NCBI GenBank assembly: GCA_011525625.1
Contig: WYAX01000012.1
Span: 310,001-374,000 of the forward strand
Reading direction: 5' to 3'
Source of the DNA: Nitrospira defluvii
GTDB lineage: Bacteria > Nitrospirota > Nitrospiria > Nitrospirales > Nitrospiraceae
DNA length: 64,000 nt
The position numbers and the translations under genes were made by a program. The notes beneath the pieces are model-generated. The model saw nothing but the letters and a program-made list of their open reading frames with translations, searched no databases and had not been told where the DNA came from. Shown piece by piece: positions 1 through 64,000 of this stretch. How positions within the stretch are numbered: the first letter of the stretch is position 1; each line of letters starts with the position of its first letter.

Positions 1-667
1 TCCCGGCCTTGATGTCGCCCGAGGGCAGGATCAGGTTGGAGGCCTTCACCGCCTTGACCACGTCGAGGATCGACAGGCCGCGTGCCTGCAGCAAAGCCGG
101 GTCGAGATTGATGTTGATTTGCCGGATCTTCCCGCCTTCGACCGTGGCGGCGGCGACGTTGGCGATCTGTTCGATCTGCGGCGCGATGGTGTTGTAGGCC
201 AGGTCGTAGAGCGCGCGTTCGTCGAGGTCGCCGCCGGAAGCCGTCACGAACGCGACGGGAATATTGGAGACGTCGAACTTGACGATGAAGGGCTGCAGAA
301 TGCCGGGTGGCAGGCTGTTCAAAATCTGGGTGATACGCTGCATTACCTCCATTTGGCCCACGTTGATGTCCGCGCCCCAATTGAACCAGATCTGCACGGC
401 GCCGATGCCCTGCTTGGCAAAGGACTCCACATGTTCGACGTTGGAGGCGGAACTGACGGCTTTCTCAATGGGGTAGACGACGCTCTGTTCGATGTCGAGC
501 GGCGGCGCGCCCTTGTAGATGACCCCGACGAATGCGACCGGAACTTGAATGTTGGGAAAGAGATCGACCGGTAGTCGTTCCAGCGAGGTGGCCCCCAAGA
601 TCACCATGGCGAGGGACAACATCAGGATGCCGATGCGATTGCGGAGCGCGAGGAGTGTCAGCCACAT
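1..667 (-). CDS. RND efflux transporter, N-terminal part (cut by window edge)
   Basis: Inner-membrane pump subunit of a resistance-nodulation-division (AcrB/HAE1-type) tripartite efflux system. The 222 visible residues hold the first membrane segment (about residues 8-28), the family-typical PVDLFPNIQVPV stretch after it, and the start of the porter domain (EQSVVYPIEKAV, then LPPGILQP). Translation starts at ATG 667 and runs off the window, so at least three quarters of a normal protein of about 1,000 residues is missing. It follows the adaptor gene by 77 bases on the same strand, downstream of a TetR gene, which gives the regulator-adaptor-pump order usual for RND operons. The substrate cannot be predicted. 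Confidence 0.9.
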   Translation of the reverse strand, partial: MWLTLLALRNRIGILMLSLAMVILGATSLERLPVDLFPNIQVPVAFVGVIYKGAPPLDIEQSVVYPIEKAVSSASNVEHVESFAKQGIGAVQIWFNWGADINVGQMEVMQRITQILNSLPPGILQPFIVKFDVSNIPVAFVTASGGDLDERALYDLAYNTIAPQIEQIANVAAATVEGGKIRQININLDPALLQARGLSILDVVKAVKASNLILPSGDIKAG

Positions 668-744
668 ATCGGAGACGTGAACGGTGAAACGTTAGAGGTG
701 AAACACAGGGCGTCTGCCGTCAGCGCGGGAGGCCTCTGTGTAAG

Positions 745-1944
745 TTAACTGTTGGACTCACGTTTCACGGCATCCATCGGTTGGACTTGGACGGGGACGC
801 CTTCGCTGACCAGATCTTTGCCGGAGACGATGAGTTGCTCGTCCCCGGCAAGGCCCTTCACGACTTCCACCCGGTTCTCGGCGCGAGCGCCCAGTTCAAC
901 GGGAACCTGATGGGCCTTCCCATCCTTGACCACATAGACGTACTGCGATTCTTCGAGTCGGCTCACGGCGTCCAGCGGAATCTGAATCGCGTGTGGATGT
1001 CTTCCGACTAGGACTTCGACGCGGGCGAACATGCCGCCTTTGAGGCGATGGTCCTTGTTCGGCAGATCGACCTCCACGGTCATTGTGCGGGTGGCACGGT
1101 TCAAGGCCTGAACGATGCGTGTGACCCGGCCTTCGAACACCTCATGGGGATAGGCCTCGGCGCGGACGTCGGCGCGTTGCCCGATGTGCACGAGGGGGAC
1201 GTCCTTCTCCACGACTTCGATCAACGTGCGCACGGTTTCGACGTCGTGCACGCTCAAGATGCCACGCGACACCGTCGACGTGCTGGCGGTCGTGCCGCTC
1301 ACATAGGCGCCCGGATCGAGGTTGCGTTCTGCGATATAGCCGGCAAACGGGGCGCGGATGTAGGAGTAGGCCAGGTTAGTTTCGGCCTGTGCCAGGGCGA
1401 CGGTCATCTGTTGTACTTGGGCGCGCAAAGAATCTTGTAACGCCACTGCCGCATCACGGTTCACCAGCGCGGTGTCGAGATCCTGTTGCGACACGAACTG
1501 GTCCTTGATCAGCGCTTGCATGCGGTCGAGCGTGAGCATGGCGTTCCGCACACCGGCGTCCTGCTGCACGACCTTCGCTTTGGCCGACAGGAGATTGGCT
1601 TTGGCCTGGTTGACGGCATGGATGTAGTCGGTGTGATCGATTTCGACCAGCAGCTGATTGGCTTTCACCAGATCGCCCTTATCGACGTAGATCTTGGCGA
1701 TGTAGCCGTCGACCCGGGAGAAGATGTTCACGAGCTGGTTCGGGATCAAATCGGCGGTATAGGTCAACCGCACGTCGAGGTCTTGCTTGAGGGGCGTCAT
1801 GGTGCCCACGGTCAGGATCCGGTTCTTGCGCGGATCGCTCTTGGCGCCGCTGGTGAGGCGAAACACCACCAAGGCTGCCACGGCGACAAAGACGATCAGC
1901 CCAAGGGTGACGATGGGATGTCGTGTGATCGGGTTACCGGACAC
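745..1944 (-). CDS. RND efflux periplasmic adaptor subunit (HlyD/AcrA family)
   Basis: Membrane fusion protein linking the inner-membrane pump to an outer-membrane channel. It has 399 residues, a normal family length. An N-terminal hydrophobic anchor (about residues 10-28) is followed by a first lipoyl-like half (VDGYIAKIYVDKGDLV), a coiled-coil hairpin of about 100 residues, the second lipoyl half (RAPFAGYIAERNLDPG) and C-terminal beta-barrel and membrane-proximal domains. There is no lipobox cysteine, so it is probably anchored by the N-terminal helix. The GTG start at 1944 lies inside the end of the TetR gene (11-base overlap), which suggests translational coupling and co-regulation. Confidence 0.92.
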   Translation of the reverse strand: MSGNPITRHPIVTLGLIVFVAVAALVVFRLTSGAKSDPRKNRILTVGTMTPLKQDLDVRLTYTADLIPNQLVNIFSRVDGYIAKIYVDKGDLVKANQLLVEIDHTDYIHAVNQAKANLLSAKAKVVQQDAGVRNAMLTLDRMQALIKDQFVSQQDLDTALVNRDAAVALQDSLRAQVQQMTVALAQAETNLAYSYIRAPFAGYIAERNLDPGAYVSGTTASTSTVSRGILSVHDVETVRTLIEVVEKDVPLVHIGQRADVRAEAYPHEVFEGRVTRIVQALNRATRTMTVEVDLPNKDHRLKGGMFARVEVLVGRHPHAIQIPLDAVSRLEESQYVYVVKDGKAHQVPVELGARAENRVEVVKGLAGDEQLIVSGKDLVSEGVPVQVQPMDAVKRESNS

Positions 1945-2581
1945 GGGTCAGGCCTCGCTTTTTGGCTGGGGACGGACGTTGCAAACCCGTCAAGAACAGT
2001 TCCACGTAGGTGCTCACGATGTCCTTGTGCGGACAATGCAAGGGGACCTCGAATATCTCATGCAGCAGCCGGTGGTGGACCACCATGCCGATGAAAGCGC
2101 GCGCCGCCAGCAAGGGATCGAGGGGACGAAAGGCGCCCTCGTCGATTCTGGTTCGAATGTATCCGGCCAGATAGTCGTAAAATACCCGGTGTTGGTTGCC
2201 GAAAAACATATCTGCCAGCTCGTGGCCTTCCAAGGCACTGAACAACAGCAATCGCAGCATCGTCGGATCCGCTCCCGGGCGAATGCGGTACCCGGCGATG
2301 AGCGTAAAGACGCGAGGGTCGTCACGTTTGCGTGCCGCTTTTTCAATGGCATTGAGCAACTCGCTGAGAGGGGCTTTCTCGGCGAGGATCGCCGCATAGA
2401 GCGCGCGTTTGGTCGGAAAATACTTGAACACCAACGCCTCGCTCACACCGGCGGCCTTGGCGATTTCTTTCGTCGTGGTGCCGTTGAAGCCCTTGGCGGC
2501 GAAGAGGCCGGCGGCCGAGGCAATCAGGCTGGCTTGGCGGTCCCGGCCGGGCGTGCGGGCGAGGGCGGAGGCTGTTTTCAT
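1934..2581 (-). CDS. TetR/AcrR family transcriptional regulator
   Basis: DNA-binding repressor of 215 residues. The N-terminal helix-turn-helix is clear (residues about 20-65, with TTTKEIAKAAGVSEALVFKYF and the FPTKRALY end typical of the family). The C-terminal ligand-binding half is divergent, as usual. It is the first gene of the minus-strand efflux operon and overlaps the adaptor gene, so it most likely represses its own operon. A 16-base palindrome 19 bases upstream of its ATG is the probable operator. The inducer is unknown. Confidence 0.93.
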   Translation of the reverse strand: MKTASALARTPGRDRQASLIASAAGLFAAKGFNGTTTKEIAKAAGVSEALVFKYFPTKRALYAAILAEKAPLSELLNAIEKAARKRDDPRVFTLIAGYRIRPGADPTMLRLLLFSALEGHELADMFFGNQHRVFYDYLAGYIRTRIDEGAFRPLDPLLAARAFIGMVVHHRLLHEIFEVPLHCPHKDIVSTYVELFLTGLQRPSPAKKRGLTRVR

Positions 2582-2600
2582 CGAATGGTCTATCCGGTGA

Positions 2601-2616
2601 GTGAGTGATTACTCAC
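2601..2616. promoter_or_regulatory. Palindromic operator candidate for the TetR regulator
   Basis: The sequence GTGAGTGATTACTCAC forms a perfect inverted repeat (GTGAGT, 4-base spacer, ACTCAC) just upstream of the TetR start codon at 2581. TGAGT-N4-ACTCA is a known operator layout for TetR-family repressors of efflux operons. It would overlap the promoter or early leader of the operon. Confidence 0.65.
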
Positions 2617-2706
2617 CGCCAGGCTATCATGCGAGTGTGAAACAAGACAAGAATCGCACGCCTTTCAACCTCCCGGGAAGAAGTCGCGGAGCGGCCGGAA
2701 GACCGG

Positions 2707-3243
2707 TCAGAATGTGGAGGGAGAATTGCCTTCGTTCAGCTTGACGCGAAAGGCTTCGCTTTCGAAAAAAATCACGCCGAGGCCGGTTCGAAGGTCGTAG
2801 CGGAGGATGATTGCGCTGTCGGGCCCCTGCCAATTGAAAAATTTCACGGCGCCGCCGGCCATCTGACCGGGAGTCTGATCGATCGGTCCGAATTGTTGCT
2901 GCAAGAACGTCAGCAGTCGGTCATGGGTGTCTTTACCGGTGTAGCGCACCATCACACGGGCGAATTTCCCATCGATGGTGCTGAACTTCATCGAGTCGAC
3001 CGCCGCCGGTCCTAAGGTGCGTGGCGTCGTGTTGAGCTCGAAGGTTTGTACCCGGCCTGCATCCTCGACCTTGACGAACCGATCCGATTCGGTAAACGCC
3101 GCCCCCCAGGGGATACCGTCGAATCCGTTGGGGTCGTTCTGCATGGGGACGGCCAGGGCGAGACCGGTGGGTATCAGCAGGACGGCCACCGCGAGGATCG
3201 TCAGTAAGCAACAGAGGCGGAGGCTGGTGCGTGGTGTGCGCAT
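2707..3243 (-). CDS. Secreted protein of unknown function, paralogue A
   Basis: 178 residues with a signal peptide (hydrophobic core about residues 8-30, likely cleavage after LALA). The mature part begins with NDPNGFDGIPWG and contains RVMVRYTGKDTHDRLLTFL, then WQGPDSAIILRYD and GVIFFES. The neighbour at 3250-3825 keeps the same landmarks in the same order (NDPxGxxxxxWG, RVxxRYxGxxTH, PGQM, WxGPD, FxES), so the two are tandem duplicates separated by 6 bases. The fold looks like a small alternating alpha/beta periplasmic domain. I do not recognise a named family. Confidence 0.75.
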   Translation of the reverse strand: MRTPRTSLRLCCLLTILAVAVLLIPTGLALAVPMQNDPNGFDGIPWGAAFTESDRFVKVEDAGRVQTFELNTTPRTLGPAAVDSMKFSTIDGKFARVMVRYTGKDTHDRLLTFLQQQFGPIDQTPGQMAGGAVKFFNWQGPDSAIILRYDLRTGLGVIFFESEAFRVKLNEGNSPSTF

Positions 3244-3249
3244 GTGTGG

Positions 3250-3825
3250 TTACTCCCCGGTGCCCGAAATCCGATCTTGAAATCGAGGAGCCAGGTTGCG
3301 GCTCTCGATGAAGATAAATCCTCGATCCCGGTTGGCTTCATACGTCAGGCTGATCTCCGTGTCCGGCCCTCGCCAGGTATACTGCTGGTTCAGGCCTCGC
3401 ATCATCTGTCCCGGGAGCCGCTCGATGGCGCCGTAGGTTCGTTCGAGATACTGCAACACCTGCTTGTGGGTTTGGGTACCGCTATACCGAATGGTGACTC
3501 GTGCGAACTGGGCATCCACGGTGGAAAGCAGCACACTATCCACCGGGATATCGGCATAGACCGGGGAGCGATCGCGAAATTCATAGTCGGTGGTATGCCT
3601 GTTCTCATTGGTGACCATGAGGTCAGAGATGCCGGTGAGAGGTATGCCCCAGGAGAGATCGCGGTAGCCGTGCGGATCGTTTGCCATGGTGATGGCAAAG
3701 ACCGGTCCGACGAGACCGAGGAGCAGCAGACCGGGCAGCAGGACCCAGCGCCGGAAGGCGGGCGTCGACCATATCGAGCAGGCAGTGCGCATGGCGATTG
3801 AATGGGTCTCGCCCGCATTACTCAT
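3250..3825 (-). CDS. Secreted protein of unknown function, paralogue B
   Basis: About 191 residues from ATG 3825. A GTG at 3831 and an ATG at 3792 are alternatives, and none has a convincing ribosome binding site. The 3792 start would place the signal peptide (RRWVLLPGLLLLGLVGPVFA) at the very N-terminus and may be the true one. The mature region repeats the landmarks of paralogue A: NDPHGYRDLSWG, RVTIRYSGTQTH, PGQMMRG, WRGPD and GFIFIES. It is the upstream gene of the pair and its upstream region is divergent from the phosphonate-type operon that starts at 3965. Function unknown. Confidence 0.72.
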   Translation of the reverse strand: MSNAGETHSIAMRTACSIWSTPAFRRWVLLPGLLLLGLVGPVFAITMANDPHGYRDLSWGIPLTGISDLMVTNENRHTTDYEFRDRSPVYADIPVDSVLLSTVDAQFARVTIRYSGTQTHKQVLQYLERTYGAIERLPGQMMRGLNQQYTWRGPDTEISLTYEANRDRGFIFIESRNLAPRFQDRISGTGE

Positions 3826-3964
3826 GAACACTGCTGCTGCACTCGCCGATCCGCTGGTCCGACCAGCCGGCGGCCGACGGGCTCACCCCTCCGTCATGAA
3901 TAACCCGAGCTTATCGGCACGCTATCACGGTCGTTCCGGTGGCGGCAACCCATGCGCGTCGTTC

Positions 3965-3993
3965 TTGTGAATGGGGGACCCCTTGGCTATAAT
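3965..3993 (+). promoter_or_regulatory. sigma70-type promoter of the phosphonate/glycan operon
   Basis: TTGTGA (3965-3970), a 17-base spacer and a perfect TATAAT (3988-3993). Transcription would begin near 4000, leaving a leader of about 37 bases to the ATG at 4037. This also argues against an upstream start at 3971, which would fall before the transcription start. Confidence 0.7.
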
Positions 3994-4036
3994 GCGCCTC
4001 TTGTGCCGGGCTCGTCCCGGCAAGAGGAGCAGGTTC

Positions 4037-4534
4037 ATGGTCGACAGTGACGTCTTCGTACAGGCGCTGGAACAGTTAGGGGTCAATTTCTTTACGGGTG
4101 TGCCCGACTCCCTCTTGGGCGGCATCATCGAAGAACTCCTCACCCGCAAACTCTATACGCCTGCGGTACGTGAGGATGAAGCCGTCGCTATGGCAGCCGG
4201 TGCGTTTATGGCCGGGAAAATTCCAGCCGTGCTCATGCAGAACTCCGGGTTGGGCACCTCGCTCAATACGTTGGTTTCGCTCAATGTGATCTATCGGCAG
4301 CCCTGCATCTTGCTGATCTCCTGGCGGGGCTTTGAAGGCAAAGACGCCCCGGAACATCTCGTGATGGGCGAGACCATGCCGCAGTTGCTCGATACGATGA
4401 AAATTCCTCACCGGACCTTGTCGGAGCCGACGATGGCGGACGACCTCCGGTGGGTCGCACAGACGTTTATGAAACAGCGGATTCCCGTGGCGCTGTTGAT
4501 CAAGAAGGGCATCATCAAGGGGTTGCACCCATGA
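4037..4534 (+). CDS. Thiamine-diphosphate decarboxylase, alpha (PYR-domain) subunit; phosphonopyruvate/sulfopyruvate decarboxylase type
   Basis: 165 residues from ATG 4037, preceded by AGAGGAGC. It is the N-terminal PYR half of a ThDP decarboxylase: GVPDSLLGGIIEEL, the cofactor-activating glutamate region REDEAVAMAAGAFMAGK, then MQNSGLGTSLN and ISWRGFEGKDAPEH. These last motifs resemble phosphonopyruvate decarboxylase, which converts phosphonopyruvate to phosphonoacetaldehyde. In most phosphonate pathways the enzyme is a single chain; here it is split into two genes, as in sulfopyruvate decarboxylase ComD/ComE. The 4-base overlap with the next gene fits equimolar production. The PhnW-like gene downstream favours the phosphonate reading, but sulfopyruvate or another 2-oxoacid cannot be excluded. 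Confidence 0.85.
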   Translation: MVDSDVFVQALEQLGVNFFTGVPDSLLGGIIEELLTRKLYTPAVREDEAVAMAAGAFMAGKIPAVLMQNSGLGTSLNTLVSLNVIYRQPCILLISWRGFEGKDAPEHLVMGETMPQLLDTMKIPHRTLSEPTMADDLRWVAQTFMKQRIPVALLIKKGIIKGLHP

Positions 4535-5109
4535 GACCGGAACAGGGAACGATGCAGAGCCGGGCCCAGGCGATGGCGGCGCTGCTTGAATTGCTCACGG
4601 ATCAACCGGTCGTCATTTGCAATGGATTTCCCTCGCGGGAAGCTCAGAAGCTTGCCGATCGGCCGACGCATTTCTATATGATCGGGTCGATGGGAAACGC
4701 CGCCGCCATCGGTTTGGGCGTGGCACTCGCCAAACCCGCCAAGAAAGTCGTCGTCTTCGACGGCGACGGCAACGTGCTGATGGGGATGGGCACGTTGGCT
4801 ACGGTAGGTGCCTTGCGGCCGAAGAACTTCGTGCATGTCGTGTTCGACAATGAGGTCTACGGCTCGACGGGGAATCAGCCGACCATCTCCAACGTCGTCC
4901 AGTTGGAAAAGGTGGCTCGAGCGGCCGGGTACGTAGCGGTCGAGCGGGTGTTGGACCGTGAGGATCTCGTCTACGAATTCAACGATATGTTGAAGAACGA
5001 TGGACCGAGCATGTTGCTCGTCAAGGTGAACGAGTTTGTCGAGGATGCCGGACGGATTGCCCTGGAGCCTCCGGCGATCACCGCGCGTTTTATGAAAGCC
5101 ATTGAATAA
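4531..5109 (+). CDS. Thiamine-diphosphate decarboxylase, beta (PP-domain) subunit
   Basis: 192 residues from the ATG that overlaps the previous stop (ATGA). This is the pyrophosphate-binding half: MIGSMGNAAAIGLGVALA is followed by the ThDP/Mg motif that begins at GDGN and ends about 28 residues later at VVFDN, then YGSTGNQPT. Together with 4037-4534 it reconstitutes a phosphonopyruvate-decarboxylase-like enzyme of about 357 residues. It is followed after 69 bases by the aminotransferase that would use the aldehyde product. The split arrangement and ATGA coupling suggest an obligate heteromer. Confidence 0.85.
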   Translation: MRPEQGTMQSRAQAMAALLELLTDQPVVICNGFPSREAQKLADRPTHFYMIGSMGNAAAIGLGVALAKPAKKVVVFDGDGNVLMGMGTLATVGALRPKNFVHVVFDNEVYGSTGNQPTISNVVQLEKVARAAGYVAVERVLDREDLVYEFNDMLKNDGPSMLLVKVNEFVEDAGRIALEPPAITARFMKAIE

Positions 5110-5178
5110 TTGCGGCGCACTGAACGTGCTGGGTGAGCCCGTCCTGCTCCGTCCCGATCAACAGCCTGAGGCATAACC

Positions 5179-6273
5179 ATGATACTTCTGAATCCAGGTC
5201 CGGTAAATGTAAGCGAACGGGTGCGGCAAGCCTTGTTGCGGCCGGACATCTGCCATCGGGAGTCCGAGTTTTCCGACATGCTGCTGCGCATCCAGCAGAA
5301 GCTGCTCACCGCCTTCGTGCCCGGCGCGGAGTCTGAGTATGTGGCCGTCGTCTTGACGGGATCCGGCACGGCGGCGGTGGAGTCGGCCGTGATGTCTTGC
5401 CTGCCGTTGGGAAAGCGCATGTTGGTGCTGAACAACGGGGTCTACGGCGAACGCCTCTCCAATATGATCGGCTTGCAGCGACTCGGCGTGTCTGAACTCA
5501 AGTCGGACTGGCATGTGAGGCCTGATCTTGAGCGGCTGCGGTTGGCTCTGCGGCAGCATCCTGAAGTGCACGCCGTGTCGATGGTTCATCACGAGACGAC
5601 GACCGGCTTGATCAATCCCGTGAAAGAAATTGCCGAGGTCGTCGACAGTCTCAATCGGGTGTTTGTCCTCGACTCCGTGAGCGGGCTGGCCGGCGAACCG
5701 ATCGACATTGCCGGCTCGCACATCTATATGGTGGCGGGAACAGCCGGAAAGTGCATTCAGGGCTTTCCCGGCGTCTCGTTTGTCCTGGTGCGCAAGGGGT
5801 TTTTGGAGCAGATGCGCAAATATCCGAAGCGATCTTGGTATTTGACCCTGACGCATTATGTCGATGAGCAGGGACGGGGGATCGTCCCGTTCACGCCGGC
5901 CGTGCAGGTGTACTACGCGTTTGAGGAGGCGCTGGATGAGTTGCTGGCAGAAGGCGTGACCAACCGCTTCCGGCGATATCGGCGCATGGCATCGAGGATT
6001 CGCGAGCGGATGGCGGGCATGGGGGTGCAGCCGTTCCTGCCGGTGGATCTGCAGTCGAATACGATTACCGCCTTCCATCTGCCTGCCGGCCTTAGCTATG
6101 CGACCCTCCATGATCAGCTCAAGGCCCGCGGCTATGTGATCTATGCCGGTCAAGGGCAGCTGGAGTCGAAGATCTTCCGCGTCGCCAATATGGGGGCCCT
6201 CACCGAGGCTCAGATCGACGGATTCCTGGGCGCGTTTGCGGAAGTTCTCTCCGGAGCAACGGCTCGCGCATGA
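5179..6273 (+). CDS. phnW: Class V aminotransferase, 2-aminoethylphosphonate-pyruvate transaminase-like
   Basis: 364 residues, the usual length of PhnW. The start MILLNPGPVNVSERVRQALL and DICHRESEF are hallmarks of the PhnW/alanine-glyoxylate aminotransferase group. HHETTTGLINPV, DSVSGLAGEPID and the PLP lysine in AGKCIQGFPG follow; KCIQG/KCIEG is typical of AEP transaminases. It would interconvert phosphonoacetaldehyde and 2-aminoethylphosphonate with alanine/pyruvate. Since it follows a decarboxylase that makes the aldehyde and precedes a cytidylyltransferase, the biosynthetic direction is more likely than degradation. No phosphonatase gene is adjacent. It overlaps the next gene by 4 bases. 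Confidence 0.85.
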   Translation: MILLNPGPVNVSERVRQALLRPDICHRESEFSDMLLRIQQKLLTAFVPGAESEYVAVVLTGSGTAAVESAVMSCLPLGKRMLVLNNGVYGERLSNMIGLQRLGVSELKSDWHVRPDLERLRLALRQHPEVHAVSMVHHETTTGLINPVKEIAEVVDSLNRVFVLDSVSGLAGEPIDIAGSHIYMVAGTAGKCIQGFPGVSFVLVRKGFLEQMRKYPKRSWYLTLTHYVDEQGRGIVPFTPAVQVYYAFEEALDELLAEGVTNRFRRYRRMASRIRERMAGMGVQPFLPVDLQSNTITAFHLPAGLSYATLHDQLKARGYVIYAGQGQLESKIFRVANMGALTEAQIDGFLGAFAEVLSGATARA

Positions 6274-6989
6274 GGGCGATTATCCTCGCGGCCGGAGTGG
6301 GCAAACGCCTCTGGCCGGTGACCCAGCACAGGCCGAAGTGTTTGATCGAAATTGGCGGGCAGACCTTGTTGTCCCGCTATCTCGAATCCCTGGCCTCTGT
6401 CAGGATCAAGCACGCGACCATTGTGGTTGGATACAAGCAGGAGATGATCCGGGCTGCGGTCGGCTCGCAGTGTCATGGGGTGGATCTGTCCTATCTGGTG
6501 AACGAGGAGTTTCACCGCGGCAGTATTTCCTCCCTGTGGATCGCCAGACAGGCGTTGACCGACGATGTCGTCATCATGGATGCAGACGTGCTGTTTCATC
6601 GGGAAATCCTTCGGCGGCTGGTATCCTCGCCCTACGAGAATTGCCTGCTGATGGACGATACCGTGAAGCAAACCGGCGAAGAATGTATGGTCGTCGTGCA
6701 GGGCGACCGCGTGATTGCGCTGAGCAAGAAAATGCCTGATCGGTACGATCTCGCCGGTGAAGGGGTGGGGTTCCTCCGGGTGCGTCGGGCGGATGCCCTC
6801 CACGTGATCGCGTCCCTCAACGGGTACATCGATCAAGGGCGATGGGATATGGAGTACGAAGACGGCTTGCTGCAGTATTTTCGTGATGTCAGAGTCGGGC
6901 ATGAGAAAATCGGCGGGTTGCCCTGGACAGAAATCGATTTCCCCGAAGATGTCACGAAGGCGGAGCGTGAGGTTCTGCCACGGCTGTAA
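6270..6989 (+). CDS. Sugar/choline-phosphate-type nucleotidyltransferase, candidate CTP:2-aminoethylphosphonate cytidylyltransferase
   Basis: 239 residues. The nucleotide-binding signature is intact (LAAGVGKRLWPVT, then RPKCLIEIGG, residues about 6-30), with the metal-binding VIMDADVLF near residue 110 and GLPWTEIDFPED near the C-terminus. The layout resembles LicC, PntC and other small cytidylyltransferases that activate phosphocholine or aminoethylphosphonate. The ATG overlaps the phnW-like stop by 4 bases, so it is probably translated together with AEP transaminase. In PntC proteins the two activities are sometimes fused, which supports the assignment. A hexose- or inositol-phosphate substrate is the main alternative. 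Confidence 0.78.
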   Translation: MRAIILAAGVGKRLWPVTQHRPKCLIEIGGQTLLSRYLESLASVRIKHATIVVGYKQEMIRAAVGSQCHGVDLSYLVNEEFHRGSISSLWIARQALTDDVVIMDADVLFHREILRRLVSSPYENCLLMDDTVKQTGEECMVVVQGDRVIALSKKMPDRYDLAGEGVGFLRVRRADALHVIASLNGYIDQGRWDMEYEDGLLQYFRDVRVGHEKIGGLPWTEIDFPEDVTKAEREVLPRL

Positions 6990-7073
6990 CCCAGGCGGGA
7001 GTTCGCTCAACACGCTATCGCACCTTTCTGCCGACGAGAGACGAACTACGCAATACGAACGACGAGTCCGACG

Positions 7074-8528
7074 ATGAGTGAACGTACCCTACAACGTGGC
7101 GCGGAACTCCAGGGACTGAGCACAGCGATCCTCCTGCCCGGGGCGAGCGTGTTCGGCGATCGTCCTGGTCGCGGGCTGGCCGACGTCGGCCCCCTGACCC
7201 ATATCGGCGGATTGAGCCTGTTTCAGCGGACCGTGCTCACCTTGCAACGTGGGGGCATTCGCCAGTTGATTGTGCTGGCCGGCCCCGATGAAGAGTTGCT
7301 GAAGCAAGCGTTGGCGCGCGGGGCGCGTGTGACGATTCCGGTCCGTTGGATGCCGGTGCGTGAGTTCCCGCTGGATGATCCACGGACATGGGAGTCGTTG
7401 GCGACCGAGGTACGCGGGTTCTGTCTTATTGCCGGGGTGCAGGCCGTGTTTTCGAAGCACTTGGTCGAGCACCTGCGGCAAACGGTGCGAGACGGTGAGG
7501 CGCTGGTGGTGACGAGGGCCGGTGGGCCGGAGGAGTCCTCGTCCGGTCGTCGGAATCCGGTCGTCGCCTTACAAGAGGGGCGGCTGGTGTCGTTTCACAA
7601 TCAGCCGAGCCGGGAACATCATCAGGTGGCGGCGGATCTTGTCGTGGTACCGGCCAGTATTTTGAATCCACCGGCCGGAGCCGGGACGGGGGCGCCCGGG
7701 AGCAGCGTCGAGTCACCGGGCACCGTTCCCATGCGTCGTTGGTTGGAGCAGGCGGCGGTAGAAGGCCGCGTGCGTGTGGTGGCGGCCGCATCCCAGGCGG
7801 GCCTCTGGTATCGCGAAGTGTCGGATCAGGTCAGCGCCGGTCTGGCGGAGCGGACGTTGTTCCGTTCCTTGAAAGGCGACGCCGAGGGCTTTGTCGATCG
7901 CTACTTCAACCGTACCTTCTCGCGTCTGTTGACCAGACTGTTCCTGCACCTGAAATGTTCTCCAAACACCATCACCATGGTGGCGACGGCCGTCGGTCTA
8001 GTGTCCGCCGTCGGGTTTGGTCTGGGGACGTATACCGCCGGCATTGTTGCTGCGCTGTTGTTTCAACTTGCCGCTATTATCGATTGCTGCGACGGCGAAG
8101 TTGCGCGGCTCACGTTTACGGAATCCCCGTTCGGTGCCTGGTTGGATATCGCCATGGACAATGTGGTGCATATCGCCATCTTTGCCGGCATTGCCTGCGG
8201 GGCTTATGTGCGACAGGCCGGTACGGAAGACGCCTGGGTTCCGTTGGCTCTGGGTGGCGCGGCGATATTCGGTAATGCCATGGCCTTCTGGCTGGTGACG
8301 AAGGCGCAAAAAATCGGCGCCACGCGGGGCTGGAAGACGGCGAAGCAGGCAGCCTGGTCCGATTTTATTTTAAAGAATGTGGCCAGCCGGGACTTTTCCG
8401 TCGTGGTCTTCCTGTTTGCCCTGCTGGATACCCTCAACTGGTTCCTGTGGATGGCCGCACTCGGGTCAACCGTCTTCTGGTTGATGATGTTGTGGGTGAT
8501 CCGACCGTCGGCACAGGCCCGTGCTTAA
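7074..8528 (+). CDS. Fusion: degenerate nucleotidyltransferase domain + CDP-alcohol phosphatidyltransferase
   Basis: 484 residues. The C-terminal half (about 280-480) is a membrane CDP-alcohol phosphotransferase: from DCCDGEVAR it fits the family pattern D(x)2DG(x)2AR(x)8G(x)3D(x)3D exactly, with several hydrophobic segments around it. The N-terminal half (about 15-250) has the layout of a nucleotidyltransferase (AILLPGASVF, IGGLSLFQRTVLTLQRGGI) but lacks the GxGxR...PK catalytic loop, so it is probably inactive. The architecture recalls archaeal bifunctional IPCT/DIPP synthase. With a complete cytidylyltransferase one gene upstream, the enzyme would transfer a CMP-activated head group, possibly aminoethylphosphonate, to a lipid or alcohol acceptor. 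Confidence 0.82.
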   Translation: MSERTLQRGAELQGLSTAILLPGASVFGDRPGRGLADVGPLTHIGGLSLFQRTVLTLQRGGIRQLIVLAGPDEELLKQALARGARVTIPVRWMPVREFPLDDPRTWESLATEVRGFCLIAGVQAVFSKHLVEHLRQTVRDGEALVVTRAGGPEESSSGRRNPVVALQEGRLVSFHNQPSREHHQVAADLVVVPASILNPPAGAGTGAPGSSVESPGTVPMRRWLEQAAVEGRVRVVAAASQAGLWYREVSDQVSAGLAERTLFRSLKGDAEGFVDRYFNRTFSRLLTRLFLHLKCSPNTITMVATAVGLVSAVGFGLGTYTAGIVAALLFQLAAIIDCCDGEVARLTFTESPFGAWLDIAMDNVVHIAIFAGIACGAYVRQAGTEDAWVPLALGGAAIFGNAMAFWLVTKAQKIGATRGWKTAKQAAWSDFILKNVASRDFSVVVFLFALLDTLNWFLWMAALGSTVFWLMMLWVIRPSAQARA

Positions 8529-9516
8529 GGCCGCTCTTCTTGTCCTCGGGGCGCTGACACTCTCCGCACTGATCTGGCACATCGGTATCGGGCGTATTTA
8601 CGATGCGGTGACGCAACTGGGTCCCGCCGCCATGATACTCGTCCTGCTTCCCTCTCTCCTCATGTATGTGCTTGAGGCCTATGGCTGGCGGGTGACGCTG
8701 GGCACCTGGGCGAACGGCGTCCCGTTTTGGCGCATCTTGGCCATTCGCACCGCCGGGGAAGTCGTGAATATGACGACGCCCACCGCCTACGTGGGAGGCG
8801 AACCGCTGAAGGCCTACTTGTTGAAGCGAGACGGCGTGCCGATGGTGGAAGGCCTGGCCTCCGTGGTGACGGCCAAGACCACCATGACGATCGCACAGAT
8901 TGTCTTTATCCTGGCGGGGATCGGCCTGGGATTCTGGTTGTTGGGTGCCGAGGGATCCGCCGGTCAGACGATTACTGCGGGGCTGGTGAGCGTGGGGCTG
9001 TTGCTGTTCGGGGTCGGGGCCTTTGTGCTCGTGCAGCGGCAGGGCATGTTTGGATGGATCCTCGCGCTGTTGCGGCGCATCGGGCTCCGCATCCCGTTTC
9101 TGGAAGCGCGCGAACCGCAGTTGCTCGAATTGGATCGCACCATTGCCGGGTTCTATGCCCATCAGCGACAGGCCTTCCTCTTTTCCACGGGATTGTTTCT
9201 GTTGGGGTGGCTGGCCGAGGCGCTAGAGGTGTATGTGATGGTTCTCTGCATGGGGCAATCCATCGAGGTCTTGCCGGCCATTGCCATTGGGGCCCTCTCG
9301 GTCTTCATCAAGGGAGGGACGTTTTTCATTCCAGGCAGCCTGGGTGCGCAGGATGCCGGAAACCTATTCCTTCTCTCCGCCTTCGGCTACGGAGAGGTCA
9401 CGGGCATCACCTTTGCCCTATTACGGCGCTTTCGGGAATTCGTCTGGATTGCCATGGGGTTAGCCTGCCTGGCCCTACTGACCAAGGGCGAGAAGGCTGC
9501 TGTTCCAGTCCCCTGA
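8521..9516 (+). CDS. Lysylphosphatidylglycerol synthase TM-region / UPF0104 flippase-like membrane protein
   Basis: 331 residues, GTG start inside the end of the preceding gene (8-base overlap). Seven or eight hydrophobic segments, with the family-typical RTAGEVVNMTTPTAYVGGEP region, the conserved FFIPGSLGAQDAGNL motif and the R-rich FALLRRFREFVW segment near the C-terminus. This family includes the flippase half of MprF and hopanoid-associated HpnL. Tight coupling to the CDP-alcohol phosphotransferase suggests it moves or presents the lipid made by that enzyme. The exact substrate is unknown. Confidence 0.82.
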   Translation: MLKAALLVLGALTLSALIWHIGIGRIYDAVTQLGPAAMILVLLPSLLMYVLEAYGWRVTLGTWANGVPFWRILAIRTAGEVVNMTTPTAYVGGEPLKAYLLKRDGVPMVEGLASVVTAKTTMTIAQIVFILAGIGLGFWLLGAEGSAGQTITAGLVSVGLLLFGVGAFVLVQRQGMFGWILALLRRIGLRIPFLEAREPQLLELDRTIAGFYAHQRQAFLFSTGLFLLGWLAEALEVYVMVLCMGQSIEVLPAIAIGALSVFIKGGTFFIPGSLGAQDAGNLFLLSAFGYGEVTGITFALLRRFREFVWIAMGLACLALLTKGEKAAVPVP

Positions 9517-9744
9517 TCTGTCTTCCGGCCGTTCGTCCAGTTCACACCAATATATTTGCCATTTTTCCTACACAGGCCTCATGGCGGGAGAATGTCGGTC
9601 GCCTATCAATCCCTGTGTGGGGCGTTTTCGCGTCAACTGGAGGAAAACGATTCTCTTGCTACACTTATGTGGTCGGAGATGCCTTGTGTCGACCGACCGC
9701 ACGGCAGTCGGAAGATCGTAGGCCTGACATCGTACGGGAACATC

Positions 9745-10908
9745 ATGCAACCACCCTATAAGCGGGCTTCTCCAGCGCCACCGGTACTGCAGGAACGTAA
9801 GACTGTGGCCAGTGCGGATCGCGTCGGCGACCGACTGTTGCCGCCGTTGGAGGACCCGGCCGAGGCCCTGCGGTTTTGTCGCGCCTTGGCGTCGGCGCTT
9901 GACCGCAACCCTGACGGCGAGAGACCTGTCCTCACACCGGCAAACTTTGCAGCCATGATGGGACAGGCGGAGCCATCGAACGGGCGACCCCAGCTGTCCG
10001 TCATCATTCCGGTGTTCAATGAGGCGGAGAACCTTCCTGCCTTGCATAGCCGTCTCACCAGGGCGTTGGTCGGTCTGGGAATGGAGTATGAAATCGTTCT
10101 GGTAGACGACGGCAGTCAGGATGAGAGCCCGGAGATCATGCGCCGTCTGGAGGCGGAGGATCAACGCATCGTCATCGTGGAGTTTGCTAGAAATTTCGGG
10201 CACCAGGTCGCGATCAGTGCAGGACTGGAGCATTGTCGCGGACGGGTTGTCAGTATTATGGATGCCGATTTGCAGGATCCTCCCGAAGTCCTCCACACGT
10301 TTCTGGCGAAATGGCAGGAAGGGTGGGACGTAGTCTACGCGGTGCGAACCGAGCGCAAGGAATGGTGGGGCAAGCGGTTGGCGTATGCGGCGTTTTACCG
10401 GCTGTTGCAGCGGGTCGCCAATATTGAGATCCCGCTCGATGCCGGAGACTTTTGCGTGATGGACCGGAAAGTGGTGGACATGCTGGTGCGGATGCCGGAA
10501 CGGAATCGCTTCGTCCGGGGGATTCGCAGTTGGGTGGGATTCAAGCAGATCGGTGTGCCGTATGAACGTCACGCGCGGTATGCGGGGGCGCCCAAGTATA
10601 CCTTCAGCAAGCTGATCTACCTCGCGCTGGACGGCCTGGTGTCGTTCAGCCACATGCCGCTCCGTGTGATCACGGTGCTGGGGTTTACCGTGTCCCTCCT
10701 TTCGTTCTTGGTGGCACTGTTTTACCTCCTCAAGAAACTGACCATCGGTGTCGGGGTCGCAGGCTTTACCACGCTGGTCGTGTCGATCTTTTTCCTTGCC
10801 GGCATTCAGCTGATGACGATCGGCGTGATCGGCGAGTACATCGGACGGATTTCCGACGAGGTCAAGCACCGCCCGTTGTATGTGGCCCGCCGTGTGACCA
10901 GGAGATAA
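9745..10908 (+). CDS. Family 2 glycosyltransferase with C-terminal membrane anchor (DPM1/ArnC-like)
   Basis: 387 residues from ATG 9745. The catalytic domain starts near residue 88 (LSVIIPVFNEAENL), with VDDGSQDESPE and DADLQDPPE as nucleotide- and metal-binding motifs, and ends with KYTFSKLIYLALDG, typical of polyprenyl-phosphate glycosyltransferases. Two C-terminal membrane helices (about 305-325 and 340-362) precede GVIGEYIGRISDE, also typical. It probably charges a polyprenyl phosphate with a sugar for the GT-C enzyme at 17178. The N-terminal 85 residues are unrelated to the family, and the open frame extends upstream to 9556 without obvious coding character. Confidence 0.85.
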   Translation: MQPPYKRASPAPPVLQERKTVASADRVGDRLLPPLEDPAEALRFCRALASALDRNPDGERPVLTPANFAAMMGQAEPSNGRPQLSVIIPVFNEAENLPALHSRLTRALVGLGMEYEIVLVDDGSQDESPEIMRRLEAEDQRIVIVEFARNFGHQVAISAGLEHCRGRVVSIMDADLQDPPEVLHTFLAKWQEGWDVVYAVRTERKEWWGKRLAYAAFYRLLQRVANIEIPLDAGDFCVMDRKVVDMLVRMPERNRFVRGIRSWVGFKQIGVPYERHARYAGAPKYTFSKLIYLALDGLVSFSHMPLRVITVLGFTVSLLSFLVALFYLLKKLTIGVGVAGFTTLVVSIFFLAGIQLMTIGVIGEYIGRISDEVKHRPLYVARRVTRR

Positions 10909-10925
10909 TCGCCATTCGCATTCTG

Positions 10926-12131
10926 ATGTTCGATAACGAGTTCCCTCCACTCGGGGGCGGTACGGGAGTCGTCAATTTTCATCTCTTGGAGGAGATGTCC
11001 AGGCGACCGGACGTGATCGTCGATCTCGTGACGTCCTCGCGAAGTCGGACGCGTCATGAAACCGAGCGGTTCGCCGATCGCATCACGATCTACAAAGTGC
11101 CGGTCGACAATCAGAACATCCACCATGCCACCAATCGCGAGCTGTTGCGGTATAGTCGGCGCGGGTTATGGCAGGCCAGGCGATTGCTCTCGCAGCACCG
11201 GTATGACGTGAGCGTTGCCTTTGCGGGCGTGCCGGCCGGCGCCATCAGCCTCCTGTTGCGCCTGACGCACGGCTTGCCCTATGTCCTGTCGTTACAGGGA
11301 CCCGATGTTCCCTGGTTCGAAGCGCGATACCGCTCGCTCTACCCTGTGCTGACTCCGTTGATCAAATGGATCTGGCGGCGGGCCGGTGCCGTGACGGCGA
11401 TCAGTGCAGAACAGGTGGCACTGGCACATCGCACCATGCCCGAGCTGGCGCTGGTGACGATCCCCAATGGGGTCGATACCAGATCGTTCGTTCCCGCCGG
11501 GAAGGCTCCGGCACGGCCCTTCACGATCATCTGTGTCGCCAGGCTGATCGAGCGCAAAGGCCAACACCATCTCTTGCAGGCCTTTGCGCAATTACGCGCT
11601 TCCTGCACTGAGCCGGTGGCGCTGCTGTTCGTGGGGACCGGCGATGCCGAGCCGCAATTGCGCGAGTTGGCCGAGAGGTTGAAGGTGACGGACGCGGTGA
11701 CGTTCAAGGGATTTGTGCCGCGCGAAGAGATGCCGAAGATGTATCACGGCGCCGATCTGTTTGTGCTCCCGTCCCAGCACGAGGGCATGTCGATCGCGCT
11801 GCTCGAAGCGATGGCGTCCGGGCTGCCGGTCGTGGTGACGGATACGGGGGGCACCGCGGAATTGGTAACGCAGGGAGAGAACGGCGAGATTGTCCCATGG
11901 GCCGATGTTCCGGCACTGACCGCCTCGTTGCAGCGGTTGTCGAACGACAGCCGCCGGCGCACGCAGATGGGGCAGGAGGGACGAAACCGTGCCCAGCAGT
12001 TCGGCTGGGCGGCTCTGGCGACACGGTATCTCGACTTGTGCGAAGGGCTGATGGCGTCGTCAGTCGAGGGCCTCGGCCGTCATGCAGCCGTGAGGTCGGT
12101 GCGCCGACTCACGAAGGAACCACGGGTATGA
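10926..12131 (+). CDS. Family 4 glycosyltransferase (GT-B)
   Basis: 401 residues. N-terminal donor/acceptor lobe opens with FDNEFPPLGGGTGVVNFH; the C-terminal GT1-type lobe has VARLIERKGQHHLLQAF, then VLPSQHEGMSIALLEAMASG with the EX7E-type catalytic motif, and VVTDTGGTAELV. The ATG at 10926 has no nearby ribosome binding site. Four codons upstream, an ATT at 10914 sits 9 bases after GGAG (10901-10904) and would add IRIL, the usual beta-strand start of this family, so initiation at ATT is plausible. It follows the GT2 gene by only a few bases and overlaps the next GT gene by 4. Confidence 0.87.
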   Translation: MFDNEFPPLGGGTGVVNFHLLEEMSRRPDVIVDLVTSSRSRTRHETERFADRITIYKVPVDNQNIHHATNRELLRYSRRGLWQARRLLSQHRYDVSVAFAGVPAGAISLLLRLTHGLPYVLSLQGPDVPWFEARYRSLYPVLTPLIKWIWRRAGAVTAISAEQVALAHRTMPELALVTIPNGVDTRSFVPAGKAPARPFTIICVARLIERKGQHHLLQAFAQLRASCTEPVALLFVGTGDAEPQLRELAERLKVTDAVTFKGFVPREEMPKMYHGADLFVLPSQHEGMSIALLEAMASGLPVVVTDTGGTAELVTQGENGEIVPWADVPALTASLQRLSNDSRRRTQMGQEGRNRAQQFGWAALATRYLDLCEGLMASSVEGLGRHAAVRSVRRLTKEPRV

Positions 12132-13237
12132 ACCGACATCCGCGCGTGTGTATTCTCACCAGCCAGTATTTCGATTGGGGGATTTACGGCGGATTCGGCA
12201 GCATGTCCCGGAAGCTCGCAGAGAGTCTTGCCTCGTCCGGCCACCGGGTCAGTGTCATCGTGCCTGGACGCCGAGGGCAACGGCCGGTCGAAACCATCGG
12301 CGGGGTGGAAATCCGCAGCTTCTCTCCGCGAAACGTCGTCGACGCCTGCCGTCTGATTCGAGCATCCAACGCCGATATTTTCCACTCGCAGGATCCGACC
12401 GTCTTGACCTATCTGGCGCAACGGATTCACCCGCGCCGCGCACACGTGGTCACCAGCCGCGATCCACGGGAGTTGAGCGACTGGTGGGTGGAGTTTCTTT
12501 ACGCCACCCCGATGCGTCGATTACTGACGCCGTTGAATTACCTGACCGAATCCGGATTGCTGGTGAGGCAGGCGGTGCGTCGCGCGAATGCGGTCTATTG
12601 CCCCGCACATTTTCTGAAAGAGAAGGTCAAGCGTCTCTACGGGCTCACGGAGTTACCGGCCCTGTTGCCCAATCTCATCGATGTGCCCGCCGCAGTGCCG
12701 CGGAAAAGCGACCGGCCCACGATCACGTTTGTGGCCCGTTGGGACAAACGCAAACGCCCCTGGCTGTTTTTGGAATTGGCCGCACAGTTTCCTGCGTATC
12801 GGTTCGTGGCCGTCGGAAAGGGCAGCGCCTCTGCGGAGACCGGTTTTGACGCGGAGTTGCGACGTCGTTTCCGTGACGTGCCCAATCTCGAAATGCCGGG
12901 CCTGATCGATCGCTTTCGCGAGCCGGAACGGATGCATCACCTTCTCTCGGACACCTGGATCTTCGTGAGCACGGCGGTACGCGAAGGGCTTCCGCTGACC
13001 TTCCTGGAGGCGGCGGCCTATGGATGTCCGATCATCAGCCGTGTCGACCCGGACCAGTTCGCCACGCGGTTCGGGAAACAGGTGCACGATGACGACTATG
13101 CCGCGGCGATCCGGGGTCTTCTTGCAGAGGCTCCGCTGGAGAAGGGCCGTGCGGCCTATGACTATGTGCGGGCGACCTACGAAACCTCCAGAGCCCTGGC
13201 CGCCCATCAAGAGCAATATGCGCGGTTTGCTGCCTGA
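12128..13237 (+). CDS. Family 4 glycosyltransferase (GT-B), second copy
   Basis: 369 residues from the ATG overlapping the previous stop (ATGA). Starts with a Rossmann-like strand (RVCILTSQYFDWG) and a GGFGSMSRKLAESLASSGH acceptor loop. The C-terminal lobe has ITFVARWDKRKRPWLFLELA and VREGLPLTFLEAAAYGCPI with the two conserved glutamates. It is divergent from its neighbour, so it is not a recent duplicate. It probably adds one sugar to the polymer made by this locus. The donor sugar cannot be read from the sequence. Confidence 0.85.
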   Translation: MNRHPRVCILTSQYFDWGIYGGFGSMSRKLAESLASSGHRVSVIVPGRRGQRPVETIGGVEIRSFSPRNVVDACRLIRASNADIFHSQDPTVLTYLAQRIHPRRAHVVTSRDPRELSDWWVEFLYATPMRRLLTPLNYLTESGLLVRQAVRRANAVYCPAHFLKEKVKRLYGLTELPALLPNLIDVPAAVPRKSDRPTITFVARWDKRKRPWLFLELAAQFPAYRFVAVGKGSASAETGFDAELRRRFRDVPNLEMPGLIDRFREPERMHHLLSDTWIFVSTAVREGLPLTFLEAAAYGCPIISRVDPDQFATRFGKQVHDDDYAAAIRGLLAEAPLEKGRAAYDYVRATYETSRALAAHQEQYARFAA

Positions 13238-13298
13238 ATCGGGAGCGTCTGGTCGCGTGTGACTCGTGCGAACGTGAGCGGCGCACGGCGGAATCCCT

Positions 13299-14870
13299 AT
13301 GTCGGCAAAGGCGGTGTCCAAAGGAATTCTCTCCGTCGGTGGATGGGCGATGGCCAAGCTGGCGACATCGGCGCTCGTCCTGCCGGTGCTCGCGCGATAC
13401 CTCGGTATTGAAGCCTACGGACAGTATGCCTACTACCTTGCGGTTCTGCTCCTCGCCGCACAATGTGCCAACGTCGGGATGATGCAGACGATGACCAGGC
13501 GCATCGCCGAACGCCCGGATGATGCAGGGTGGTGCCGTGCGGTCGCACGATCCGGAGCGCTCATCAACGGCACGGGAGTGTTGCTCGTCGGGTTGACCGC
13601 AGGGTGGGTCATCTGGAGCACGGCCTCGCAAGGCATAGGCGGCGGATCGATCGCCCTGGTCGTGGTCGGCGTGCTGATGCTGGATCAAGCCTGGTTCTAT
13701 GCGCGCGGAGTGTTACACGGGTTTCGCTATGAGGAACGGGCGGCGGTTCCCGGCATCGTCGGCGTCCTCATCGCGGGACTGCTCGCCATCCTGGCAGCTA
13801 TGAACGGTCTGGGGGTCGTCGGTGTGTTCGCCGGGCTGTTGCTCGCGGATCTCTATGTCGCGATTGCCTGTCTGCGGGCAGTGCGGGATGCGCTCAAGGA
13901 AGGCTCGGTCGCGAGAACGGCCCAGCCTTCCCCTCCGACAACTCGGAGCCTCCTACGATTTGGCCTGTCGGCCATGGTCTTTTCCGTGCTCAACATGGCG
14001 CTGTGCTCGCTGGACATCATTCTCGTCCGTCATTTGGCGGGGGAAGCCCAGGCAGGCCTCTACGCTGCGGCGGTGCAGTGGTCGCAGTTTGTGTGGTTTA
14101 TTCCCATTGCGGTCGAAGGGGTGATGCTACAAGCGACGGCGCGGTTCTGGGCGGAGGGGAAGGTTGACGAGGTGACCAGGTTGGTAAGTCGGCTCACTCG
14201 GTATGTGATGCTGGGGACGGTCTTCCTGCTGCTGCTGGTCTTTGTGCTCGCGGACCACATTGTGGCGATCTACTTCGGGCCGCAGTTTCGTGACGCCACG
14301 CTTGGCTTACGTCTGCTGGTTCCCGGCGCGCTCTGTTATGCGCTGGCCCGCGTGTTCTGGCCGGTGATTCAAGCGGGCGGAGGAGGCTCGCAGTTGATCC
14401 GCGTGATGGGGATTGCCGTGCTGTTGGATGTCGCACTGTGCGTGATACTGATTCCCTGGAGCGGCGCGGCCGGGGCGGCCTGCGCAACTTCGCTGTCGTT
14501 TGCCTCGGTTGCGATCGGGTATGCCTGGACCTTACGGAGCCGGCGGGTGCATCCCTTCAACGGGTGTGCCGCGTCACGCCTGCTGGGGCTGGTGCTGGCG
14601 ACCGGCCTGGCCGTGGCGGGCCTGTCCGCGCTGGTGACACCGCCGATGTTGGCGGTGCCGGCCGGTGTGTTCGGTGGACTGTTGCTGTATTGGGGAGGAG
14701 TGTTCGCGCTCGGCCTGGTGCAGGTCGACGAACTGGGATTGCTGGTGCAGAACCTGCCGGGCGTGTTCCGTCACCGGGGCGAGACGATGTTTCGAGTGTT
14801 GGCGCCGTGGTTGTTGCGGTTGAGGGCCCCGGCATCGAATGAGGAGGCGAGAGTCGGCGATGCCCGGTGA
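13299..14870 (+). CDS. Wzx/MurJ-like polysaccharide flippase (MOP superfamily)
   Basis: 523 residues with about 12-14 predicted membrane helices. The N-terminal SVGGWAMAKLATSALVLPVLARYLG and the GLSAMVFSVLNMALCSLDIILV segment at mid-length are typical of polysaccharide biosynthesis (Wzx-type) exporters that flip undecaprenyl-linked oligosaccharides. It lies among glycosyltransferase genes, which supports an O-unit or exopolysaccharide flippase role. Its end overlaps the following GT2 start by 11 bases. No Wzy polymerase is recognisable nearby, so the product may be a short oligosaccharide. Confidence 0.82.
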   Translation: MSAKAVSKGILSVGGWAMAKLATSALVLPVLARYLGIEAYGQYAYYLAVLLLAAQCANVGMMQTMTRRIAERPDDAGWCRAVARSGALINGTGVLLVGLTAGWVIWSTASQGIGGGSIALVVVGVLMLDQAWFYARGVLHGFRYEERAAVPGIVGVLIAGLLAILAAMNGLGVVGVFAGLLLADLYVAIACLRAVRDALKEGSVARTAQPSPPTTRSLLRFGLSAMVFSVLNMALCSLDIILVRHLAGEAQAGLYAAAVQWSQFVWFIPIAVEGVMLQATARFWAEGKVDEVTRLVSRLTRYVMLGTVFLLLLVFVLADHIVAIYFGPQFRDATLGLRLLVPGALCYALARVFWPVIQAGGGGSQLIRVMGIAVLLDVALCVILIPWSGAAGAACATSLSFASVAIGYAWTLRSRRVHPFNGCAASRLLGLVLATGLAVAGLSALVTPPMLAVPAGVFGGLLLYWGGVFALGLVQVDELGLLVQNLPGVFRHRGETMFRVLAPWLLRLRAPASNEEARVGDAR

Positions 14871-15774
14871 TCGACATACCATCTCCGTCGTCATTGCCAC
14901 CCTAGGGCGAGAGACTCTGGCCTCCTGCCAGGCTGCGCTCGCGAAACAGACCAGGCCTCCCGATGAAGTCATCGTCGTCCTTGACCGTGAGCGCCGAGGG
15001 GTGGCCTGGGGAAGGAACGAGGGCATTGCCCGGTCCACGGGGGATGTGATCGCCTTTGCCGACGATGACGGGATTCCGCCCAGGGACTGGCTGGAACGAC
15101 TGGTGAGCGCGCTCGACCGCCACGATGCGGCCGTCGCCGGCGGCACCTTTCAGGAAACCGACCCGTTGCTGGACGCCATCCGTCGTCGCACCCCTCTTCC
15201 AACGATGGAACAACTCGATCCGGGAGGGTTGGTGGGAAACACCGGCAACATTCTCTTTCGACGAGAGTGCCTGATGGTCTGTGAGCGGACCGATGGATAT
15301 GTGTTTAATCCTGCCTTTACGGGGGCAGGTGAAGACTGGGAATTGATTTGGCGTCTCCGGAAACGAGGCGCCAGAATGGTCTATGTGCCCAATCCCGTCA
15401 CCCATCTGCGCCGAGCGACGGGCGTTCAGCACGTGCGGCATGCCTTCCAGCGCGGCATTGCGATCGCAACATTGTTTCGAGTGATGCGTGCGGATACCAG
15501 CGGGGTCGTGCCGCAGGATAGTTTGTTGTGGGGAGCGGACGGCAAAAAGACGAATCCGCGTTGGATGACAGCGATCTGGCTGAAACTGGTGGGGCCGTTT
15601 GCCCGGAAAGAGTTTCATGACGCGCGCCATTTCTGGTGGTTTTGGCTGGGGGAAAAGTTCCAGGCTGCCGGATTTCTCTGGGGCATGTGGCGAGGGGCGT
15701 GGGCATCTTCCGGACCTCATCGGAGTCAGGGGTCGCGATCAACCGCCGCTTCCGGGACGGGGTGCCGGCCATGA
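14860..15774 (+). CDS. Family 2 glycosyltransferase
   Basis: 304 residues. Start chosen at ATG 14860 because GAGGAGGCGAGA lies just upstream; an earlier ATG at 14839 would precede that site. The GT-A domain shows SVVIATLGRETLASCQAAL, then GRNEGIARSTGDVIAFADDDG (the DDD metal motif) and the acceptor-side ED in GAGEDWELIWRLRKRG. The last 25 residues are Ser/Arg-rich and read over the start region of the next gene (4-base overlap). Probably another sugar-adding step in the surface polymer. Confidence 0.85.
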   Translation: MPGDRHTISVVIATLGRETLASCQAALAKQTRPPDEVIVVLDRERRGVAWGRNEGIARSTGDVIAFADDDGIPPRDWLERLVSALDRHDAAVAGGTFQETDPLLDAIRRRTPLPTMEQLDPGGLVGNTGNILFRRECLMVCERTDGYVFNPAFTGAGEDWELIWRLRKRGARMVYVPNPVTHLRRATGVQHVRHAFQRGIAIATLFRVMRADTSGVVPQDSLLWGADGKKTNPRWMTAIWLKLVGPFARKEFHDARHFWWFWLGEKFQAAGFLWGMWRGAWASSGPHRSQGSRSTAASGTGCRP

Positions 15775-17105
15775 GTGACGTCCAGTTGCGGACCAGAGCA
15801 TGGTTCGGCGACGCACCTCTGACGATCGGATTTCCGCCCACGTGGAAGGTGGTCGAGTTGGGCCCGGAGGACGAGCCGACGATGACCGCCGATGAGTTGC
15901 GTGAACGATTGCAGCATCCCATCGGGTCCAGACGACTCGCCGACCTGGCCATCGGCAAGATGAAGGCCGTGATGATCGTCGATGATCTCACCAGACCCAC
16001 GCCAGCCGCCGACCTTCTTCCACTGCTCATCGAGGAGTTGACGCGGGCGGGAATGCCCGTCCGCGCGATGACCGTGCTGCTGGCGGGTGGCACCCATCCG
16101 CCCGCCTCCCGGGAGGACATGACAAAAAAGGTCGGTCCACACATTCCTGCGGCGGTGCGCCTGTTGGCCCACGACAGCCGGGGTGATCTCGTGGATCTCG
16201 GCAGGTCTCCGGGCGGCTTACCGCTTCAGGTCAATCGTACCGTGATGGACTGTGATCTCAAGATCGGGGTTGGTTGTATTTATCCGCATCCCATCGCCGG
16301 GTTTTCAGGTGGCGCGAAAATCGTTCTTCCGGCCGTCTGCGGGGTGGAGACCACCAGGATGATGCACGATTATCTGCGTGGGTCGCGTGAACGGGGCGGT
16401 TCCATCCATACGGAATTGCGCCGGGACATGATCGCGGTCGCCCGAACCGTCGGCCTCGACTTTATTGCGAATGTCACGATCAATCGCCGCCGCCAGATCG
16501 GCCGACTGTTCGCGGGCGATGTCGTGGCGGCGCATGAGGCCGGCGTGCGTGCGGCGCAGAAGATGTATCGCGTGCCGCTCGTGCCCGAGGCCGACATTGT
16601 CGTCGCAGACATGTACCCCTTCGATACCAGTTGGCAGTTCGCGCAGGACCGCGGGATGTGGCCGATCGAGCTTGCTGGGCCGGAGGCATCCCGTGTGGTA
16701 ATTGCCGCCTGTCCGCTCGGCATGGGCACGCATGAATTGTTTCCCGTGGCCAGTCCGCTCTGGTCGCGTATTGCCAGACGGCTCAGCCATTTTCGCCTGG
16801 CGGATCTCGACCGCCCTCTCGAAAAGCTGCGCACGGTGCTCACACTGATTCGTCAAACCCAACACCGATTGATGGTCCTCGCACCCGGCCTGAAACCTGA
16901 GGAAGTGATGGGTGTGTTTCCCCACGCGCAATGGTTCGGAGAGTGGGCGACCTTGCGGGCAGCGTTGGAAGCGCGGCATGGAAAGAAGCCCGTGACGGTG
17001 GTGGTCTATCGGTGCGCGCCGTTGCTGCTTCCAGCCGCCGCCGAGCGAAATCAGGAAGTGGGCGCGAAAACCCAGCCCCTGACAGCGCATCCGTCGTCGG
17101 TCTAG
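15771..17105 (+). CDS. LarA-like (nickel-pincer racemase/epimerase family) protein
   Basis: 444 residues from the ATGA overlap at 15771. The lactate racemase N-terminal domain is recognisable: VDDLTRPTPAADLLP, then LLAGGTHPPAS (catalytic/cofactor histidine region) and YPHPIAGFSGGAKIVLP, whose histidine and lysine match the residues that hold the nickel-pincer cofactor. This family acts on 2-hydroxy acids and, in some members, on sugar or sugar-acid substrates. No larB, larC or larE cofactor genes are in the window. Its place inside a glycosyltransferase operon suggests epimerisation of a sugar acid or hydroxy acid for the polymer, but that is inference. Confidence 0.8.
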   Translation: MSDVQLRTRAWFGDAPLTIGFPPTWKVVELGPEDEPTMTADELRERLQHPIGSRRLADLAIGKMKAVMIVDDLTRPTPAADLLPLLIEELTRAGMPVRAMTVLLAGGTHPPASREDMTKKVGPHIPAAVRLLAHDSRGDLVDLGRSPGGLPLQVNRTVMDCDLKIGVGCIYPHPIAGFSGGAKIVLPAVCGVETTRMMHDYLRGSRERGGSIHTELRRDMIAVARTVGLDFIANVTINRRRQIGRLFAGDVVAAHEAGVRAAQKMYRVPLVPEADIVVADMYPFDTSWQFAQDRGMWPIELAGPEASRVVIAACPLGMGTHELFPVASPLWSRIARRLSHFRLADLDRPLEKLRTVLTLIRQTQHRLMVLAPGLKPEEVMGVFPHAQWFGEWATLRAALEARHGKKPVTVVVYRCAPLLLPAAAERNQEVGAKTQPLTAHPSSV

Positions 17106-17177
17106 AGGGAGAAGCGCGGGGGCGACCGTTCTTCACGATACGTCGATTACCGGGACGTTGCTACGACTTCACTCGCT

Positions 17178-18830
17178 ATGTCTATCCCTTCTTCAGTTCC
17201 CTCGCCGCCGGATGATGGTCATGAGGTGCTCTCTCAACAGCTCGATTCCGGCAATGCCGGCTCTGTGCCTGCGGCCGGTACCGTGATCGAACGGCTCAAC
17301 TCCGCCTCCTGGGTCGTGGACGCAGCGGTTGCCGGTGTTGTGTTCCTCCTTGTGTTCGGCAGCGGCCTGATTCATATCGAGAGTTTTCCGCCGCTGTGGT
17401 TCGATGAAGGCTGGACGGTCTGCGTTGCACGGACCTGGGTGGAACTCGGACACTACGGGTGCCTGTTCAAAGGCGAGCCGGCGCCTCCCTCGTTGGCGGC
17501 GCACTTCCCGGTGGTGGCCTCGGTAGCGGCGGGTTTTGCCCTGTTCGGCGTGGGTGTTTGGCAGACGCGAGTGGTGGGATTGCTGTTCACGTTCGGGGCG
17601 TTCCTGCTGCTCTATGCCGTGACCCGGCGCCTGTACGGCCGATCGATCGCGATGGCGGCCCTGGCGCTGTTGATCCTCGTTCCGCTGAAGTGGTCGATCC
17701 ATCCCCTCTACATCGGCCGGCAAGTCCTGGGCGAGATGCCGCTGTTGTGTTTCCTCCTGGCCGGGTTTCTCTGCGTGCTCAAGAGTAGGAATCGGCCACT
17801 CTGGCAGGTCGCTGCGGTGGGATGCTGGGCGTTGGCATGGATGACCAAAACGCAGGTCGCGCCGTTCCTTGTGGCGTCCTTTGTGGGGACTATGCTGCTC
17901 ATGAGCCTACGCGGCGATTGGTCGGTTGTGGGCCGGCTGGCCGTGGCCCTGATCGGTGCTTGGGGCGGGTGTCGGCTGCTGATCGCAGGCAAGGATTGGC
18001 TGTTGGCCGGACACATCATGCCGCATCCCCCCGTAGACGGAATGACAGAAGCCATTGCGTTGGTGTTTGTGCCGTCCATTCGTCTGGAGACCATGCAGTA
18101 CCTGTTCGTCTGCTGGCCTGAGTATCCGCTCGGACTTGCCTATGCTGCCTGGCGTCTGCGGCGAGAATCAGGATCCGCCGGCAGGGCATCTGTCGAGCAG
18201 ACGGTGCACACCATGCTGTTGCTGTTGGCGGGGAGCTGGCTGGCCTGGTTTGCGTTTCTCTGCGCCGGTGAACCGCGTTATGCGCTGCCCGGATTGTTCT
18301 TGGCTGCGCCATTCACGGCAGCGCTGCTGTGCGATCTCACGGGCGGATTTAATGTGTCGTTCCTGGCAAGGAGTCTGACCGGGCTGTTGCGAAGCCGGCG
18401 CCTCACGAGTCAAGGAATCAAGGCCGTCGCCGTTGTCCTGTTGCTGGCGGTGATGGGGTGGGTCGCCCTGCAGGAGCGATATGCGTTCCGGGCGCGTGAG
18501 GACAATCGCGACCTGTTTGCGGTGACCCACTACCTGAATACGACCACCCCGCCGACGGCGTTGATCGAGACCTACGACAGTGAACTGTTTCTCTTCTTGC
18601 AGCGACCCTACACCTATGCTCCACCGCGCATCCTGGTCGAGATCATCCGACGTGAGCAGGGCCAGGTGCAGGCAGTCACCTACGATCCGCTGGAGAGCAA
18701 GCCGGACTACTTGGTGGTCGGAGAGTATGGCCAATGGGCCGGATTCTACAAGCCGTTGATTGCGAAAAACCTGGTGCGACTTGTGACGACCATCGGGCAC
18801 TATCAGATCTACCAACCGGTGCGCCCCTAA
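17178..18830 (+). CDS. GT-C glycosyltransferase (ArnT/PMT-like), membrane
   Basis: 550 residues, about 11-12 membrane helices. After the first helix comes the GT-C signature loop PPLWFDEGWTV, with the acidic pair DE placed on the outer side as in ArnT/PMT enzymes that use polyprenyl-phosphate sugars. The C-terminal periplasmic portion (about 450-550) is soluble-like. It is the last gene of the surface-polymer run, 72 bases after the LarA-like gene. It pairs naturally with the DPM1-like transferase at 9745, which would make its lipid-linked donor. Confidence 0.83.
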   Translation: MSIPSSVPSPPDDGHEVLSQQLDSGNAGSVPAAGTVIERLNSASWVVDAAVAGVVFLLVFGSGLIHIESFPPLWFDEGWTVCVARTWVELGHYGCLFKGEPAPPSLAAHFPVVASVAAGFALFGVGVWQTRVVGLLFTFGAFLLLYAVTRRLYGRSIAMAALALLILVPLKWSIHPLYIGRQVLGEMPLLCFLLAGFLCVLKSRNRPLWQVAAVGCWALAWMTKTQVAPFLVASFVGTMLLMSLRGDWSVVGRLAVALIGAWGGCRLLIAGKDWLLAGHIMPHPPVDGMTEAIALVFVPSIRLETMQYLFVCWPEYPLGLAYAAWRLRRESGSAGRASVEQTVHTMLLLLAGSWLAWFAFLCAGEPRYALPGLFLAAPFTAALLCDLTGGFNVSFLARSLTGLLRSRRLTSQGIKAVAVVLLLAVMGWVALQERYAFRAREDNRDLFAVTHYLNTTTPPTALIETYDSELFLFLQRPYTYAPPRILVEIIRREQGQVQAVTYDPLESKPDYLVVGEYGQWAGFYKPLIAKNLVRLVTTIGHYQIYQPVRP

Positions 18831-19079
18831 GGGCAGACCGGTCCGCAACCGGCAGTCCCTCGTTCGACGAACCCTTCAAAATGTTCCCCCTTGACTCTGC
18901 ACAGGGCGGAATTATTGTTGTCTCCGTTGCTGATGCTCAACCGGATGGACGGGAGGCAATCCCGATCTGGACAAGCAACGGCGGCAGATCAATGCCCCGC
19001 CTCTGCTTCGGCCAGCGTCCATCCGACCAATTCACATCAACCCCTAGACTGACCTCTCAAGAGAGAGGGGGAGGAAGGT

Positions 19080-19517
19080 ATGACCAGTTACCATGCAGCA
19101 TTGATGGCACCGATCGGACAAGACTCCTTCGACCGACAAATCGATCGGTTACTGGAGGATGCGGTGAGCGCGTTCGGCGTACACGGAGCGGCCTGGGCTC
19201 CGTCCAGTAATGCCTGGGAAGACGACAACGGGTTCTATGTTCAGATGGCGCTGCCCGGGTGGGACCCGCAGGATGTGTCGCTGGAGGTGACTAAGCATGT
19301 CCTCTCAATCAAGGGAGAGCGCAAAGAGGACTCCGGATCGGGCCGGACCTTCCATGTAAAGGAAATTGCCGACGGCCGGTTTCTGCGGCTCTTCCGATTG
19401 CCGACGTCTATCGATTCCGAGAAAGCCTCGGCTGCGCAGAAGAACGGATTGCTGACAGTGACCTTTCCCAAGCGGGAAGAGGCGAAGAGTCGGCGGATCA
19501 TGATCGAGGGAACGTAA
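19080..19517 (+). CDS. Small heat shock protein (Hsp20/alpha-crystallin)
   Basis: 145 residues, the normal size for bacterial sHSPs. The alpha-crystallin domain spans about 45-140: WEDDNGFYVQMALPGWDP, SLEVTKHVLSIKGERK, FLRLFRLPTSID and AAQKNGLLTVTFPK, the last including the conserved A-x-x-x-N-G-L motif. It acts as an ATP-independent holdase chaperone in the cytoplasm. A strong AGAGGGGGAGGAAGG ribosome binding site precedes the ATG and a good terminator follows. It appears monocistronic. I see no CIRCE element upstream. A weak TTGACT-16-TATTGT promoter candidate lies at 18891-18918. Confidence 0.93.
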   Translation: MTSYHAALMAPIGQDSFDRQIDRLLEDAVSAFGVHGAAWAPSSNAWEDDNGFYVQMALPGWDPQDVSLEVTKHVLSIKGERKEDSGSGRTFHVKEIADGRFLRLFRLPTSIDSEKASAAQKNGLLTVTFPKREEAKSRRIMIEGT

Positions 19518-19545
19518 GGTTCCTCAACGCCGCTTTCCCAGGAGG

Positions 19546-19578
19546 CCTCGCCGATTCTCACGATCGGCGGGGTCTTTT
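19546..19578 (+). terminator. Rho-independent terminator after the Hsp20 gene
   Basis: Stem CCTCGCCGAT / ATCGGCGGGG (10 pairs with one G-T wobble) around a 7-base loop, followed by TCTTTT. It starts 29 bases after the stop codon at 19517. Confidence 0.85.
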
Positions 19579-19957
19579 GTTCCCGCTGAGCTCGATATCA
19601 GCGGGTGAAGCGGGAATGTGGAAGACTCTCGCATGGCCGATGCCATGCGGGAGTCTGAAAGCAGAGCAGCGATGAATCATACAGAGTGACTGAAGCCCTG
19701 GCGGAGTCCGCGCGACTTCGAGGGCTCGCGGCCGAATCATGTTCGGCAAGAGACCCCGGCACTCCATCCCGGGCCGGTGCGATCATCGACCCAGATGCGC
19801 GGTTGTCGCGCCATTGTCGGTTCCACGGTGCTTCCAGCGAACGCTCTGCGACAGGAAACGTTCGGATCGGACCCGCGGAGACACGATCGCCCGCAATGCG
19901 GGGGGCCAAGCACACCGAGACGGCTGGGTGCCGGCGGCGGGGAAGCTATCCTGCATC
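19579..19957. other. Gene-free stretch between the Hsp20 terminator and the PilZ gene
   Basis: No reading frame here has a plausible start, ribosome binding site and protein-like composition. The only clear structure is a perfect-looking 15-pair hairpin at 19623-19656, listed separately. The rest shows nothing I can support. Confidence 0.5.
19623..19656. repeat. Isolated 15-bp hairpin
   Basis: AGACTCTCGCATGGC and GCCATGCGGGAGTCT are complementary over 15 positions (one G-T pair) around a 4-base CGAT loop. There is no T-run on either side, so it is not a standard intrinsic terminator. It could be a small RNA stem, a processing site or a mobile-element remnant. Confidence 0.6.
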
Positions 19958-20353
19958 CTAGACGGAATAGTGTTCCTGCAGATGGTCGCGCTGAAAACGC
20001 ACGATGTATCTGATCAGCAGTTCTCGATTCTGTGAGGTCATCCGGATGAACCGGGCGTGGAGGCGGTACGTACCGCCTGGAATCGGAAGGGGATCGACCC
20101 GCAACACCTCGATAGTGGCGTTGAAGGGCACCTGGTCGGGGAGGAGGAGCGTGAGGGAAAGGGCCTCGTCTGGTTGGTAGGCGGTCGTGACCGTCACGCC
20201 GATACCCCCGCCGCTGAGGTTCACGGATTTCTCAAGGAAGACACACTCCGTCGTGTCCGTCTCCGATTGAATGCAGATGGGCAGAAGGACGGTGATGCGA
20301 TAAAACTCGCGGCGTTCCCTTCCGGACGACTGTGAAGGTGTGTCGGATGGCAT
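19958..20353 (-). CDS. PilZ-domain protein (cyclic-di-GMP effector)
   Basis: 131 residues from ATG 20353; the frame stays open to a TTG at 20449, which is an unlikely start. It is a single PilZ domain: R15-EFY-R19 (the RxxxR c-di-GMP arm) and N45-L-S-G-G-G50 (the N/DxSxxG motif) are both present, so ligand binding is likely. Such proteins relay c-di-GMP to motility, polysaccharide or pilus machinery. No operon partner is evident: the gene is alone on the minus strand, convergent with the Hsp20 gene and divergent from the orphan gene at 20829. Confidence 0.85.
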   Translation of the reverse strand: MPSDTPSQSSGRERREFYRITVLLPICIQSETDTTECVFLEKSVNLSGGGIGVTVTTAYQPDEALSLTLLLPDQVPFNATIEVLRVDPLPIPGGTYRLHARFIRMTSQNRELLIRYIVRFQRDHLQEHYSV

Positions 20354-20828
20354 AGCAAAGATAAATATAACAAAGTTGCAGACCTGTTGGTTTTGTTGCA
20401 GGAAGAGGCGGCTGCTCGTCGCCGTGCTCCGCCGAACGGTGTCGTTCAAGAACCGGCGGTCTAGTCGTGCTCCTGTATGCCCTTGGGTGGGCGCGCAGAG
20501 AGTTGCCCAAAATGACTTGTGTGCTCACAGAGCGCACACGGGAAGAATGTGATCAATCGATTCGTACAATAAAGGTCATTCCAGTCTCCGCGACTCATGG
20601 AGAAGTGGTGGGGAAAAGAATCAGTGGGCGAGCCGGTTTGCGGCTCAGATGATGGAGGGCTGTGCGAGAATGGTGGCTTGTGTCGCCATCGATCTAACGG
20701 AATAGTGCGTATTTTCACAACACGTTGTTCCGTGATGGAGACGAGGCCCAGCAGTTGACCGTACGGCTCAACCATCGCGGGTCTCTTCCCCAATTCTAGG
20801 AGAAAGAATAAGATACAATGCCATATCT
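20354..20828. other. Gene-free stretch between PilZ gene and orphan gene
   Basis: A 110-codon open frame exists on the minus strand (20461-20793), but it has no ribosome binding site, an irregular composition and no recognisable motif, so I do not call it. The last 60 bases are A+T-richer, with GGAGAAAG at 20800-20807, and probably carry the leader of the gene starting at 20829. Composition shifts from the G+C-rich background to a poorer one across this stretch. Confidence 0.45.
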
Positions 20829-21899
20829 ATGAAGCAAAAACGGGCACAGCGGAGAGTGGCAGATCTTAAGGAAAGGGCTCACTGTGCCTACAAAGAGTAC
20901 CAGGCCATTTATATCCTTAGTAACGCGCTGGACAATTCTGGATATGAGCAAATGAATGTGTCCCTTGAGAATATTCCTAGTCTGTCGAAAGCTGCTCTCA
21001 AGGTTTTTTACTCTGATCTACAAAGGAGGCTTGCTTCTCTCAAAGAGTGGATAGGAGCGAAGGGAGGCCCCTCAGCTTATGACGAGATACTCCGGATGGC
21101 ATACGATCAACCAACAAAGATTCTATGGTTGCCCAAATGGTACATGCAGGAAAATCTGTTTAGTCGTTATGAGAACGCATGTCCACTCTTTGCGAAGCTT
21201 CCACCGCACGGCAGAATTGGCATAGATGTAAAAGGAACAAGTAAAGGGGGTGGAAAGGAGGTTCCATGGACCATTCTGGAAGCCATGCTTTTTGAGGATA
21301 TGGGGCTGCTGTGGAATGCTACGTGTGATGCCAGGAAAGCCGAGCAAGCCTGTAGTACAAAGGAAACGGCCAAGAGGGAAGACGCACTCTTGCGTGCAAC
21401 TGTTAGATCGATATTTTTTTTGCTGGAAGGCTACCTGAACGCGCTATCCTGGGATATTCAGAAGTTGAAAGACGGGAGTCTAACGCAGGAAGAGAAGTCT
21501 TTGTTGCGTGAATGGGATGAGGATAGCGGAAAGCCTAGAACATTGGGCCTTCGTGAAAAGCTTCACAAGTATCCTAAGATTGCGATTGGCGGAAAACATC
21601 CGCCTCTGGTCGAAACCAATTGCCCAGAGTTGAAACTCTTAGTGGGAAGTGAGCAGGATCTGCGGCACTCACTCGTTCACCCGAAAGTTGAGACACACAT
21701 GGAAGCCGAACAGGACCTCATGCCTAGAGAGTCTCGATTCTATATGCTGGATTACAGGAGTTGCGAAACGCTGATGGACTCAGCAATATCACTCATTAGG
21801 AAGATTGGGGAAGTGGTGGGAGCCAGATACGGGGATGTGAATATTTGGTTGCACGATCGCAATTCAGAGGGACGCTTTGCTGCCGAGGCATTTGAGTGA
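20829..21899 (+). CDS. Orphan protein with HEPN-like Rx4H motif, A+T-richer than neighbours
   Basis: 356 residues, no family recognised with confidence. The N-terminal half (1-140) is helical and charged. The C-terminal half (about 185-335) has the layout of a HEPN domain: a first long helix (SIFFLLEGYLNALSWDI, 194-210) and, after about 70 residues, DLRHSLVHPK with R279 and H284 spaced as the RNase motif Rx4-6H. HEPN proteins are common RNA-cleaving toxins and defence effectors. Codon use is visibly A+T-richer than the flanking genes, and the gene sits between a PilZ gene and a decayed toxin-antitoxin pair, so horizontal acquisition is likely. The HEPN call is tentative; a non-catalytic HEPN-like fold is possible. 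Confidence 0.6.
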   Translation: MKQKRAQRRVADLKERAHCAYKEYQAIYILSNALDNSGYEQMNVSLENIPSLSKAALKVFYSDLQRRLASLKEWIGAKGGPSAYDEILRMAYDQPTKILWLPKWYMQENLFSRYENACPLFAKLPPHGRIGIDVKGTSKGGGKEVPWTILEAMLFEDMGLLWNATCDARKAEQACSTKETAKREDALLRATVRSIFFLLEGYLNALSWDIQKLKDGSLTQEEKSLLREWDEDSGKPRTLGLREKLHKYPKIAIGGKHPPLVETNCPELKLLVGSEQDLRHSLVHPKVETHMEAEQDLMPRESRFYMLDYRSCETLMDSAISLIRKIGEVVGARYGDVNIWLHDRNSEGRFAAEAFE

Positions 21900-21926
21900 A
21901 GCTACGGTTTATTTGGCGGAGCTCTG

Positions 21927-22152
21927 TCAGATTTGATAATGTTCGGTAGTGTCCATGAAGAAGAATGGGGATGTGCCGGTCTGGTCGTTGCCAGTACCGG
22001 TAGCCTGATTCCGGGACTCTCTGAGGATGTCCGCCTTCTGGTAGAGCGTTTCAATGGTGCGGGTTGCTGCGGTAGGACTGTCGTGTGCGATGAAGTCGTG
22101 GAGATCGCGGAACCATACGTTCGGACTCAGTGGTCCAGGTTACTTCTGCTAT
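21927..22152 (-). pseudogene. ParE/RelE-type toxin remnant (start lost, frameshifted)
   Basis: Reading the minus strand downstream of the antitoxin gives recognisable ParE-type fragments in three frames. The first is AEVTWTTESER, from an ATA codon at 22152 that would be the ATG. One base later in frame comes WFRDLHDFIAHDSPTAATRT (from 22115). After another shift near 22012-22018 comes PESGYRYWQRPDRHIPILLH. The C-terminus is lost near 21927, next to the orphan gene. Intact members of this family are about 95-100 residues, transcribed just after the antitoxin with overlapping start and stop codons. The start loss, two frameshifts and truncation mean no functional toxin is made. Basis: conceptual translation by eye. 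Confidence 0.65.
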
Positions 22153-22325
22153 GTCTTGATTCGGCGCCCGATCTCCTCGTGGCTGATCGTCCTTTCCGCA
22201 TCGGAGTCAGCGAGCCCTCTGTCCACCATCTGCGCAAGAGCAAGTTCCCGGAGGATCTCTTCGTAGGAGCTGTCCTCCGGCTGGTCCTGTAGAATCTTGG
22301 CGATCGGCTCCTTGGCCGACGGCAT
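22149..22325 (-). CDS. Antitoxin of a type II toxin-antitoxin pair (partner decayed)
   Basis: 58 residues from ATG 22325, with AGGGAGG 5 bases upstream (a GTG at 22331 overlaps that site and is less likely). The sequence EEILRELALAQMVDRGLAD and ISHEEIGRRIK is typical of small antitoxins paired with ParE/RelE toxins. The stop TAG is followed in frame by CAG AAG TAA, so the ancestral end was probably TWQK: one G-to-A change (TGG to TAG) would have shortened it by three residues. The same base would have changed the overlapping toxin ATG to ATA. Confidence 0.7.
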   Translation of the reverse strand: MPSAKEPIAKILQDQPEDSSYEEILRELALAQMVDRGLADSDAERTISHEEIGRRIKT

Positions 22326-22449
22326 ATGCACCTCCCTCTCGCGAAGGCCCCTGATTCAAACATCTGCTTGTTGCCCGGGCCGAATTCGTTTCTGACTATG
22401 GGAATAGCGAGTAGGTCGTTGATTTACAACACGTCGATGGGTTGTTAGT

Positions 22450-24465
22450 ATGCCGCGCATGAATATGGCGTATCGTCTGCTGTGGGCGTTCCTCTCCACT
22501 CTTGCGGCCGTGGCACTCGCCCATGTGGTCGGTGTCGTCAATCCCGCGGAAAAAGTGAACGGGCTTTGGCTGGTGGTGGCGGCGGCCTGCATCTATGTCT
22601 TGGCCTATCGATTCTATGGTCGGTGGTTGGCGCGTCAGGTGGTCCAGTTGGACGATACGCGTCTGACTCCTGCCGTGCGCCTGAACGACGGGGTGAACTT
22701 TCATCCCACGAACCGAGTGGTATTGTTCGGCCATCATTTTGCTGCCATCGCGGGCGCTGGTCCGCTGCTCGGGCCAGTCCTAGCGGCACAATTCGGATTC
22801 CTCCCCGGCTTTCTCTGGCTGGTCATCGGTGCGGTCCTTGCGGGCGCGGTGCAGGACTTCATTATCTTGGTCGCCTCCATGCGGCGCAATGGTCGTTCGC
22901 TGCCTGAGATCGCCCATGACGAACTGGGCTCCACTACGGGTACGGCGACGGCGGTCGCGGTGTTGTTCATTGTCGTGGTCGCGCTTGCCGGGCTGGGCTT
23001 CGCCGTAGTGAACGCGCTGTACCACAATGCCTGGGGCACGTTCACGATCGCGATGACGATTCCCATCGGGTTCATCATGGGGTTTTACCTCCAGAAGTTC
23101 AGGCCCGGCGCGGTGGCGGAGGTTTCGGTCATCGGGGTGGCGCTCTTGGTGGCGGCGGTGTTGTTCGGGCGTGTGGTGGGACAATCGGCCTACGCCTGGA
23201 TGTTCGAGTTTGAGAAGCCGGCTCTCGTGTGGTTGTTGGCCGGATACGGGTTTCTTGCGTCGGTATTGCCGGGATGGATGCTGTTGGTCCCACGAGGCTA
23301 TCTGTCGACCTTCATGAAACTGGGCGTGGTGTTCCTGCTGGGGTTCGGTGTGATCCTCATGGCGCCGACGATCGAAATGCCGCGCGTAACCCAGTTCGCA
23401 CACGGCGGCGGCCCGATTATTCCCGGCACGTTGTTCCCATTCCTCTTCATTACCATCGCCTGTGGTGCGGTGTCGGGGTTCCATTCACTGGTGTCGTCCG
23501 GTACGACGCCCAAAATGATTGAACAGGAGTCGCAGGCGGTGGTGGGGTATGCGGCGATGCTGCTGGAAAGTTTTGTGGGCGTGATGGCGCTCATTGCGGC
23601 CTCAGTGCTGATTCCCGGCGACTATCTGGCGATCAATACGATGCTCTCGGTCGAGACCCTGACGGCCATGGGCTTTGCGCCCTCCCGCATTGGGGAGTTG
23701 TCGCAACTGGTCGAAGTGAATGTTGCCGGACGACCCGGAGGCGCGGTGTCGCTGGCCGTGGGAATGGCATCCATTTTTGCCGCGCTGCCCGGCATGTCCG
23801 GCTTGATGGCCTACTGGTACCAGTTTGCGTTGGTGTTTGAGGCGCTGTTCATCCTGACGACGATCGATACCGGGACCCGTGTCGCGCGGTATCTGATTCA
23901 GGAAATGGCGGGGCGGGTGTACGCACCGTTCCGGCAGATGAATTGGTGGCCGGGGGTGTTGCTGAGCAGCGCCGTTGTGGTGGGCGCCTGGGCGTACCTT
24001 ATCGGGACGGGCAGCATTTCGACGATCTGGCCGATGTTCGGGGCGGCCAACCAGCTTCTGGGGACGCTGGCCCTCTGTATCGCGACCACGGTGTTAATCA
24101 AAATGTGGAAGTCGCCCTATCTTTGGGTCACCGCGGTGCCGATGTTGTTCGTCGGGGCGATTACCCTGTCGGGCTCCTATGAAATGTTTTGGATGTTTCT
24201 GGCAAAAGCCGCGACCCTCGCCGCCGGGCAGGCCTTTACCCTGTATGTGGATGCGGTGCTGGTTGCCGTGGTGGCCATTCTGGGCTTGGTTGTCTTGAGC
24301 GATAGCCTCAAGCAGTGGTATGGGTATGTGATCTTGAAGCGCCCCTTCCGCAGCAGTGAAGTGGTCGCACTCGCCGGTGGCGGCTCAGCCGGTCGTACGC
24401 AGACGGCTGTGCATCGGCATGACGACTGCCGATTCACGTTGCCGCCGGGCGGAGGCTGTTGTTAA
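22450..24465 (+). CDS. cstA: Carbon starvation protein CstA family transporter
   Basis: 671 residues, close to the family norm of about 690. About 16-18 membrane helices; the family-typical NDGVNFHPTNRVVLFGHHFA and the GPLLGPVLAAQFGFLPGFLW segment near the N-terminus, then FHSLVSSGTTPKM and the MFGAANQLLGTLAL region late. CstA proteins import pyruvate or peptides during carbon limitation. The protein could start at the first ATG or at codons 4 or 6, which are also ATG. No sensor-kinase partner (as in BtsSR) lies beside it. Confidence 0.93.
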   Translation: MPRMNMAYRLLWAFLSTLAAVALAHVVGVVNPAEKVNGLWLVVAAACIYVLAYRFYGRWLARQVVQLDDTRLTPAVRLNDGVNFHPTNRVVLFGHHFAAIAGAGPLLGPVLAAQFGFLPGFLWLVIGAVLAGAVQDFIILVASMRRNGRSLPEIAHDELGSTTGTATAVAVLFIVVVALAGLGFAVVNALYHNAWGTFTIAMTIPIGFIMGFYLQKFRPGAVAEVSVIGVALLVAAVLFGRVVGQSAYAWMFEFEKPALVWLLAGYGFLASVLPGWMLLVPRGYLSTFMKLGVVFLLGFGVILMAPTIEMPRVTQFAHGGGPIIPGTLFPFLFITIACGAVSGFHSLVSSGTTPKMIEQESQAVVGYAAMLLESFVGVMALIAASVLIPGDYLAINTMLSVETLTAMGFAPSRIGELSQLVEVNVAGRPGGAVSLAVGMASIFAALPGMSGLMAYWYQFALVFEALFILTTIDTGTRVARYLIQEMAGRVYAPFRQMNWWPGVLLSSAVVVGAWAYLIGTGSISTIWPMFGAANQLLGTLALCIATTVLIKMWKSPYLWVTAVPMLFVGAITLSGSYEMFWMFLAKAATLAAGQAFTLYVDAVLVAVVAILGLVVLSDSLKQWYGYVILKRPFRSSEVVALAGGGSAGRTQTAVHRHDDCRFTLPPGGGCC

Positions 24466-24506
24466 GCGTCGCGGCGACGGGCGGATAGGCAGAAGGAGGA
24501 CAGATC

Positions 24507-25004
24507 GTGGCTGACCAATCATCGTTCGATGTGGTGTCGGAAGTCAACATGCAGGAAATGAAAAACGTCGTTGACCAGGCGACGAAGGAGATCAAGCAGC
24601 GGTTCGATTTCAAAGATTCCAAGACCGAGTTGACGTTGAAGGAAAAAGAGAAAGAATTGGTGGTGCTGTCCGACGACGAATACAAGCTCAACGCGGTGAA
24701 CGAGATCATCAAGAGCAAATGTGTGAAACGCGGCGTGTCGCTGAAGGCGTTTGACTACGGCAAGATCGAGGAGGCGCTCGGCGCCACCGTTCGGCAAACC
24801 ATCAAAATTCAGAGCGGCATCTCTTCGGAGAAGGCGAAGGAGATTACCAAGGCCGTCAAGGACTCGAAGCTGAAAGTGCAGGCGCAAATCCAAGGCGAGC
24901 AGGTACGTGTGATCAGCAAGAGCAAGGATGATTTGCAGTCTGCGATTGCGTTCTTGAAGGGAAAGGATTTTGGGATTGATCTGCAATTCACCAACTACCG
25001 CTAG
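24507..25004 (+). CDS. yajQ: YajQ family nucleotide-binding protein
   Basis: 165 residues, normal YajQ length. GTG start preceded by GAAGGAGGACAG. The sequence SSFDVVSEVNMQEMKNVVDQ opens the family, followed by QRFDFKDSKTEL, IKIQSGISSEKAKEITK and the C-terminal LQFTNYR. YajQ proteins bind c-di-GMP and have been tied to transcriptional control and to tRNA or phage-related functions. It follows cstA by 41 bases on the same strand and could share its transcript. With the PilZ gene it is the second c-di-GMP-related gene here. Confidence 0.93.
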   Translation: MADQSSFDVVSEVNMQEMKNVVDQATKEIKQRFDFKDSKTELTLKEKEKELVVLSDDEYKLNAVNEIIKSKCVKRGVSLKAFDYGKIEEALGATVRQTIKIQSGISSEKAKEITKAVKDSKLKVQAQIQGEQVRVISKSKDDLQSAIAFLKGKDFGIDLQFTNYR

Positions 25005-25010
25005 CTTGGC

Positions 25011-25124
25011 CTGGTGAAACAGGCTTCCAGCTTCGTTCTCGCGTCGCTCGGCGGTTCGACGTACAACTCAGTACGCCTCGCCTCCTTGCTCGCTGCGGCC
25101 TTGCTGGGCAGCCTGTTTGACCAG
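25011..25124. repeat. 114-bp intergenic element with 21/22-nt terminal inverted repeats
   Basis: The left end CTGGTGAAACAGGCTTCCAGC (25011-25031) and the right end at 25103-25124 are inverted copies with about 19 of 22 positions matching. Inside lie smaller inverted pieces (GTAC-6-GTAC, GGCG/CGCC), so the whole element could fold into one branched hairpin. It fills the gap between yajQ and the lipoprotein gene and codes for nothing. I see no second copy in this window. Confidence 0.7.
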
Positions 25125-25147
25125 CCCAGAAGGAATTCCTCGGTTCC

Positions 25148-26167
25148 ATGTCCAAACGTCTCTTTTGTCTCGTGATGTTCGTCTTCGTTCTCGGCGGATG
25201 CACAGGCAGTGATCCCGTCGTCGTCATTCAGGTGCATCCCAGCAACCCCGAGATTCTCTACATCGCCACCAACGATTACATCTATAAATCCCGTGACGGG
25301 GGCAAGACCTGGAGCAACCTGTCGAAGGGCATGAGTTACTCGCGGGTGATCGCGATGGGGATCGACCCGTTGTATCCCGCCACGGTATATGCAGGCACAA
25401 AAGGCGACGCAGTGTATAAAAGTTATGACGGCGGCCAGCGCTGGACGTCGATTCGCGCCGGCCTGGATGACGCCACGATTTCGTCCGTCGTCAACCAGTT
25501 CGTCTTTGATCCCGGCGACGATACGCACATCTTTCTGGCCACCACGATGGGGGTCTTCGAATCGAAGAATGCGGGCGAGCGCTGGGTGAAGAAAATGGAC
25601 GGCATGAAGGAAGTGCTGATGGTCGTCACGTTGGGGCTGGATCCTTCACACCCGTCAGTGATGTATGCCGGCACGAGCGGCGGCGTGTATAAGACGACGG
25701 ATCAAGGGATGCATTGGATGCAAGTAAACGCAGGGCTTGTTCCCGAGGGGATGGTGAAGACGTCGCGTGCCCTAGGCGTGACGTCGGTCCAGGTCGATCC
25801 GTTCGCGCCCGACACGGTGTATGCTGCCACGCTGGCCGGGCTCTATAAGACCACCAATGGGGCAGCTTCCTGGGTGCGTATCGGCGAGTCGTTACAGGAT
25901 CAAATGATTGTGGCGATGGTACTCGATCGTGCTCGCGCGGGCGTGCTTTATCTGGCCGGGCGGGATGGCATTCACCGAAGTGAGGATGGAGGCAGGAGTT
26001 GGATGCCGTTGAATGAAGGACTCACCACCACGAACATCCGGTCGCTTGCGCAGAGTGCGGTTGATGCTCAGGTGTTCTATGCCGGCACCAACGGCAGCGG
26101 CTTGTATAAAAGTCTCGATGGGGGAGCGCATTGGGAGGCGTTACCCTCGGTGTTTCCGAAGGAATAG
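25148..26167 (+). CDS. Lipoprotein with seven Asp-box repeats (BNR/sortilin-like beta-propeller)
   Basis: 339 residues. A lipoprotein signal ends with LGGC (Cys18). Seven Asp-box-like units follow at regular spacing: SRDGGKTW, SYDGGQRW, SKNAGERW, TTDQGMHW, TTNGAASW, SEDGGRSW and SLDGGAHW, each ahead of a strand and a HPSNPEILYIAT-type strand. That predicts a complete beta-propeller anchored to a membrane and exposed to the periplasm or surface. Related proteins include Ycf48/HCF136-like assembly factors and sialidase-like propellers, but no catalytic residues are evident. The start lies 23 bases after the inverted-repeat element. Confidence 0.8.
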   Translation: MSKRLFCLVMFVFVLGGCTGSDPVVVIQVHPSNPEILYIATNDYIYKSRDGGKTWSNLSKGMSYSRVIAMGIDPLYPATVYAGTKGDAVYKSYDGGQRWTSIRAGLDDATISSVVNQFVFDPGDDTHIFLATTMGVFESKNAGERWVKKMDGMKEVLMVVTLGLDPSHPSVMYAGTSGGVYKTTDQGMHWMQVNAGLVPEGMVKTSRALGVTSVQVDPFAPDTVYAATLAGLYKTTNGAASWVRIGESLQDQMIVAMVLDRARAGVLYLAGRDGIHRSEDGGRSWMPLNEGLTTTNIRSLAQSAVDAQVFYAGTNGSGLYKSLDGGAHWEALPSVFPKE

Positions 26168-26192
26168 GTCTGCCTGACGTCAGCGGAGCAGT

Positions 26193-27284
26193 TTACCGGC
26201 GGGACTGATCGTTGAGCGACGAGTCGCCGATAGAAGGACCGACGCCTCGCAGTTGCACAGAAGAGGAGCCCTCAGCATTTTCGCTGCCGCCGATCTCGAA
26301 GCCGAATGCATTCGGCAAGCTGGTATCCTGGGTCTGTGCGCCGACACGATCCGGCAACACGGAGTCTTTCAGGCTTTCGCCGCGGCGAGGGCGCAGGGAC
26401 TCGTTCACATTGCTGTAGGGTGAGACCGTGGCGCCAATGTCGGCACCGAAACTCGGGTTGAGGGAACGATTCAACTGCGAATTCTCGATGTCGCCGCCGA
26501 TTCTCGTCGGAATCGTGGTGTCCTGAATGTCCATTCCTGTCGGCGCTGACGCGGCCGGTCGGCGGGGGCGGAACGTGTGTGTCATGGCCTCGCGTTCCTC
26601 CTCGATGCGCCGCTCTTCTCTTCCGCGTTGCTCGTAGTCCAGCGTGTCGAGTTTCTCGTATCGCGCGATGAGGCCCTGTAATCGCGTTCTGATGGTCTTG
26701 AGATCGTCGCGCGCGAGGGCGACGGTGCCGACGATTTCACTGAGCGTCCACTGGCGGGCGAAGGTGCCGAGCTTCGGCGATTGGCCCGGACCGCCGCCTA
26801 AGCCGGATGCGCCGCTGCCGACGCCGAACCCTGCACTATTGTAGATGCCTTTTTGCTGAACCGACATCAGGATGTGGTTGGACTGTTCCAGCAATTCGTC
26901 GATGCGGTCCAGCGCATCCCAATCGCCGGCGCAACAGTCTAAGAATTCTCGATACTCGCGCGTGAATTTCGACGCTTCGTTCTGAATGTCGAGGATCTTC
27001 AGCGGCTCCTTGGTGGATGGGCTGCTTGAGTCGATTGACTCGCTCTTCTCGACGTGTTTCGTATCGCGCTCCGCATCGTAGAGCGGGGTGCACCCGACCT
27101 CTGCTGTGGCGGTGATGCGCTTGTCGGCCGTGCGGTTCGGGCACCAATAAATCTTTCCCGGCTGGTTGAGCGGATTGTCCGATCGAAATTCTCCCGCCTG
27201 TGCGGCCGAGGGGAACCCAAGAAGGGTCAGTCCTGCAAGCAGCAGATAGTATCGGTGCCGGGGGCATTCAGCGATGGCGCGCAT
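26193..27284 (-). CDS. Secreted protein of unknown function with C-terminal short repeats
   Basis: 363 residues with a signal peptide (core about 12-28, ending in SAAQA). The N-terminal mature part resembles DUF4124-like modules: GKIYWCPNRT, then VGCTPLYDAER, with paired cysteines that could form a disulfide. A helical middle (about 100-235) includes LDCCAGDWDALDRIDELLEQ and an arginine/glutamate-rich coiled-coil segment. The C-terminal 110 residues repeat a degenerate unit (QDTTIPTRIGGDI, KDSVLPDRVGAQ, QDTSLPNAFGFEIG, IGDSSLN). Convergent with the propeller lipoprotein, 25 bases apart. Function unknown; a cell-envelope structural role is possible. Confidence 0.7.
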   Translation of the reverse strand: MRAIAECPRHRYYLLLAGLTLLGFPSAAQAGEFRSDNPLNQPGKIYWCPNRTADKRITATAEVGCTPLYDAERDTKHVEKSESIDSSSPSTKEPLKILDIQNEASKFTREYREFLDCCAGDWDALDRIDELLEQSNHILMSVQQKGIYNSAGFGVGSGASGLGGGPGQSPKLGTFARQWTLSEIVGTVALARDDLKTIRTRLQGLIARYEKLDTLDYEQRGREERRIEEEREAMTHTFRPRRPAASAPTGMDIQDTTIPTRIGGDIENSQLNRSLNPSFGADIGATVSPYSNVNESLRPRRGESLKDSVLPDRVGAQTQDTSLPNAFGFEIGGSENAEGSSSVQLRGVGPSIGDSSLNDQSRR

Positions 27285-27421
27285 GATGTTGTGATGATGC
27301 TCCGAGGGCGACGTTGTGTCAACGAAAGGGGCGAATTGCGATGTGCTTGAAATGCCTGCTGCCGTTCGTTACCCTCCGGCCAGGTCCATGTCGACCTCGT
27401 CCATGGTAGAGAGGGGGCTCC

Positions 27422-28714
27422 ATGCCTGTAATTTACATCGAGGAGGCGTCCGCGCATGCCGGACAAGCTGTCACGATTCGTGGATGGCTCCGCAGCCGAC
27501 GCGATAAGGGGAAACTCCACTTCCTGATCTTGAGAGACGGGACCGGCGAGATGCAGGCGGTCGTCAGCAAGGGCACGGTCGGCGAGGAACAATTTGCGCG
27601 ATCAGCGGAGCTCACACAAGAGTCAAGTGTTGTGGTGAGCGGCACGTTACGACAGGATGGACGCGCGCCAGGCGGCTATGAGCTCGATGTGTCGGGTCTT
27701 GAGGTGTTGCAGATCGCCGAACCGTTTCCGATCCAACCCAAAGAGCATGGTACGGGATTCTTGATGGAGCACCGGCACCTCTGGCTGCGGTCCAGTCGGC
27801 AACATGCGGTCTTGCGCATTCGCCATGAGATTATTCGCGCCTGCAGGAATTTCTTCGATGATCGGGGTTTCACGCTGGTCGATGCGCCGATTTTTACCCC
27901 CAATGCCTGCGAGGGGACCACGACCCTGTTTCATACGCAGTATTTCGATGAGACTGCCTATTTGACGCAGAGCGGTCAGCTCTACAGCGAGGCCACGGCC
28001 GCCGCATTCGGGAAAGTGTATTGCTTCGGCCCGACGTTTCGCGCCGAGAAGTCCAAGACCCGTCGACACCTGATGGAGTTTTGGATGGTGGAGCCGGAGG
28101 TCGCGTTTGCCCAGTTGGCGGACATGATGGAGTTGGCCGAACAATTTCTGGCTCATATTGTGGCGGCCGTGCTGAAGACGCGGCGCGCGGAGTTGCAACT
28201 ACTGGAGCGGGATGTCACGAGGCTGGAGTGTGTGACCGCCCCATTCCCGCGCATCACCTATGAGGAAGCCATCGACACGCTTCAGCGAAAAGGAGTTCCG
28301 GCCGAGCCGGGAGACGATTTCGGTGCCGACGATGAAACGATCCTGTCGAAAGAGTTCGATCGACCCGTGATCGTGCACCGATATCCCGCGGCGTTGAAAG
28401 CCTTCTATATGGAGACCGACCCGCAACGCCCTGATCTTGCCCTCTGCATGGACGTATTGGCGCCAGAAGGATACGGTGAAATCATCGGTGGTGGTCAACG
28501 TATCCATTCGTACGAGAAATTATCGGCGCGTCTCCGTGATCACCATCTGCCTGTTGACGCATTTCAATGGTATCTGGACCTTCGTCGATACGGTTCGGTT
28601 CCGCACGCCGGATTTGGAATGGGGATTGAGCGAGCAGTGGCCTGGATCTGCGGGCTCGAACACGTACGTGAGACCATCCCCTTCCCCAGAATGTTGTACA
28701 GGTTATACCCCTAG
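27422..28714 (+). CDS. asnS: Asparaginyl-tRNA synthetase
   Basis: 430 residues, normal for AsnRS. N-terminal OB-fold anticodon-binding domain ([20 protein letters not shown]), then the class II catalytic core: motif 2 region [20 protein letters not shown] and motif 3 [16 protein letters not shown]. The motif 2 loop and [10 protein letters not shown] favour AsnRS over AspRS. It charges tRNA-Asn in the cytoplasm. The ATG at 27422 follows a GAGAGGGGG stretch. A non-discriminating AspRS is the only serious alternative and seems unlikely from the motifs. Confidence 0.92.
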
Positions 28715-28840
28715 CCCTTCCCTTTGAGCCTCAGTCCCGTTCCGCATCTGATGGATCCCGCGTAATCCCGCCTAATACTGGTATTCGCATCTCCCTGATT
28801 TTGGGAGAGGCCGCTACTTTGTGCGGAGTTTCTCCAGTGG

Positions 28841-28895
28841 CGATCCACAGGATGGTGGGGGTGTTTCCCACAGATTTGTCCACAATTGTGGATAA
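28841..28895. promoter_or_regulatory. Cluster of DnaA-box-like sites upstream of the dcw operon
   Basis: TGTGGATAA at 28887-28895 is a perfect reverse-orientation DnaA box (TTATCCACA). TTGTCCACA (28876-28884) differs by one base. CGATCCACA (28841-28849) and TTTCCCACA (28864-28872) differ by two. The two best sites face each other around AAT. An A+T-rich tract (about 28930-28985) follows, then the promoter. DnaA control of the division cluster or an origin-like site are both possible. Confidence 0.5.
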
Positions 28896-28971
28896 CTTTT
28901 CCGTTCGAATCTTGCCGGCGGCGGATGCGTCTAAATCGAACAAAATTCTTGATAAATTGAGGCAAAATCTG

Positions 28972-28999
28972 TTGACAGCTATTAGGTTGGGTGTATACT
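28972..28999 (+). promoter_or_regulatory. sigma70 promoter of the division/cell-wall cluster
   Basis: TTGACA (28972-28977), 16-base spacer, TATACT (28994-28999). Transcription would start near 29006, about 25 bases before the GTG start of rsmH at 29031. It is the strongest promoter-like sequence in the window and the only good one before the 17.7-kb dcw run. Confidence 0.75.
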
Positions 29000-29010
29000 C
29001 CAGCCAATAT

Positions 29011-29035
29011 GTGGGGAGAAGTGGGTAGAAGTGGA
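29011..29035 (+). promoter_or_regulatory. MraZ-box-like triple direct repeat overlapping the rsmH start
   Basis: GTGGG at 29011, GTGGG at 29021 and GTGGA at 29031 repeat with an exact 10-base period and near-identical spacers (GAGAA, TAGAA). This matches the known MraZ operator layout of TGGGN repeats separated by 5 bases. The third repeat contains the GTG start codon of rsmH, so bound protein would cover the promoter-proximal leader and the ribosome binding region. No mraZ gene lies next to it. Confidence 0.65.
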
Positions 29036-29960
29036 TAATAAGTCTGCTCGCGAATCCCATAAGCCGGTTTTAGTCGACGAGATCGTGTTCTGGCTGCAGT
29101 GCAAACCAGGTGGAGTTTATGTGGACTGCACTCTTGGATATGCAGGGCTCGCGACTCGGATCCTCGAACGCACCGCTCCAAATGGCATTCTCATCGGGAT
29201 TGATCGTGATGCGACGGCGCTCTCGGAATCGCGTTCGCGTTTGCAGGATCTGCTGCCTCGCGTGCATCTCTGCCATGCAAATTTCTCGGAGCTCAAAGCC
29301 GTGGTTGCCGACAGCGGATTCTCGCAGGTGGACGGCGTGATCTTCGATCTGGGCGTGTCCTCACCGCAACTCGATCGTCCGGAACGGGGGTTCAGCTTCA
29401 GAGAGGATGGTCCCTTGGATATGCGCATGGATCAACGGGAGGGGCGAACCGCCGCGGACCTTGTGCGCGATCTGCCGGAGAGTGAGTTGGCCGATCTCAT
29501 CTATCAGCTCGGTGAGGAGCGGTATTCGCGCAGAATCGCTCGCGCGATCGTGCAGGCCAGGACGCAGGGCGCGATCCGCACCACGGCAGAACTCACGGCG
29601 GTGGTCGAGCGGGCTGTACCTGCTTCGTACCGGCATGGACGAATTCATTGCGCGACCCGGACATTCCAGGCGCTGCGAATCGCGGTGAACCGCGAGTTGG
29701 ATGTGCTTGAGCCGGCGCTTCGCGATGCCGTCGATCTTCTGGTGCCGGGCGGTCGGGTCTGCGCCATCTCGTTTCATTCGCTTGAGGACAGGATCGTCAA
29801 GCATACGTTTCGTGCATTGGCGAATGGGCCTGAATCGTCGGTGGCCGTGTTGACGAAAAAGCCGGTTGTCGCTTCGGATGACGAACGTCACCATAACCCG
29901 CGTTCGCGCAGTGCAAAACTGCGTGTCGTGGAACGGATTGCCAAGGAGTCTATGACATGA
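29031..29960 (+). CDS. rsmH: 16S rRNA (cytosine(1402)-N4)-methyltransferase
   Basis: 309 residues, normal length. It methylates C1402 of 16S rRNA using S-adenosylmethionine. The N-terminal HKPVLVDEIVFWL, SAM-binding VDCTLGYAGLATRILE, FDLGVSSPQLDRPERGFSF and GRVCAISFHSLEDRIVK are the family landmarks, and the C-terminus ends with HNPRSRSAKLRVVERI. The GTG start at 29031 lies in the third MraZ-box-like repeat. It is the first gene of the division cluster here; mraZ, which usually precedes it, is absent. It overlaps ftsL by 4 bases. Confidence 0.96.
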   Translation: MDNKSARESHKPVLVDEIVFWLQCKPGGVYVDCTLGYAGLATRILERTAPNGILIGIDRDATALSESRSRLQDLLPRVHLCHANFSELKAVVADSGFSQVDGVIFDLGVSSPQLDRPERGFSFREDGPLDMRMDQREGRTAADLVRDLPESELADLIYQLGEERYSRRIARAIVQARTQGAIRTTAELTAVVERAVPASYRHGRIHCATRTFQALRIAVNRELDVLEPALRDAVDLLVPGGRVCAISFHSLEDRIVKHTFRALANGPESSVAVLTKKPVVASDDERHHNPRSRSAKLRVVERIAKESMT

Positions 29961-30289
29961 AAGCCGTCGCGTTTGCCGCGGTCACGTCGCTGGTGTTGCT
30001 CTTTGTGTGGGAGCGGGTGGATATCGTCCGCCTCGGGTACCACATTGAACGGCTGAAAGCGCAGAAGGTCCTGCTGGAGCGTGAGCGTGATGAGCTCCAG
30101 GTCAAACTGTCGGGACTGACCGCTCCCGAGCGGATCGCACGACTTGCGAGCGACAAGCTCGGAATGATGCAACCGGAAAAGGGGCAGGTCGTTGTCGTCA
30201 ATATCGAGCCGGAAGCGCCGGCGAACCCGATTGCGGCGGAGGGTGAGGTGAGGATCGCGAGGAACATGGTTCCCCGGAGAGTGCGGTAG
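29957..30289 (+). CDS. ftsL: Cell division protein FtsL
   Basis: 110 residues. A short cytoplasmic start, one membrane helix (about 3-20) and a periplasmic coiled coil (LGYHIERLKAQKVLLERERDELQ repeats of leucines) followed by APERIARLASDKLGM, the usual FtsL/DivIC-type end of the coil. It forms the FtsQLB-type complex that activates FtsWI. Assigned mainly from size, topology and its place between rsmH and ftsI. Overlaps rsmH by 4 bases and ftsI by 1. Confidence 0.85.
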   Translation: MKAVAFAAVTSLVLLFVWERVDIVRLGYHIERLKAQKVLLERERDELQVKLSGLTAPERIARLASDKLGMMQPEKGQVVVVNIEPEAPANPIAAEGEVRIARNMVPRRVR

Positions 30290-32007
30290 TGGCCGGGGCT
30301 CCCCTTCGTGGGCGTCGGATCGTGGTGGCCTGCGGGCTTGTGCTGGCGTTTGTCCTCGTCATCGTTCGTCTGGTGAATTTGCAGGTGATGCAGGCTGCCG
30401 CGTTGACGGTAAAGGCCGATCGGCAACATCAAAAGAACGTCACGTTGGAGGGGGCGCGCGGTACGATTTACGACCGAAACAGCAAAGTCCTGGCGATGAA
30501 CATGGATGTCCCGTCGGTGTTCGGCGTGCCGGCCTCGCTCGGGAATCCCGTTGCGGCGGCGCGCAATCTCTCGCCGATTTTGCACGTGAAGGCGACCGAA
30601 CTCGAAAAGAAGTTGAAGCAGGAACGCCATTTTGTCTGGCTGGCGAGAAAGCTCGATCCGGAACAGGGTCGTCGGCTTGAGCGGCTGGGCCTTGAGGGGG
30701 TAGGGGTAGTGATGGAGGGGCGTCGTTTCTATCCCAAAGGGCCTCTGCTTTCCCATGTGCTGGGATTTGCGGGAATGGACGATCGCGGGTTGGAGGGAGT
30801 GGAGTTACGCTACGACCAATATCTGCGGGGCGAAAAGCGGGCGGTGGTGCTGCAGCGTGATGCCTTGGGTCGGGCGGTGTTTCCTAAGGGGCTCAACGAG
30901 GAGGGCGCAGCGGCCGGGCATAGCCTGACCTTGACCATCGACGAAGTCATTCAGTACATCGCTGAGAAAGAATTGGACGAGGCCGTGAGCCGGGCCAACG
31001 CCAAATCTGGAACGTTGATCGCAATGGATCCCAAGACCGGCGCTGTGCTCGCGATGGCAGTGAGTCCACGGTTTGATCCGAATACGGTCGGTGCCTTGGC
31101 TCCTGACCGGTGGCGGAATCGTGCGTTGACCGATACCTACGAGCCCGGTTCCACCATGAAGAGCGTGATTGCCGCGGCGGCCCTCGAAGAAAAGGTGATG
31201 ACGCCCGGCAGCATGATTTACGGCGAGAACGGACAGCTCGCGATCGCCAACACGGTCATCCACGACCACGAGCGGGCCGGGTGGATGACCTTCGCGCAAA
31301 TGATCCAGAAGTCGAGCAACATCGGGGCGGCGAAAGTCGGCATGGCATTGGGCGAGTGGCGAGTCTACGACTATTTAAAGGAATTCGGTTTCGGGGACAA
31401 GACCGGCATCGATTTACCGGGGGAGATCGCCGGTCTGCTTCGGGGCCCTCGGCAATGGGGAAAACGATCGCTGGCGTCCATCTCTATGGGGCAGGAAGTC
31501 GGTGTCACTCCGCTGCAAATGGTGACGGCGGTCTCGGCGATCGCCAACGGCGGCGTGCTCATGAAACCGTATGTGGTCTCTGAAATTCGCAACGCCAAAG
31601 GACAATTGGTGGCGCAGACGATGCCGCAGGCGAAACGGCGAGTCATCTCGGCTGATACGGCCAGAACCTTGACGACCTTGCTCGAAGGCGTCGTGACCGG
31701 CGGGACCGGCGGAAAAGCGGCGATTCCCGGCTTTCGTGTGGCAGGCAAGACCGGAACGGCTCAAAAAGTCGATCCCCGCACCGGCAAGTATTCGTCCACA
31801 CTGTTGGTCGGATCGTTTCTGGGGTACGTTCCCGCAGAAGATCCGCGATTGGCGATGATTGTCGTGATCGACGAGCCGCGCGGGGAAGGCTGGGGGGGCG
31901 TGGTGGCGGCGCCGGTGTTTCGGCGAGTGGGAGAGCAGGTGTTGAATTATCTGGGCGTCGCGGTGGATGAGCCGGTGAAGCTGGCTATGGCGACGGTGGA
32001 ATCCTAG
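30289..32007 (+). CDS. ftsI: Peptidoglycan transpeptidase FtsI (PBP3, class B)
   Basis: 572 residues, GTG start. One N-terminal membrane helix (about 10-28), a pedestal domain (ARGTIYDRNSKVLAMN), then the transpeptidase with its three active-site motifs: S288-TM-K291 in YEPGSTMKS, S342-S-N344 in QKSSNIG and K487-T-G489 in AGKTGTAQK. It cross-links septal peptidoglycan. The C-terminus is short, with no clear PASTA domains. Its stop codon is directly followed by the murE ATG. Confidence 0.95.
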   Translation: MAGAPLRGRRIVVACGLVLAFVLVIVRLVNLQVMQAAALTVKADRQHQKNVTLEGARGTIYDRNSKVLAMNMDVPSVFGVPASLGNPVAAARNLSPILHVKATELEKKLKQERHFVWLARKLDPEQGRRLERLGLEGVGVVMEGRRFYPKGPLLSHVLGFAGMDDRGLEGVELRYDQYLRGEKRAVVLQRDALGRAVFPKGLNEEGAAAGHSLTLTIDEVIQYIAEKELDEAVSRANAKSGTLIAMDPKTGAVLAMAVSPRFDPNTVGALAPDRWRNRALTDTYEPGSTMKSVIAAAALEEKVMTPGSMIYGENGQLAIANTVIHDHERAGWMTFAQMIQKSSNIGAAKVGMALGEWRVYDYLKEFGFGDKTGIDLPGEIAGLLRGPRQWGKRSLASISMGQEVGVTPLQMVTAVSAIANGGVLMKPYVVSEIRNAKGQLVAQTMPQAKRRVISADTARTLTTLLEGVVTGGTGGKAAIPGFRVAGKTGTAQKVDPRTGKYSSTLLVGSFLGYVPAEDPRLAMIVVIDEPRGEGWGGVVAAPVFRRVGEQVLNYLGVAVDEPVKLAMATVES

Positions 32008-33510
32008 ATGACGCTGGACGACCTGATCAGCCCGATTCAAGGGCGGCTTGGCGTGTTGGAGCGAAGCGGCGACCAGCAGGTCACGATTACGGGTCTGACC
32101 GATGACTCACGGACGGTCGAGCCGGGATCACTCTTTGTCGCCGTGCCCGGCGAGCGTGTGGACGGGCACGACTTTGTGGATCGTGTTTTGGCCGCAGGAG
32201 CCGCGGCCCTGGTGGTAGGGCGTGCAGTCTCGGCCGGCCCGACGCCGACCGTTCGCGTGCAGGATTCGCGGGCGGCCTTGGGGATGATCGGCAGTCGATT
32301 TTATGGTGACCCGTCCCTCTCCCTCCGGATGATCGGCGTGACCGGGACGAACGGCAAAACGACGACGACCTACGTCGTCAAAACCATGCTGGAGGCGTCC
32401 CGGCGGCAGGTGGGGCTCATCGGGACGGTGGCGTACCTTGTGGGGAAGGAGTCGATCCCGGCCTCACATACCACCCCCGGCGCGTTGGAGTTGCAGAAAT
32501 TATTTGCACGAATGGTCGAGAAGCGGTTGGATACGGTCGTGATGGAAGTGTCGTCTCATGCGTTGGCGTTGGACCGCACGGCCGGGTCCGAGTTCGATGT
32601 CGCGGTGTTTACCAATCTGACGCAGGACCACCTCGATTTTCACGTGGATATGGAGCGCTATTTTCAGGCCAAGCGGAAGCTCTTCGTGGAGTTGGGGCAG
32701 TCGGGGACGCGCAAGGAACGCAAGCGCGCAATCATCAATCTCGATGACCCTTGGAGTCGTCGGATGCGAGAAGCCTGTACGGTTCCGGTGTGGACCTATG
32801 GCCTTGGGGCACAGGCGGATCTTCGTGCGGAAAACGTACGATTGTCGGCGGCGGGGACAACCTTTACTCTGCGCAGCCCGGCAGGGACATGCACGATTCA
32901 GAGTCGGTTGGTAGGCGAGCACAATGTCTACAACCTTCTCGCGGCGATCGGCGTGGTATTGCACGAAGGGTTGACGCTTGATGAGGTTCGTGCGGCCGTG
33001 GGGGCCGTGTCGAATGTGCCCGGACGGTTCGAACGTGTGGAGGCAGGGCAAGACTTTACGGTCGTCGTGGATTATGCCCACACCGAAGATGCACTCGTGC
33101 GGCTGCTGACCGCGGCGCAGGCGCTTCGCACCGGACGCATCATCACCGTGTTCGGTTGCGGCGGCGATCGGGATCGCACGAAGCGCCCGAAGATGGGGCG
33201 TGCGGCCGTGCAGTATAGTGACGTGGTGATCCTGACTTCTGATAACCCTCGCACCGAAGATCCGGCCGCGATCCTCCGTGAAGTCGAAGTGGGAGTGAAG
33301 GAGGCGCTCGCCGACCGGGGCCATGTGCGTTATCAGATGCTCGCCGATCGGCGGGCGGCGATCGAAGCTGCCGTTCGTGAGGCGAAGACGGACGACATGG
33401 TGCTGATCGCCGGGAAGGGACACGAAGATTATCAGATCGTGGGGACGACGAAGCATCACTTCGATGATCGTGAGGTCGCGCGTGAGATGATCGGTACGCT
33501 CCGATCCTGA
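32008..33510 (+). CDS. murE: UDP-MurNAc-tripeptide synthetase MurE
   Basis: 500 residues. ATP-dependent addition of the third stem residue. The P-loop is GVTGTNGKTTTTYV; the carbamylated-lysine region and HTTPGALELQ substrate loop follow. DNPRTEDP near residue 413 carries the DNPR motif associated with meso-diaminopimelate, so the cell wall is of the mDAP type. GKGHEDYQ is the C-terminal family motif. Starts immediately after ftsI. Confidence 0.96.
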   Translation: MTLDDLISPIQGRLGVLERSGDQQVTITGLTDDSRTVEPGSLFVAVPGERVDGHDFVDRVLAAGAAALVVGRAVSAGPTPTVRVQDSRAALGMIGSRFYGDPSLSLRMIGVTGTNGKTTTTYVVKTMLEASRRQVGLIGTVAYLVGKESIPASHTTPGALELQKLFARMVEKRLDTVVMEVSSHALALDRTAGSEFDVAVFTNLTQDHLDFHVDMERYFQAKRKLFVELGQSGTRKERKRAIINLDDPWSRRMREACTVPVWTYGLGAQADLRAENVRLSAAGTTFTLRSPAGTCTIQSRLVGEHNVYNLLAAIGVVLHEGLTLDEVRAAVGAVSNVPGRFERVEAGQDFTVVVDYAHTEDALVRLLTAAQALRTGRIITVFGCGGDRDRTKRPKMGRAAVQYSDVVILTSDNPRTEDPAAILREVEVGVKEALADRGHVRYQMLADRRAAIEAAVREAKTDDMVLIAGKGHEDYQIVGTTKHHFDDREVAREMIGTLRS

Positions 33511-33528
33511 ACCTCAGCGGGGGTGCAC

Positions 33529-34992
33529 ATGCGGGAATCGGGCAGTCGCGGCGTTATGGCGTTGTTTACCGTCGAAGAAATTTGCGAAGTGCTGAGTGCC
33601 AAGTCGCCGTCTGGGCTGACTTCACAGGACTTGAAGCAACGCATCCGACGCGTGGTGACCGATTCGCGCGTGGTGCGAAAAGGTGATGTGTTCATCGCGT
33701 TTCAAGGAGATCGTGTGGATGCGCATGCGTTCGTGCCGAAGGTTTTTGCGCAGGGCGCCGTGTGTGCGATCGTCCAGGAAGGGTATCGCCTGCCGCCGAT
33801 GCGTAAACAAGGCGGCTCGCCGATCTTGCTCGGGGTGCGGGACACGCTCGAAGCCTTTCAGCGGTTGGCTACGCATTATCGCAACCGTTTCCCGATTCCG
33901 GTCATTGCCATCACAGGGAGCAACGGAAAGACGACGACGAAGGAGATGGTGGCTCATGTGGTCGCGCAGCGATGGAAGACGCTGAAGACGGAAGGTAACC
34001 TGAACAATCGCATCGGCGTGCCCCAGACCTTATTTCAACTCGCCCCGCGCCACCAGGCTGCGGTGATTGAAATGGGGGTGGATCAGGAAGGGCAGACGAC
34101 CAGATTGTGTGAAATCGCCAGGCCGACCGTCGGGGTGATTACCAACATCGGGCCGGATCATCTGGAATTCTTCGGCAGCATGGAAGGCTCAGCGCAGGCC
34201 AAGGCGGAGTTGTTGGATCACCTTCCGCAGGACGGGGTCGTCGTGTTGAACGCCGACGACGAGTATTTCGATTATCTGGCCTCTCGGGCTCAATGCCGTG
34301 TGGTGGCGTTCGGGGTATCGTCGAAGGCTGCCGTTCGTGCCGCGAATGTTCGAACCGATGACAAGGGCGGGACCATCTTCGGGCTCCTCCTGCCCGGGAA
34401 ACGTCGACAGACGGAAGTGCGGATCCGAACGCAGGGGCACCACAATGTGAGCAACGCCCTGGCAGCGGCTGCCGTGGGGCATGCCTTGGGCTTGCCGGGT
34501 GCCGCCATCGCCGATGGGTTGGCGAAATTCCGCCCGGCTGCGATGCGATCGCAGATCAGCAGTTCCCACGGGGTGCAGGTCATCAACGATTGTTACAACG
34601 CCAATCCGGCCTCCATGAAGGCGGCCATCCGACTCTTGGCGGAGTTGGGGCGCGGGAAACGATCGATCGCGGCTCTGGGCGACATGTTGGAGCTGGGCGC
34701 CGACACGAAGCGCATGCACCGCGACGTGGGGGCGTTTTTGGCCGCGCAGGGGATCGGACATCTGCTGGCGTGCGGCGTGTTGGGGAGAGAGCTTGCGGAA
34801 GGCGCTCGCCACGCCGGCATGTCGGCCGACCGGATCACCGAACATCCGGATGCGCAGGCGGCCGCGACGGCTGTGGCGCGGATGGTGCGGCAAGGCGACG
34901 TGGTGTTGGTCAAGGCGTCCCGCGGGATGCGGATGGAGCAAGTGGTGGATGCCCTCACCGGCATGCGGCGGGTCGCAAAAAAAGCGTGTTAG
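33529..34992 (+). CDS. murF: UDP-MurNAc-tripeptide:D-Ala-D-Ala ligase MurF
   Basis: About 487 residues. Adds D-Ala-D-Ala to the UDP-MurNAc tripeptide. P-loop AITGSNGKTTTKEM, EMGVDQEGQ, TNIGPDHLEFFGS and INDCYNANPASMKAA are the typical landmarks, in order. Starts at GTG 33523, ATG 33529 and ATG 33556 are all in frame; the last gives the N-terminus closest to homologues (ALFTVEEICEVL), while 33529 has a G-rich stretch before it. Twelve bases follow murE before the first candidate. Confidence 0.95.
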   Translation: MRESGSRGVMALFTVEEICEVLSAKSPSGLTSQDLKQRIRRVVTDSRVVRKGDVFIAFQGDRVDAHAFVPKVFAQGAVCAIVQEGYRLPPMRKQGGSPILLGVRDTLEAFQRLATHYRNRFPIPVIAITGSNGKTTTKEMVAHVVAQRWKTLKTEGNLNNRIGVPQTLFQLAPRHQAAVIEMGVDQEGQTTRLCEIARPTVGVITNIGPDHLEFFGSMEGSAQAKAELLDHLPQDGVVVLNADDEYFDYLASRAQCRVVAFGVSSKAAVRAANVRTDDKGGTIFGLLLPGKRRQTEVRIRTQGHHNVSNALAAAAVGHALGLPGAAIADGLAKFRPAAMRSQISSSHGVQVINDCYNANPASMKAAIRLLAELGRGKRSIAALGDMLELGADTKRMHRDVGAFLAAQGIGHLLACGVLGRELAEGARHAGMSADRITEHPDAQAAATAVARMVRQGDVVLVKASRGMRMEQVVDALTGMRRVAKKAC

Positions 34993-35055
34993 CGACAGGA
35001 ATACATACTGGACCTTGAGGGCCTGCTGGTCGAGAGCGGGTAAAGAAGCCGTAGG

Positions 35056-36132
35056 ATGTTATACAACTGGCTGTATCCTCTTCATACGCAGTTTTCGTTT
35101 CTGAATGTGTTTCGGTACCAGAGCTTTCGCATTATCTACGCTGCGGTGACGGCGTTTCTGATTGCGTTCGTGATGGCCCCGTGGGTGATCCGGAAGTTGC
35201 AGGAGATCAAACTCGGCCAGCAAATCCGGGACGATGGACCGAAGCGGCATTTGGCCAAGAGCGGGACGCCGACGATGGGGGGCATTCTCATCATCTTCGC
35301 CGTCATGTTATCGACCCTGCTTTGGGCCGATATGACCAACCGGTATGTGTGGCTGGTGGTGATGGCGACGGTGGGGTTCGGCGCGGTTGGATTTGCCGAC
35401 GACTATTTGAAATTCATCAAGCGCCAGTCGAAGGGGCTTTCGGCGGCGCAAAAATTCACCGGCCAGTTTCTGGTGGCCCTAGCCATCGGTGTCTTTCTCT
35501 ACACCTTGCCGAGCTATACGACGAAACTCAGCGTGCCGTTTTTCAAGTATTTCACGCCGGACTTGGGCTGGTTCTACATCGTCTTCGTGATTCTCGTCAT
35601 CGTCGGCAGCTCCAATGCCGTCAATTTGACGGACGGACTCGATGGCCTGGCCATCGGGCCTGTCATGATCGCTTCGCTGGCCTATACGATTGTCGCCTAT
35701 GTCACGGGGAACCGTGTCATGGCCGAATACTTGCTGATCCCCTACATCGAAGGGGCAGGGGAGATCGCCATTTTTACCGGAGCCATTCTGGGATCGAGTT
35801 TGGGATTCCTCTGGTTCAATACCTATCCGGCCTCTGTCTTCATGGGGGATGTCGGATCGCTGCCCTTGGGTGCCGCACTCGGCACGGCGGCGGCGATCAG
35901 TAAACACGAGCTCCTGTTGCTCCTCGTCGGGGGCGTGTTCGTCATTGAGGCGTTGTCTGTGATCTTGCAGGTCGGATCCTACAAGTTGCGTGGAAAGCGC
36001 ATTTTCAACATGGCGCCTATTCATCATCATTTCGAGATGAAAGGGTGGGATGAACCGAAGGTGGTGGTGCGTCTGTGGATCATTGCGATTTTACTCGCGC
36101 TGCTTAGTCTAAGCACGCTCAAACTCCGGTAG
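35056..36132 (+). CDS. mraY: Phospho-N-acetylmuramoyl-pentapeptide transferase MraY
   Basis: 358 residues, normal length, about ten membrane helices. It makes lipid I from UDP-MurNAc-pentapeptide and undecaprenyl phosphate. Landmarks: [14 protein letters not shown], the catalytic aspartates in [38 protein letters not shown] and the His-rich [11 protein letters not shown]. The segment between murF and it (63 bases) has no clear signal. Confidence 0.97.
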
Positions 36133-36142
36133 TGATGAGGGT

Positions 36143-37531
36143 ATGAACGTCAAAGACCTTCAGGTAACGGTCGTGGGTCTGGCCAGGAGCGGGGTGGGCG
36201 CTGCGCGGCTGTTGCATCATCTCGGCGCGCGGGTCACTGTGGCCGACCGGAAAGAACCGCAGGAGCTCACGGCCATCCTCCCGCAATTAGACCGCTCCGG
36301 CATCGGCGTGCGAGTGGGCGCACAGTATGAGTCGGCGTTGGAGGGGGCGGATCTCGTCGTGATCAGTCCGGGTGTGCCCACGCAGCTCGATGCGCTGAGT
36401 CGCGTGCGTGCCAGGGGCGTTCGAGTCATCGGGGAACTGGAATTGGCCTCCCGCTTTGTCACCGCGCCGATCGTGGCGGTAACCGGGACCAATGGGAAAA
36501 GTACGACCGTGACGTTGATCGGCAAGTTTCTGCAGGAGAGCGGGAAATCTGCGTTCGTCGGAGGAAATCTCGGCATTGCCGCCAGTGAAGCTGCCTTGGC
36601 CTGTGTGCAGGCGAAACCGGGCAGCCTCCCGCCCTATGAATACGCGGTCGTTGAGGTCTCCAGTTTTCAGCTCGAAACTACCGAACAGTTTCATCCTTGG
36701 ATCGCGTCGATTTTGAATGTCACCCTAGATCACATGGATCGGTATGCCTCGGTGGACGACTATGTGGCCGCCAAGGCGCGCATCTTCGCCAATCAATCTT
36801 CGGACGACTACGCGTTGTTCAATCTGGACGATCCGCGCGTGGCGGCGCTCCGGGGGCGCACCAAAGGAACGGTGTTGGGGTTCAGCCGCAGTGGAGCCAC
36901 CGTGTCGGGTGTGGCGGGTGCCACAGTGTTGGATGGCGACCTCATTGTGAGTACCGTGCGGGGCCGGCGTGAAGAAGTGTGTCGCCGCAGCGATATGCGC
37001 TTGATCGGGCTCCATAACGTCGACAATGTGATGGCGGCGGTCACCTATGGTCTGCTCTGTGGCTGTTCTCTTGAGGCGATCCGCGCCGTGCTGCGTGCGT
37101 TTCCCGGCTTGGAGCACGCCTTGGAAGTGGTGCGTGAACGCCGCGGCGTCCGCTTTGTCAACGATTCGAAAGGCACGAACGTCGATGCGGTGTTGAAGGC
37201 GCTGGAAGGGATTGAGCAGCCGATCTGGTTGATCGCGGGTGGCAGGGACAAGGGGGGAGACTTCTCTCGACTGGAGCGCGCCATCCGGGAGCGGGTCAAG
37301 GGACTCATTGTGATCGGAGAGGCGGCGGGCCGCATTCAGGCGGCGATGGGTGGTTTCGACCGGTGTCGTCCTGCAGCGACACTCCGCGACGCCGTGGAGC
37401 TTGCTGCTCGCGAGGCGCAGCCCGGTGAGGTGGTCTTACTCTCGCCGGCCTGCGCCAGTTTCGACATGTTCGCCGACTATCAGGATCGGGGGCGGCAATT
37501 CAAGGCGTTGGTTCAGGCACTTCCGGCATGA
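36143..37531 (+). CDS. murD: UDP-MurNAc-L-Ala:D-Glu ligase MurD
   Basis: 462 residues. ATP-dependent addition of D-glutamate. N-terminal Rossmann-like UDP-binding domain ([20 protein letters not shown]), P-loop [37 protein letters not shown] and the C-terminal [18 protein letters not shown], all family hallmarks. Ten bases after mraY. No anomalies. Confidence 0.96.
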
Positions 37532-37565
37532 GCCGGGGGTGGTAGAGAGGGGCGACGGCGGCACG

Positions 37566-38774
37566 ATGGCACAGCTTGCACTCGGGACACTGACGTTGCC
37601 CTGGCCGGTTTCGAGCCAGCGGGGCTCCAAGCGCGTACCGGTGGATCCGGCCCTCTTGGCCCTGACGCTGGTACTCAGCCTGATCGGGGTGGTGATGGTC
37701 TTCAGCGCGAGCGCCGTGGTGGCAGGTAACCGGTTTCACGATCCCTGGTATTTCCTCAAGCGCCAGGTGGCCTGGTTGGTCGTCGGTCTGTTGGTCATGC
37801 ACGTCGTCTCGCGGATCGACTACAGGATCTGGAAGAAGTTGGCGATTCCGCTGCTCTGCGGGGCGACGCTGTTGCTGGTCCTGGTGCTCATTCCGTCGCT
37901 CGGGAACGTGGCGAAGGGGGCGCGGCGGTGGTTGCATCTGGGACCGATCAACATTCAACCGGCCGAGGTGGCGAAATTTGTGGCCGTCATCTATGCAGCG
38001 GCCTATCTGACCAAGAAGCAGGATCAGATCGCTCAGTTCGCGCGCGGTTTGTTGCCGCCGCTGATCGTCATCGGCCTGCTGAGCGGCTTGGTGTTGCTGG
38101 AGCCGGATCTGGGCACCGTGGTGGTGATGGGGCTTGTGGTGGCGACCCTGCTGTTCCTGGCAGGGGCACGCATCAAACACCTTGCGATTCTCTCGTTGTG
38201 CGCGTTGACCGGGGTCGCCGGGCTCATTCTGACGTCGCCTTACCGATGGAAACGGTTTCTGATGTTTCTGGATCCCACAAAGGACCCGTCCGGAGCGGGC
38301 TTTCAGATCACGCAGTCGTTTCTGGCTTTGGGAAGCGGGGGACCGTTCGGGGTGGGGTTAGGAGAGGGGAAACAAAAGTTGTTCTTTCTGCCGGAGGCGC
38401 ACACCGATTTTGTGTTGGCGCTGGTCGGCGAGGAATTGGGGTTGTTGGGGACCGTCACGATCGTGCTGCTGTTCGGTCTGTTTGTCGTCAAGGGATTTCA
38501 AATCGCCGGTCGTGCGCGTCACCCGTTCGGTCGTCATTTGGCGATGGGGATCACGATGCTGATCGGTATGCAGGCGTTGGTCAACGCCGGCGTCGTCACG
38601 GGGCTGTTGCCCACCAAAGGACTGACTCTGCCGTTTGTCAGTTACGGCGGGTCGTCGCTGGTGGCCAATCTGTTCGGAGTGGGAATGCTGTTGAGTATTT
38701 CACGGGACCGACAGGGCGGGAAAGATAGCGGCCCCCCGCGTGTTGTGCGGAAGCGCGGGGCGGTGACGGAATGA
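37566..38774 (+). CDS. ftsW: Peptidoglycan glycosyltransferase FtsW (SEDS family)
   Basis: 402 residues from ATG 37566; the open frame upstream overlaps murD and is not coding. About ten membrane helices. Landmarks are VMVFSASAVVAGN, FLKRQVAWLVVGL, the catalytic-loop region KKLFFLPEAHTDFVLALVGEE (E-A-H-T-D-F) and LPFVSYGGSSLVANL. It polymerises septal glycan with FtsI. Overlaps murG by 4 bases. Confidence 0.95.
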   Translation: MAQLALGTLTLPWPVSSQRGSKRVPVDPALLALTLVLSLIGVVMVFSASAVVAGNRFHDPWYFLKRQVAWLVVGLLVMHVVSRIDYRIWKKLAIPLLCGATLLLVLVLIPSLGNVAKGARRWLHLGPINIQPAEVAKFVAVIYAAAYLTKKQDQIAQFARGLLPPLIVIGLLSGLVLLEPDLGTVVVMGLVVATLLFLAGARIKHLAILSLCALTGVAGLILTSPYRWKRFLMFLDPTKDPSGAGFQITQSFLALGSGGPFGVGLGEGKQKLFFLPEAHTDFVLALVGEELGLLGTVTIVLLFGLFVVKGFQIAGRARHPFGRHLAMGITMLIGMQALVNAGVVTGLLPTKGLTLPFVSYGGSSLVANLFGVGMLLSISRDRQGGKDSGPPRVVRKRGAVTE

Positions 38775-39892
38775 CCATTGTGATTGCCGCCGGCGGAACA
38801 GGTGGGCATCTGTATCCGGCCATTGCTGTGGCGCGAGAATTTATCAGGCGCGATCCCTCCACGCGCATCCTGTTTGTCGGGACGACACGCGGAATCGAGC
38901 GAAAAGTATTGGCTCATGAGGGGTTCCCCTTGCAGTGCATCACGGCCAATCCGCTGATGGGGAAGAGTCCGGTGGAGATGATGAAGGCCTTGGCCTCCCT
39001 GCCGGTCAGTTTATGGCAGTCGTTGGGGGTGCTCAAGCAACAGGGCGCGGATCTGGTGTTCGGAGTCGGCGGCTATACCAGCCCGGCGATGTTGGTGGCG
39101 GCGTTTCTGCGCCGCATTCCCGGGGTCATTTTGGAGCCGAATGCGTATCCGGGCATGGCCAATAAGGCCGTGGCGCCGCTGGTGCAACGCATTTTTCTGG
39201 CATTCGAGTCGACCGTGCAATGGTTCGATCGTCGAAAGACCAGTGTGGTCGGCAATCCGGTGCGCCGGGCCTTTCTGGAATCTTCCGCGGTCCCGTCCGG
39301 TCCGGCCAAGGACGGACGTGCGCGGCATCTCCTGATCTTCGGCGGCAGCCAGGGCGCAAAAGCCATCAACTCCGCAGTCATCGAGGCGTTGCCTCTCCTC
39401 GGGGAGCTGAGGGAGGGGCTGACGATCACCCATCAGACGGGTGAAGCCGATCATGCCAGAGTGCTGGCAGCCTATGACCAGGTCGGCATGTCCGCGCACG
39501 TGGTGCCGTTTCTCTACGACATGCCCGCGGTCCTTCGGGAGGCGGATCTGGTGGTGGCCAGGTCCGGCGCGATGACTATCGCCGAGCTCACCGTGTGCGG
39601 CAAACCGGCCATCCTGATTCCTCTTCCGACGGCGATCTACAATCATCAACTGCGGAATGCAGAAGTGATGGCCCAAGCCGGCGGTGCCGTATTGCTGCCG
39701 CAAGCGGAGTTGACCGGCGCGGGGTTGGCCAAAGCCGTCATCGACATCTTCAACGAGCCCGAGCGCCTGCAGACCATGAGCCGACACAGTTGGGAGATGC
39801 GGCGCAGCGATGCGGCGGAAACGATTGTGCGTGAATGCTACGACGTCATAAGGAGGCGCCATGAGGCCAGCGACAGCGCTCGCGCCCTATGA
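38771..39892 (+). CDS. murG: UDP-GlcNAc:lipid I N-acetylglucosaminyltransferase MurG
   Basis: 373 residues, GT28 family. It makes lipid II at the inner membrane face. N-terminal IAAGGTGGHLYPAIAVA loop, GVGGYTSPAMLVAA, the GGSQGAKAIN loop and C-terminal ARSGAMTIAELTVCGKPAIL with the UDP-GlcNAc-binding residues. Start ATG overlaps the ftsW stop (ATGA). The following murC begins after an 82-base gap if the internal ATG is used. Confidence 0.96.
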   Translation: MTIVIAAGGTGGHLYPAIAVAREFIRRDPSTRILFVGTTRGIERKVLAHEGFPLQCITANPLMGKSPVEMMKALASLPVSLWQSLGVLKQQGADLVFGVGGYTSPAMLVAAFLRRIPGVILEPNAYPGMANKAVAPLVQRIFLAFESTVQWFDRRKTSVVGNPVRRAFLESSAVPSGPAKDGRARHLLIFGGSQGAKAINSAVIEALPLLGELREGLTITHQTGEADHARVLAAYDQVGMSAHVVPFLYDMPAVLREADLVVARSGAMTIAELTVCGKPAILIPLPTAIYNHQLRNAEVMAQAGGAVLLPQAELTGAGLAKAVIDIFNEPERLQTMSRHSWEMRRSDAAETIVRECYDVIRRRHEASDSARAL

Positions 39893-39974
39893 ACAACGAG
39901 AGCGGGAGAGACAGCAACAGGATCGAACTCGCCAACAGCGATCATTTCGCGGACAGGAGCTAAGGCGGACAGCG

Positions 39975-41360
39975 ATGTTCAGAAAGACACAACATATTCA
40001 CCTGGTGGGAATCGGCGGATCCGGGATGAGCGGCATCGCCGAAGTGCTGTTGACGCTCGGGTATAAGGTCAGTGGGTCGGATTTGAGTCAGTCCGAGACC
40101 ACGCGACGGCTGGAGGAGCTAGGCGGGCGGATCGCCATCGGTCACCATGAAGCCAATATCGGCGAGGCGCAGGTGGTGGTCATCTCCTCCGCGGTGGCGG
40201 CGACGAACCCCGAAGTGGTCGCGGCGAAGGCCCGGCAGATCCCGGTCATTCCACGCGCCGAAATGTTGGCGGAGTTGATGCGTTTGAAGTTCGGAGTCGC
40301 GATCGCCGGGGCTCATGGCAAGACGACCACGACCTCGATGGTGGCCAATGTGCTGGCACAGGGCGGGTTGGATCCCACGATGGTGATCGGCGGAAAGGTC
40401 AATGCCCTCGGAAGTCATGCCCGACTGGGGCGGGGCGATCTCCTCATCGCGGAAGCGGACGAAAGTGACGGGTCGTTTCTGCGTCTGGCGCCGACCATCG
40501 CCGCCGTCACCAACATTGATCGCGAACACCTCGATCACTACGGCAGCATGGAGCGGCTCAACGACAGCTTCCTTGAATTTGTGAACAAGGTCCCGTTTTA
40601 CGGTCTGGCGGTACTCTGTTCCGACGACGAACGCCTGCGGGCTCTGCTGCCGCGGGTGGTCAAGCGATACCAGACCTACGGGTTGAACGAACATCCCGAC
40701 CATGTGCCGGATTTTCGCGCGACCGACATCGCGCTGCGGCAGTGGGGTTCGGAGTTCCGGGTGTTCTTCCGTGGCCGCAACCTGGGTCCGTTCCGGCTGA
40801 GCATTCCGGGGATCCACAACGTGTCCAATTCGTTGGTGGCGATCGCGATCGGTCTCGAATTGGATATCCCCGTGGACCTGATCCGTAAAGGTCTGGCGGC
40901 GTTCAGCGGCGTGGAACGGCGGTTTCATCTGCGAGGGGAAAAGGCCGGCATCATGGTGGTGGACGACTACGGACATCATCCGACCGAAGTCCGAGCCACG
41001 ATTGCCGCGGCCAAACAAGGCTGGGATCGGCGGGTGGTCGTGTTGTTCCAGCCGCATCGCTATAGCCGCTCGCGCGATTTGATGCAGGAATTCTCCCATG
41101 CGTTCGATCAGGCGGATGCCTTGTTTATGACGGAGATTTATGCCGCCGGTGAGCAGCCGATTCCCGGCGTGTCCGGCGCGAAACTGGTCGAAGCCGTGCA
41201 GGCGGCTGGGCATCCTTCGGCCACCTTCATCGAGCGCAAGGACGCGATCGCGGAGCAGGTGTTGCCGACCTTGAAAGCCGGGGATCTTGTGATCACGCTC
41301 GGCGCAGGGGACATCTGGAAAGCGGGGCTGGCGATCCTCGACCGGTTGCCTGCGTCATAG
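39975..41360 (+). CDS. murC: UDP-MurNAc:L-Ala ligase MurC
   Basis: 461 residues from ATG 39975. An upstream in-frame ATG at 39861 would overlap murG by 32 bases and add a Gln/Arg-rich tail unlike any MurC, so the internal start is preferred. Landmarks: HIHLVGIGGSGMSGIAEVL, P-loop AGAHGKTTTTSMV, EADESDGSFLRLAP, TNIDREHLDHYGS and VVDDYGHHPTEVRAT. It commits UDP-MurNAc to the pentapeptide route. Confidence 0.96.
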   Translation: MFRKTQHIHLVGIGGSGMSGIAEVLLTLGYKVSGSDLSQSETTRRLEELGGRIAIGHHEANIGEAQVVVISSAVAATNPEVVAAKARQIPVIPRAEMLAELMRLKFGVAIAGAHGKTTTTSMVANVLAQGGLDPTMVIGGKVNALGSHARLGRGDLLIAEADESDGSFLRLAPTIAAVTNIDREHLDHYGSMERLNDSFLEFVNKVPFYGLAVLCSDDERLRALLPRVVKRYQTYGLNEHPDHVPDFRATDIALRQWGSEFRVFFRGRNLGPFRLSIPGIHNVSNSLVAIAIGLELDIPVDLIRKGLAAFSGVERRFHLRGEKAGIMVVDDYGHHPTEVRATIAAAKQGWDRRVVVLFQPHRYSRSRDLMQEFSHAFDQADALFMTEIYAAGEQPIPGVSGAKLVEAVQAAGHPSATFIERKDAIAEQVLPTLKAGDLVITLGAGDIWKAGLAILDRLPAS

Positions 41361-41388
41361 GGTGGGGAGAGGGGAAGCGAGGACCGGG

Positions 41389-42312
41389 GTGGCGCGAACA
41401 GGGCGACCGGCCAGAACCAAACAGGACTGGGCACGCATCCTTGAGGGAGTTCGTGGAACGATCACGTATCAGGCTTCGTTGCAAGATTACACGTCGTTCC
41501 GCATCGGTGGGCCCGCGGACGCCCTGGTGGAGCCGGTCGATGTGGAAGACCTGTGCCGGGTGGTGGCACAGGCTCGGGCCGAACGCATCCCGGTGTTCGT
41601 CGTGGGTGGGACGAACGTGCTCGTTCGTGACGGGGGGATCCGCGGCATCGTGGTCAGCCTCCGGCAACTCAAGACTATCCGCCAGGAGCCGGGGCACGTG
41701 CTCTATGCGGATGGGGGCGTGGGTATGCCGACGTTGATCGGATATGCGATCCGCCGTTCCTTGAGCGGGTTGGAGTGGGGCGCCGGCATTCCCGGCACGG
41801 TGGCCGGTTGTGTGGTGATGAACGCAGGGACACGTTTGGGTGAAATGAAGGATTCGGTGAAAGCCGTTCGTATGGTAGATCCGCGTGGTCGAGTGGTGGA
41901 TATCCCTGCCGCCGACATTCCGTTCAGTTACCGGAAGGCGCATCTGCCGCGCGGCATCGTGGCCGGAGTCTGGCTGCAACTGAGGCCAGGGGCGCACGAT
42001 CAGATTGAAAGAACCGTGAAAGACTATCTCCAGTATCGCAAAGACACCCAGCCGTTGACATGGCCGAGTGCCGGTTGTGTCTTCAAGAATCCTCCACAGG
42101 ATTCAGCCGGCCGGCTGGTGGATGCGGCAGGGCTCAAGGGCGCCCGAGTCGGGGATGCGCAGGTGTCCGACAAACACGCGAATTTCATGGTGAACCTGGG
42201 ACAGGCGCGTGCGGCCGATGTCTTGGCGTTGATCCGGAAGGTTCGTGCGGCGGTCAAAAAACAGTCGGGGGTGACGCTGGAATTGGAGTTGAAGGTCGTG
42301 GGACAAGCCTGA
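41389..42312 (+). CDS. murB: UDP-N-acetylenolpyruvoylglucosamine reductase MurB
   Basis: 307 residues from GTG 41389, preceded by GCGAGGACC; a GTG at 41362 is an alternative. FAD-dependent reduction of enolpyruvyl-UDP-GlcNAc to UDP-MurNAc. Landmarks: YTSFRIGGPADALVEP, VVGGTNVLVRDGGIRG, AGIPGTVAGCVVMNAGT and PSAGCVFKNP with the catalytic serine/glycine region. It lacks the extra loop of E. coli-type (type I) MurB, so it looks like type II. It sits between murC and ddl as in many dcw clusters. Confidence 0.95.
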   Translation: MARTGRPARTKQDWARILEGVRGTITYQASLQDYTSFRIGGPADALVEPVDVEDLCRVVAQARAERIPVFVVGGTNVLVRDGGIRGIVVSLRQLKTIRQEPGHVLYADGGVGMPTLIGYAIRRSLSGLEWGAGIPGTVAGCVVMNAGTRLGEMKDSVKAVRMVDPRGRVVDIPAADIPFSYRKAHLPRGIVAGVWLQLRPGAHDQIERTVKDYLQYRKDTQPLTWPSAGCVFKNPPQDSAGRLVDAAGLKGARVGDAQVSDKHANFMVNLGQARAADVLALIRKVRAAVKKQSGVTLELELKVVGQA

Positions 42313-42337
42313 TGCGGGCCGGTGAAAGGACGTGGAT

Positions 42338-43321
42338 GTGACGGAACGGAAGCCGCTGACTCGTTCGAAAGTCGGAGTGTTGATGGGAGGGCAGTCGTCC
42401 GAACGCGACGTGTCGCTGAAAACCGGCGAGGCCGTCTATCGCTCGCTGGTGCGCAGCGGGTACGACGCGGTGGCCATCGATGTCAGTCCCACTCTGTCGT
42501 CCACCTTGCAGGAACAGGGAGTCGAGATTGCCTTTCTCGCGTTGCACGGGCCTGGTGGCGAGGATGGCGCGATTCAGGGATTCCTGGAGACGATCGGCAT
42601 GCCCTACACGGGGTCCGGTGTGCGAGCGAGCGCGATCGGCATGCACAAGGTGGTGACCAAGACGGAGTTGGCGGCCCATGGCATTCCTGTGCCGCGCGGC
42701 ACCGTGGTGCGGCGTGGAACGGTGCCGACGTTGAACCGTATCCTGGCGAGCTGCAAGCTGAAGCTCCCGATCGTCGTGAAGCCGCCAAGTCAGGGGTCGA
42801 CGATCGGGGTGACCATTGTTCGGAAGCCCACGCAGTGGAAAGCGGCCTTGCGGGTTGCCCATCGATATGAGGCGGAAGCGATGGTGGAAGCGTATATTCC
42901 CGGACACGAAGTGACCGTGTCCCTCTTGGGCGGTGCGGACGGGGCGGTGACCGGCCTTCCCGCGGTGGAGATTGTGGCGCCGGATGGATTTTACGACTTC
43001 TCGGCGAAATATGAGAAAGGCCGGACACAGTACTTGTGTCCCGCGCCGCTTTCCGCCGCCGTGACCAAGCAGATCACGCAGTTGGCCATTCAGACCTATC
43101 ACGCATTGGGCTGCAGCGGAGCGGCGCGGGTGGACTTTCGCATCACCCCCAAGGGCAAGCCCTATGTGTTGGAAATCAACACGGTGCCGGGGATGACCGA
43201 GACGAGTCTCCTGCCGATGGCGGCGGGCACAGCGGGCCTGTCGTACGATGTATTGACGGAACGCATCCTTCAATCCGCGCTCCGGCGGGCCGGGGCGGGA
43301 ACGTTTCGAGCCGTGAGGTAG
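42338..43321 (+). CDS. ddl: D-alanine--D-alanine ligase
   Basis: About 327 residues; GTG 42338 has AAAGGA at 42325-42330, while GTG 42332 is an in-frame alternative. ATP-grasp enzyme that makes the D-Ala-D-Ala dipeptide used by MurF. Landmarks: VLMGGQSSERDVSLKTG, ALHGPGGEDGAIQG, MPYTGSGVRASAIGMHK, IVVKPPSQGSTIGV and EINTVPGMTETSLLP. The tyrosine and serine residues of the omega loop are as in D-Ala-D-Ala, not D-Ala-D-Lac, ligases as far as I can judge. Confidence 0.95.
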   Translation: MTERKPLTRSKVGVLMGGQSSERDVSLKTGEAVYRSLVRSGYDAVAIDVSPTLSSTLQEQGVEIAFLALHGPGGEDGAIQGFLETIGMPYTGSGVRASAIGMHKVVTKTELAAHGIPVPRGTVVRRGTVPTLNRILASCKLKLPIVVKPPSQGSTIGVTIVRKPTQWKAALRVAHRYEAEAMVEAYIPGHEVTVSLLGGADGAVTGLPAVEIVAPDGFYDFSAKYEKGRTQYLCPAPLSAAVTKQITQLAIQTYHALGCSGAARVDFRITPKGKPYVLEINTVPGMTETSLLPMAAGTAGLSYDVLTERILQSALRRAGAGTFRAVR

Positions 43322-43323
43322 CG

Positions 43324-44193
43324 ATGTCGCTGGGGTGGCGCAAGGCGCGACCGAGCAAAGTCAGTCCCCGGGCGAACGCCCGGTCGGACTCGGGACAGGA
43401 TCGCCGCCGAGGAGTTGCGGCAGGCGGGTACTGGTCACGACTGGGCCGAGGTCTGCTCATCTCCCTTCGCGTGATCGCCACGGTGACGGTGTTGGTCGGC
43501 GGCTGTTCCGGGCTCTTTGTGCTGGCTCGTGAAATAGGGCCCCTGACGCGGGAATGGTTTCTGGTGCGGTCCGTGTCCGTGAACGGCCTGCACCACGTCA
43601 CGCGAAAAGAGGTGATCGGCCGGCTGGCGCTGAAGCCCGATACCGCGCTGTATTCCATCAATCCGACGTGGTTGGCGGACCGGGTCAAGACCCATCCCTG
43701 GATCAAGGATGCGACTGTGGTGTTAAAGCCGTTGCACGAGATTCATATCGACATCGTCGAGCGTGAGCCGGCGGTCGTCGTTCGGACGGTGGCCGAAAAT
43801 CTTCTGACCGATGCGGACGGGGTCCTGCTGGCGCATCTTGGGTCGAGCGACGATCCGATGCTGCCGATGTTGTCGGGAGTCGACGGCCGTCGCCTGGCAC
43901 AGGGCAAGGCGGAGGATCGTCGTCCCGTGCAAGTCGGCGCAGCCTTGGCGCGTATGGTGGCGCAGACCACCGGTGGACGGCCGGACATCAATGTGGGGAA
44001 TCTGAACAACCTTGTGGTGGTGGTGCAGGGTGTCACGTTTCAATTCAGTGAATCCTCGATGGATCAACAGTGGTCCCGGTTTCTCAAAATGCGGCCTGCG
44101 TTACGCGATGTGGCCTTTGACGGCGAGGGTGCCAGAGCGAACGAAATCGATCTTCGCTTTGCCGACCGCGTCATTGTTCGGGGAAGGGGGTGA
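43324..44193 (+). CDS. ftsQ: Cell division protein FtsQ
   Basis: 289 residues from ATG 43324, two bases after the ddl stop. A basic cytoplasmic tail (about 1-45), one membrane helix (about 48-70), then a POTRA domain beginning VRSVSVNGLHHVTRKEVIG and the beta domain (HPWIKDATVVLKPLHEIHI, VEREPAVVV). It recruits FtsL/FtsB-type partners and FtsWI. It overlaps ftsA by 4 bases, giving the usual ftsQ-ftsA-ftsZ order. Confidence 0.92.
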   Translation: MSLGWRKARPSKVSPRANARSDSGQDRRRGVAAGGYWSRLGRGLLISLRVIATVTVLVGGCSGLFVLAREIGPLTREWFLVRSVSVNGLHHVTRKEVIGRLALKPDTALYSINPTWLADRVKTHPWIKDATVVLKPLHEIHIDIVEREPAVVVRTVAENLLTDADGVLLAHLGSSDDPMLPMLSGVDGRRLAQGKAEDRRPVQVGAALARMVAQTTGGRPDINVGNLNNLVVVVQGVTFQFSESSMDQQWSRFLKMRPALRDVAFDGEGARANEIDLRFADRVIVRGRG

Positions 44194-45434
44194 GCCGAGT
44201 GTCTAAGCGGGATCATATCCTGGTCGGTCTCGATATCGGAACGACCAAGATTTGCGCGATTGTCGCCGAAGTGCCGGAGGAGGGCCCGCTGAACATCATC
44301 GGCGTCGGCTCCTGCCCTTCGCGTGGGCTTCGCAAGGGCGTCGTCGTCAACATCGAAAGCACCGTCGAGTCGATCAAGAAAGCGGTCGAAGAGGCGGAAC
44401 TCATGGCGGCCGTGCAGATCAATTCGGTCTATACAGGCATCGCCGGCAGCCACATTTCAGGAGAAAATCTCAAAGGCGTGGTGGCACTCAAGAAGCAGGA
44501 AGTGACCCGCGACGACATCAGTCGCGCCGTGGAGAGCGCCCGTACGCTGGCCGTCATTCCCCATGAACGGCGCATTTTGCACGTCCTCCCACGCGAATTC
44601 ATGGTCGACGATCAGGAAGGGGTCCGCGAGCCGCTGGGGATGTCGGGCAACCGGCTGGAGGTCAATGTTCATGTGATTACGGGGGCCGTGACCTCGGCGC
44701 AAAACATTATCAAGAGCGTGAATCGTGCGGGCCTCGATGTGGTGGACATCATTCTTCAGCCGCTTGCGTCGAGCGAAGCCGTCTTGAGCGCAGAAGAGCG
44801 CGAACTGGGCGTGGCGATGGTGGATCTGGGCGGTGGGACGACCGATCTCGCGATTTTCCTCGACGGCAGCATCAGGCATACGGCCGTGCTTCCGATCGGC
44901 GGGCAGAATCTGACGAAGGATTTGGCCATCGGGCTGTTGACCTCTCAAACCGACGCCGAAAAAATCAAAGTGCAACATGGCATTGCCCGCACCGAACTGG
45001 TGCACGGCCATCAGATGGTGGAAGTGCCCTCGGTCGGCGACCGTCCGCCGCGGCAATTTACGCGCCGCGACATCGCAGAAATTCTGGAACCGCGTGTTGA
45101 AGAAATGTTCGATCTGGTCAAGCGCGAAATCGTGCGAGCCGGATATGAAGGTATGCTCGGCGCAGGCGTCGTGATTACGGGCGGAACCTCGCTGCTGGAA
45201 GGCATGCCGGATGCGGCGGAACGCGGGTTGAATCTGCCGGCTCGGCGCGGCTCGCCGACAGGCATCGGCGGGTTACGGGATATCGTCAGCAACCCGATGC
45301 ATGCAACCGGGGTCGGGCTGTTACTCCACGCGCGTCAACATGCCGACAATTTGGAGGCTGCCGGCATGCGTCATGGCAAAGGGCTCGGGAAAGTGTTCGA
45401 TCGCATGCGATCGTGGATGTTCGAATTCTTCTAA
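44190..45434 (+). CDS. ftsA: Cell division protein FtsA
   Basis: 414 residues, actin-like ATPase. GTG start overlapping the ftsQ stop. Landmarks: [17 protein letters not shown] (phosphate 1), the SHI-type 1C domain around [28 protein letters not shown] (phosphate 2) and [13 protein letters not shown]. The C-terminal end ([11 protein letters not shown]) is an amphipathic membrane-targeting helix. It tethers FtsZ to the inner membrane. Confidence 0.96.
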
Positions 45435-45492
45435 TTTTCGCGGTCGGCGTTACGCCGGGTCCGCGCCATCGCCAAGGAAGGGAGGTGCCACG

Positions 45493-46695
45493 ATGTTTTC
45501 ATTTCAAGAGGAGCCGCAATCGCCCGTTCGCATCAAAGTGATCGGGGTCGGAGGCGCGGGGTGCAATGCCGTGAATACGATGATTACCGGCGGATTGTGC
45601 CGAGTCGACTTTGTGGCGGCCAATACGGACGTACAGGCGCTCGAACGGTCGCAGGCGTCGTATAAAATTCAAATCGGTCCCGAGCGGACGCGCGGTCTTG
45701 GAGCCGGCGCCAAACCCGAAGTCGGACGTGATGCGGCGTTGGAAAGTAAAGACGAGATTCGCGAGAGTCTGGTCGGTGCGGACATGGTGTTTGTGACCGC
45801 CGGCATGGGCGGAGGCACCGGGACCGGTGCCGCGCCGATCGTCGCGAGCATTGCGCGTGAACTGGGCATTCTGACCGTCGCCGTCGTGACGAAGCCCTTT
45901 CAATATGAAGGTCATCGCCGGATGAGCCACGCCGAGGAAGGCATCCGCGATCTCGGTCGCCACGTCGATACGCTGCTGATCATTCCGAATCAACGGTTGC
46001 TGGGCATCGTGGACAAGGCGACGCCCTTGCTGGATGCGTTCAAGGTGGCGGACGATGTATTGCGGCAAGCCATTCAGGGCATCGCCGACGTCATCACGAC
46101 AACCGGACTGGTGAATGTGGATTTTGCCGATGTGCGGACCATCATGGCACATACGGGTCGCGCGGTGATGGGCATGGGCATCGGGCGCGGCGCGAATCGG
46201 GCGCAGGAAGCGGCGCAAAAGGCGATTTGCAGCCCGCTCTTGGAAGAGGGGAGCGTGGAAGGGGCCCGCGGGGTGTTGCTGAACATTACCGGTGGCCCGA
46301 ACATGTCGCTGCACGAAGTGGAGGAAGCGGCGTCGATCGTGCAACATGCGGCGGATGCCGAAGCGAATATCATCGTCGGGCAGGTCATCAATCCGGAGAT
46401 CGGCGATGACTTTATTGTGACGGTTATTGCGACGGGATTCGAGCGAGAAGAGCAACCGGCCGCTCGACCGGCTGCTGCCGCCGAGCGCCCTGCCGCGAGA
46501 ACGCCCAACGGACGCCCCGCGCAGCAGGTGCTGACCGGTGTGCATGCCGCCGCATCGGACCGGCCCATCAAGGACATCGATCGGCCGACGTTCCTTCGTC
46601 GACTGGGTGAGACGCGGGAAGCGGTTGAGCGGATTGCGGTAGGCGGCGACGATGAGTGGGATGTGCCGACGTTCCTGAGGAAACAGGCCGACTAA
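45493..46695 (+). CDS. ftsZ: Cell division protein FtsZ
   Basis: 400 residues from ATG 45493 with GGGAGGTG just upstream. Tubulin-like GTPase: [15 protein letters not shown], the tubulin signature [15 protein letters not shown] and the [10 protein letters not shown]-type T7 region ([18 protein letters not shown]). An Ala/Arg/Pro-rich linker leads to the C-terminal peptide DVPTFLRKQ, which binds FtsA. It is the last gene of the dcw cluster proper; pgeF follows after 41 bases. Confidence 0.97.
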
Positions 46696-46736
46696 GCGGT
46701 CGCGGATCTCTAGCGTGGTGAGGGGCGGAAAGGACG

Positions 46737-47474
46737 ATGACGTCTGAGGTGATCACTGTTGCTTCGTTTGCGACCGATGCGGACGGGGTGGAGCACTTTT
46801 TCGGGACGCGGGCATCCGGCCCGTCGGTGACGCCGGGTCGTGCTTCTTCGCTCCCGGCCGGGCGTCATGAGGTCACGGCTCCCGTCATGGTCTCCGTCAA
46901 GCAGGTACACGGCACCGACGCGTTGGTGGTGGATCAGCCCGTGCAGCAGGGGGCCACCTTCGAGGGAGGTTGGGATGCGCTGGTGACCGATCAACCGGGG
47001 GTGATGGTGACCGTGCGGACCGCAGACTGCGTTCCTGTACTCTTGCACGATCCCGGTCGCCGGGTGGTCGCCGCGATCCATGCGGGATGGCGGGGAGCGG
47101 TCGCTGGGATTGTGCCAAGGACGGTGGCGCTGCTGGTGGATCGGTTTGGTGCCACCGTTGAGGGATTGCGAATGGCGATCGGGCCTTCGGCCGGACCCTG
47201 TTGTTACGAAGTCGACGAGCCGGTTTTGTCGAAGCTGCGCGAGGTGTGTCCTGGGTGGGAATCGGTGGTGAAGCCGGTGGCCGCAAATAAGGCACACCTC
47301 GATCTGCGCGCGTTCGTCCGTCTGCAGGCGCTGACCGACGGTCTACAGACGGAACGCATCGCCATGGTGAATGCCTGCACGATCTGCCAGCCCGATGTAT
47401 TTTTCAGCTACCGTCGTGATGGCGTGGTGAAAGCCACGATGGTCAGCGGGATCGCACTCCTGCCGGGCCGGTAA
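46737..47474 (+). CDS. pgeF: Peptidoglycan editing factor PgeF (laccase-domain purine nucleosidase/oxidase family)
   Basis: 245 residues, YfiH/DUF152 family. The metal-site residues are present: the histidine in VKQVHGTDAL, the cysteine in VRTADCVPVLL and the histidine in AIHAGWRGAVAGI; SAGPCCYEVDEP follows. In E. coli PgeF prevents L-Ser misincorporation into peptidoglycan precursors, and other members act on nucleosides. Its position after ftsZ fits a cell-wall role and is common in this type of gene order. Confidence 0.92.
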   Translation: MTSEVITVASFATDADGVEHFFGTRASGPSVTPGRASSLPAGRHEVTAPVMVSVKQVHGTDALVVDQPVQQGATFEGGWDALVTDQPGVMVTVRTADCVPVLLHDPGRRVVAAIHAGWRGAVAGIVPRTVALLVDRFGATVEGLRMAIGPSAGPCCYEVDEPVLSKLREVCPGWESVVKPVAANKAHLDLRAFVRLQALTDGLQTERIAMVNACTICQPDVFFSYRRDGVVKATMVSGIALLPGR

Positions 47475-47573
47475 CCCCGTTGCGGTATGATGTCGGGCCC
47501 CTGAATGGGACCGGAGGGTGGACCCGATGAATCTATTGAGACAATGGGACCGGCGGCATCCTCAAGGCACAGC

Positions 47574-48281
47574 ATGGATACAGGACAGGACACGATTGCC
47601 GCCCGAGTACGCCTGGTGATGGACGAGATTCGTCGCGCCGCCGAGCGGGCCGGGCGCGCGCCCGAGACCGTGCGACTCGTCGCTGCGTCCAAAGCCGTCC
47701 CGGTCGAACGGCTCAGGGAAGCGGTGGATGCAGGGATTCGACATTTTGGCGAAAACCGGCTGCAGGAAGCGCTTCCCAAAATCGACCAACTCGGTCGTGA
47801 CGGGGTCGTCTGGCACTTTATCGGCACCCTGCAACGGCGAAAGGTGAAGTCTGTGGTCGGCCGGTTCGAGACGATTCATTCGGTCGATAGCCTCCCCTTG
47901 GCGGAGGAGATCGATCGGCAGGCCCAGGCTGCGGGGCTGCGGCAACGTGTATTGTTGGAGGTGAATCTCGGGGGCGAGCTCAGTAAGGGAGGATTTGCGC
48001 CGCCGGTCCTGGGTGATCTTCTGCCGGTGTTGAATGACCTTGCCCATCTGGACGTTCGCGGCCTGATGGCCATTCCTCCGCCTACGGTGACGGCAGAGGA
48101 GGCTCGTCCATACTTTCGCCAACTGCGAGAACTCGCCCAAGCATTGACAGGGCACGGTTGCCGGAACATTAATATGCAGGAATTGTCGATGGGGATGTCG
48201 CACGACTACCCTGTGGCCGTCGAAGAAGGGGCGACCTACGTGCGGGTGGGTACGGCATTGTTTGGTGCGCGGGGTGAGTAG
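47574..48281 (+). CDS. yggS: PLP homeostasis protein, YggS/PROSC family
   Basis: 235 residues from ATG 47574, with CAAGG just upstream. A TIM-barrel PLP-binding protein without known catalysis. The PLP lysine is in LVAASKAVP, followed by FGENRLQEALPKI, HFIGTLQRRKVK and the C-terminal LSMGMSHDYPVAVEEGATYVR-type phosphate-binding loop. It buffers PLP for enzymes of amino-acid metabolism. It lies between pgeF and proC, a widespread arrangement. Confidence 0.94.
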   Translation: MDTGQDTIAARVRLVMDEIRRAAERAGRAPETVRLVAASKAVPVERLREAVDAGIRHFGENRLQEALPKIDQLGRDGVVWHFIGTLQRRKVKSVVGRFETIHSVDSLPLAEEIDRQAQAAGLRQRVLLEVNLGGELSKGGFAPPVLGDLLPVLNDLAHLDVRGLMAIPPPTVTAEEARPYFRQLRELAQALTGHGCRNINMQELSMGMSHDYPVAVEEGATYVRVGTALFGARGE

Positions 48282-48285
48282 CGGA

Positions 48286-49092
48286 ATGAGGAACAAGTCG
48301 ATCGCGTTTCTCGGCGGCGGGCAAATGGCTGAGGCCTTGATCGGCGGGTTGGTGGCGTCGCAGGCGGCTCATCCCGAGGCCATCTGTGCCACGGATCCAA
48401 TGGCGGCCCGGCGCGATCTCCTGAAGTCACGGTTCGGCATTCGAGTCGGCGAGGAGAACGTCGCGGCGGTTCGTGAGGCCGACCTCATTGTCTTGGCGAT
48501 CAAGCCTCAGGCGATGCCGGCCGTCCTGAGCGATGTCGGACCGGCGCTTTCCGGAAAGTTAGTCGTATCTATCGCTGCCGGGGTGACGGTCGCCTGGATT
48601 CGCGAACGAGTCGCGCAGCCGCGAGCTCTTGTCCGTGCCATGCCGAATACGCCTGCCTTGGTGCGTGAAGGCGTGACGGCATTGGCCTATCAGCCGGATC
48701 TTTCCGCGGACGACGTCAGGGCAGTGCGGAGTCTGTTCGAAGCCGTGGGATCGGTGGTTGCGGTCGAAGAGCGGCTCATGGACGCGGTGACTGGGTTGAG
48801 CGGAAGCGGTCCGGCCTATGTGTTTGTTGCCATCGAGGCGTTGGCCGACGGTGGGGTGAAGATGGGACTGCCGAGAGCGACGGCTCAATTGTTAGCGGCA
48901 CAGACGGTACTCGGCGCGGCACGGATGGTCTTGGAGCGGGGCGAGCATCCGGCCCTGTTGAAGGATCAGGTGGCCTCCCCGGGGGGCACGACCATCGCCG
49001 GGTTGCATCAGTTGGAAGTCGGAGGCATGCGGGGGTGTGTGATGGCGGCCGTCGAGGCGGCGACGAAACGTTCACAGGAGTTGGGACGCTGA
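48286..49092 (+). CDS. proC: Pyrroline-5-carboxylate reductase
   Basis: 268 residues from ATG 48286, four bases after the yggS stop. NAD(P)H-dependent last step of proline synthesis. N-terminal dinucleotide-binding IAFLGGGQMAEALIGGL, then KPQAMPAVL, VRAMPNTPALV, TGLSGSGPAYVF and the C-terminal SPGGTTIAGLHQLE, all typical. Its stop overlaps the yggT start by one base (TGATG). Confidence 0.95.
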   Translation: MRNKSIAFLGGGQMAEALIGGLVASQAAHPEAICATDPMAARRDLLKSRFGIRVGEENVAAVREADLIVLAIKPQAMPAVLSDVGPALSGKLVVSIAAGVTVAWIRERVAQPRALVRAMPNTPALVREGVTALAYQPDLSADDVRAVRSLFEAVGSVVAVEERLMDAVTGLSGSGPAYVFVAIEALADGGVKMGLPRATAQLLAAQTVLGAARMVLERGEHPALLKDQVASPGGTTIAGLHQLEVGGMRGCVMAAVEAATKRSQELGR

Positions 49093-49388
49093 TGTTTGTC
49101 CTAGGCAATGTGTTGCAGGGTACGGCTACGGTCCTAGATACGGTCTTGTGGCTCTACATGTGGGTCATCATCGCCCGCGCGTTGATTTCGTGGGTCAATC
49201 CGGATCCGTGGAATCCGATTGTCCAGTTTCTGGAGCGGGCGACGGAGCCGGTGCTCACGCCCATCCGTCGTCTGATCGGATGGCGGATGGGCATGGACCT
49301 TTCGCCGATGATTGCGATCCTGATCCTTGTCTTTTTGCAATATGCCGTGGTTCAATCGTTGAGGGATATCGCCCTGCGGATGCACTAA
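49092..49388 (+). CDS. YggT family membrane protein
   Basis: 98 residues with a single YGGT module: two membrane helices (about 10-32 and 70-92) flanking ALISWVNPDPWNPIVQFLERATEPVLTPIRR-type loop landmarks (NPDPWNPIVQFL, PVLTPIRRLI). E. coli YggT has two such modules. The family is linked to cell-envelope and osmotic functions and, in cyanobacteria, to thylakoid or division positioning. Translationally coupled to proC and followed by divIVA, as in many bacteria. Confidence 0.88.
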   Translation: MFVLGNVLQGTATVLDTVLWLYMWVIIARALISWVNPDPWNPIVQFLERATEPVLTPIRRLIGWRMGMDLSPMIAILILVFLQYAVVQSLRDIALRMH

Positions 49389-49409
49389 CTGTCGAGCACG
49401 AGGTGTCGC

Positions 49410-49922
49410 ATGAAAATCACTCCCATCGACATTCAGCAGATGGTTTTCCAGGTGAAGTTCCGGGGGTACGACCGGGATGAAGTGAACCGCTTTCTTGAGG
49501 AGTTGGCGCTCACGGTGGAGAATGCCAACCGGGAAAACAGTCTGCTCCGGGAGAAACTCACCGCGACCGAGCAGCAGGTGGCCGATCTGCGACGCACGGA
49601 AGCGACGCTGTCCAATACGCTGGTGTCTGCCCAGACGCTGGCTGAAGATGTGAAACGCTCGGCCCAGCGGGAGGCTGATCTGATCGTCAAGGAAGCGGAA
49701 CTCAAAGCGAGCGAGATCATCCGTCAGGCTCGGGTGAGCCTCACCGAGATGCAGCGGGGCGTCGCGGATCTTCAAAAGCAACGCCTGATGATGGTGGAAC
49801 GGTTCCGGTCGACGCTGCGCTCCTTCGAGCGGATGCTGGAGGTCGAGGAAAGCGATGCGTATCAGGCGGATGCTGCGTCCGTCGAAGGGAAACTGGCCGG
49901 CGAATCAAGCCCTGCCCGGTGA
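49410..49922 (+). CDS. divIVA: DivIVA-domain protein
   Basis: 170 residues. The N-terminal DivIVA lipid-binding region is clear: TPIDIQQMVFQVKFRGYDRD, then EVNRFLEELALTVE, followed by a long coiled coil to about residue 130. The exposed phenylalanine/arginine region that inserts into curved membranes is only partly conserved. In Gram-positives DivIVA marks poles and septa; in diderms its role is less known. Its position next to the division cluster suggests a role in growth or division site placement. Confidence 0.88.
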   Translation: MKITPIDIQQMVFQVKFRGYDRDEVNRFLEELALTVENANRENSLLREKLTATEQQVADLRRTEATLSNTLVSAQTLAEDVKRSAQREADLIVKEAELKASEIIRQARVSLTEMQRGVADLQKQRLMMVERFRSTLRSFERMLEVEESDAYQADAASVEGKLAGESSPAR

Positions 49923-50037
49923 CACTCCTGCGCTCTTCGGCGCGACCCTCCGTCCTCTCTGATTTTCTCTGTCCGACGAACACGGTGCGTGTTTGTCACT
50001 GCTCCTTTTTACGCCTCCTGAGCGGAGACTCCTAATC

Positions 50038-51168
50038 ATGGCCACACACCCTCCACTTCAGTCGGCGCTGCAAGCGGCGGTGGACGACGGGACGTTTCCG
50101 GGCGCGGTGTTGGCCGTTCGGCTGCGCGGGGGGCTGGTCTTTGAAGGGGCTGCCGGCCTTCTCACTCCGAAAGTTCCGGGAGAGGTGGTGACGGTCGAGA
50201 CCTGTTATGACCTCGCGTCCCTGACCAAAGTCTTGGCGACCACCACAGCCCTGGTGCTCCTCGCGCAGCGCGGACTGCTGAAACTGGACGATCGGATCGA
50301 AGGGATTCTGAACGAACTTCGCGATCGTCCCATCGGTGCGGCGACGGTGCGGCACCTGCTCACACACAGTTCCGGGTTGCCGGGTTGGCGTCCCTACTAC
50401 GAACGGATTGCCGCGCGCGACGCGGCACAGCCCGGGTGTCTCGGGGGTGTGGCGACACGAGCGGCCGTCTTGGACTATATCGCCGCAGAAGAGTTGGTCT
50501 ATGAGCGGGGGACACGCAGCCTGTACAGCGATCTCGGATTCATGTTGCTGGGGCAGGTGGTGGAGCGGCTGTCCGGGGAGTCGCTCGACGAATTCTGTCG
50601 TGGCCAGATTTTCACGCCACTCGGCGCCAGCCCGCTCGCGTACCTCCCTCACGGGCGCACTCCGGCGGTCGCCGGATTCCCTGATGTGCGGAACGCGATT
50701 GCCCCGACGGAGGAAGATTCCTGGCGGGGGCGCACCTTGCGCGGGGAAGTGCACGATGAAAATGCCTATGCGCTGGGCGGCGTGGCCGGTCATGCCGGAT
50801 TGTTCGGTACGGCGCGGGCCGTGCTGGCGATCGCGCAGGCTTGGATGGACGGTCGGCGGAAGCAGCCTGGGTTGTTGGCGCCAGACATGGTTGCGCTGTT
50901 CACGAGCAACAAGCAGGGAGTTCCGAATTCCAGTTGGGCCTTGGGTTGGGATACCCCGTCGGTCCGGTCCTCCTCAGGGACAAGGTTTTCCCCTGAGTCG
51001 TTCGGGCATCTTGGGTATACCGGAACGTCCTTGTGGATCGACCCGGTAAAGCAACTCGAGGTGGTGCTGCTCTCGAATCGGGTGCATCCCACGAGGCGCA
51101 ATGAGCAGATCCGGCTCTTCCGCCCTTTGATTCACGATCTGATCTGCCGGGAATTTTTGAAGGCCTAG
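50038..51168 (+). CDS. Serine hydrolase, beta-lactamase (class C) / EstB-like family
   Basis: 376 residues from ATG 50038. The serine-lysine motif S61-L-T-K64 (ASLTKV) and Y163-S-D165 in the second motif position are present, with a HLG sequence near the C-terminus as the third element. This set fits penicillin-binding-protein-like esterases and class C beta-lactamase relatives. There is no signal peptide, so it is probably cytoplasmic and an esterase or peptidase rather than a resistance enzyme. Its 3' end overlaps a minus-strand gene by 4 bases (convergent). Confidence 0.85.
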   Translation: MATHPPLQSALQAAVDDGTFPGAVLAVRLRGGLVFEGAAGLLTPKVPGEVVTVETCYDLASLTKVLATTTALVLLAQRGLLKLDDRIEGILNELRDRPIGAATVRHLLTHSSGLPGWRPYYERIAARDAAQPGCLGGVATRAAVLDYIAAEELVYERGTRSLYSDLGFMLLGQVVERLSGESLDEFCRGQIFTPLGASPLAYLPHGRTPAVAGFPDVRNAIAPTEEDSWRGRTLRGEVHDENAYALGGVAGHAGLFGTARAVLAIAQAWMDGRRKQPGLLAPDMVALFTSNKQGVPNSSWALGWDTPSVRSSSGTRFSPESFGHLGYTGTSLWIDPVKQLEVVLLSNRVHPTRRNEQIRLFRPLIHDLICREFLKA

Positions 51169-51485
51169 GCGGGAAGGTCTGGATAGTCGATCCAGGTTTC
51201 TTTCTCGGCGAGGTAGCGGCTGCCCTTGAAATTCAGGCGTGTGCGCAATCGAGTAAACCCCACGTTCCGGAGCTTCTCGACGACGGCCTTGACGGCGGCG
51301 CTCGTGGTCGGGTGCGCGGATCCCTCGACGGCATAGGCCTCATACGTGACCTTACCCGTATAGCCCGCCGCCACTCGATTGACCAGGATGGCCCGATTGA
51401 AATACCGGTCGCTTGGGTCGATCCCCTCGACTTGGTGCCGCTCGATCAATCCCTCTTTCTTGAAGAGGAGTGGGAGTCCGCTCAT
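51165..51485 (-). CDS. Small conserved protein of unknown function
   Basis: 106 residues from ATG 51485, with GGAGG 6 bases upstream on the minus strand. The frame is open further upstream, but that part has poor composition. LPLLFKKEGLIERHQVEGID, TGKVTYEAYAVEGSAHP and ETWIDYPDLPA are the most distinctive parts. No signal peptide, membrane helix or known motif. Convergent with the serine hydrolase and divergent from pgsA. Function unknown. Confidence 0.7.
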   Translation of the reverse strand: MSGLPLLFKKEGLIERHQVEGIDPSDRYFNRAILVNRVAAGYTGKVTYEAYAVEGSAHPTTSAAVKAVVEKLRNVGFTRLRTRLNFKGSRYLAEKETWIDYPDLPA

Positions 51486-51655
51486 ACACAACCTCCGTCG
51501 ATCATCGCCAGAGCCCGCCGTACGGGTCCCGATTATAGGGACCTGCCTTGTGGAGTGCAACCGTCGTTGACAAGGTTCCACGGGGTTTCTATGATGCGCG
51601 ATTCCTGCGGGGTTCTCAGTCAGCGGCGGCGACGAGCCGCACGCCATCCATCTCG

Positions 51656-52198
51656 ATGAATATGAACGTCCCGAACAGCCTGACGATGTTGCGGATCTTG
51701 TTGATCCCGGTCTATGTCGGATTGCTCAACTACGAACAATTCGACTATGCCCTGGCCACGCTGTTCATCGCCGGGGTGACGGATGCTCTCGACGGCATTA
51801 TCGCCCGGGTGGCCAATCAGCGGACCAGGCTTGGAGAAGTGTTGGATCCCCTGGCGGATAAACTCATGCTGACGACGGGATTCATTACCCTGTCCGTCAT
51901 GCACCTGGTTCCCCTCTGGCTGACGATTCTGGTCGCCAGCCGCGACTTGATGCTGATGCTGGGGGCTGCGGTCGCCCATTTCACTCACACGCAGGTCGAT
52001 ATCTCGCCGACTGTTCTGGGGAAGGTCACCACACTGGTTCAGTTGGCGACCCTGATCGCCGTCGTCTTTTTTGCCTCCCGGCGGCTCGATCTCGCTTCCC
52101 TTGATCCGCTTATCTACTTGATGGGCGGAGTCACGCTCATGTCCGGTTTGCACTATCTCTCCAGAGGGTACTTCCGCATTACCTCCAGCCAAGCCTAG
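51656..52198 (+). CDS. pgsA: CDP-diacylglycerol--glycerol-3-phosphate 3-phosphatidyltransferase
   Basis: 180 residues; ATG 51656 or the in-frame ATG 51662 may be used. Integral membrane enzyme for phosphatidylglycerol phosphate. The CDP-alcohol phosphotransferase motif fits D(x)2DG(x)2AR(x)8G(x)3D(x)3D exactly, from DALDGIIAR to DPLADK. Four to five membrane helices. NVPNSLTMLRILLIPVYV is the usual PgsA start. It is the housekeeping relative of the fused enzyme at 7074. Confidence 0.92.
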   Translation: MNMNVPNSLTMLRILLIPVYVGLLNYEQFDYALATLFIAGVTDALDGIIARVANQRTRLGEVLDPLADKLMLTTGFITLSVMHLVPLWLTILVASRDLMLMLGAAVAHFTHTQVDISPTVLGKVTTLVQLATLIAVVFFASRRLDLASLDPLIYLMGGVTLMSGLHYLSRGYFRITSSQA

Positions 52199-52544
52199 CG
52201 CGGACTGTTCATGAGTGACTGCTCCGTCGTCCGATGCTCTCGCCCGGCGAGGCGGTTCTCGTTCGGTCTCCTCGACGGACTGTCAGGACACCTGTGTCGG
52301 CCTCGGTTTCGAGAAGCCCCCGCGGGTTTCGGTCTGGAACGACTCGCGACGACATTCGTGAATAATGCGGGCTCGTGCCCGATCGCTTCGCTGGACGCGT
52401 GTTTCGCGGTGTCGTGAGGGTTCCATTTTCGGGCATTTGTTTGACAGTTTTTGGGTCGTCTTATAGACTTCGATCATAGTTTTCCGCTGCATACCTCCGT
52501 GTCCTGCCTGCTGTTCGATGTTCTAAAGGAGTGGAAACCGCGTC
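52199..52544. other. Gene-free stretch upstream of pilC
   Basis: No reading frame with a credible start or composition. A 7-base inverted repeat (TCCGTCG 52223-52229, CGACGGA 52273-52279) with a 43-base loop is the only other structure noticed besides the promoter at 52441-52469. AAAGGAG lies just before the pilC start. Confidence 0.5.
52441..52469 (+). promoter_or_regulatory. Promoter candidate for the pilC operon
   Basis: TTGACA (52441-52446) with a 17-base spacer to TAGACT (52464-52469), or 15 bases to TATAGA. The leader would be about 70 bases to the pilC ATG at 52545. Confidence 0.5.
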
Positions 52545-53762
52545 ATGAGTACATTCGCCTATGTCGGCCGAAACCGCCAGGGTGCTGTGAAGAAGGGCGA
52601 GCTCACCGCCAAGACGAGAGACGAGGCGGTGGAGCAACTTCGCAAGCAACAGGTCGTTGTGACCAGCCTGGAAGAAAAGTCGGGCATGGGCGGCAAGTTC
52701 AAGTTGAATATCGGGGGAGGGCTGACCGACAAGGATCTCGTCGTGTTCACGCGTCAATTCGGGACAATGATCAATGCCGGATTGCCGCTGATCCAGTGCC
52801 TCGACATTCTCTCCACCCAGTCAGAAAATAAAGTGCTGCGCGAAACGGTCGGCGACGTCAAAAATAGTGTGGAGGCCGGCTCCACCTTTTCCGACGCCTT
52901 AAAACGTCATCCCAAAGTGTTCGACGATCTGTACGTCAACATGATCCACGCCGGTGAGGTGGGCGGTCTGCTTGATACGATTTTGACCCGTTTGGCCAAG
53001 CACATTGAGAAGGCCATGAAACTGAAGGGCCAGATCAAGTCGGCGATGGTCTATCCGACGGCCATCGTCGGGGTCGCGGTGGTCATCATCAGCGTATTGA
53101 TGGTGTGGGTCATCCCGGTGTTCGCGCAAATGTTCACGGAAATGTCCGGCGGCAAGGTCGGACTTCCGGGCCCGACGCAGATCGTCATCAATATCAGTAA
53201 TTTCTTCCAGAGCTATTGGTATGCCATGTTTGGCGTCGTGGTGGGCGTGATCATCGCCATCAAACGTTACTATGCCACGGTGAATGGACGGGTTGTGATC
53301 GACAAGCTGCTCCTCAAGATGCCGATCGTGGGAGACTTGATCAGGAAGGCGTCCGTGGCGAAATTTACCCGTACGCTGGGCACCTTGATTACCAGCGGTG
53401 TGCCGTTGTTGGAAGGATTGAGCATTTGCGCGAAGACGTCCGGCAACAAGGTGATCGAAGAAGCGCTGATGAATGCCCGGGTGAGCATCAGCGGAGGGAA
53501 AACCATCTCCGAGCCGCTGGCGAAGTGCAATGTGTTTCCCAAGATGGTGACGCATATGATCGCCGTCGGAGAGTCCACCGGTGCGCTCGATGCCATGCTC
53601 GGCAAGATCGCCGATTTCTATGAGGATGAAGTCGACCAGGCGGTCGAAACGCTTACGTCGCTCCTGGAACCGATCATGATGGTGGTGTTGGGGACCATCA
53701 TCGGGTTTATCGTCATCGCGATGTACTTACCGATCTTCACGATGGCGCAAGCCATTCAATAG
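52545..53762 (+). CDS. pilC: Type IV pilus inner-membrane platform protein PilC
   Basis: 405 residues, normal length. Two GspF domains with membrane helices around residues 170-195, 220-240 and 375-400. Landmarks: FTRQFGTMINAGLPLIQCLD, the first-repeat GGLLDTILTRLAKH, FTRTLGTLITSGVPLLEGL and GESTGALDAMLGKIADFYEDEVD at the second repeat, then MMVVLGTIIGFIVIAMYLPI. It couples the PilB/PilT motors to pilin extraction. No pilB, pilT or pilA is adjacent; pilS and pilR follow. Confidence 0.95.
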   Translation: MSTFAYVGRNRQGAVKKGELTAKTRDEAVEQLRKQQVVVTSLEEKSGMGGKFKLNIGGGLTDKDLVVFTRQFGTMINAGLPLIQCLDILSTQSENKVLRETVGDVKNSVEAGSTFSDALKRHPKVFDDLYVNMIHAGEVGGLLDTILTRLAKHIEKAMKLKGQIKSAMVYPTAIVGVAVVIISVLMVWVIPVFAQMFTEMSGGKVGLPGPTQIVINISNFFQSYWYAMFGVVVGVIIAIKRYYATVNGRVVIDKLLLKMPIVGDLIRKASVAKFTRTLGTLITSGVPLLEGLSICAKTSGNKVIEEALMNARVSISGGKTISEPLAKCNVFPKMVTHMIAVGESTGALDAMLGKIADFYEDEVDQAVETLTSLLEPIMMVVLGTIIGFIVIAMYLPIFTMAQAIQ

Positions 53763-53792
53763 CGCCGCCGCGCAGTCGCGTCCGATTCACGG

Positions 53793-53824
53793 CGCACGGC
53801 CCGATCCTTCGAGCGGGCTGTGCG
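53793..53824 (+). terminator. Strong hairpin between pilC and pilS
   Basis: CGCACGGCCCG and CGGGCTGTGCG pair over 11 positions (one G-T wobble) with a 10-base loop, 30 bases after the pilC stop. There is no T-run after it, so it may be a weak terminator, an attenuator or an RNA-processing site that lowers pilS-pilR expression relative to pilC. Confidence 0.4.
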
Positions 53825-53968
53825 TCGCACATCCATCAGGGCAACGCGCCCGACATGCTGTCCTCAACCTGTCCGACTCCGACCAACGGCACCGCATCGT
53901 CTCTCCACCGGCCGGCAGCGTCTCCGCAAGCTGGTGAGCACAAGTCTGCATCGCCCGGCGATCGCTCC

Positions 53969-55663
53969 ATGCCCGAACTCAAGACCAGACTTCACTGGCT
54001 GATGGGGTTGCGAGTGGTGCTGGTCACGCTGATGCTGGGGTTGTCCCTGGCCTTTCAATCGACGCGCGGCGAATCCGCGCCCACCTTTACCGCCTTAATT
54101 GTCTTCACCTACACCATTACGATTGTGTATGCGGTGGTCTTGAGGCGGCTCACGACCGCTGCGGCTCATTCCGCGTTCATTTGGGTGCAGGTCGGGGTCG
54201 ATGTGGTTCTCGAGACCGTCCTGATTGCGAGGACCGGCGGAGTCGAGAGCCCGTTTGCCGTGCTCTATGTCATCACCGTGACGGTGGCCAGTCTGGTTCC
54301 TCACCGACGTGTCGGCATTGTCACGGGGGCCGGGTGTACGTTCCTCTTCGGTGCCATCACGGCGGTGCAGTACTTCGGGCTCTTGAATGCGTCCGTTTGG
54401 TTACCCCCCAGCAAGCTCGAAGGACCTGAAGCGTTGCAGACTTTTGAGGTGTACGGCCTCGCGTTCCTGGTCGTCGGATTCTTGAGCGGGGTGCTGGCCG
54501 ACGAGCTTCGGCATGCCGATCAATCCTTGCGGGAGAAGGAGCAGGGCCTCACCCGCCTGCAGGTATTTCACGAGAGCATCGTCCGCAGCATCAGCAGCGG
54601 CGTGTTTACCGCCGACCAAGAGGGACGCATCACGTCGTTCAACCCCGCAGCGTATGAAGTCACCGGCTACGCCTTCTCGGATGTGCAGGGACGTTTGTGG
54701 CAGGAGGTGTTCAATTGGCATCCGGAGGAAGGGTCGCAGGGGACAGACCCGACGTTGCTGTCGCCGTTGCGCTTCGAGGTCGACTGTTTTCATGCGAATG
54801 GCAGCTGTCTCGTGTTGGGCATGACTGTCTCACCGCTCCAAGAGCAAGGGACGCCGCGTGGTCTGGTGGGGGTCTTCAAGGACCTCACGCAAATACGTTA
54901 CCTGGAAGAAGAAATGCGTCGGCGGGAATGGTTGGCCAATTTGGGCGAGATGTCGGCGGGTATGGCGCACGAAATACGTAACCCGCTCGGAGCGCTCGCC
55001 GGGGCTATGCAGATGTTACGCCAGGATGTAGGCTCCGATGAAACCAGTCAGCGGTTGATGGACATTGCCATTCGGGAAGCCAGGCGCCTCGACAACATCA
55101 TCACGGAGTTTCTCCAATATGCGCGGCCACCCGCCTTGCGGATCGCCGAACAAGATTTGAACAAAGTCCTTGCCGATACGCTGGATCTGATCCAACATGA
55201 GGCGCAGTCACGCACGAGGGTTTCGATTGTCTCCCGCATGGCACCGGCACGCCTGATTGCACAAGTCGATCAGGACCAGTTGAAGCAGGTGTTTTGGAAT
55301 TTGGCGGTCAATGCCTTCGATGCCATGTCGGGCGGAGGGACGTTGACGATCGCCACGGGGCTGCGACGAGTGGAGGTCGGCGGCCGGCGTGCCGATGTCA
55401 TCGAGATCAGTTTCCAGGACAACGGAGAAGGCATTCCCAGACAGAACTTCGACAAGATCTTTCTCCCGTTTTTTACGACAAAAAAAGAGGGCTCGGGGTT
55501 GGGGCTGGCCCAGGTGCACCGGATCGTGGATCTCCACGATGGGTGGATCAAAGTGGAAAGCGACGTCGGGAGCGGTGCGCGGTTTGTCGTCTGTCTCCCG
55601 CAGTCTGCGGAAACCGGGGCCCGGTTGCGGCATGAAGGAAGGGAACCGTGGAAAAGATTTTAG
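53969..55663 (+). CDS. pilS: Sensor histidine kinase, PilS-like
   Basis: 564 residues from ATG 53969; an earlier in-frame ATG at 53855 would add 38 Ser/Pro-rich residues of doubtful coding value. Six membrane helices in the first 190 residues, a PAS domain (about 205-310: SISSGVFTADQEGRITSFNP), HisKA with the phosphorylated histidine in MSAGMAHEIRNPLGALAG and the ATPase domain (DNGEGIPRQNFDKIFLPFFT, GSGLGLAQVHRIV). It probably controls PilR and so pilin transcription. It overlaps pilR by 16 bases. Confidence 0.9.
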   Translation: MPELKTRLHWLMGLRVVLVTLMLGLSLAFQSTRGESAPTFTALIVFTYTITIVYAVVLRRLTTAAAHSAFIWVQVGVDVVLETVLIARTGGVESPFAVLYVITVTVASLVPHRRVGIVTGAGCTFLFGAITAVQYFGLLNASVWLPPSKLEGPEALQTFEVYGLAFLVVGFLSGVLADELRHADQSLREKEQGLTRLQVFHESIVRSISSGVFTADQEGRITSFNPAAYEVTGYAFSDVQGRLWQEVFNWHPEEGSQGTDPTLLSPLRFEVDCFHANGSCLVLGMTVSPLQEQGTPRGLVGVFKDLTQIRYLEEEMRRREWLANLGEMSAGMAHEIRNPLGALAGAMQMLRQDVGSDETSQRLMDIAIREARRLDNIITEFLQYARPPALRIAEQDLNKVLADTLDLIQHEAQSRTRVSIVSRMAPARLIAQVDQDQLKQVFWNLAVNAFDAMSGGGTLTIATGLRRVEVGGRRADVIEISFQDNGEGIPRQNFDKIFLPFFTTKKEGSGLGLAQVHRIVDLHDGWIKVESDVGSGARFVVCLPQSAETGARLRHEGREPWKRF

Positions 55664-57027
55664 TCGTCGATGACGAACAGGGATTGCGCGATGTCCTGAG
55701 CATTATGCTCAAGCGAGCCGGGTACGCTGTGACCGTGGCGTCGGACGGGGAAGAAGCCATCGCGCAGATTCACAAGGAGATTTTCGATCTCGTCATCACG
55801 GACCTTAAGATGCCCAGGGCCGGCGGGCTGGATGTACTGAAAGCGGTGAAGGCCTCTTCGCCGGACACCGTCGTGTTGGTGATTACCGCGTTTGCGTCGG
55901 CTGAATCGGCGGTCGAAGCGATGAAGCACGGGGCGTACGACTATCTCACCAAGCCGTTTCAGATCGATGAGGTGCAGCTGATTATCCGCAACGCGATCGA
56001 ACGGCGTCGGCTCTCGACCGAGAATATGTTGCTCAAGCGGGAACTGGCCAGCCAGTCCTCCTTTTCCCAGATCATCGGCCAGAGCGAGGCGATGCAGAAG
56101 ATTTACGATGTGATCAGGAAGGTCGCCGATTCCAAGAGCAATGTCCTGATCGGAGGAGAGAGCGGGACGGGCAAAGAACTGGTGGCGCGGGCGATCCATT
56201 TCAACAGTTCTCGGGCCTCCATGCCGTTTGTCACGGTGAATTGCAGTGCGGTGCCGGAAACCTTGCTGGAGAGCGAACTGTTTGGCCATATGAAGGGCTC
56301 GTTCACGGGCGCGGTGTCGAATAAAGCCGGATTGTTTGAAGTGGCCAACGGGGGGACGATTTTCCTGGACGAAATCGGCGACACGACGCCGGCCATTCAG
56401 GTTAAGCTGTTGCGGGTCATTCAGGAGCGCGAGTTCCGGAGGGTCGGCGGGACGCAAGATGTGAAGGTCGATGTGCGTATCGTCGCGGCCACGAATCGAG
56501 ATCTGGAGCGGGCGGTCGCCGAAGGGGCGTTCCGCGAAGACCTGTATTATCGGCTCGATGTCATTCCGATCAGGCTCCCGCCCTTGCGCATGCGCAGCGG
56601 CGACATTCCCCTGTTGACCCAACATTTTCTGGAGAAATTTGCCAAGGAAAGTGGTAAACCAGTGCCGACGATGAGCCAGGAGGCCATGCGCGTACTGCTG
56701 GCGCATGAGTGGCGAGGAAACGTTCGTGAGTTGGAGAACGTGATCGAGCGCGTGGTGGCCTTCACAACGGGATCGTCGGTGACGGATGCAGACATTCGCG
56801 GGTGGCTTCACAAGCCGGTGACTAATCAGCAGACCGTGCCGTCCGAATTGCCGGAGGACGGCCTGGATCTTGAGGGGCTCATCAACACGATCGAGAAAGA
56901 CCTGCTGTTGAAAGCGCTCGAACGGAGCCAGTGGGTCAAGAAGCGCGCCGCGCGCCTCCTGCGATTGAATACCCGGTCGTTCCGGTACCGTCTCGAAAAA
57001 TATGAAATCAAAGGAGGCCGGGATTAG
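55648..57027 (+). CDS. pilR: sigma54-dependent response regulator, PilR-like
   Basis: 459 residues, GTG start. Receiver domain with acidic pocket DDEQ and phosphoacceptor aspartate in DLVITDLKMP; AAA+ domain with Walker A GGESGTGKELVAR, the sigma54 contact loop in GHMKGSFTGAV (serine for the usual alanine in GAFTGA), Walker B FLDEIGD; and a C-terminal Fis-type HTH (RAARLLRLNTRSFRYRLEKY). It would activate sigma54 promoters such as pilA, which is not in the window. Paired with pilS by overlap. Confidence 0.94.
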   Translation: MEKILVVDDEQGLRDVLSIMLKRAGYAVTVASDGEEAIAQIHKEIFDLVITDLKMPRAGGLDVLKAVKASSPDTVVLVITAFASAESAVEAMKHGAYDYLTKPFQIDEVQLIIRNAIERRRLSTENMLLKRELASQSSFSQIIGQSEAMQKIYDVIRKVADSKSNVLIGGESGTGKELVARAIHFNSSRASMPFVTVNCSAVPETLLESELFGHMKGSFTGAVSNKAGLFEVANGGTIFLDEIGDTTPAIQVKLLRVIQEREFRRVGGTQDVKVDVRIVAATNRDLERAVAEGAFREDLYYRLDVIPIRLPPLRMRSGDIPLLTQHFLEKFAKESGKPVPTMSQEAMRVLLAHEWRGNVRELENVIERVVAFTTGSSVTDADIRGWLHKPVTNQQTVPSELPEDGLDLEGLINTIEKDLLLKALERSQWVKKRAARLLRLNTRSFRYRLEKYEIKGGRD

Positions 57028-57048
57028 CGCCGCCCCAGTACACTGCGA

Positions 57049-57948
57049 GTGAACGCGACCAGTCTGCGAGTTCTGACTCCTGCCAAAGTGAATTTGATTC
57101 TCCGGGTGCTCGAACGTCGACCCGATGGGTTCCATGCCATCTGGTCGCTGATGCACACCGTCGGACTGACCGATGAGATCATCCTCACCGTGCAGCCTGC
57201 CGATGCCTCGAGCATCGCGTTGCGTTGCGATCATGCCGCGTTGGCGGTCGACCAGAGCAATCTCGTCTATCGTGCCGCGCAACTCGTGTTGGCCCGAGCG
57301 GATCAGTCCATTGATCTCTCCATCAGTCTGATCAAGCGTATTCCGATGGGGGCCGGACTGGGCGGAGGCAGCAGTGACGCGGCGGCGACGATTCTCGGGT
57401 TGACTCGGTTGCTGGAACTGAAGTGGTCGGTCGAGCAGATGGCCGAGGTGGGCCAGCAGCTCGGGAGCGATGTGCCGTTTTTCTTTGTGGCGCCTGCCGC
57501 ATGCGTGACTGGTCGGGGCGAACGGGTCCGACCGGTACAGGTCACGGGGCAGAGATGGATCGTGCTCGTGAACCCGGGGTTTCCCGTCGAAACGAAATGG
57601 GCCTACCGGCAACTCGCTGGGACACGCCAAGGTGTGCGGCCGCTGTCCGAGTCGTTGCAGCAGCTGGGGAGCCGTTCCACCCTGGATTGGGCGGAGATCA
57701 TTCCCCTGGTTGAAAACGACTTTGAGGCGCCAGTCTTTGCTCAGCATCCGGTGCTCGCTCACATCAAACAGCAACTTATCAGTCTAGGGGCTGAGGTCGC
57801 CCTCCTCTCAGGGAGCGGCGCCACAATGTTCGGGGTATTCGGGGACGAGGCGATGGCCGAGCAGGCAGCCCTGGTCTGTGGTGCCGATCCTCAGAGGAAC
57901 GTCTATGTCATCCCGGCAGGTGGTGTACCTGAGGCGACCGTTGTGTGA
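57049..57948 (+). CDS. ispE: 4-diphosphocytidyl-2-C-methyl-D-erythritol kinase
   Basis: 299 residues, GTG start. GHMP-family kinase of the MEP isoprenoid pathway. PAKVNLILRVLERRPDGFHA is the substrate-side N-terminus; the ATP loop PMGAGLGGGSSDAAATI and the C-terminal LLSGSGATMFGVF are typical. It follows pilR by 21 bases and precedes prs, an order seen in many bacteria (ispE-prs-rplY-pth). Confidence 0.95.
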   Translation: MNATSLRVLTPAKVNLILRVLERRPDGFHAIWSLMHTVGLTDEIILTVQPADASSIALRCDHAALAVDQSNLVYRAAQLVLARADQSIDLSISLIKRIPMGAGLGGGSSDAAATILGLTRLLELKWSVEQMAEVGQQLGSDVPFFFVAPAACVTGRGERVRPVQVTGQRWIVLVNPGFPVETKWAYRQLAGTRQGVRPLSESLQQLGSRSTLDWAEIIPLVENDFEAPVFAQHPVLAHIKQQLISLGAEVALLSGSGATMFGVFGDEAMAEQAALVCGADPQRNVYVIPAGGVPEATVV

Positions 57949-58255
57949 GGAACGCTCCACGTTCCGTCTGTCCGTTAGCCAAGAGTCTCCACCGGCCCCT
58001 ACGCGATGACGCCCGGGCGCCATGGGAGGCGGGCCGGTCGGCTCACCGACGGAACGTCGTTTCTGATCGATTGGTTGACAACTTCCGAGCCTTTTCGTTA
58101 TTGTGCTGAGCTTCGGTAGGCGTCCGCTTGTTCGGACAGTGCACGAGGTCAACGGAATTGACTGCGGGGCCTGTCTGTGCCCACCGTGTTGTACCAACTC
58201 GACCAGCACCGTTGACAGCAGTCGTATTGCCACGTACCGCATCGTAAGGGGTGGA
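57949..58255. other. Intergenic stretch between ispE and prs
   Basis: No tRNA gene (one is often found at this junction) or reading frame could be supported. It holds the prs promoter candidate at 58075-58104 and otherwise shows nothing distinctive beyond G+C-rich small inverted repeats. Confidence 0.5.
58075..58104 (+). promoter_or_regulatory. Promoter candidate for prs-rplY-pth
   Basis: TTGACA (58075-58080), 18-base spacer, TATTGT (58099-58104). The leader to the prs ATG at 58256 would be about 145 bases. Confidence 0.5.
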
Positions 58256-59197
58256 ATGAACAGGGAACTGAAGCTCTTTTCGGGCAACGCCAATCCTGCG
58301 CTTGCGTGCGCGATCGGCACGTATCTCGATTTGCCCATCAGCGCTGCCACGGTCTCTTCGTTCAGTGATGGTGAGATCCGCGTTCGCGTCGAGGAGAATG
58401 TGCGCGGGGCGGATGTGTTCTTGATCCAGTCCTGCTGTGCTCCGGTTAATGATTCGATCATGGAAATGCTCATCATGATCGATGCGTTGAAGCGTTCGTC
58501 GGCCAACCGCATTACTGCGGTGATTCCCTATTTCGGGTATGCCCGTCAGGACCGCAAAGATCAGCCGCGTGTGCCGATTTCGGCCAAGTTGGTGGCGGAT
58601 CTTATCACCACGGCGGGTGCGGATCGGGTGTTGACGATGGATCTCCACGCCAGCCAGATTCAAGGGTTCTTCGATATTCCGGTGGACAATTTGTACGCGT
58701 TGCCGGTGCTCCTGGACTACATTACCAAACGCAAGATTGAGGATTTGGTTGTGGTGTCCCCCGACGCCGGTGGAGTGGAGCGGGCGAGGGCCTTTGCTAA
58801 ACGACTCCAGGCGAATCTTGCCATTATCGACAAGCGGCGTGAGGGGCCGAATCAGGCGCAAGTCATGAACATTATCGGTGATGTGCAGGGTAAAAGCGCC
58901 TTGCTCCTCGACGATATGATCGATACGGCCGGCACCATTGTGCAGGGGGCGCAAGCCTGCCTCGATAAAGGGGCTCGGGAAGTATGGGCCGGCTGTTCGC
59001 ATGGCGTGTTGTCCGGGCCGGCTTTGGAGCGGCTTCAGCAGTCCGGTCTGACGGAAGTGGTCGTGACTGATTCGATTCCGTTGCGCGGGAAAGAGCTGAA
59101 GTGTCCGAAATTGAAATTATTGTCTGTGGCACCGCTGTTCGGCGAAGCCATCAGGCGTATCCATGAGGATGAATCAGTCAGTTCGTTATTCGTGTAG
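58256..59197 (+). CDS. prs: Ribose-phosphate pyrophosphokinase
   Basis: 313 residues from ATG 58256, preceded by TAAGGGG. It makes PRPP from ribose 5-phosphate and ATP. N-terminal [20 protein letters not shown], the ATP-side [20 protein letters not shown], the flexible-loop [20 protein letters not shown] and the PRPP loop [14 protein letters not shown] are complete. Class I enzyme by its motifs. Followed by rplY after 37 bases. Confidence 0.96.
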
Positions 59198-59234
59198 GCC
59201 GTCCGCGTCGAGCGACAGGTCGAGGAGGAGCATC

Positions 59235-60002
59235 ATGAAATTCGAGTTAACCGTTGAGAGCAGAGATGGCGGAGGCAAGGGCCCCGCGCGTCAACTTCGT
59301 CGGGCGGGTCGGGTTCCGGCAGTGCTGTATGGGCAGGGAGAATGTTTGCTGCTTTCCGTGAGGCCGGAGGAGTTGGTGAAAATTTTGCGATCTCAAGCCG
59401 GCAGCACGGCACTCATTTCTCTCACGATCAACGGGGCGAAAAGCAAACCGAATCGCACGGCATTGTTGCGAGATTTTCAGGTGGATCCGATCGCGGGCAG
59501 TGTGCTGCATGCGGATTTCTTTGAAGTCGCCATGGATAAGCCGATTCGCGTGAAGGTTCCGATCCACCTGACCGGCGGCCAGCCGATCGGCTTGAAAGAG
59601 GGCGGCGTGCTGCATCAGGCGTTGCGCGAATTGCATGTCGAATGTCTCCCGTCCGTGCTGCCGGACTTCATCGCCGTCGATGCCTCGCAACTGCAGATCA
59701 ATGAAGGTATCCATCTGAAGGATATTGCGAAGACCGAGGGGTTGCGTTTCCTGGACGATCCTGACCACATGGTCGTGAGCGTGGCGGCTCCGATGACTGA
59801 TGCCAAGCTCGAATCCTTGTTGGCAACCGGCGCAGCGGGCGCCGAGGGGGCCAAAGAGCCGGAAGTGGCGGCGAAGGGGAAGGCTGCGGCTGAAGGCGCG
59901 GCCGGAGGCGAGGCAGGCAAGGCTGGTGATGCCAAGGCCGGGGCGGCTGCGCCCAAGGCGGGAGCCGCTCCAGCCAAGAAGGAAGCCGAGAAAAAGAAGT
60001 AG
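59235..60002 (+). CDS. rplY: 50S ribosomal protein L25, CTC type
   Basis: 255 residues from ATG 59235 with GAGGAGGAG upstream. The 5S-rRNA-binding domain (about 1-95; SRDGGGKGPARQLRRAGRVP, AVLYGQ) is followed by the TL5/CTC C-terminal beta domain (about 96-200) and then by an Ala/Lys/Gly/Glu-rich tail of about 50 residues, which is likely disordered. The tail is longer than in most members. It lies between prs and pth, as in many bacteria. Confidence 0.94.
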   Translation: MKFELTVESRDGGGKGPARQLRRAGRVPAVLYGQGECLLLSVRPEELVKILRSQAGSTALISLTINGAKSKPNRTALLRDFQVDPIAGSVLHADFFEVAMDKPIRVKVPIHLTGGQPIGLKEGGVLHQALRELHVECLPSVLPDFIAVDASQLQINEGIHLKDIAKTEGLRFLDDPDHMVVSVAAPMTDAKLESLLATGAAGAEGAKEPEVAAKGKAAAEGAAGGEAGKAGDAKAGAAAPKAGAAPAKKEAEKKK

Positions 60003-60004
60003 TA

Positions 60005-60586
60005 GTGTTGCGCCTGCTTGTTGGATTGGGCAACCCCGGATCCGAATATGCCCATACGCGGCATAATATCGGTTGCTGGGTGATCGAGCGGGCGGCGGCG
60101 CGGTGGTCGATACGTCTCACCAGGAAAGGCGCGGCCGAGCGAGGCTCGGGTCGCGCCGGTTCCAAACTCGTCGAGCTGGCCGGTACGCTCGACTGGATGA
60201 ACCTCAGCGGCCCCCCTCTTCAAGGTCTCCTTCGCGAACTCGGCCTCACGCCTGAAGCCCTGGTTGTGGTGCATGATGATCTGGACCTGGAGCCGGGCCG
60301 TTTGCGTATCAGGCGGGACGGCGGCAGCGGCGGTCACAACGGCATCAAGTCCGTGATCGAAGCGTTGGGGACGCCGCAATTCGTCCGACTGAAAATCGGA
60401 GTCGGCCGACCGGCGCCGAGACAAGACACGGCAGACTATGTGTTGGAGCCGCTCTCCCGGGAAGAGCGGGCTTCCTACGATCCCTGTCTGGATCGAGCGG
60501 TCGACGCTCTCGAGTTGCTGCTTCACCGCGACGTCGCGACTGCCATGAATCAATTCAATGTGCGGGAGAAGCCGGCGGAGACGTAG
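60005..60586 (+). CDS. pth: Peptidyl-tRNA hydrolase
   Basis: 193 residues, GTG start two bases after rplY. It releases peptides from stalled peptidyl-tRNAs. LVGLGNPGSEYAHTRHNIG carries the catalytic histidine; WMNLSGPPLQ is a slight variant of the usual MN.SG; VVHDDLDLEPGRLRIRRDGG, with the catalytic aspartate, and GGHNGIKSVIEALGTPQFVR complete the family set. No anomalies. Confidence 0.95.
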   Translation: MLRLLVGLGNPGSEYAHTRHNIGCWVIERAAARWSIRLTRKGAAERGSGRAGSKLVELAGTLDWMNLSGPPLQGLLRELGLTPEALVVVHDDLDLEPGRLRIRRDGGSGGHNGIKSVIEALGTPQFVRLKIGVGRPAPRQDTADYVLEPLSREERASYDPCLDRAVDALELLLHRDVATAMNQFNVREKPAET

Positions 60587-60770
60587 GTCTCCGCGCAGCA
60601 GTCCTCCGACTAGTCGATTCAGATTGCGGCACTCTCCTCATCCATCCCCTCCATACTCGGTTGCGAATGGTACATCATCCACTCTCCGGTGCAGAAGTGC
60701 TCAGGTCTGACAGCGGTAGGCGAACAGCCTGTGGTACAGTAACGTATTCGTATTTGGCACAGGAGGGCCT

Positions 60771-61976
60771 ATGACCACGTCTGATGTTCCTCCGCTGTCA
60801 CTCTCCGCGTTCGACCTCTCGCCTGACCGTGGGTTTCTTCCCGCTGGGGATCCTTTAGCGCGGGTGGCTGAGGAACCCATTCTCAATCAGATCGGAACGG
60901 AACTGCCTAAGCTTCTCAGTGCACGCCAGGTGCGTGGGGTCATTCAGGATCGCCAAGACATCATGGGAGCCGTGGCGGATGAATGGGGGCTGGATGTCTT
61001 TCGGTCGGTCATGCGGGCCCTGTCGTTCGTCGGTCATGCCTATGTCTGGGAGGATCCTGACCATCCCGCAACTCGGCTGCCGGCGTGTCTCGCTCGTCCT
61101 TGGTGCCAGGTTGCCCAACAGCTCGGACGCCCGCCGGTACTGTCCTACGCCTCTTACGCGTTGCACAATTGGCGGCGACTTGATCCGCATAAGCCTATCG
61201 AGCTTGGCAATATCGTGCTGCTGCAGAATTTTCTCGGTGGGCTCGACGAGGAGTGGTTTGTCCTGATTCACATCGATATTGAAGCGAAGGCGGGGCCCGG
61301 GCTGCAGGGGCTCGTGCAGGCCCATCATGCCGCGCGAGTGGATCGAGCGGATGCGGTGCTGGCAGGCTTGGGGGCACTCGCCGGGGCGCAGGAAGCCATG
61401 CGTGAGACGCTGCTTCGCATGCCGGAACGGTGTGATCCGTACATCTATTACAGTCGTGTGCGTCCGTATATTCATGGTTGGAAGAATAGTCCGGCCCTGC
61501 CGAACGGCGTCATCTACGAAGGCGTGCCGGAATATGCCGAACAGCCGCAACAGTTCCGTGGTGAGACCGGTTCGCAAAGCTCGATTGTGCCGGCGTTGGA
61601 TGCGGGGCTTGGCGTGCCCCATGCCGAGGATCCGCTGACGCAATACCTCGTAGAGATGCGAGACTATATGCCTCCGCGCCACCGGGCGTTTCTCGCTGCG
61701 TTAGAGGCGCAGAGGGATGGTCAAGGGCGTCCGTTGCTCTTCGGGTATGCTCGTGACCGGAAGTCCACACACCCCGAACTCTGGCGGGCCTATTGCGCTT
61801 GCGTGGATCTACTGGCCCAGTTCCGTCAGATTCACGTGGATTACGCGGAGCGGTACATCTTTCGGCAGCATCAGTCGCATGCGGGCAATCCTACCGCAGT
61901 CGGGACCGGGGGCACGCCGTTCATGCCGTACTTGACCAAACATCTGGAAGACACGAAACGCCTGATTCAGGAGTAA
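60771..61976 (+). CDS. Indoleamine 2,3-dioxygenase family protein
   Basis: 401 residues. The family's late signatures are present: FRGETGSQSSIVPALD, YMPPRHRAFLAAL, the proximal heme histidine in QFRQIHVDYAERYI and GTGGTPFMPYL, in the same order and spacing as in animal and bacterial IDOs. Such heme enzymes open the indole ring of tryptophan to N-formylkynurenine; some bacterial relatives (PrnB-like) do other indole chemistry. No formamidase or kynureninase gene is adjacent, so the physiological substrate is open. Monocistronic by context. Confidence 0.82.
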   Translation: MTTSDVPPLSLSAFDLSPDRGFLPAGDPLARVAEEPILNQIGTELPKLLSARQVRGVIQDRQDIMGAVADEWGLDVFRSVMRALSFVGHAYVWEDPDHPATRLPACLARPWCQVAQQLGRPPVLSYASYALHNWRRLDPHKPIELGNIVLLQNFLGGLDEEWFVLIHIDIEAKAGPGLQGLVQAHHAARVDRADAVLAGLGALAGAQEAMRETLLRMPERCDPYIYYSRVRPYIHGWKNSPALPNGVIYEGVPEYAEQPQQFRGETGSQSSIVPALDAGLGVPHAEDPLTQYLVEMRDYMPPRHRAFLAALEAQRDGQGRPLLFGYARDRKSTHPELWRAYCACVDLLAQFRQIHVDYAERYIFRQHQSHAGNPTAVGTGGTPFMPYLTKHLEDTKRLIQE

Positions 61977-62066
61977 CGCTGCGGAAGCGAGACTCGTATC
62001 CCCGTTCCCGGCTGGAATACTGGCGCCGGAGTTCGTACACTGCGTGCTGAATCAATTGATCTTGTG

Positions 62067-62279
62067 ATGCGCAAACCCGGCGAACCTATCTATCTGCGAG
62101 TTCATCTGATCGCGCTGGCCATGGTGCTCATTGCCACTGTGGCCGTGCCCCGGGTGGCGGAGCTGTTTGTGGGGCCGCTGGGATTCGGCACTCATGCCTT
62201 GCTGGGCCTCGGTATCGCTGTGATTGGGGGTATTGTCCTGTACTGGCGCTACAATGCCTCAGCACGAAACGAACCCTAG
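62067..62279 (+). CDS. Small membrane protein of unknown function
   Basis: 70 residues from ATG 62067 (a GTG codon just precedes it). Two hydrophobic helices (about 13-28 and 40-58) with a short loop and a basic, polar end. No family recognised. No clear ribosome binding site, so the call rests on length, hydrophobic pattern and codon use. Confidence 0.5.
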   Translation: MRKPGEPIYLRVHLIALAMVLIATVAVPRVAELFVGPLGFGTHALLGLGIAVIGGIVLYWRYNASARNEP

Positions 62280-62485
62280 CGCGTTCCCGGTTCCGGTTGA
62301 CCCTGGTATCGCCCAAGCGAACGGGCGGCCGTACAGATTCGCTTCAGTGCTTCCCCTTGGACGACGATTCCTCAGCGGGACCTTCTGCATTCGATATCCC
62401 TCCGACCCACTCTGCAAAGTTGTCCAGTTTGGGCGATCGATTGCCTGTTATGATCGGAGAATGCCTCGCCGATGGAGCAAGCACC

Positions 62486-63127
62486 ATGGTGGATAGAAGG
62501 TGTGCGTCAATCGGACTCGTTGCCAGTCTTGTGCTCTGTTGGCTTCTTTTCTTTCTCCCCTCCGGTTCTCTTGCGGAATGGTACGTCGCCGGTCAGTTCG
62601 GATGGAACTTCGTCGACCCCCTTCGTAACGTCAGGGGGACTGGTGCACTTGCCGGTCAAGACTTCCTCAATTTTAACCTGAAAACCAGCCCAGCCTTCGG
62701 CGGTAAGGTAGGAATGTTCCCCGGTCATGGCATGTTCGGCGTTGAATTGGATGTGACGCATAGCAATCCGCACATCAAGAACCTGGACGATGCGCCAGGC
62801 ATTCATCTGTCAGTGACCACGATCGGCGCCAATGTGTTGTTGCGATATCCAGGCGTTACCTGGCAGCCCTACATTGGCGGAGGCCCAGCGCTGCTCGTGG
62901 CACATTTGGGGCGATCTTCAGAGACGGAACGTGATACGCAGCACTCGTTCGGTGGGAATGTGCTGGTTGGCATTCGTGCATTCGTCACGCCCAAGGTGGC
63001 ATGGTTCACGGAGTATAAATATACCGACTCTACGCTTCGCTTCGGTGGCGCACTGGGGCCGCTAGGGGGCTTCGAGGGAACCTATCGCGCCCATCAACTC
63101 TTCATGGGTTTGTCGTATCATTTCTGA
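62486..63127 (+). CDS. Outer-membrane beta-barrel protein (OmpW/porin-like)
   Basis: 213 residues from ATG 62486, with GGAG just upstream; the open frame upstream is not coding. Signal peptide about 1-30 (cleavage near SLA-EW). The mature protein alternates polar and hydrophobic residues in eight predicted strands (EWYVAGQFGWNF, GVELDVTHSNPH, TIGANVLLRYPG, WFTEYKYTD) and ends in GLSYHF with the terminal phenylalanine needed for outer-membrane insertion. An OmpA-like small barrel is likely. The ligand is unknown. Confidence 0.85.
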   Translation: MVDRRCASIGLVASLVLCWLLFFLPSGSLAEWYVAGQFGWNFVDPLRNVRGTGALAGQDFLNFNLKTSPAFGGKVGMFPGHGMFGVELDVTHSNPHIKNLDDAPGIHLSVTTIGANVLLRYPGVTWQPYIGGGPALLVAHLGRSSETERDTQHSFGGNVLVGIRAFVTPKVAWFTEYKYTDSTLRFGGALGPLGGFEGTYRAHQLFMGLSYHF

Positions 63128-63140
63128 GAGGGTCTCGCCT

Positions 63141-63635
63141 ATGCCCCTACGCGATCGGCTCATCGTCGCCTCACCCGCAATTTCAAAGAACGTATTGAGG
63201 TGCCGGCCTGTGTCGGCTGTGAATGACGCAAATGGGTACCGCACCGTCGGAGCAGCAATCGCCAATGTCGTTGGGCGCATCGCCTTGGCGCTCTGCCTGT
63301 ATGGGGCGCTGTCGGCCTGTGCAGAATCTGTTCATCAGACGGAGCGGCGTTCGAGGCAGGATTTTATGCTGGATCCGGGGTATGCTGGTGCGCAGTCCTA
63401 TGCCCATTGGCCTGGCCCTGGTTATGGTCCGGGGTATGGGATCGGCTACGGCGCAGGATATTGGGGAAATCCGCTGGGCTACTACGGGCTGCCCTATGGG
63501 GCCTATGGACCAGGCGGAATGGGATGGTATGGCGGATATGGAGGCTTCGGCGCGGCACGTCCGCCGGGTGGTTCGTCGGCCCCACGGCCAGCCTTACCTC
63601 CCAATACGCCTTCGCGGTTTAGAAAAGTTCACTGA
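63141..63635 (+). CDS. Gly/Tyr/Pro-rich lipoprotein
   Basis: 164 residues from the first ATG, though the signal region (IALALCLYGALSAC, lipobox Cys near 60) suggests the true start may lie up to about 40 residues later. After the cysteine comes a low-complexity region of GYGPGYGIGYGAGYWG-type units (about 90-140), then a proline-rich end. Such sequences form flexible surface or periplasmic tethers. It follows the barrel gene by 13 bases and probably shares its transcript. Confidence 0.65.
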   Translation: MPLRDRLIVASPAISKNVLRCRPVSAVNDANGYRTVGAAIANVVGRIALALCLYGALSACAESVHQTERRSRQDFMLDPGYAGAQSYAHWPGPGYGPGYGIGYGAGYWGNPLGYYGLPYGAYGPGGMGWYGGYGGFGAARPPGGSSAPRPALPPNTPSRFRKVH

Positions 63636-63769
63636 GTGGTCGGCTCAGTTCACATCGAGAGGGCTTCTCCTGATTTTCATCTGTAGAGCGGCACAGTGAC
63701 GGCAATTCTACTGTGCCTGGATGATCGAACGGCATGCGTGACGCACTGCTTTCAAAGACCCACGACAAT

Positions 63770-63799
63770 TTGACACATTCTTTGAAGCTGTGCTAATTT
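63770..63799 (+). promoter_or_regulatory. Promoter of the rpsF operon
   Basis: TTGACA (63770-63775), 18-base spacer ending TGC, TAATTT (63794-63799), an extended -10. Leader about 80 bases to the rpsF ATG at 63882. Confidence 0.6.
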
Positions 63800-63881
63800 C
63801 CCCAGCTCATGTCGGCTGATCCGGCATGCCTACACCTCGCTCCCATCTGTGAATGGGGGCCATTGTTCAGGAGGATTCTGC

Positions 63882-64000
63882 ATGGAGCTCTACGAGTCCC
63901 TGTTTATCATTCGTCCGACGTTAAGCGACGACGAAACGTCTGCCCTGATTGAAAAAATGAAGGGTGCCGTGACCAAACACGGTGCCACCCTCGTGCGGGC
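63882..64000 (+). CDS. rpsF: 30S ribosomal protein S6 (cut by window edge)
   Basis: The first 39 residues (ELYESLFIIRPTLSDDETSAL, then MKGAVTKHGATLVR) match the N-terminal strand and helix of S6. The start follows AGGAGG. The rest of the gene, and probably ssb/rpsR/rplI, lie outside the window. Confidence 0.93.
   Translation, partial: MELYESLFIIRPTLSDDETSALIEKMKGAVTKHGATLVR

Follow-up and report, generated by a model that had tools for sequence, protein, structure and literature searches.

Introduction

Nitrospira are major nitrifiers. The DNA analysed here, called the window, is a 64,000-nt (64-kb) stretch of the genome of Nitrospira defluvii (the source genome). An inverted repeat lies in it between yajQ and a lipoprotein-like gene. 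From the sequence alone, this repeat had been predicted to be a REP/BIME unit or a non-autonomous mobile element, and to belong to a family dispersed in the lineage. The locus raises the question of what kind of element this is, why it begins at a stop codon, and whether a copy of a dispersed repeat is kept between these two genes for a function.

The element in the window

The inverted repeat behind yajQ is real, and it is the single one found by the inverted-repeat search within 24900-25250. Its outer arms (25007-25028 and 25107-25128) are 22 nt each, 86% complementary and separated by 78 nt. The element is a long imperfect hairpin that begins at the yajQ stop codon. The family model described below matches 25004-25129 (111.1 bits, E 1.5e-20); the extent given by the original prediction, 25011-25124, was slightly too short. 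Its statement that the element fills the intergenic gap holds: the element starts at the yajQ stop (TAG, 25002-25004), and 18 nt separate its other end from the ATG at 25148, where the next gene begins in the same direction as yajQ. The features are as follows.

24507..25004, + strand: yajQ (DUF520), upstream gene; Pfam PF04461, E 3.8e-65; stop TAG at 25002-25004.
25001..25004, + strand: CTAG, which fits the YTAR target of the family and includes the yajQ stop; from the sequence and the YTAR duplication of young copies.
25004..25129, + strand: repeat element, 127-position hairpin unit, MITE remnant; family model, with relatives found by blastn and covariance model.
25007..25028, + strand: left arm of the outer stem; inverted-repeat search and covariation.
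25016, + strand: G of the kept G.G mismatch; its partner is G 25119.
25061..25074, + strand: central GTAC...GTAC hairpin (25061-25064 with 25071-25074); consensus structure.
25107..25128, + strand: right arm of the outer stem; inverted-repeat search and covariation.
25119, + strand: partner G of the kept G.G mismatch; G.G count in slot copies and family matches.
25148..26167, + strand: downstream gene, BNR/Sortilin-Vps10 repeat protein with a lipoprotein-like N-terminus; Pfam.

The N-terminus encoded by the downstream gene carries what we take to be a lipobox. RNA folds of the element are more stable than those of dinucleotide shuffles on the + strand (z -3.35; 1 of 200 shuffles as good) and on the - strand (z -3.71; 0 of 200). 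The fold with DNA parameters is weaker (z -1.59; 12 of 200). An open frame of 79 codons spans the element on the opposite strand (24988-25227); it is taken as chance. The family model finds no second copy in the window at E up to 1. Rfam gives 0 matches at the gathering score in the locus holding the element.

A strong hairpin directly behind a stop codon could be the intrinsic terminator of yajQ. This is improbable. Simple scans of the gap show neither a terminator nor a sigma-70 promoter, and a consensus scan of 24800-25300 gives 0 terminator-like sites. The G+C-rich stem with a T run that marks an intrinsic terminator was not found, and no U-tract was seen. The next gene, in the same direction, starts only 18 nt on.

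A dispersed family

A blastn search of the source genome (4.60 Mb) with 126 bases of the element gives 43 matches at E up to 10. Thirty-seven of 40 copies were aligned (alignment A1); the three excluded are L045 and two with a divergent left half, L037 and L041. The covariance model R1, with a unit of 127 positions, was built from A1. With an E-value cut-off of 1e-4 it finds at least 82 places in the source genome; the true number may be higher, as 150 of 3139 candidates from the first look were scored. The family is present in 31 of 31 genomes (the source genome and 30 others of the genus and order), as suspected from the sequence. Eighteen of the 19 genus genomes have 40-108 matches each, and the other 12 genomes have 1-85. 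The remaining genus genome, G004 (single contig, 4.2 Mb), has 2 family matches only, against 40-108 in the other genus genomes searched; the family may have been almost entirely lost there, or may scarcely have entered this lineage. Some copies are clustered or in tandem, like small arrays (G000:C4:281456-281715; C32:288248-288718).

In an even sample of the phylum, 48 of 148 genomes match, 32 of them from the family of the source genome; no genome of that family is among the 20 negatives listed, out of 100. A 24-base core pattern finds at least 117 stretches in GTDB contigs, and all 80 titles among the matches listed name Nitrospira, Nitrospiraceae, Nitrospirae or Nitrospirota. Among these listed matches and the sample of that phylum alone, the element has so far been seen only in Nitrospirota. 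No paper describing this repeat family turned up in the literature searches, as far as the text of the papers found is available. Generic short palindromes, not this family, are counted in N. moscoviensis in the available text on RepRanger (PMC12306157).

Ends, target duplication and transposase

Many copies run about 75 bp past the hairpin on the right; their right end reads ...TTTCCGCAGCCTG and then YTAR, mirroring the left end, which reads YTAR-CAGGATGC(T/G)GAAA. Young copies measure about 200 bp; they have terminal inverted repeats (CAGGnTGCnGAAA), and a copy of YTAR flanks them on either side. YTAR is described as the duplication motif of IS5 insertion (PMC10359306). Terminal inverted repeats and YTAR duplication together make them MITEs with an IS5-type target. 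The prediction of a non-autonomous mobile element is thus borne out.

The ends were measured in a relative, the genome G014. The distance between its tetranucleotides is 198-201 bp in 19 of 20 copies (those measured with a strict right end). The ends are CAGG(A/C)TG or near on the left and ...TTTC(C/A)(G/A)CA(G/A)CCTG on the right (19 of 20 copies). With a looser right end, by which all 20 are readable, 17 of 20 copies show an exact 4-bp YTAR duplication, CTAA/CTAA and TTAG/TTAG among them. The same genome carries groups of equal-score, near-identical copies at different sites with different flanks, which is the mark of recent movement. The duplication is exact in 15 of 30 copies in other Nitrospira and in 8 of 26 in the source genome; right ends were allowed up to 4 mismatches, and some of these 26 and 30 may be chance. 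The copies of the source genome look older, and fewer exact duplications are expected for older copies. No second CTAG or YTAR copy is visible to the right of the window element, so that target-site duplications, proposed as a check by the original prediction, are found in the family and not at this copy.

A third copy of the end lies inside the element and makes the left 127 bp fold on itself. The window copy consists of this left 127-bp hairpin module only; the right end of the full element is absent. It is an old, shortened remnant (127 bp) of the Nitrospira MITE family.

A DDE transposase with IS5-like target choice would have moved the elements. The families searched for a parent were PF01609 (G014, G015 and the source genome, G000) and Y1. 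PF01609 has no match in the source genome, and 0 of the 17 PF01609 loci of G014 and G015 carry both element ends. No facing end pairs 0.8-2 kb apart were seen by eye among the matches listed.

A REP/BIME moved by a RAYT (Y1) transposase is hardly credible. The palindromic form, the intergenic position and the many copies suit it, and the source genome has one Y1_Tnp gene, at a locus (L050) that shows no end-like sequence. The unit is 127-201 bp long and makes a 4-bp YTAR duplication. To our knowledge, Y1 enzymes make no target duplication. Y1_Tnp matches occur in 16 of 31 genomes and are absent in 15, whereas the elements occur in all 31; G009 (one contig, 99% complete) has 73 copies and no Y1_Tnp match. 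The REP/BIME part of the original prediction is contradicted by duplication, unit size and Y1-free genomes with elements, and the REP-associated transposase that it proposed to look for has no link with the family.

Stop codons as insertion sites

YTAR contains TAG or TAA, and insertion into a stop codon can therefore rebuild the stop. The MITE would insert at the stop codon, and the YTAR duplication would restore it. The frequent start of copies precisely at a stop can be explained in this way. All counts of stops and gene positions below were made with a home-made codon-usage caller, not a standard program. Among the 56 copies with a recognisable right end, a stop adjoins on the left in 20 and on the right in 13. 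The 26 from the source genome have a stop on the left in 10, on the right in 5 and on both sides in 2; the 30 from other Nitrospira have one on the left in 8 and on the right in 6. For copies without a recognisable right end, the counts are 48 of 88 (left) and 3 of 88 (right), the latter biased low because the right end is lost. Among same-strand neighbours the direction bias is milder (40 to 21, p 0.02).

The window has 60 YTAR sites inside predicted genes, 19 in intergenic sequence and 18 at stop codons. Once insertions in coding sequence are lost, about half of the neutral YTAR sites (18 of 37) are stops. Of the 20 copies in G014, 5 are at stops and 15 between genes; no predicted gene is interrupted by any of them. 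Fresh insertions show no excess at stops in this comparison (5 of 20 against 18 of 37 non-coding YTAR sites in the window), which is limited by short flanks. The low share of stops in G014 would fit better survival at gene ends.

These counts bear on a purely neutral account, judged somewhat unlikely as a whole. The element would be a harmless MITE that landed at the stop and decays slowly; covariation of its arms would come from template switching between them, and its alleles would be exchanged by ordinary homologous recombination. The YTAR target and the loss of coding insertions do explain much of the stop position.

Conserved slots

The original prediction set a dispersed family against a unique copy conserved at this locus only. 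A unique copy is excluded; the copy is also conserved at its locus, which was unexpected alongside dispersal. A full element lies directly behind the yajQ stop in 22 of 26 genus loci. The exceptions are L291 (left piece), L293 (left tip, then an unrelated hairpin family), and L294 and L295 (nothing). With 2 of 26 genomes empty, the element is dispensable in this slot, a point in favour of neutrality.

Two further slots hold the family. The names pyrG, kdsA, glmS and gatC used for them are presumed from our own reading of the translations, not from a database result. Between pyrG and kdsA, a match in sense direction lies no more than about 360 bp upstream of kdsA in 23 of 26 readable loci; L316, L319 and L323 hold reduced remnants, and L322, cut by a contig end, is outside the readable 26. 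Between glmS and gatC, 20 of 29 loci have a family match (weakest E 0.007), some truncated or interrupted. Of the 9 others, 8 hold an unrelated hairpin family and L349 another sequence. Seven of the 8 have a fold z at or below -2. The presence of another hairpin family in 8 of these 9 loci argues against a neutral relic.

Several variants were seen in these slots. Upstream of kdsA, the slot is shrunk in L316 and L323 to a short palindrome (GCAGGATGTTGAACATCCTGC in L316), in which the tips are joined and the interior is lost. In L300, L301, L305 and L315, a second, reversed copy adjoins kdsA; its end enters the likely ribosome-binding site, as CTAGGAGACT in L300, L305 and L315 and as CAGGGAGACT in L301. 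The unrelated hairpin family is a second dispersed family of Nitrospira, with the core GCTCGCGNAACGCGCGNCC; its 27-base core is exact in 14 of 372 loci. It was found in L330, L331, L334, L335, L339, L340, L343 and L354 (gatC slot), in L293 (yajQ slot), and in L113, L116, L171, L176 and L213. Two of its loci are in the source genome and none in the window.

For 55 of the 56 slot copies, the nearest relative sits in the same slot of a different genome. The one departure, the gatC copy of the source genome, is nearest to a row of its own genome that is, by coordinates, the same element entered twice. Identity of the element exceeds that of 4-fold sites in 65 of 67, 108 of 116 and 44 of 44 diverged pairs (three slots), and in 171 of 231, 147 of 171 and 103 of 105 of all pairs. 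These counts argue against slow neutral decay, though they are no clean proof of constraint, since exchange of alleles can inflate the identity of the element compared with that of 4-fold sites. A fold z at or below -2 is found in 20 of 26, 18 of 26 and 20 of 29 slot sequences, compared with 3 of 30 random pieces of the window. In most sequences of the yajQ and kdsA slots, the fold of the opposite strand is the more stable one.

Allele exchange at the yajQ slot

The 22 yajQ-slot elements fall into group A (13, including the window copy), group B (8) and one mosaic. The mosaic (L282, in G040) has an outer stem like B and an interior like A. The distribution of A and B does not follow the trees of the flanking genes. 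Group B requires 7 changes on the tree of about 1.4 kb of upstream sequence (shuffled mean 7.1) and 6 on the tree of the downstream gene (shuffled mean 7.0). Both trees place the source genome (A) and G033 (B) as sisters (100/100 and 100/99). Compared in 50-bp windows, their flanks are 82-100% identical, and the stretch from the yajQ stop to 200 bp downstream is 52-63% identical. The contrast recurs in the pairs L285/L292 (flanks 86-100%, slot 52-66%) and L281/L278 (flanks 80-98%, slot 40-65%). The A-A pair L271/L289 is 88 and 78% identical in the first 100 bp and 62-64% in the second; the second part therefore varies within A too. The B element of G033 is 82-88% identical to the B elements of seven other genomes and 60% identical to the A element of its sister. 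Between the same two genomes, the gatC slot differs by hairpin family and the kdsA slot does not differ.

Besides the slot, the exchanged tract takes in as many as 21 codons at the start of the next gene. When aligned with the protein of the window, all 8 B rows align only from residue 16-22, and 12 of 13 A rows align from residue 1; the exception is the A row L275, which aligns from residue 18. The downstream gene (25148-26167 and orthologs) has two N-terminal stretches, which mostly switch with the hairpin, L275 again being the exception. Most genomes are draft assemblies, in which a single switch could be an assembly error, but several pairs show the pattern, and near-complete genomes (G018, 6 contigs; G009, one contig) show it too. 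Recombination is known to switch intergenic regions, with divergent alleles between the same genes that are incongruent with the gene trees (PMC5890482). Both features are found at the yajQ slot. That the alleles are hairpins of mobile families is the unusual part.

Covariation and the G.G mismatch

In A1, 16 of 25 pairs are changed on both sides, and 0 of 500 shuffles reach any of five measures. The signal is destroyed when the arms are slid by 1-3 columns. The 22 yajQ-slot copies have 51 doubly changed cells (0 of 500 shuffles) and 8 doubly changed pairs, a mild signal reached by 5 of 500 shuffles; further pair types are not above shuffles there (344 of 500). The 51 cells are not 51 events, and part of them stems from the two allele groups. 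In-place compensatory change as the source of the A/B differences in the yajQ slot is not upheld, A and B being scattered alleles. Only changes within a single allele group are regarded as probable in-place compensation, e.g. the 8/126 pair (window copy) and the 17/117 pair (L280, L284).

A G.G mismatch in the outer stem is kept in 22 of 22 yajQ-slot copies, in 18 of 19 and 15 of 15 copies of the other two slots, in 32 of 37 copies of A1 and in 103 of 116 family matches. This argues against blind copying from arm to arm, and so against a neutral origin of the covariation: homogenisation of the arms should remove the G.G, which persists in 55 of 56 slot copies while the neighbouring pairs covary.

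In the outer stem, G.U mismatches are no commoner than A.C ones (33 vs 43 in 116 matches; 10 vs 11 in the 37 of A1), and there is therefore no sign of selection on sense RNA overall. The near equality suits a neutral relic. The counts in the yajQ, kdsA and gatC slots are 4 vs 2, 3 vs 6 and 8 vs 1. The last (p 0.04) leans to sense RNA, weakly, given 42 other stem mismatches there. The missing RNA-strand bias leaves room for a role in DNA or for neutrality.

A role in DNA, rather unlikely in our judgement, would mean that the arms or an extruded cruciform bind a protein (a transposase remnant or a nucleoid protein), the pairing being selected in DNA. Watson-Crick pairing is indeed kept without a G.U or A.C bias, and inner motifs around GTTCTCG and CTGCGGCC are nearly invariant though mostly unpaired in the consensus structure. 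The position behind stops and between same-direction genes suits a role in mRNA, and the G.U excess in the gatC slot points, feebly, the same way.

Interpretation

Taken together, the best explanation, to which we assign a probability of about 70%, is that the element is an old MITE copy, of a family whose target spares stop codons, in a hairpin slot that is kept, with alleles that are exchanged and a probable intercistronic function. The hairpin would act in the transcript between the two genes: it lies behind a stop, 18 nt before a start and at a place free of terminator-like sites. Candidate routes are 3'-end protection, RNase III processing or attenuation. A MITE review describes effects that Correia and ERIC elements have through RNase III and RNase E (PMC10969869). 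At about even odds, and judging from sequence comparison, the window hairpin would set the expression of yajQ relative to the lipoprotein-like gene, and recombination would swap working hairpins.

A wider reading is put forward tentatively, as possible though less likely than not. Intercistronic hairpins of Nitrospira would be interchangeable modules. A MITE with a stop-restoring target duplication would seed gene ends with hairpins, and some copies would become working parts of the core gene pairs yajQ-lipoprotein, pyrG-kdsA and glmS-gatC. The slot, not the sequence, would be conserved from then on; hairpin alleles or unrelated hairpin families would be swapped in tracts of about 200 bp that also carry the beginning of the downstream gene.

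A target duplication with a stop codon in it suggests a simple rule by which a mobile repeat can land at gene ends and leave the genes unbroken. The same slot with different hairpins between nearly identical genes is a natural series, in which the effect of the hairpin on gene output is testable by allele swap.

Comparison with known systems

REP/BIME with RAYT are also dispersed intergenic palindromes behind genes. Their palindromic unit is about 20-40 nt. The Nitrospira element differs in size, in its target duplication and in the lack of a link with a Y1 transposase.

ERIC elements have the target TA. The Nitrospira element has a YTAR target and an unrelated host lineage; it is set apart from ERIC/RU-1 by description, not by sequence. 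RU-1/ERIC of enterobacteria are alike in being intergenic and in many copies, and RU-1 is also 127 bp long (PMC2759123). ERIC at gene 3' ends can alter transcript decay (PMC10969869).

QMITE2 of Coxiella burnetii is a MITE found mainly in 3' untranslated regions (PMC10969869). Its host is different and it is set apart by description, not by sequence. The available text of this review mentions no stop-rebuilding target for QMITE2 and has 0 occurrences of 'stop codon'.

MITEs with an IS5-type target (PMC10359306) are alike in their short length, their terminal inverted repeats and their 4-bp YTAR duplication. The Nitrospira element differs by the third, internal copy of the end, by a parent not found among PF01609 loci and by its restriction to Nitrospirota among the matches listed and the phylum sample.

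Switched intergenic regions, or horizontal regulatory transfer (PMC5890482), are alike in their divergent alleles and incongruence with gene trees. As far as they are described in the available text of that source, the present case differs in that the alleles are hairpins of mobile families, the genes have the same direction and the exchanged tract reaches into the first codons of the downstream gene.
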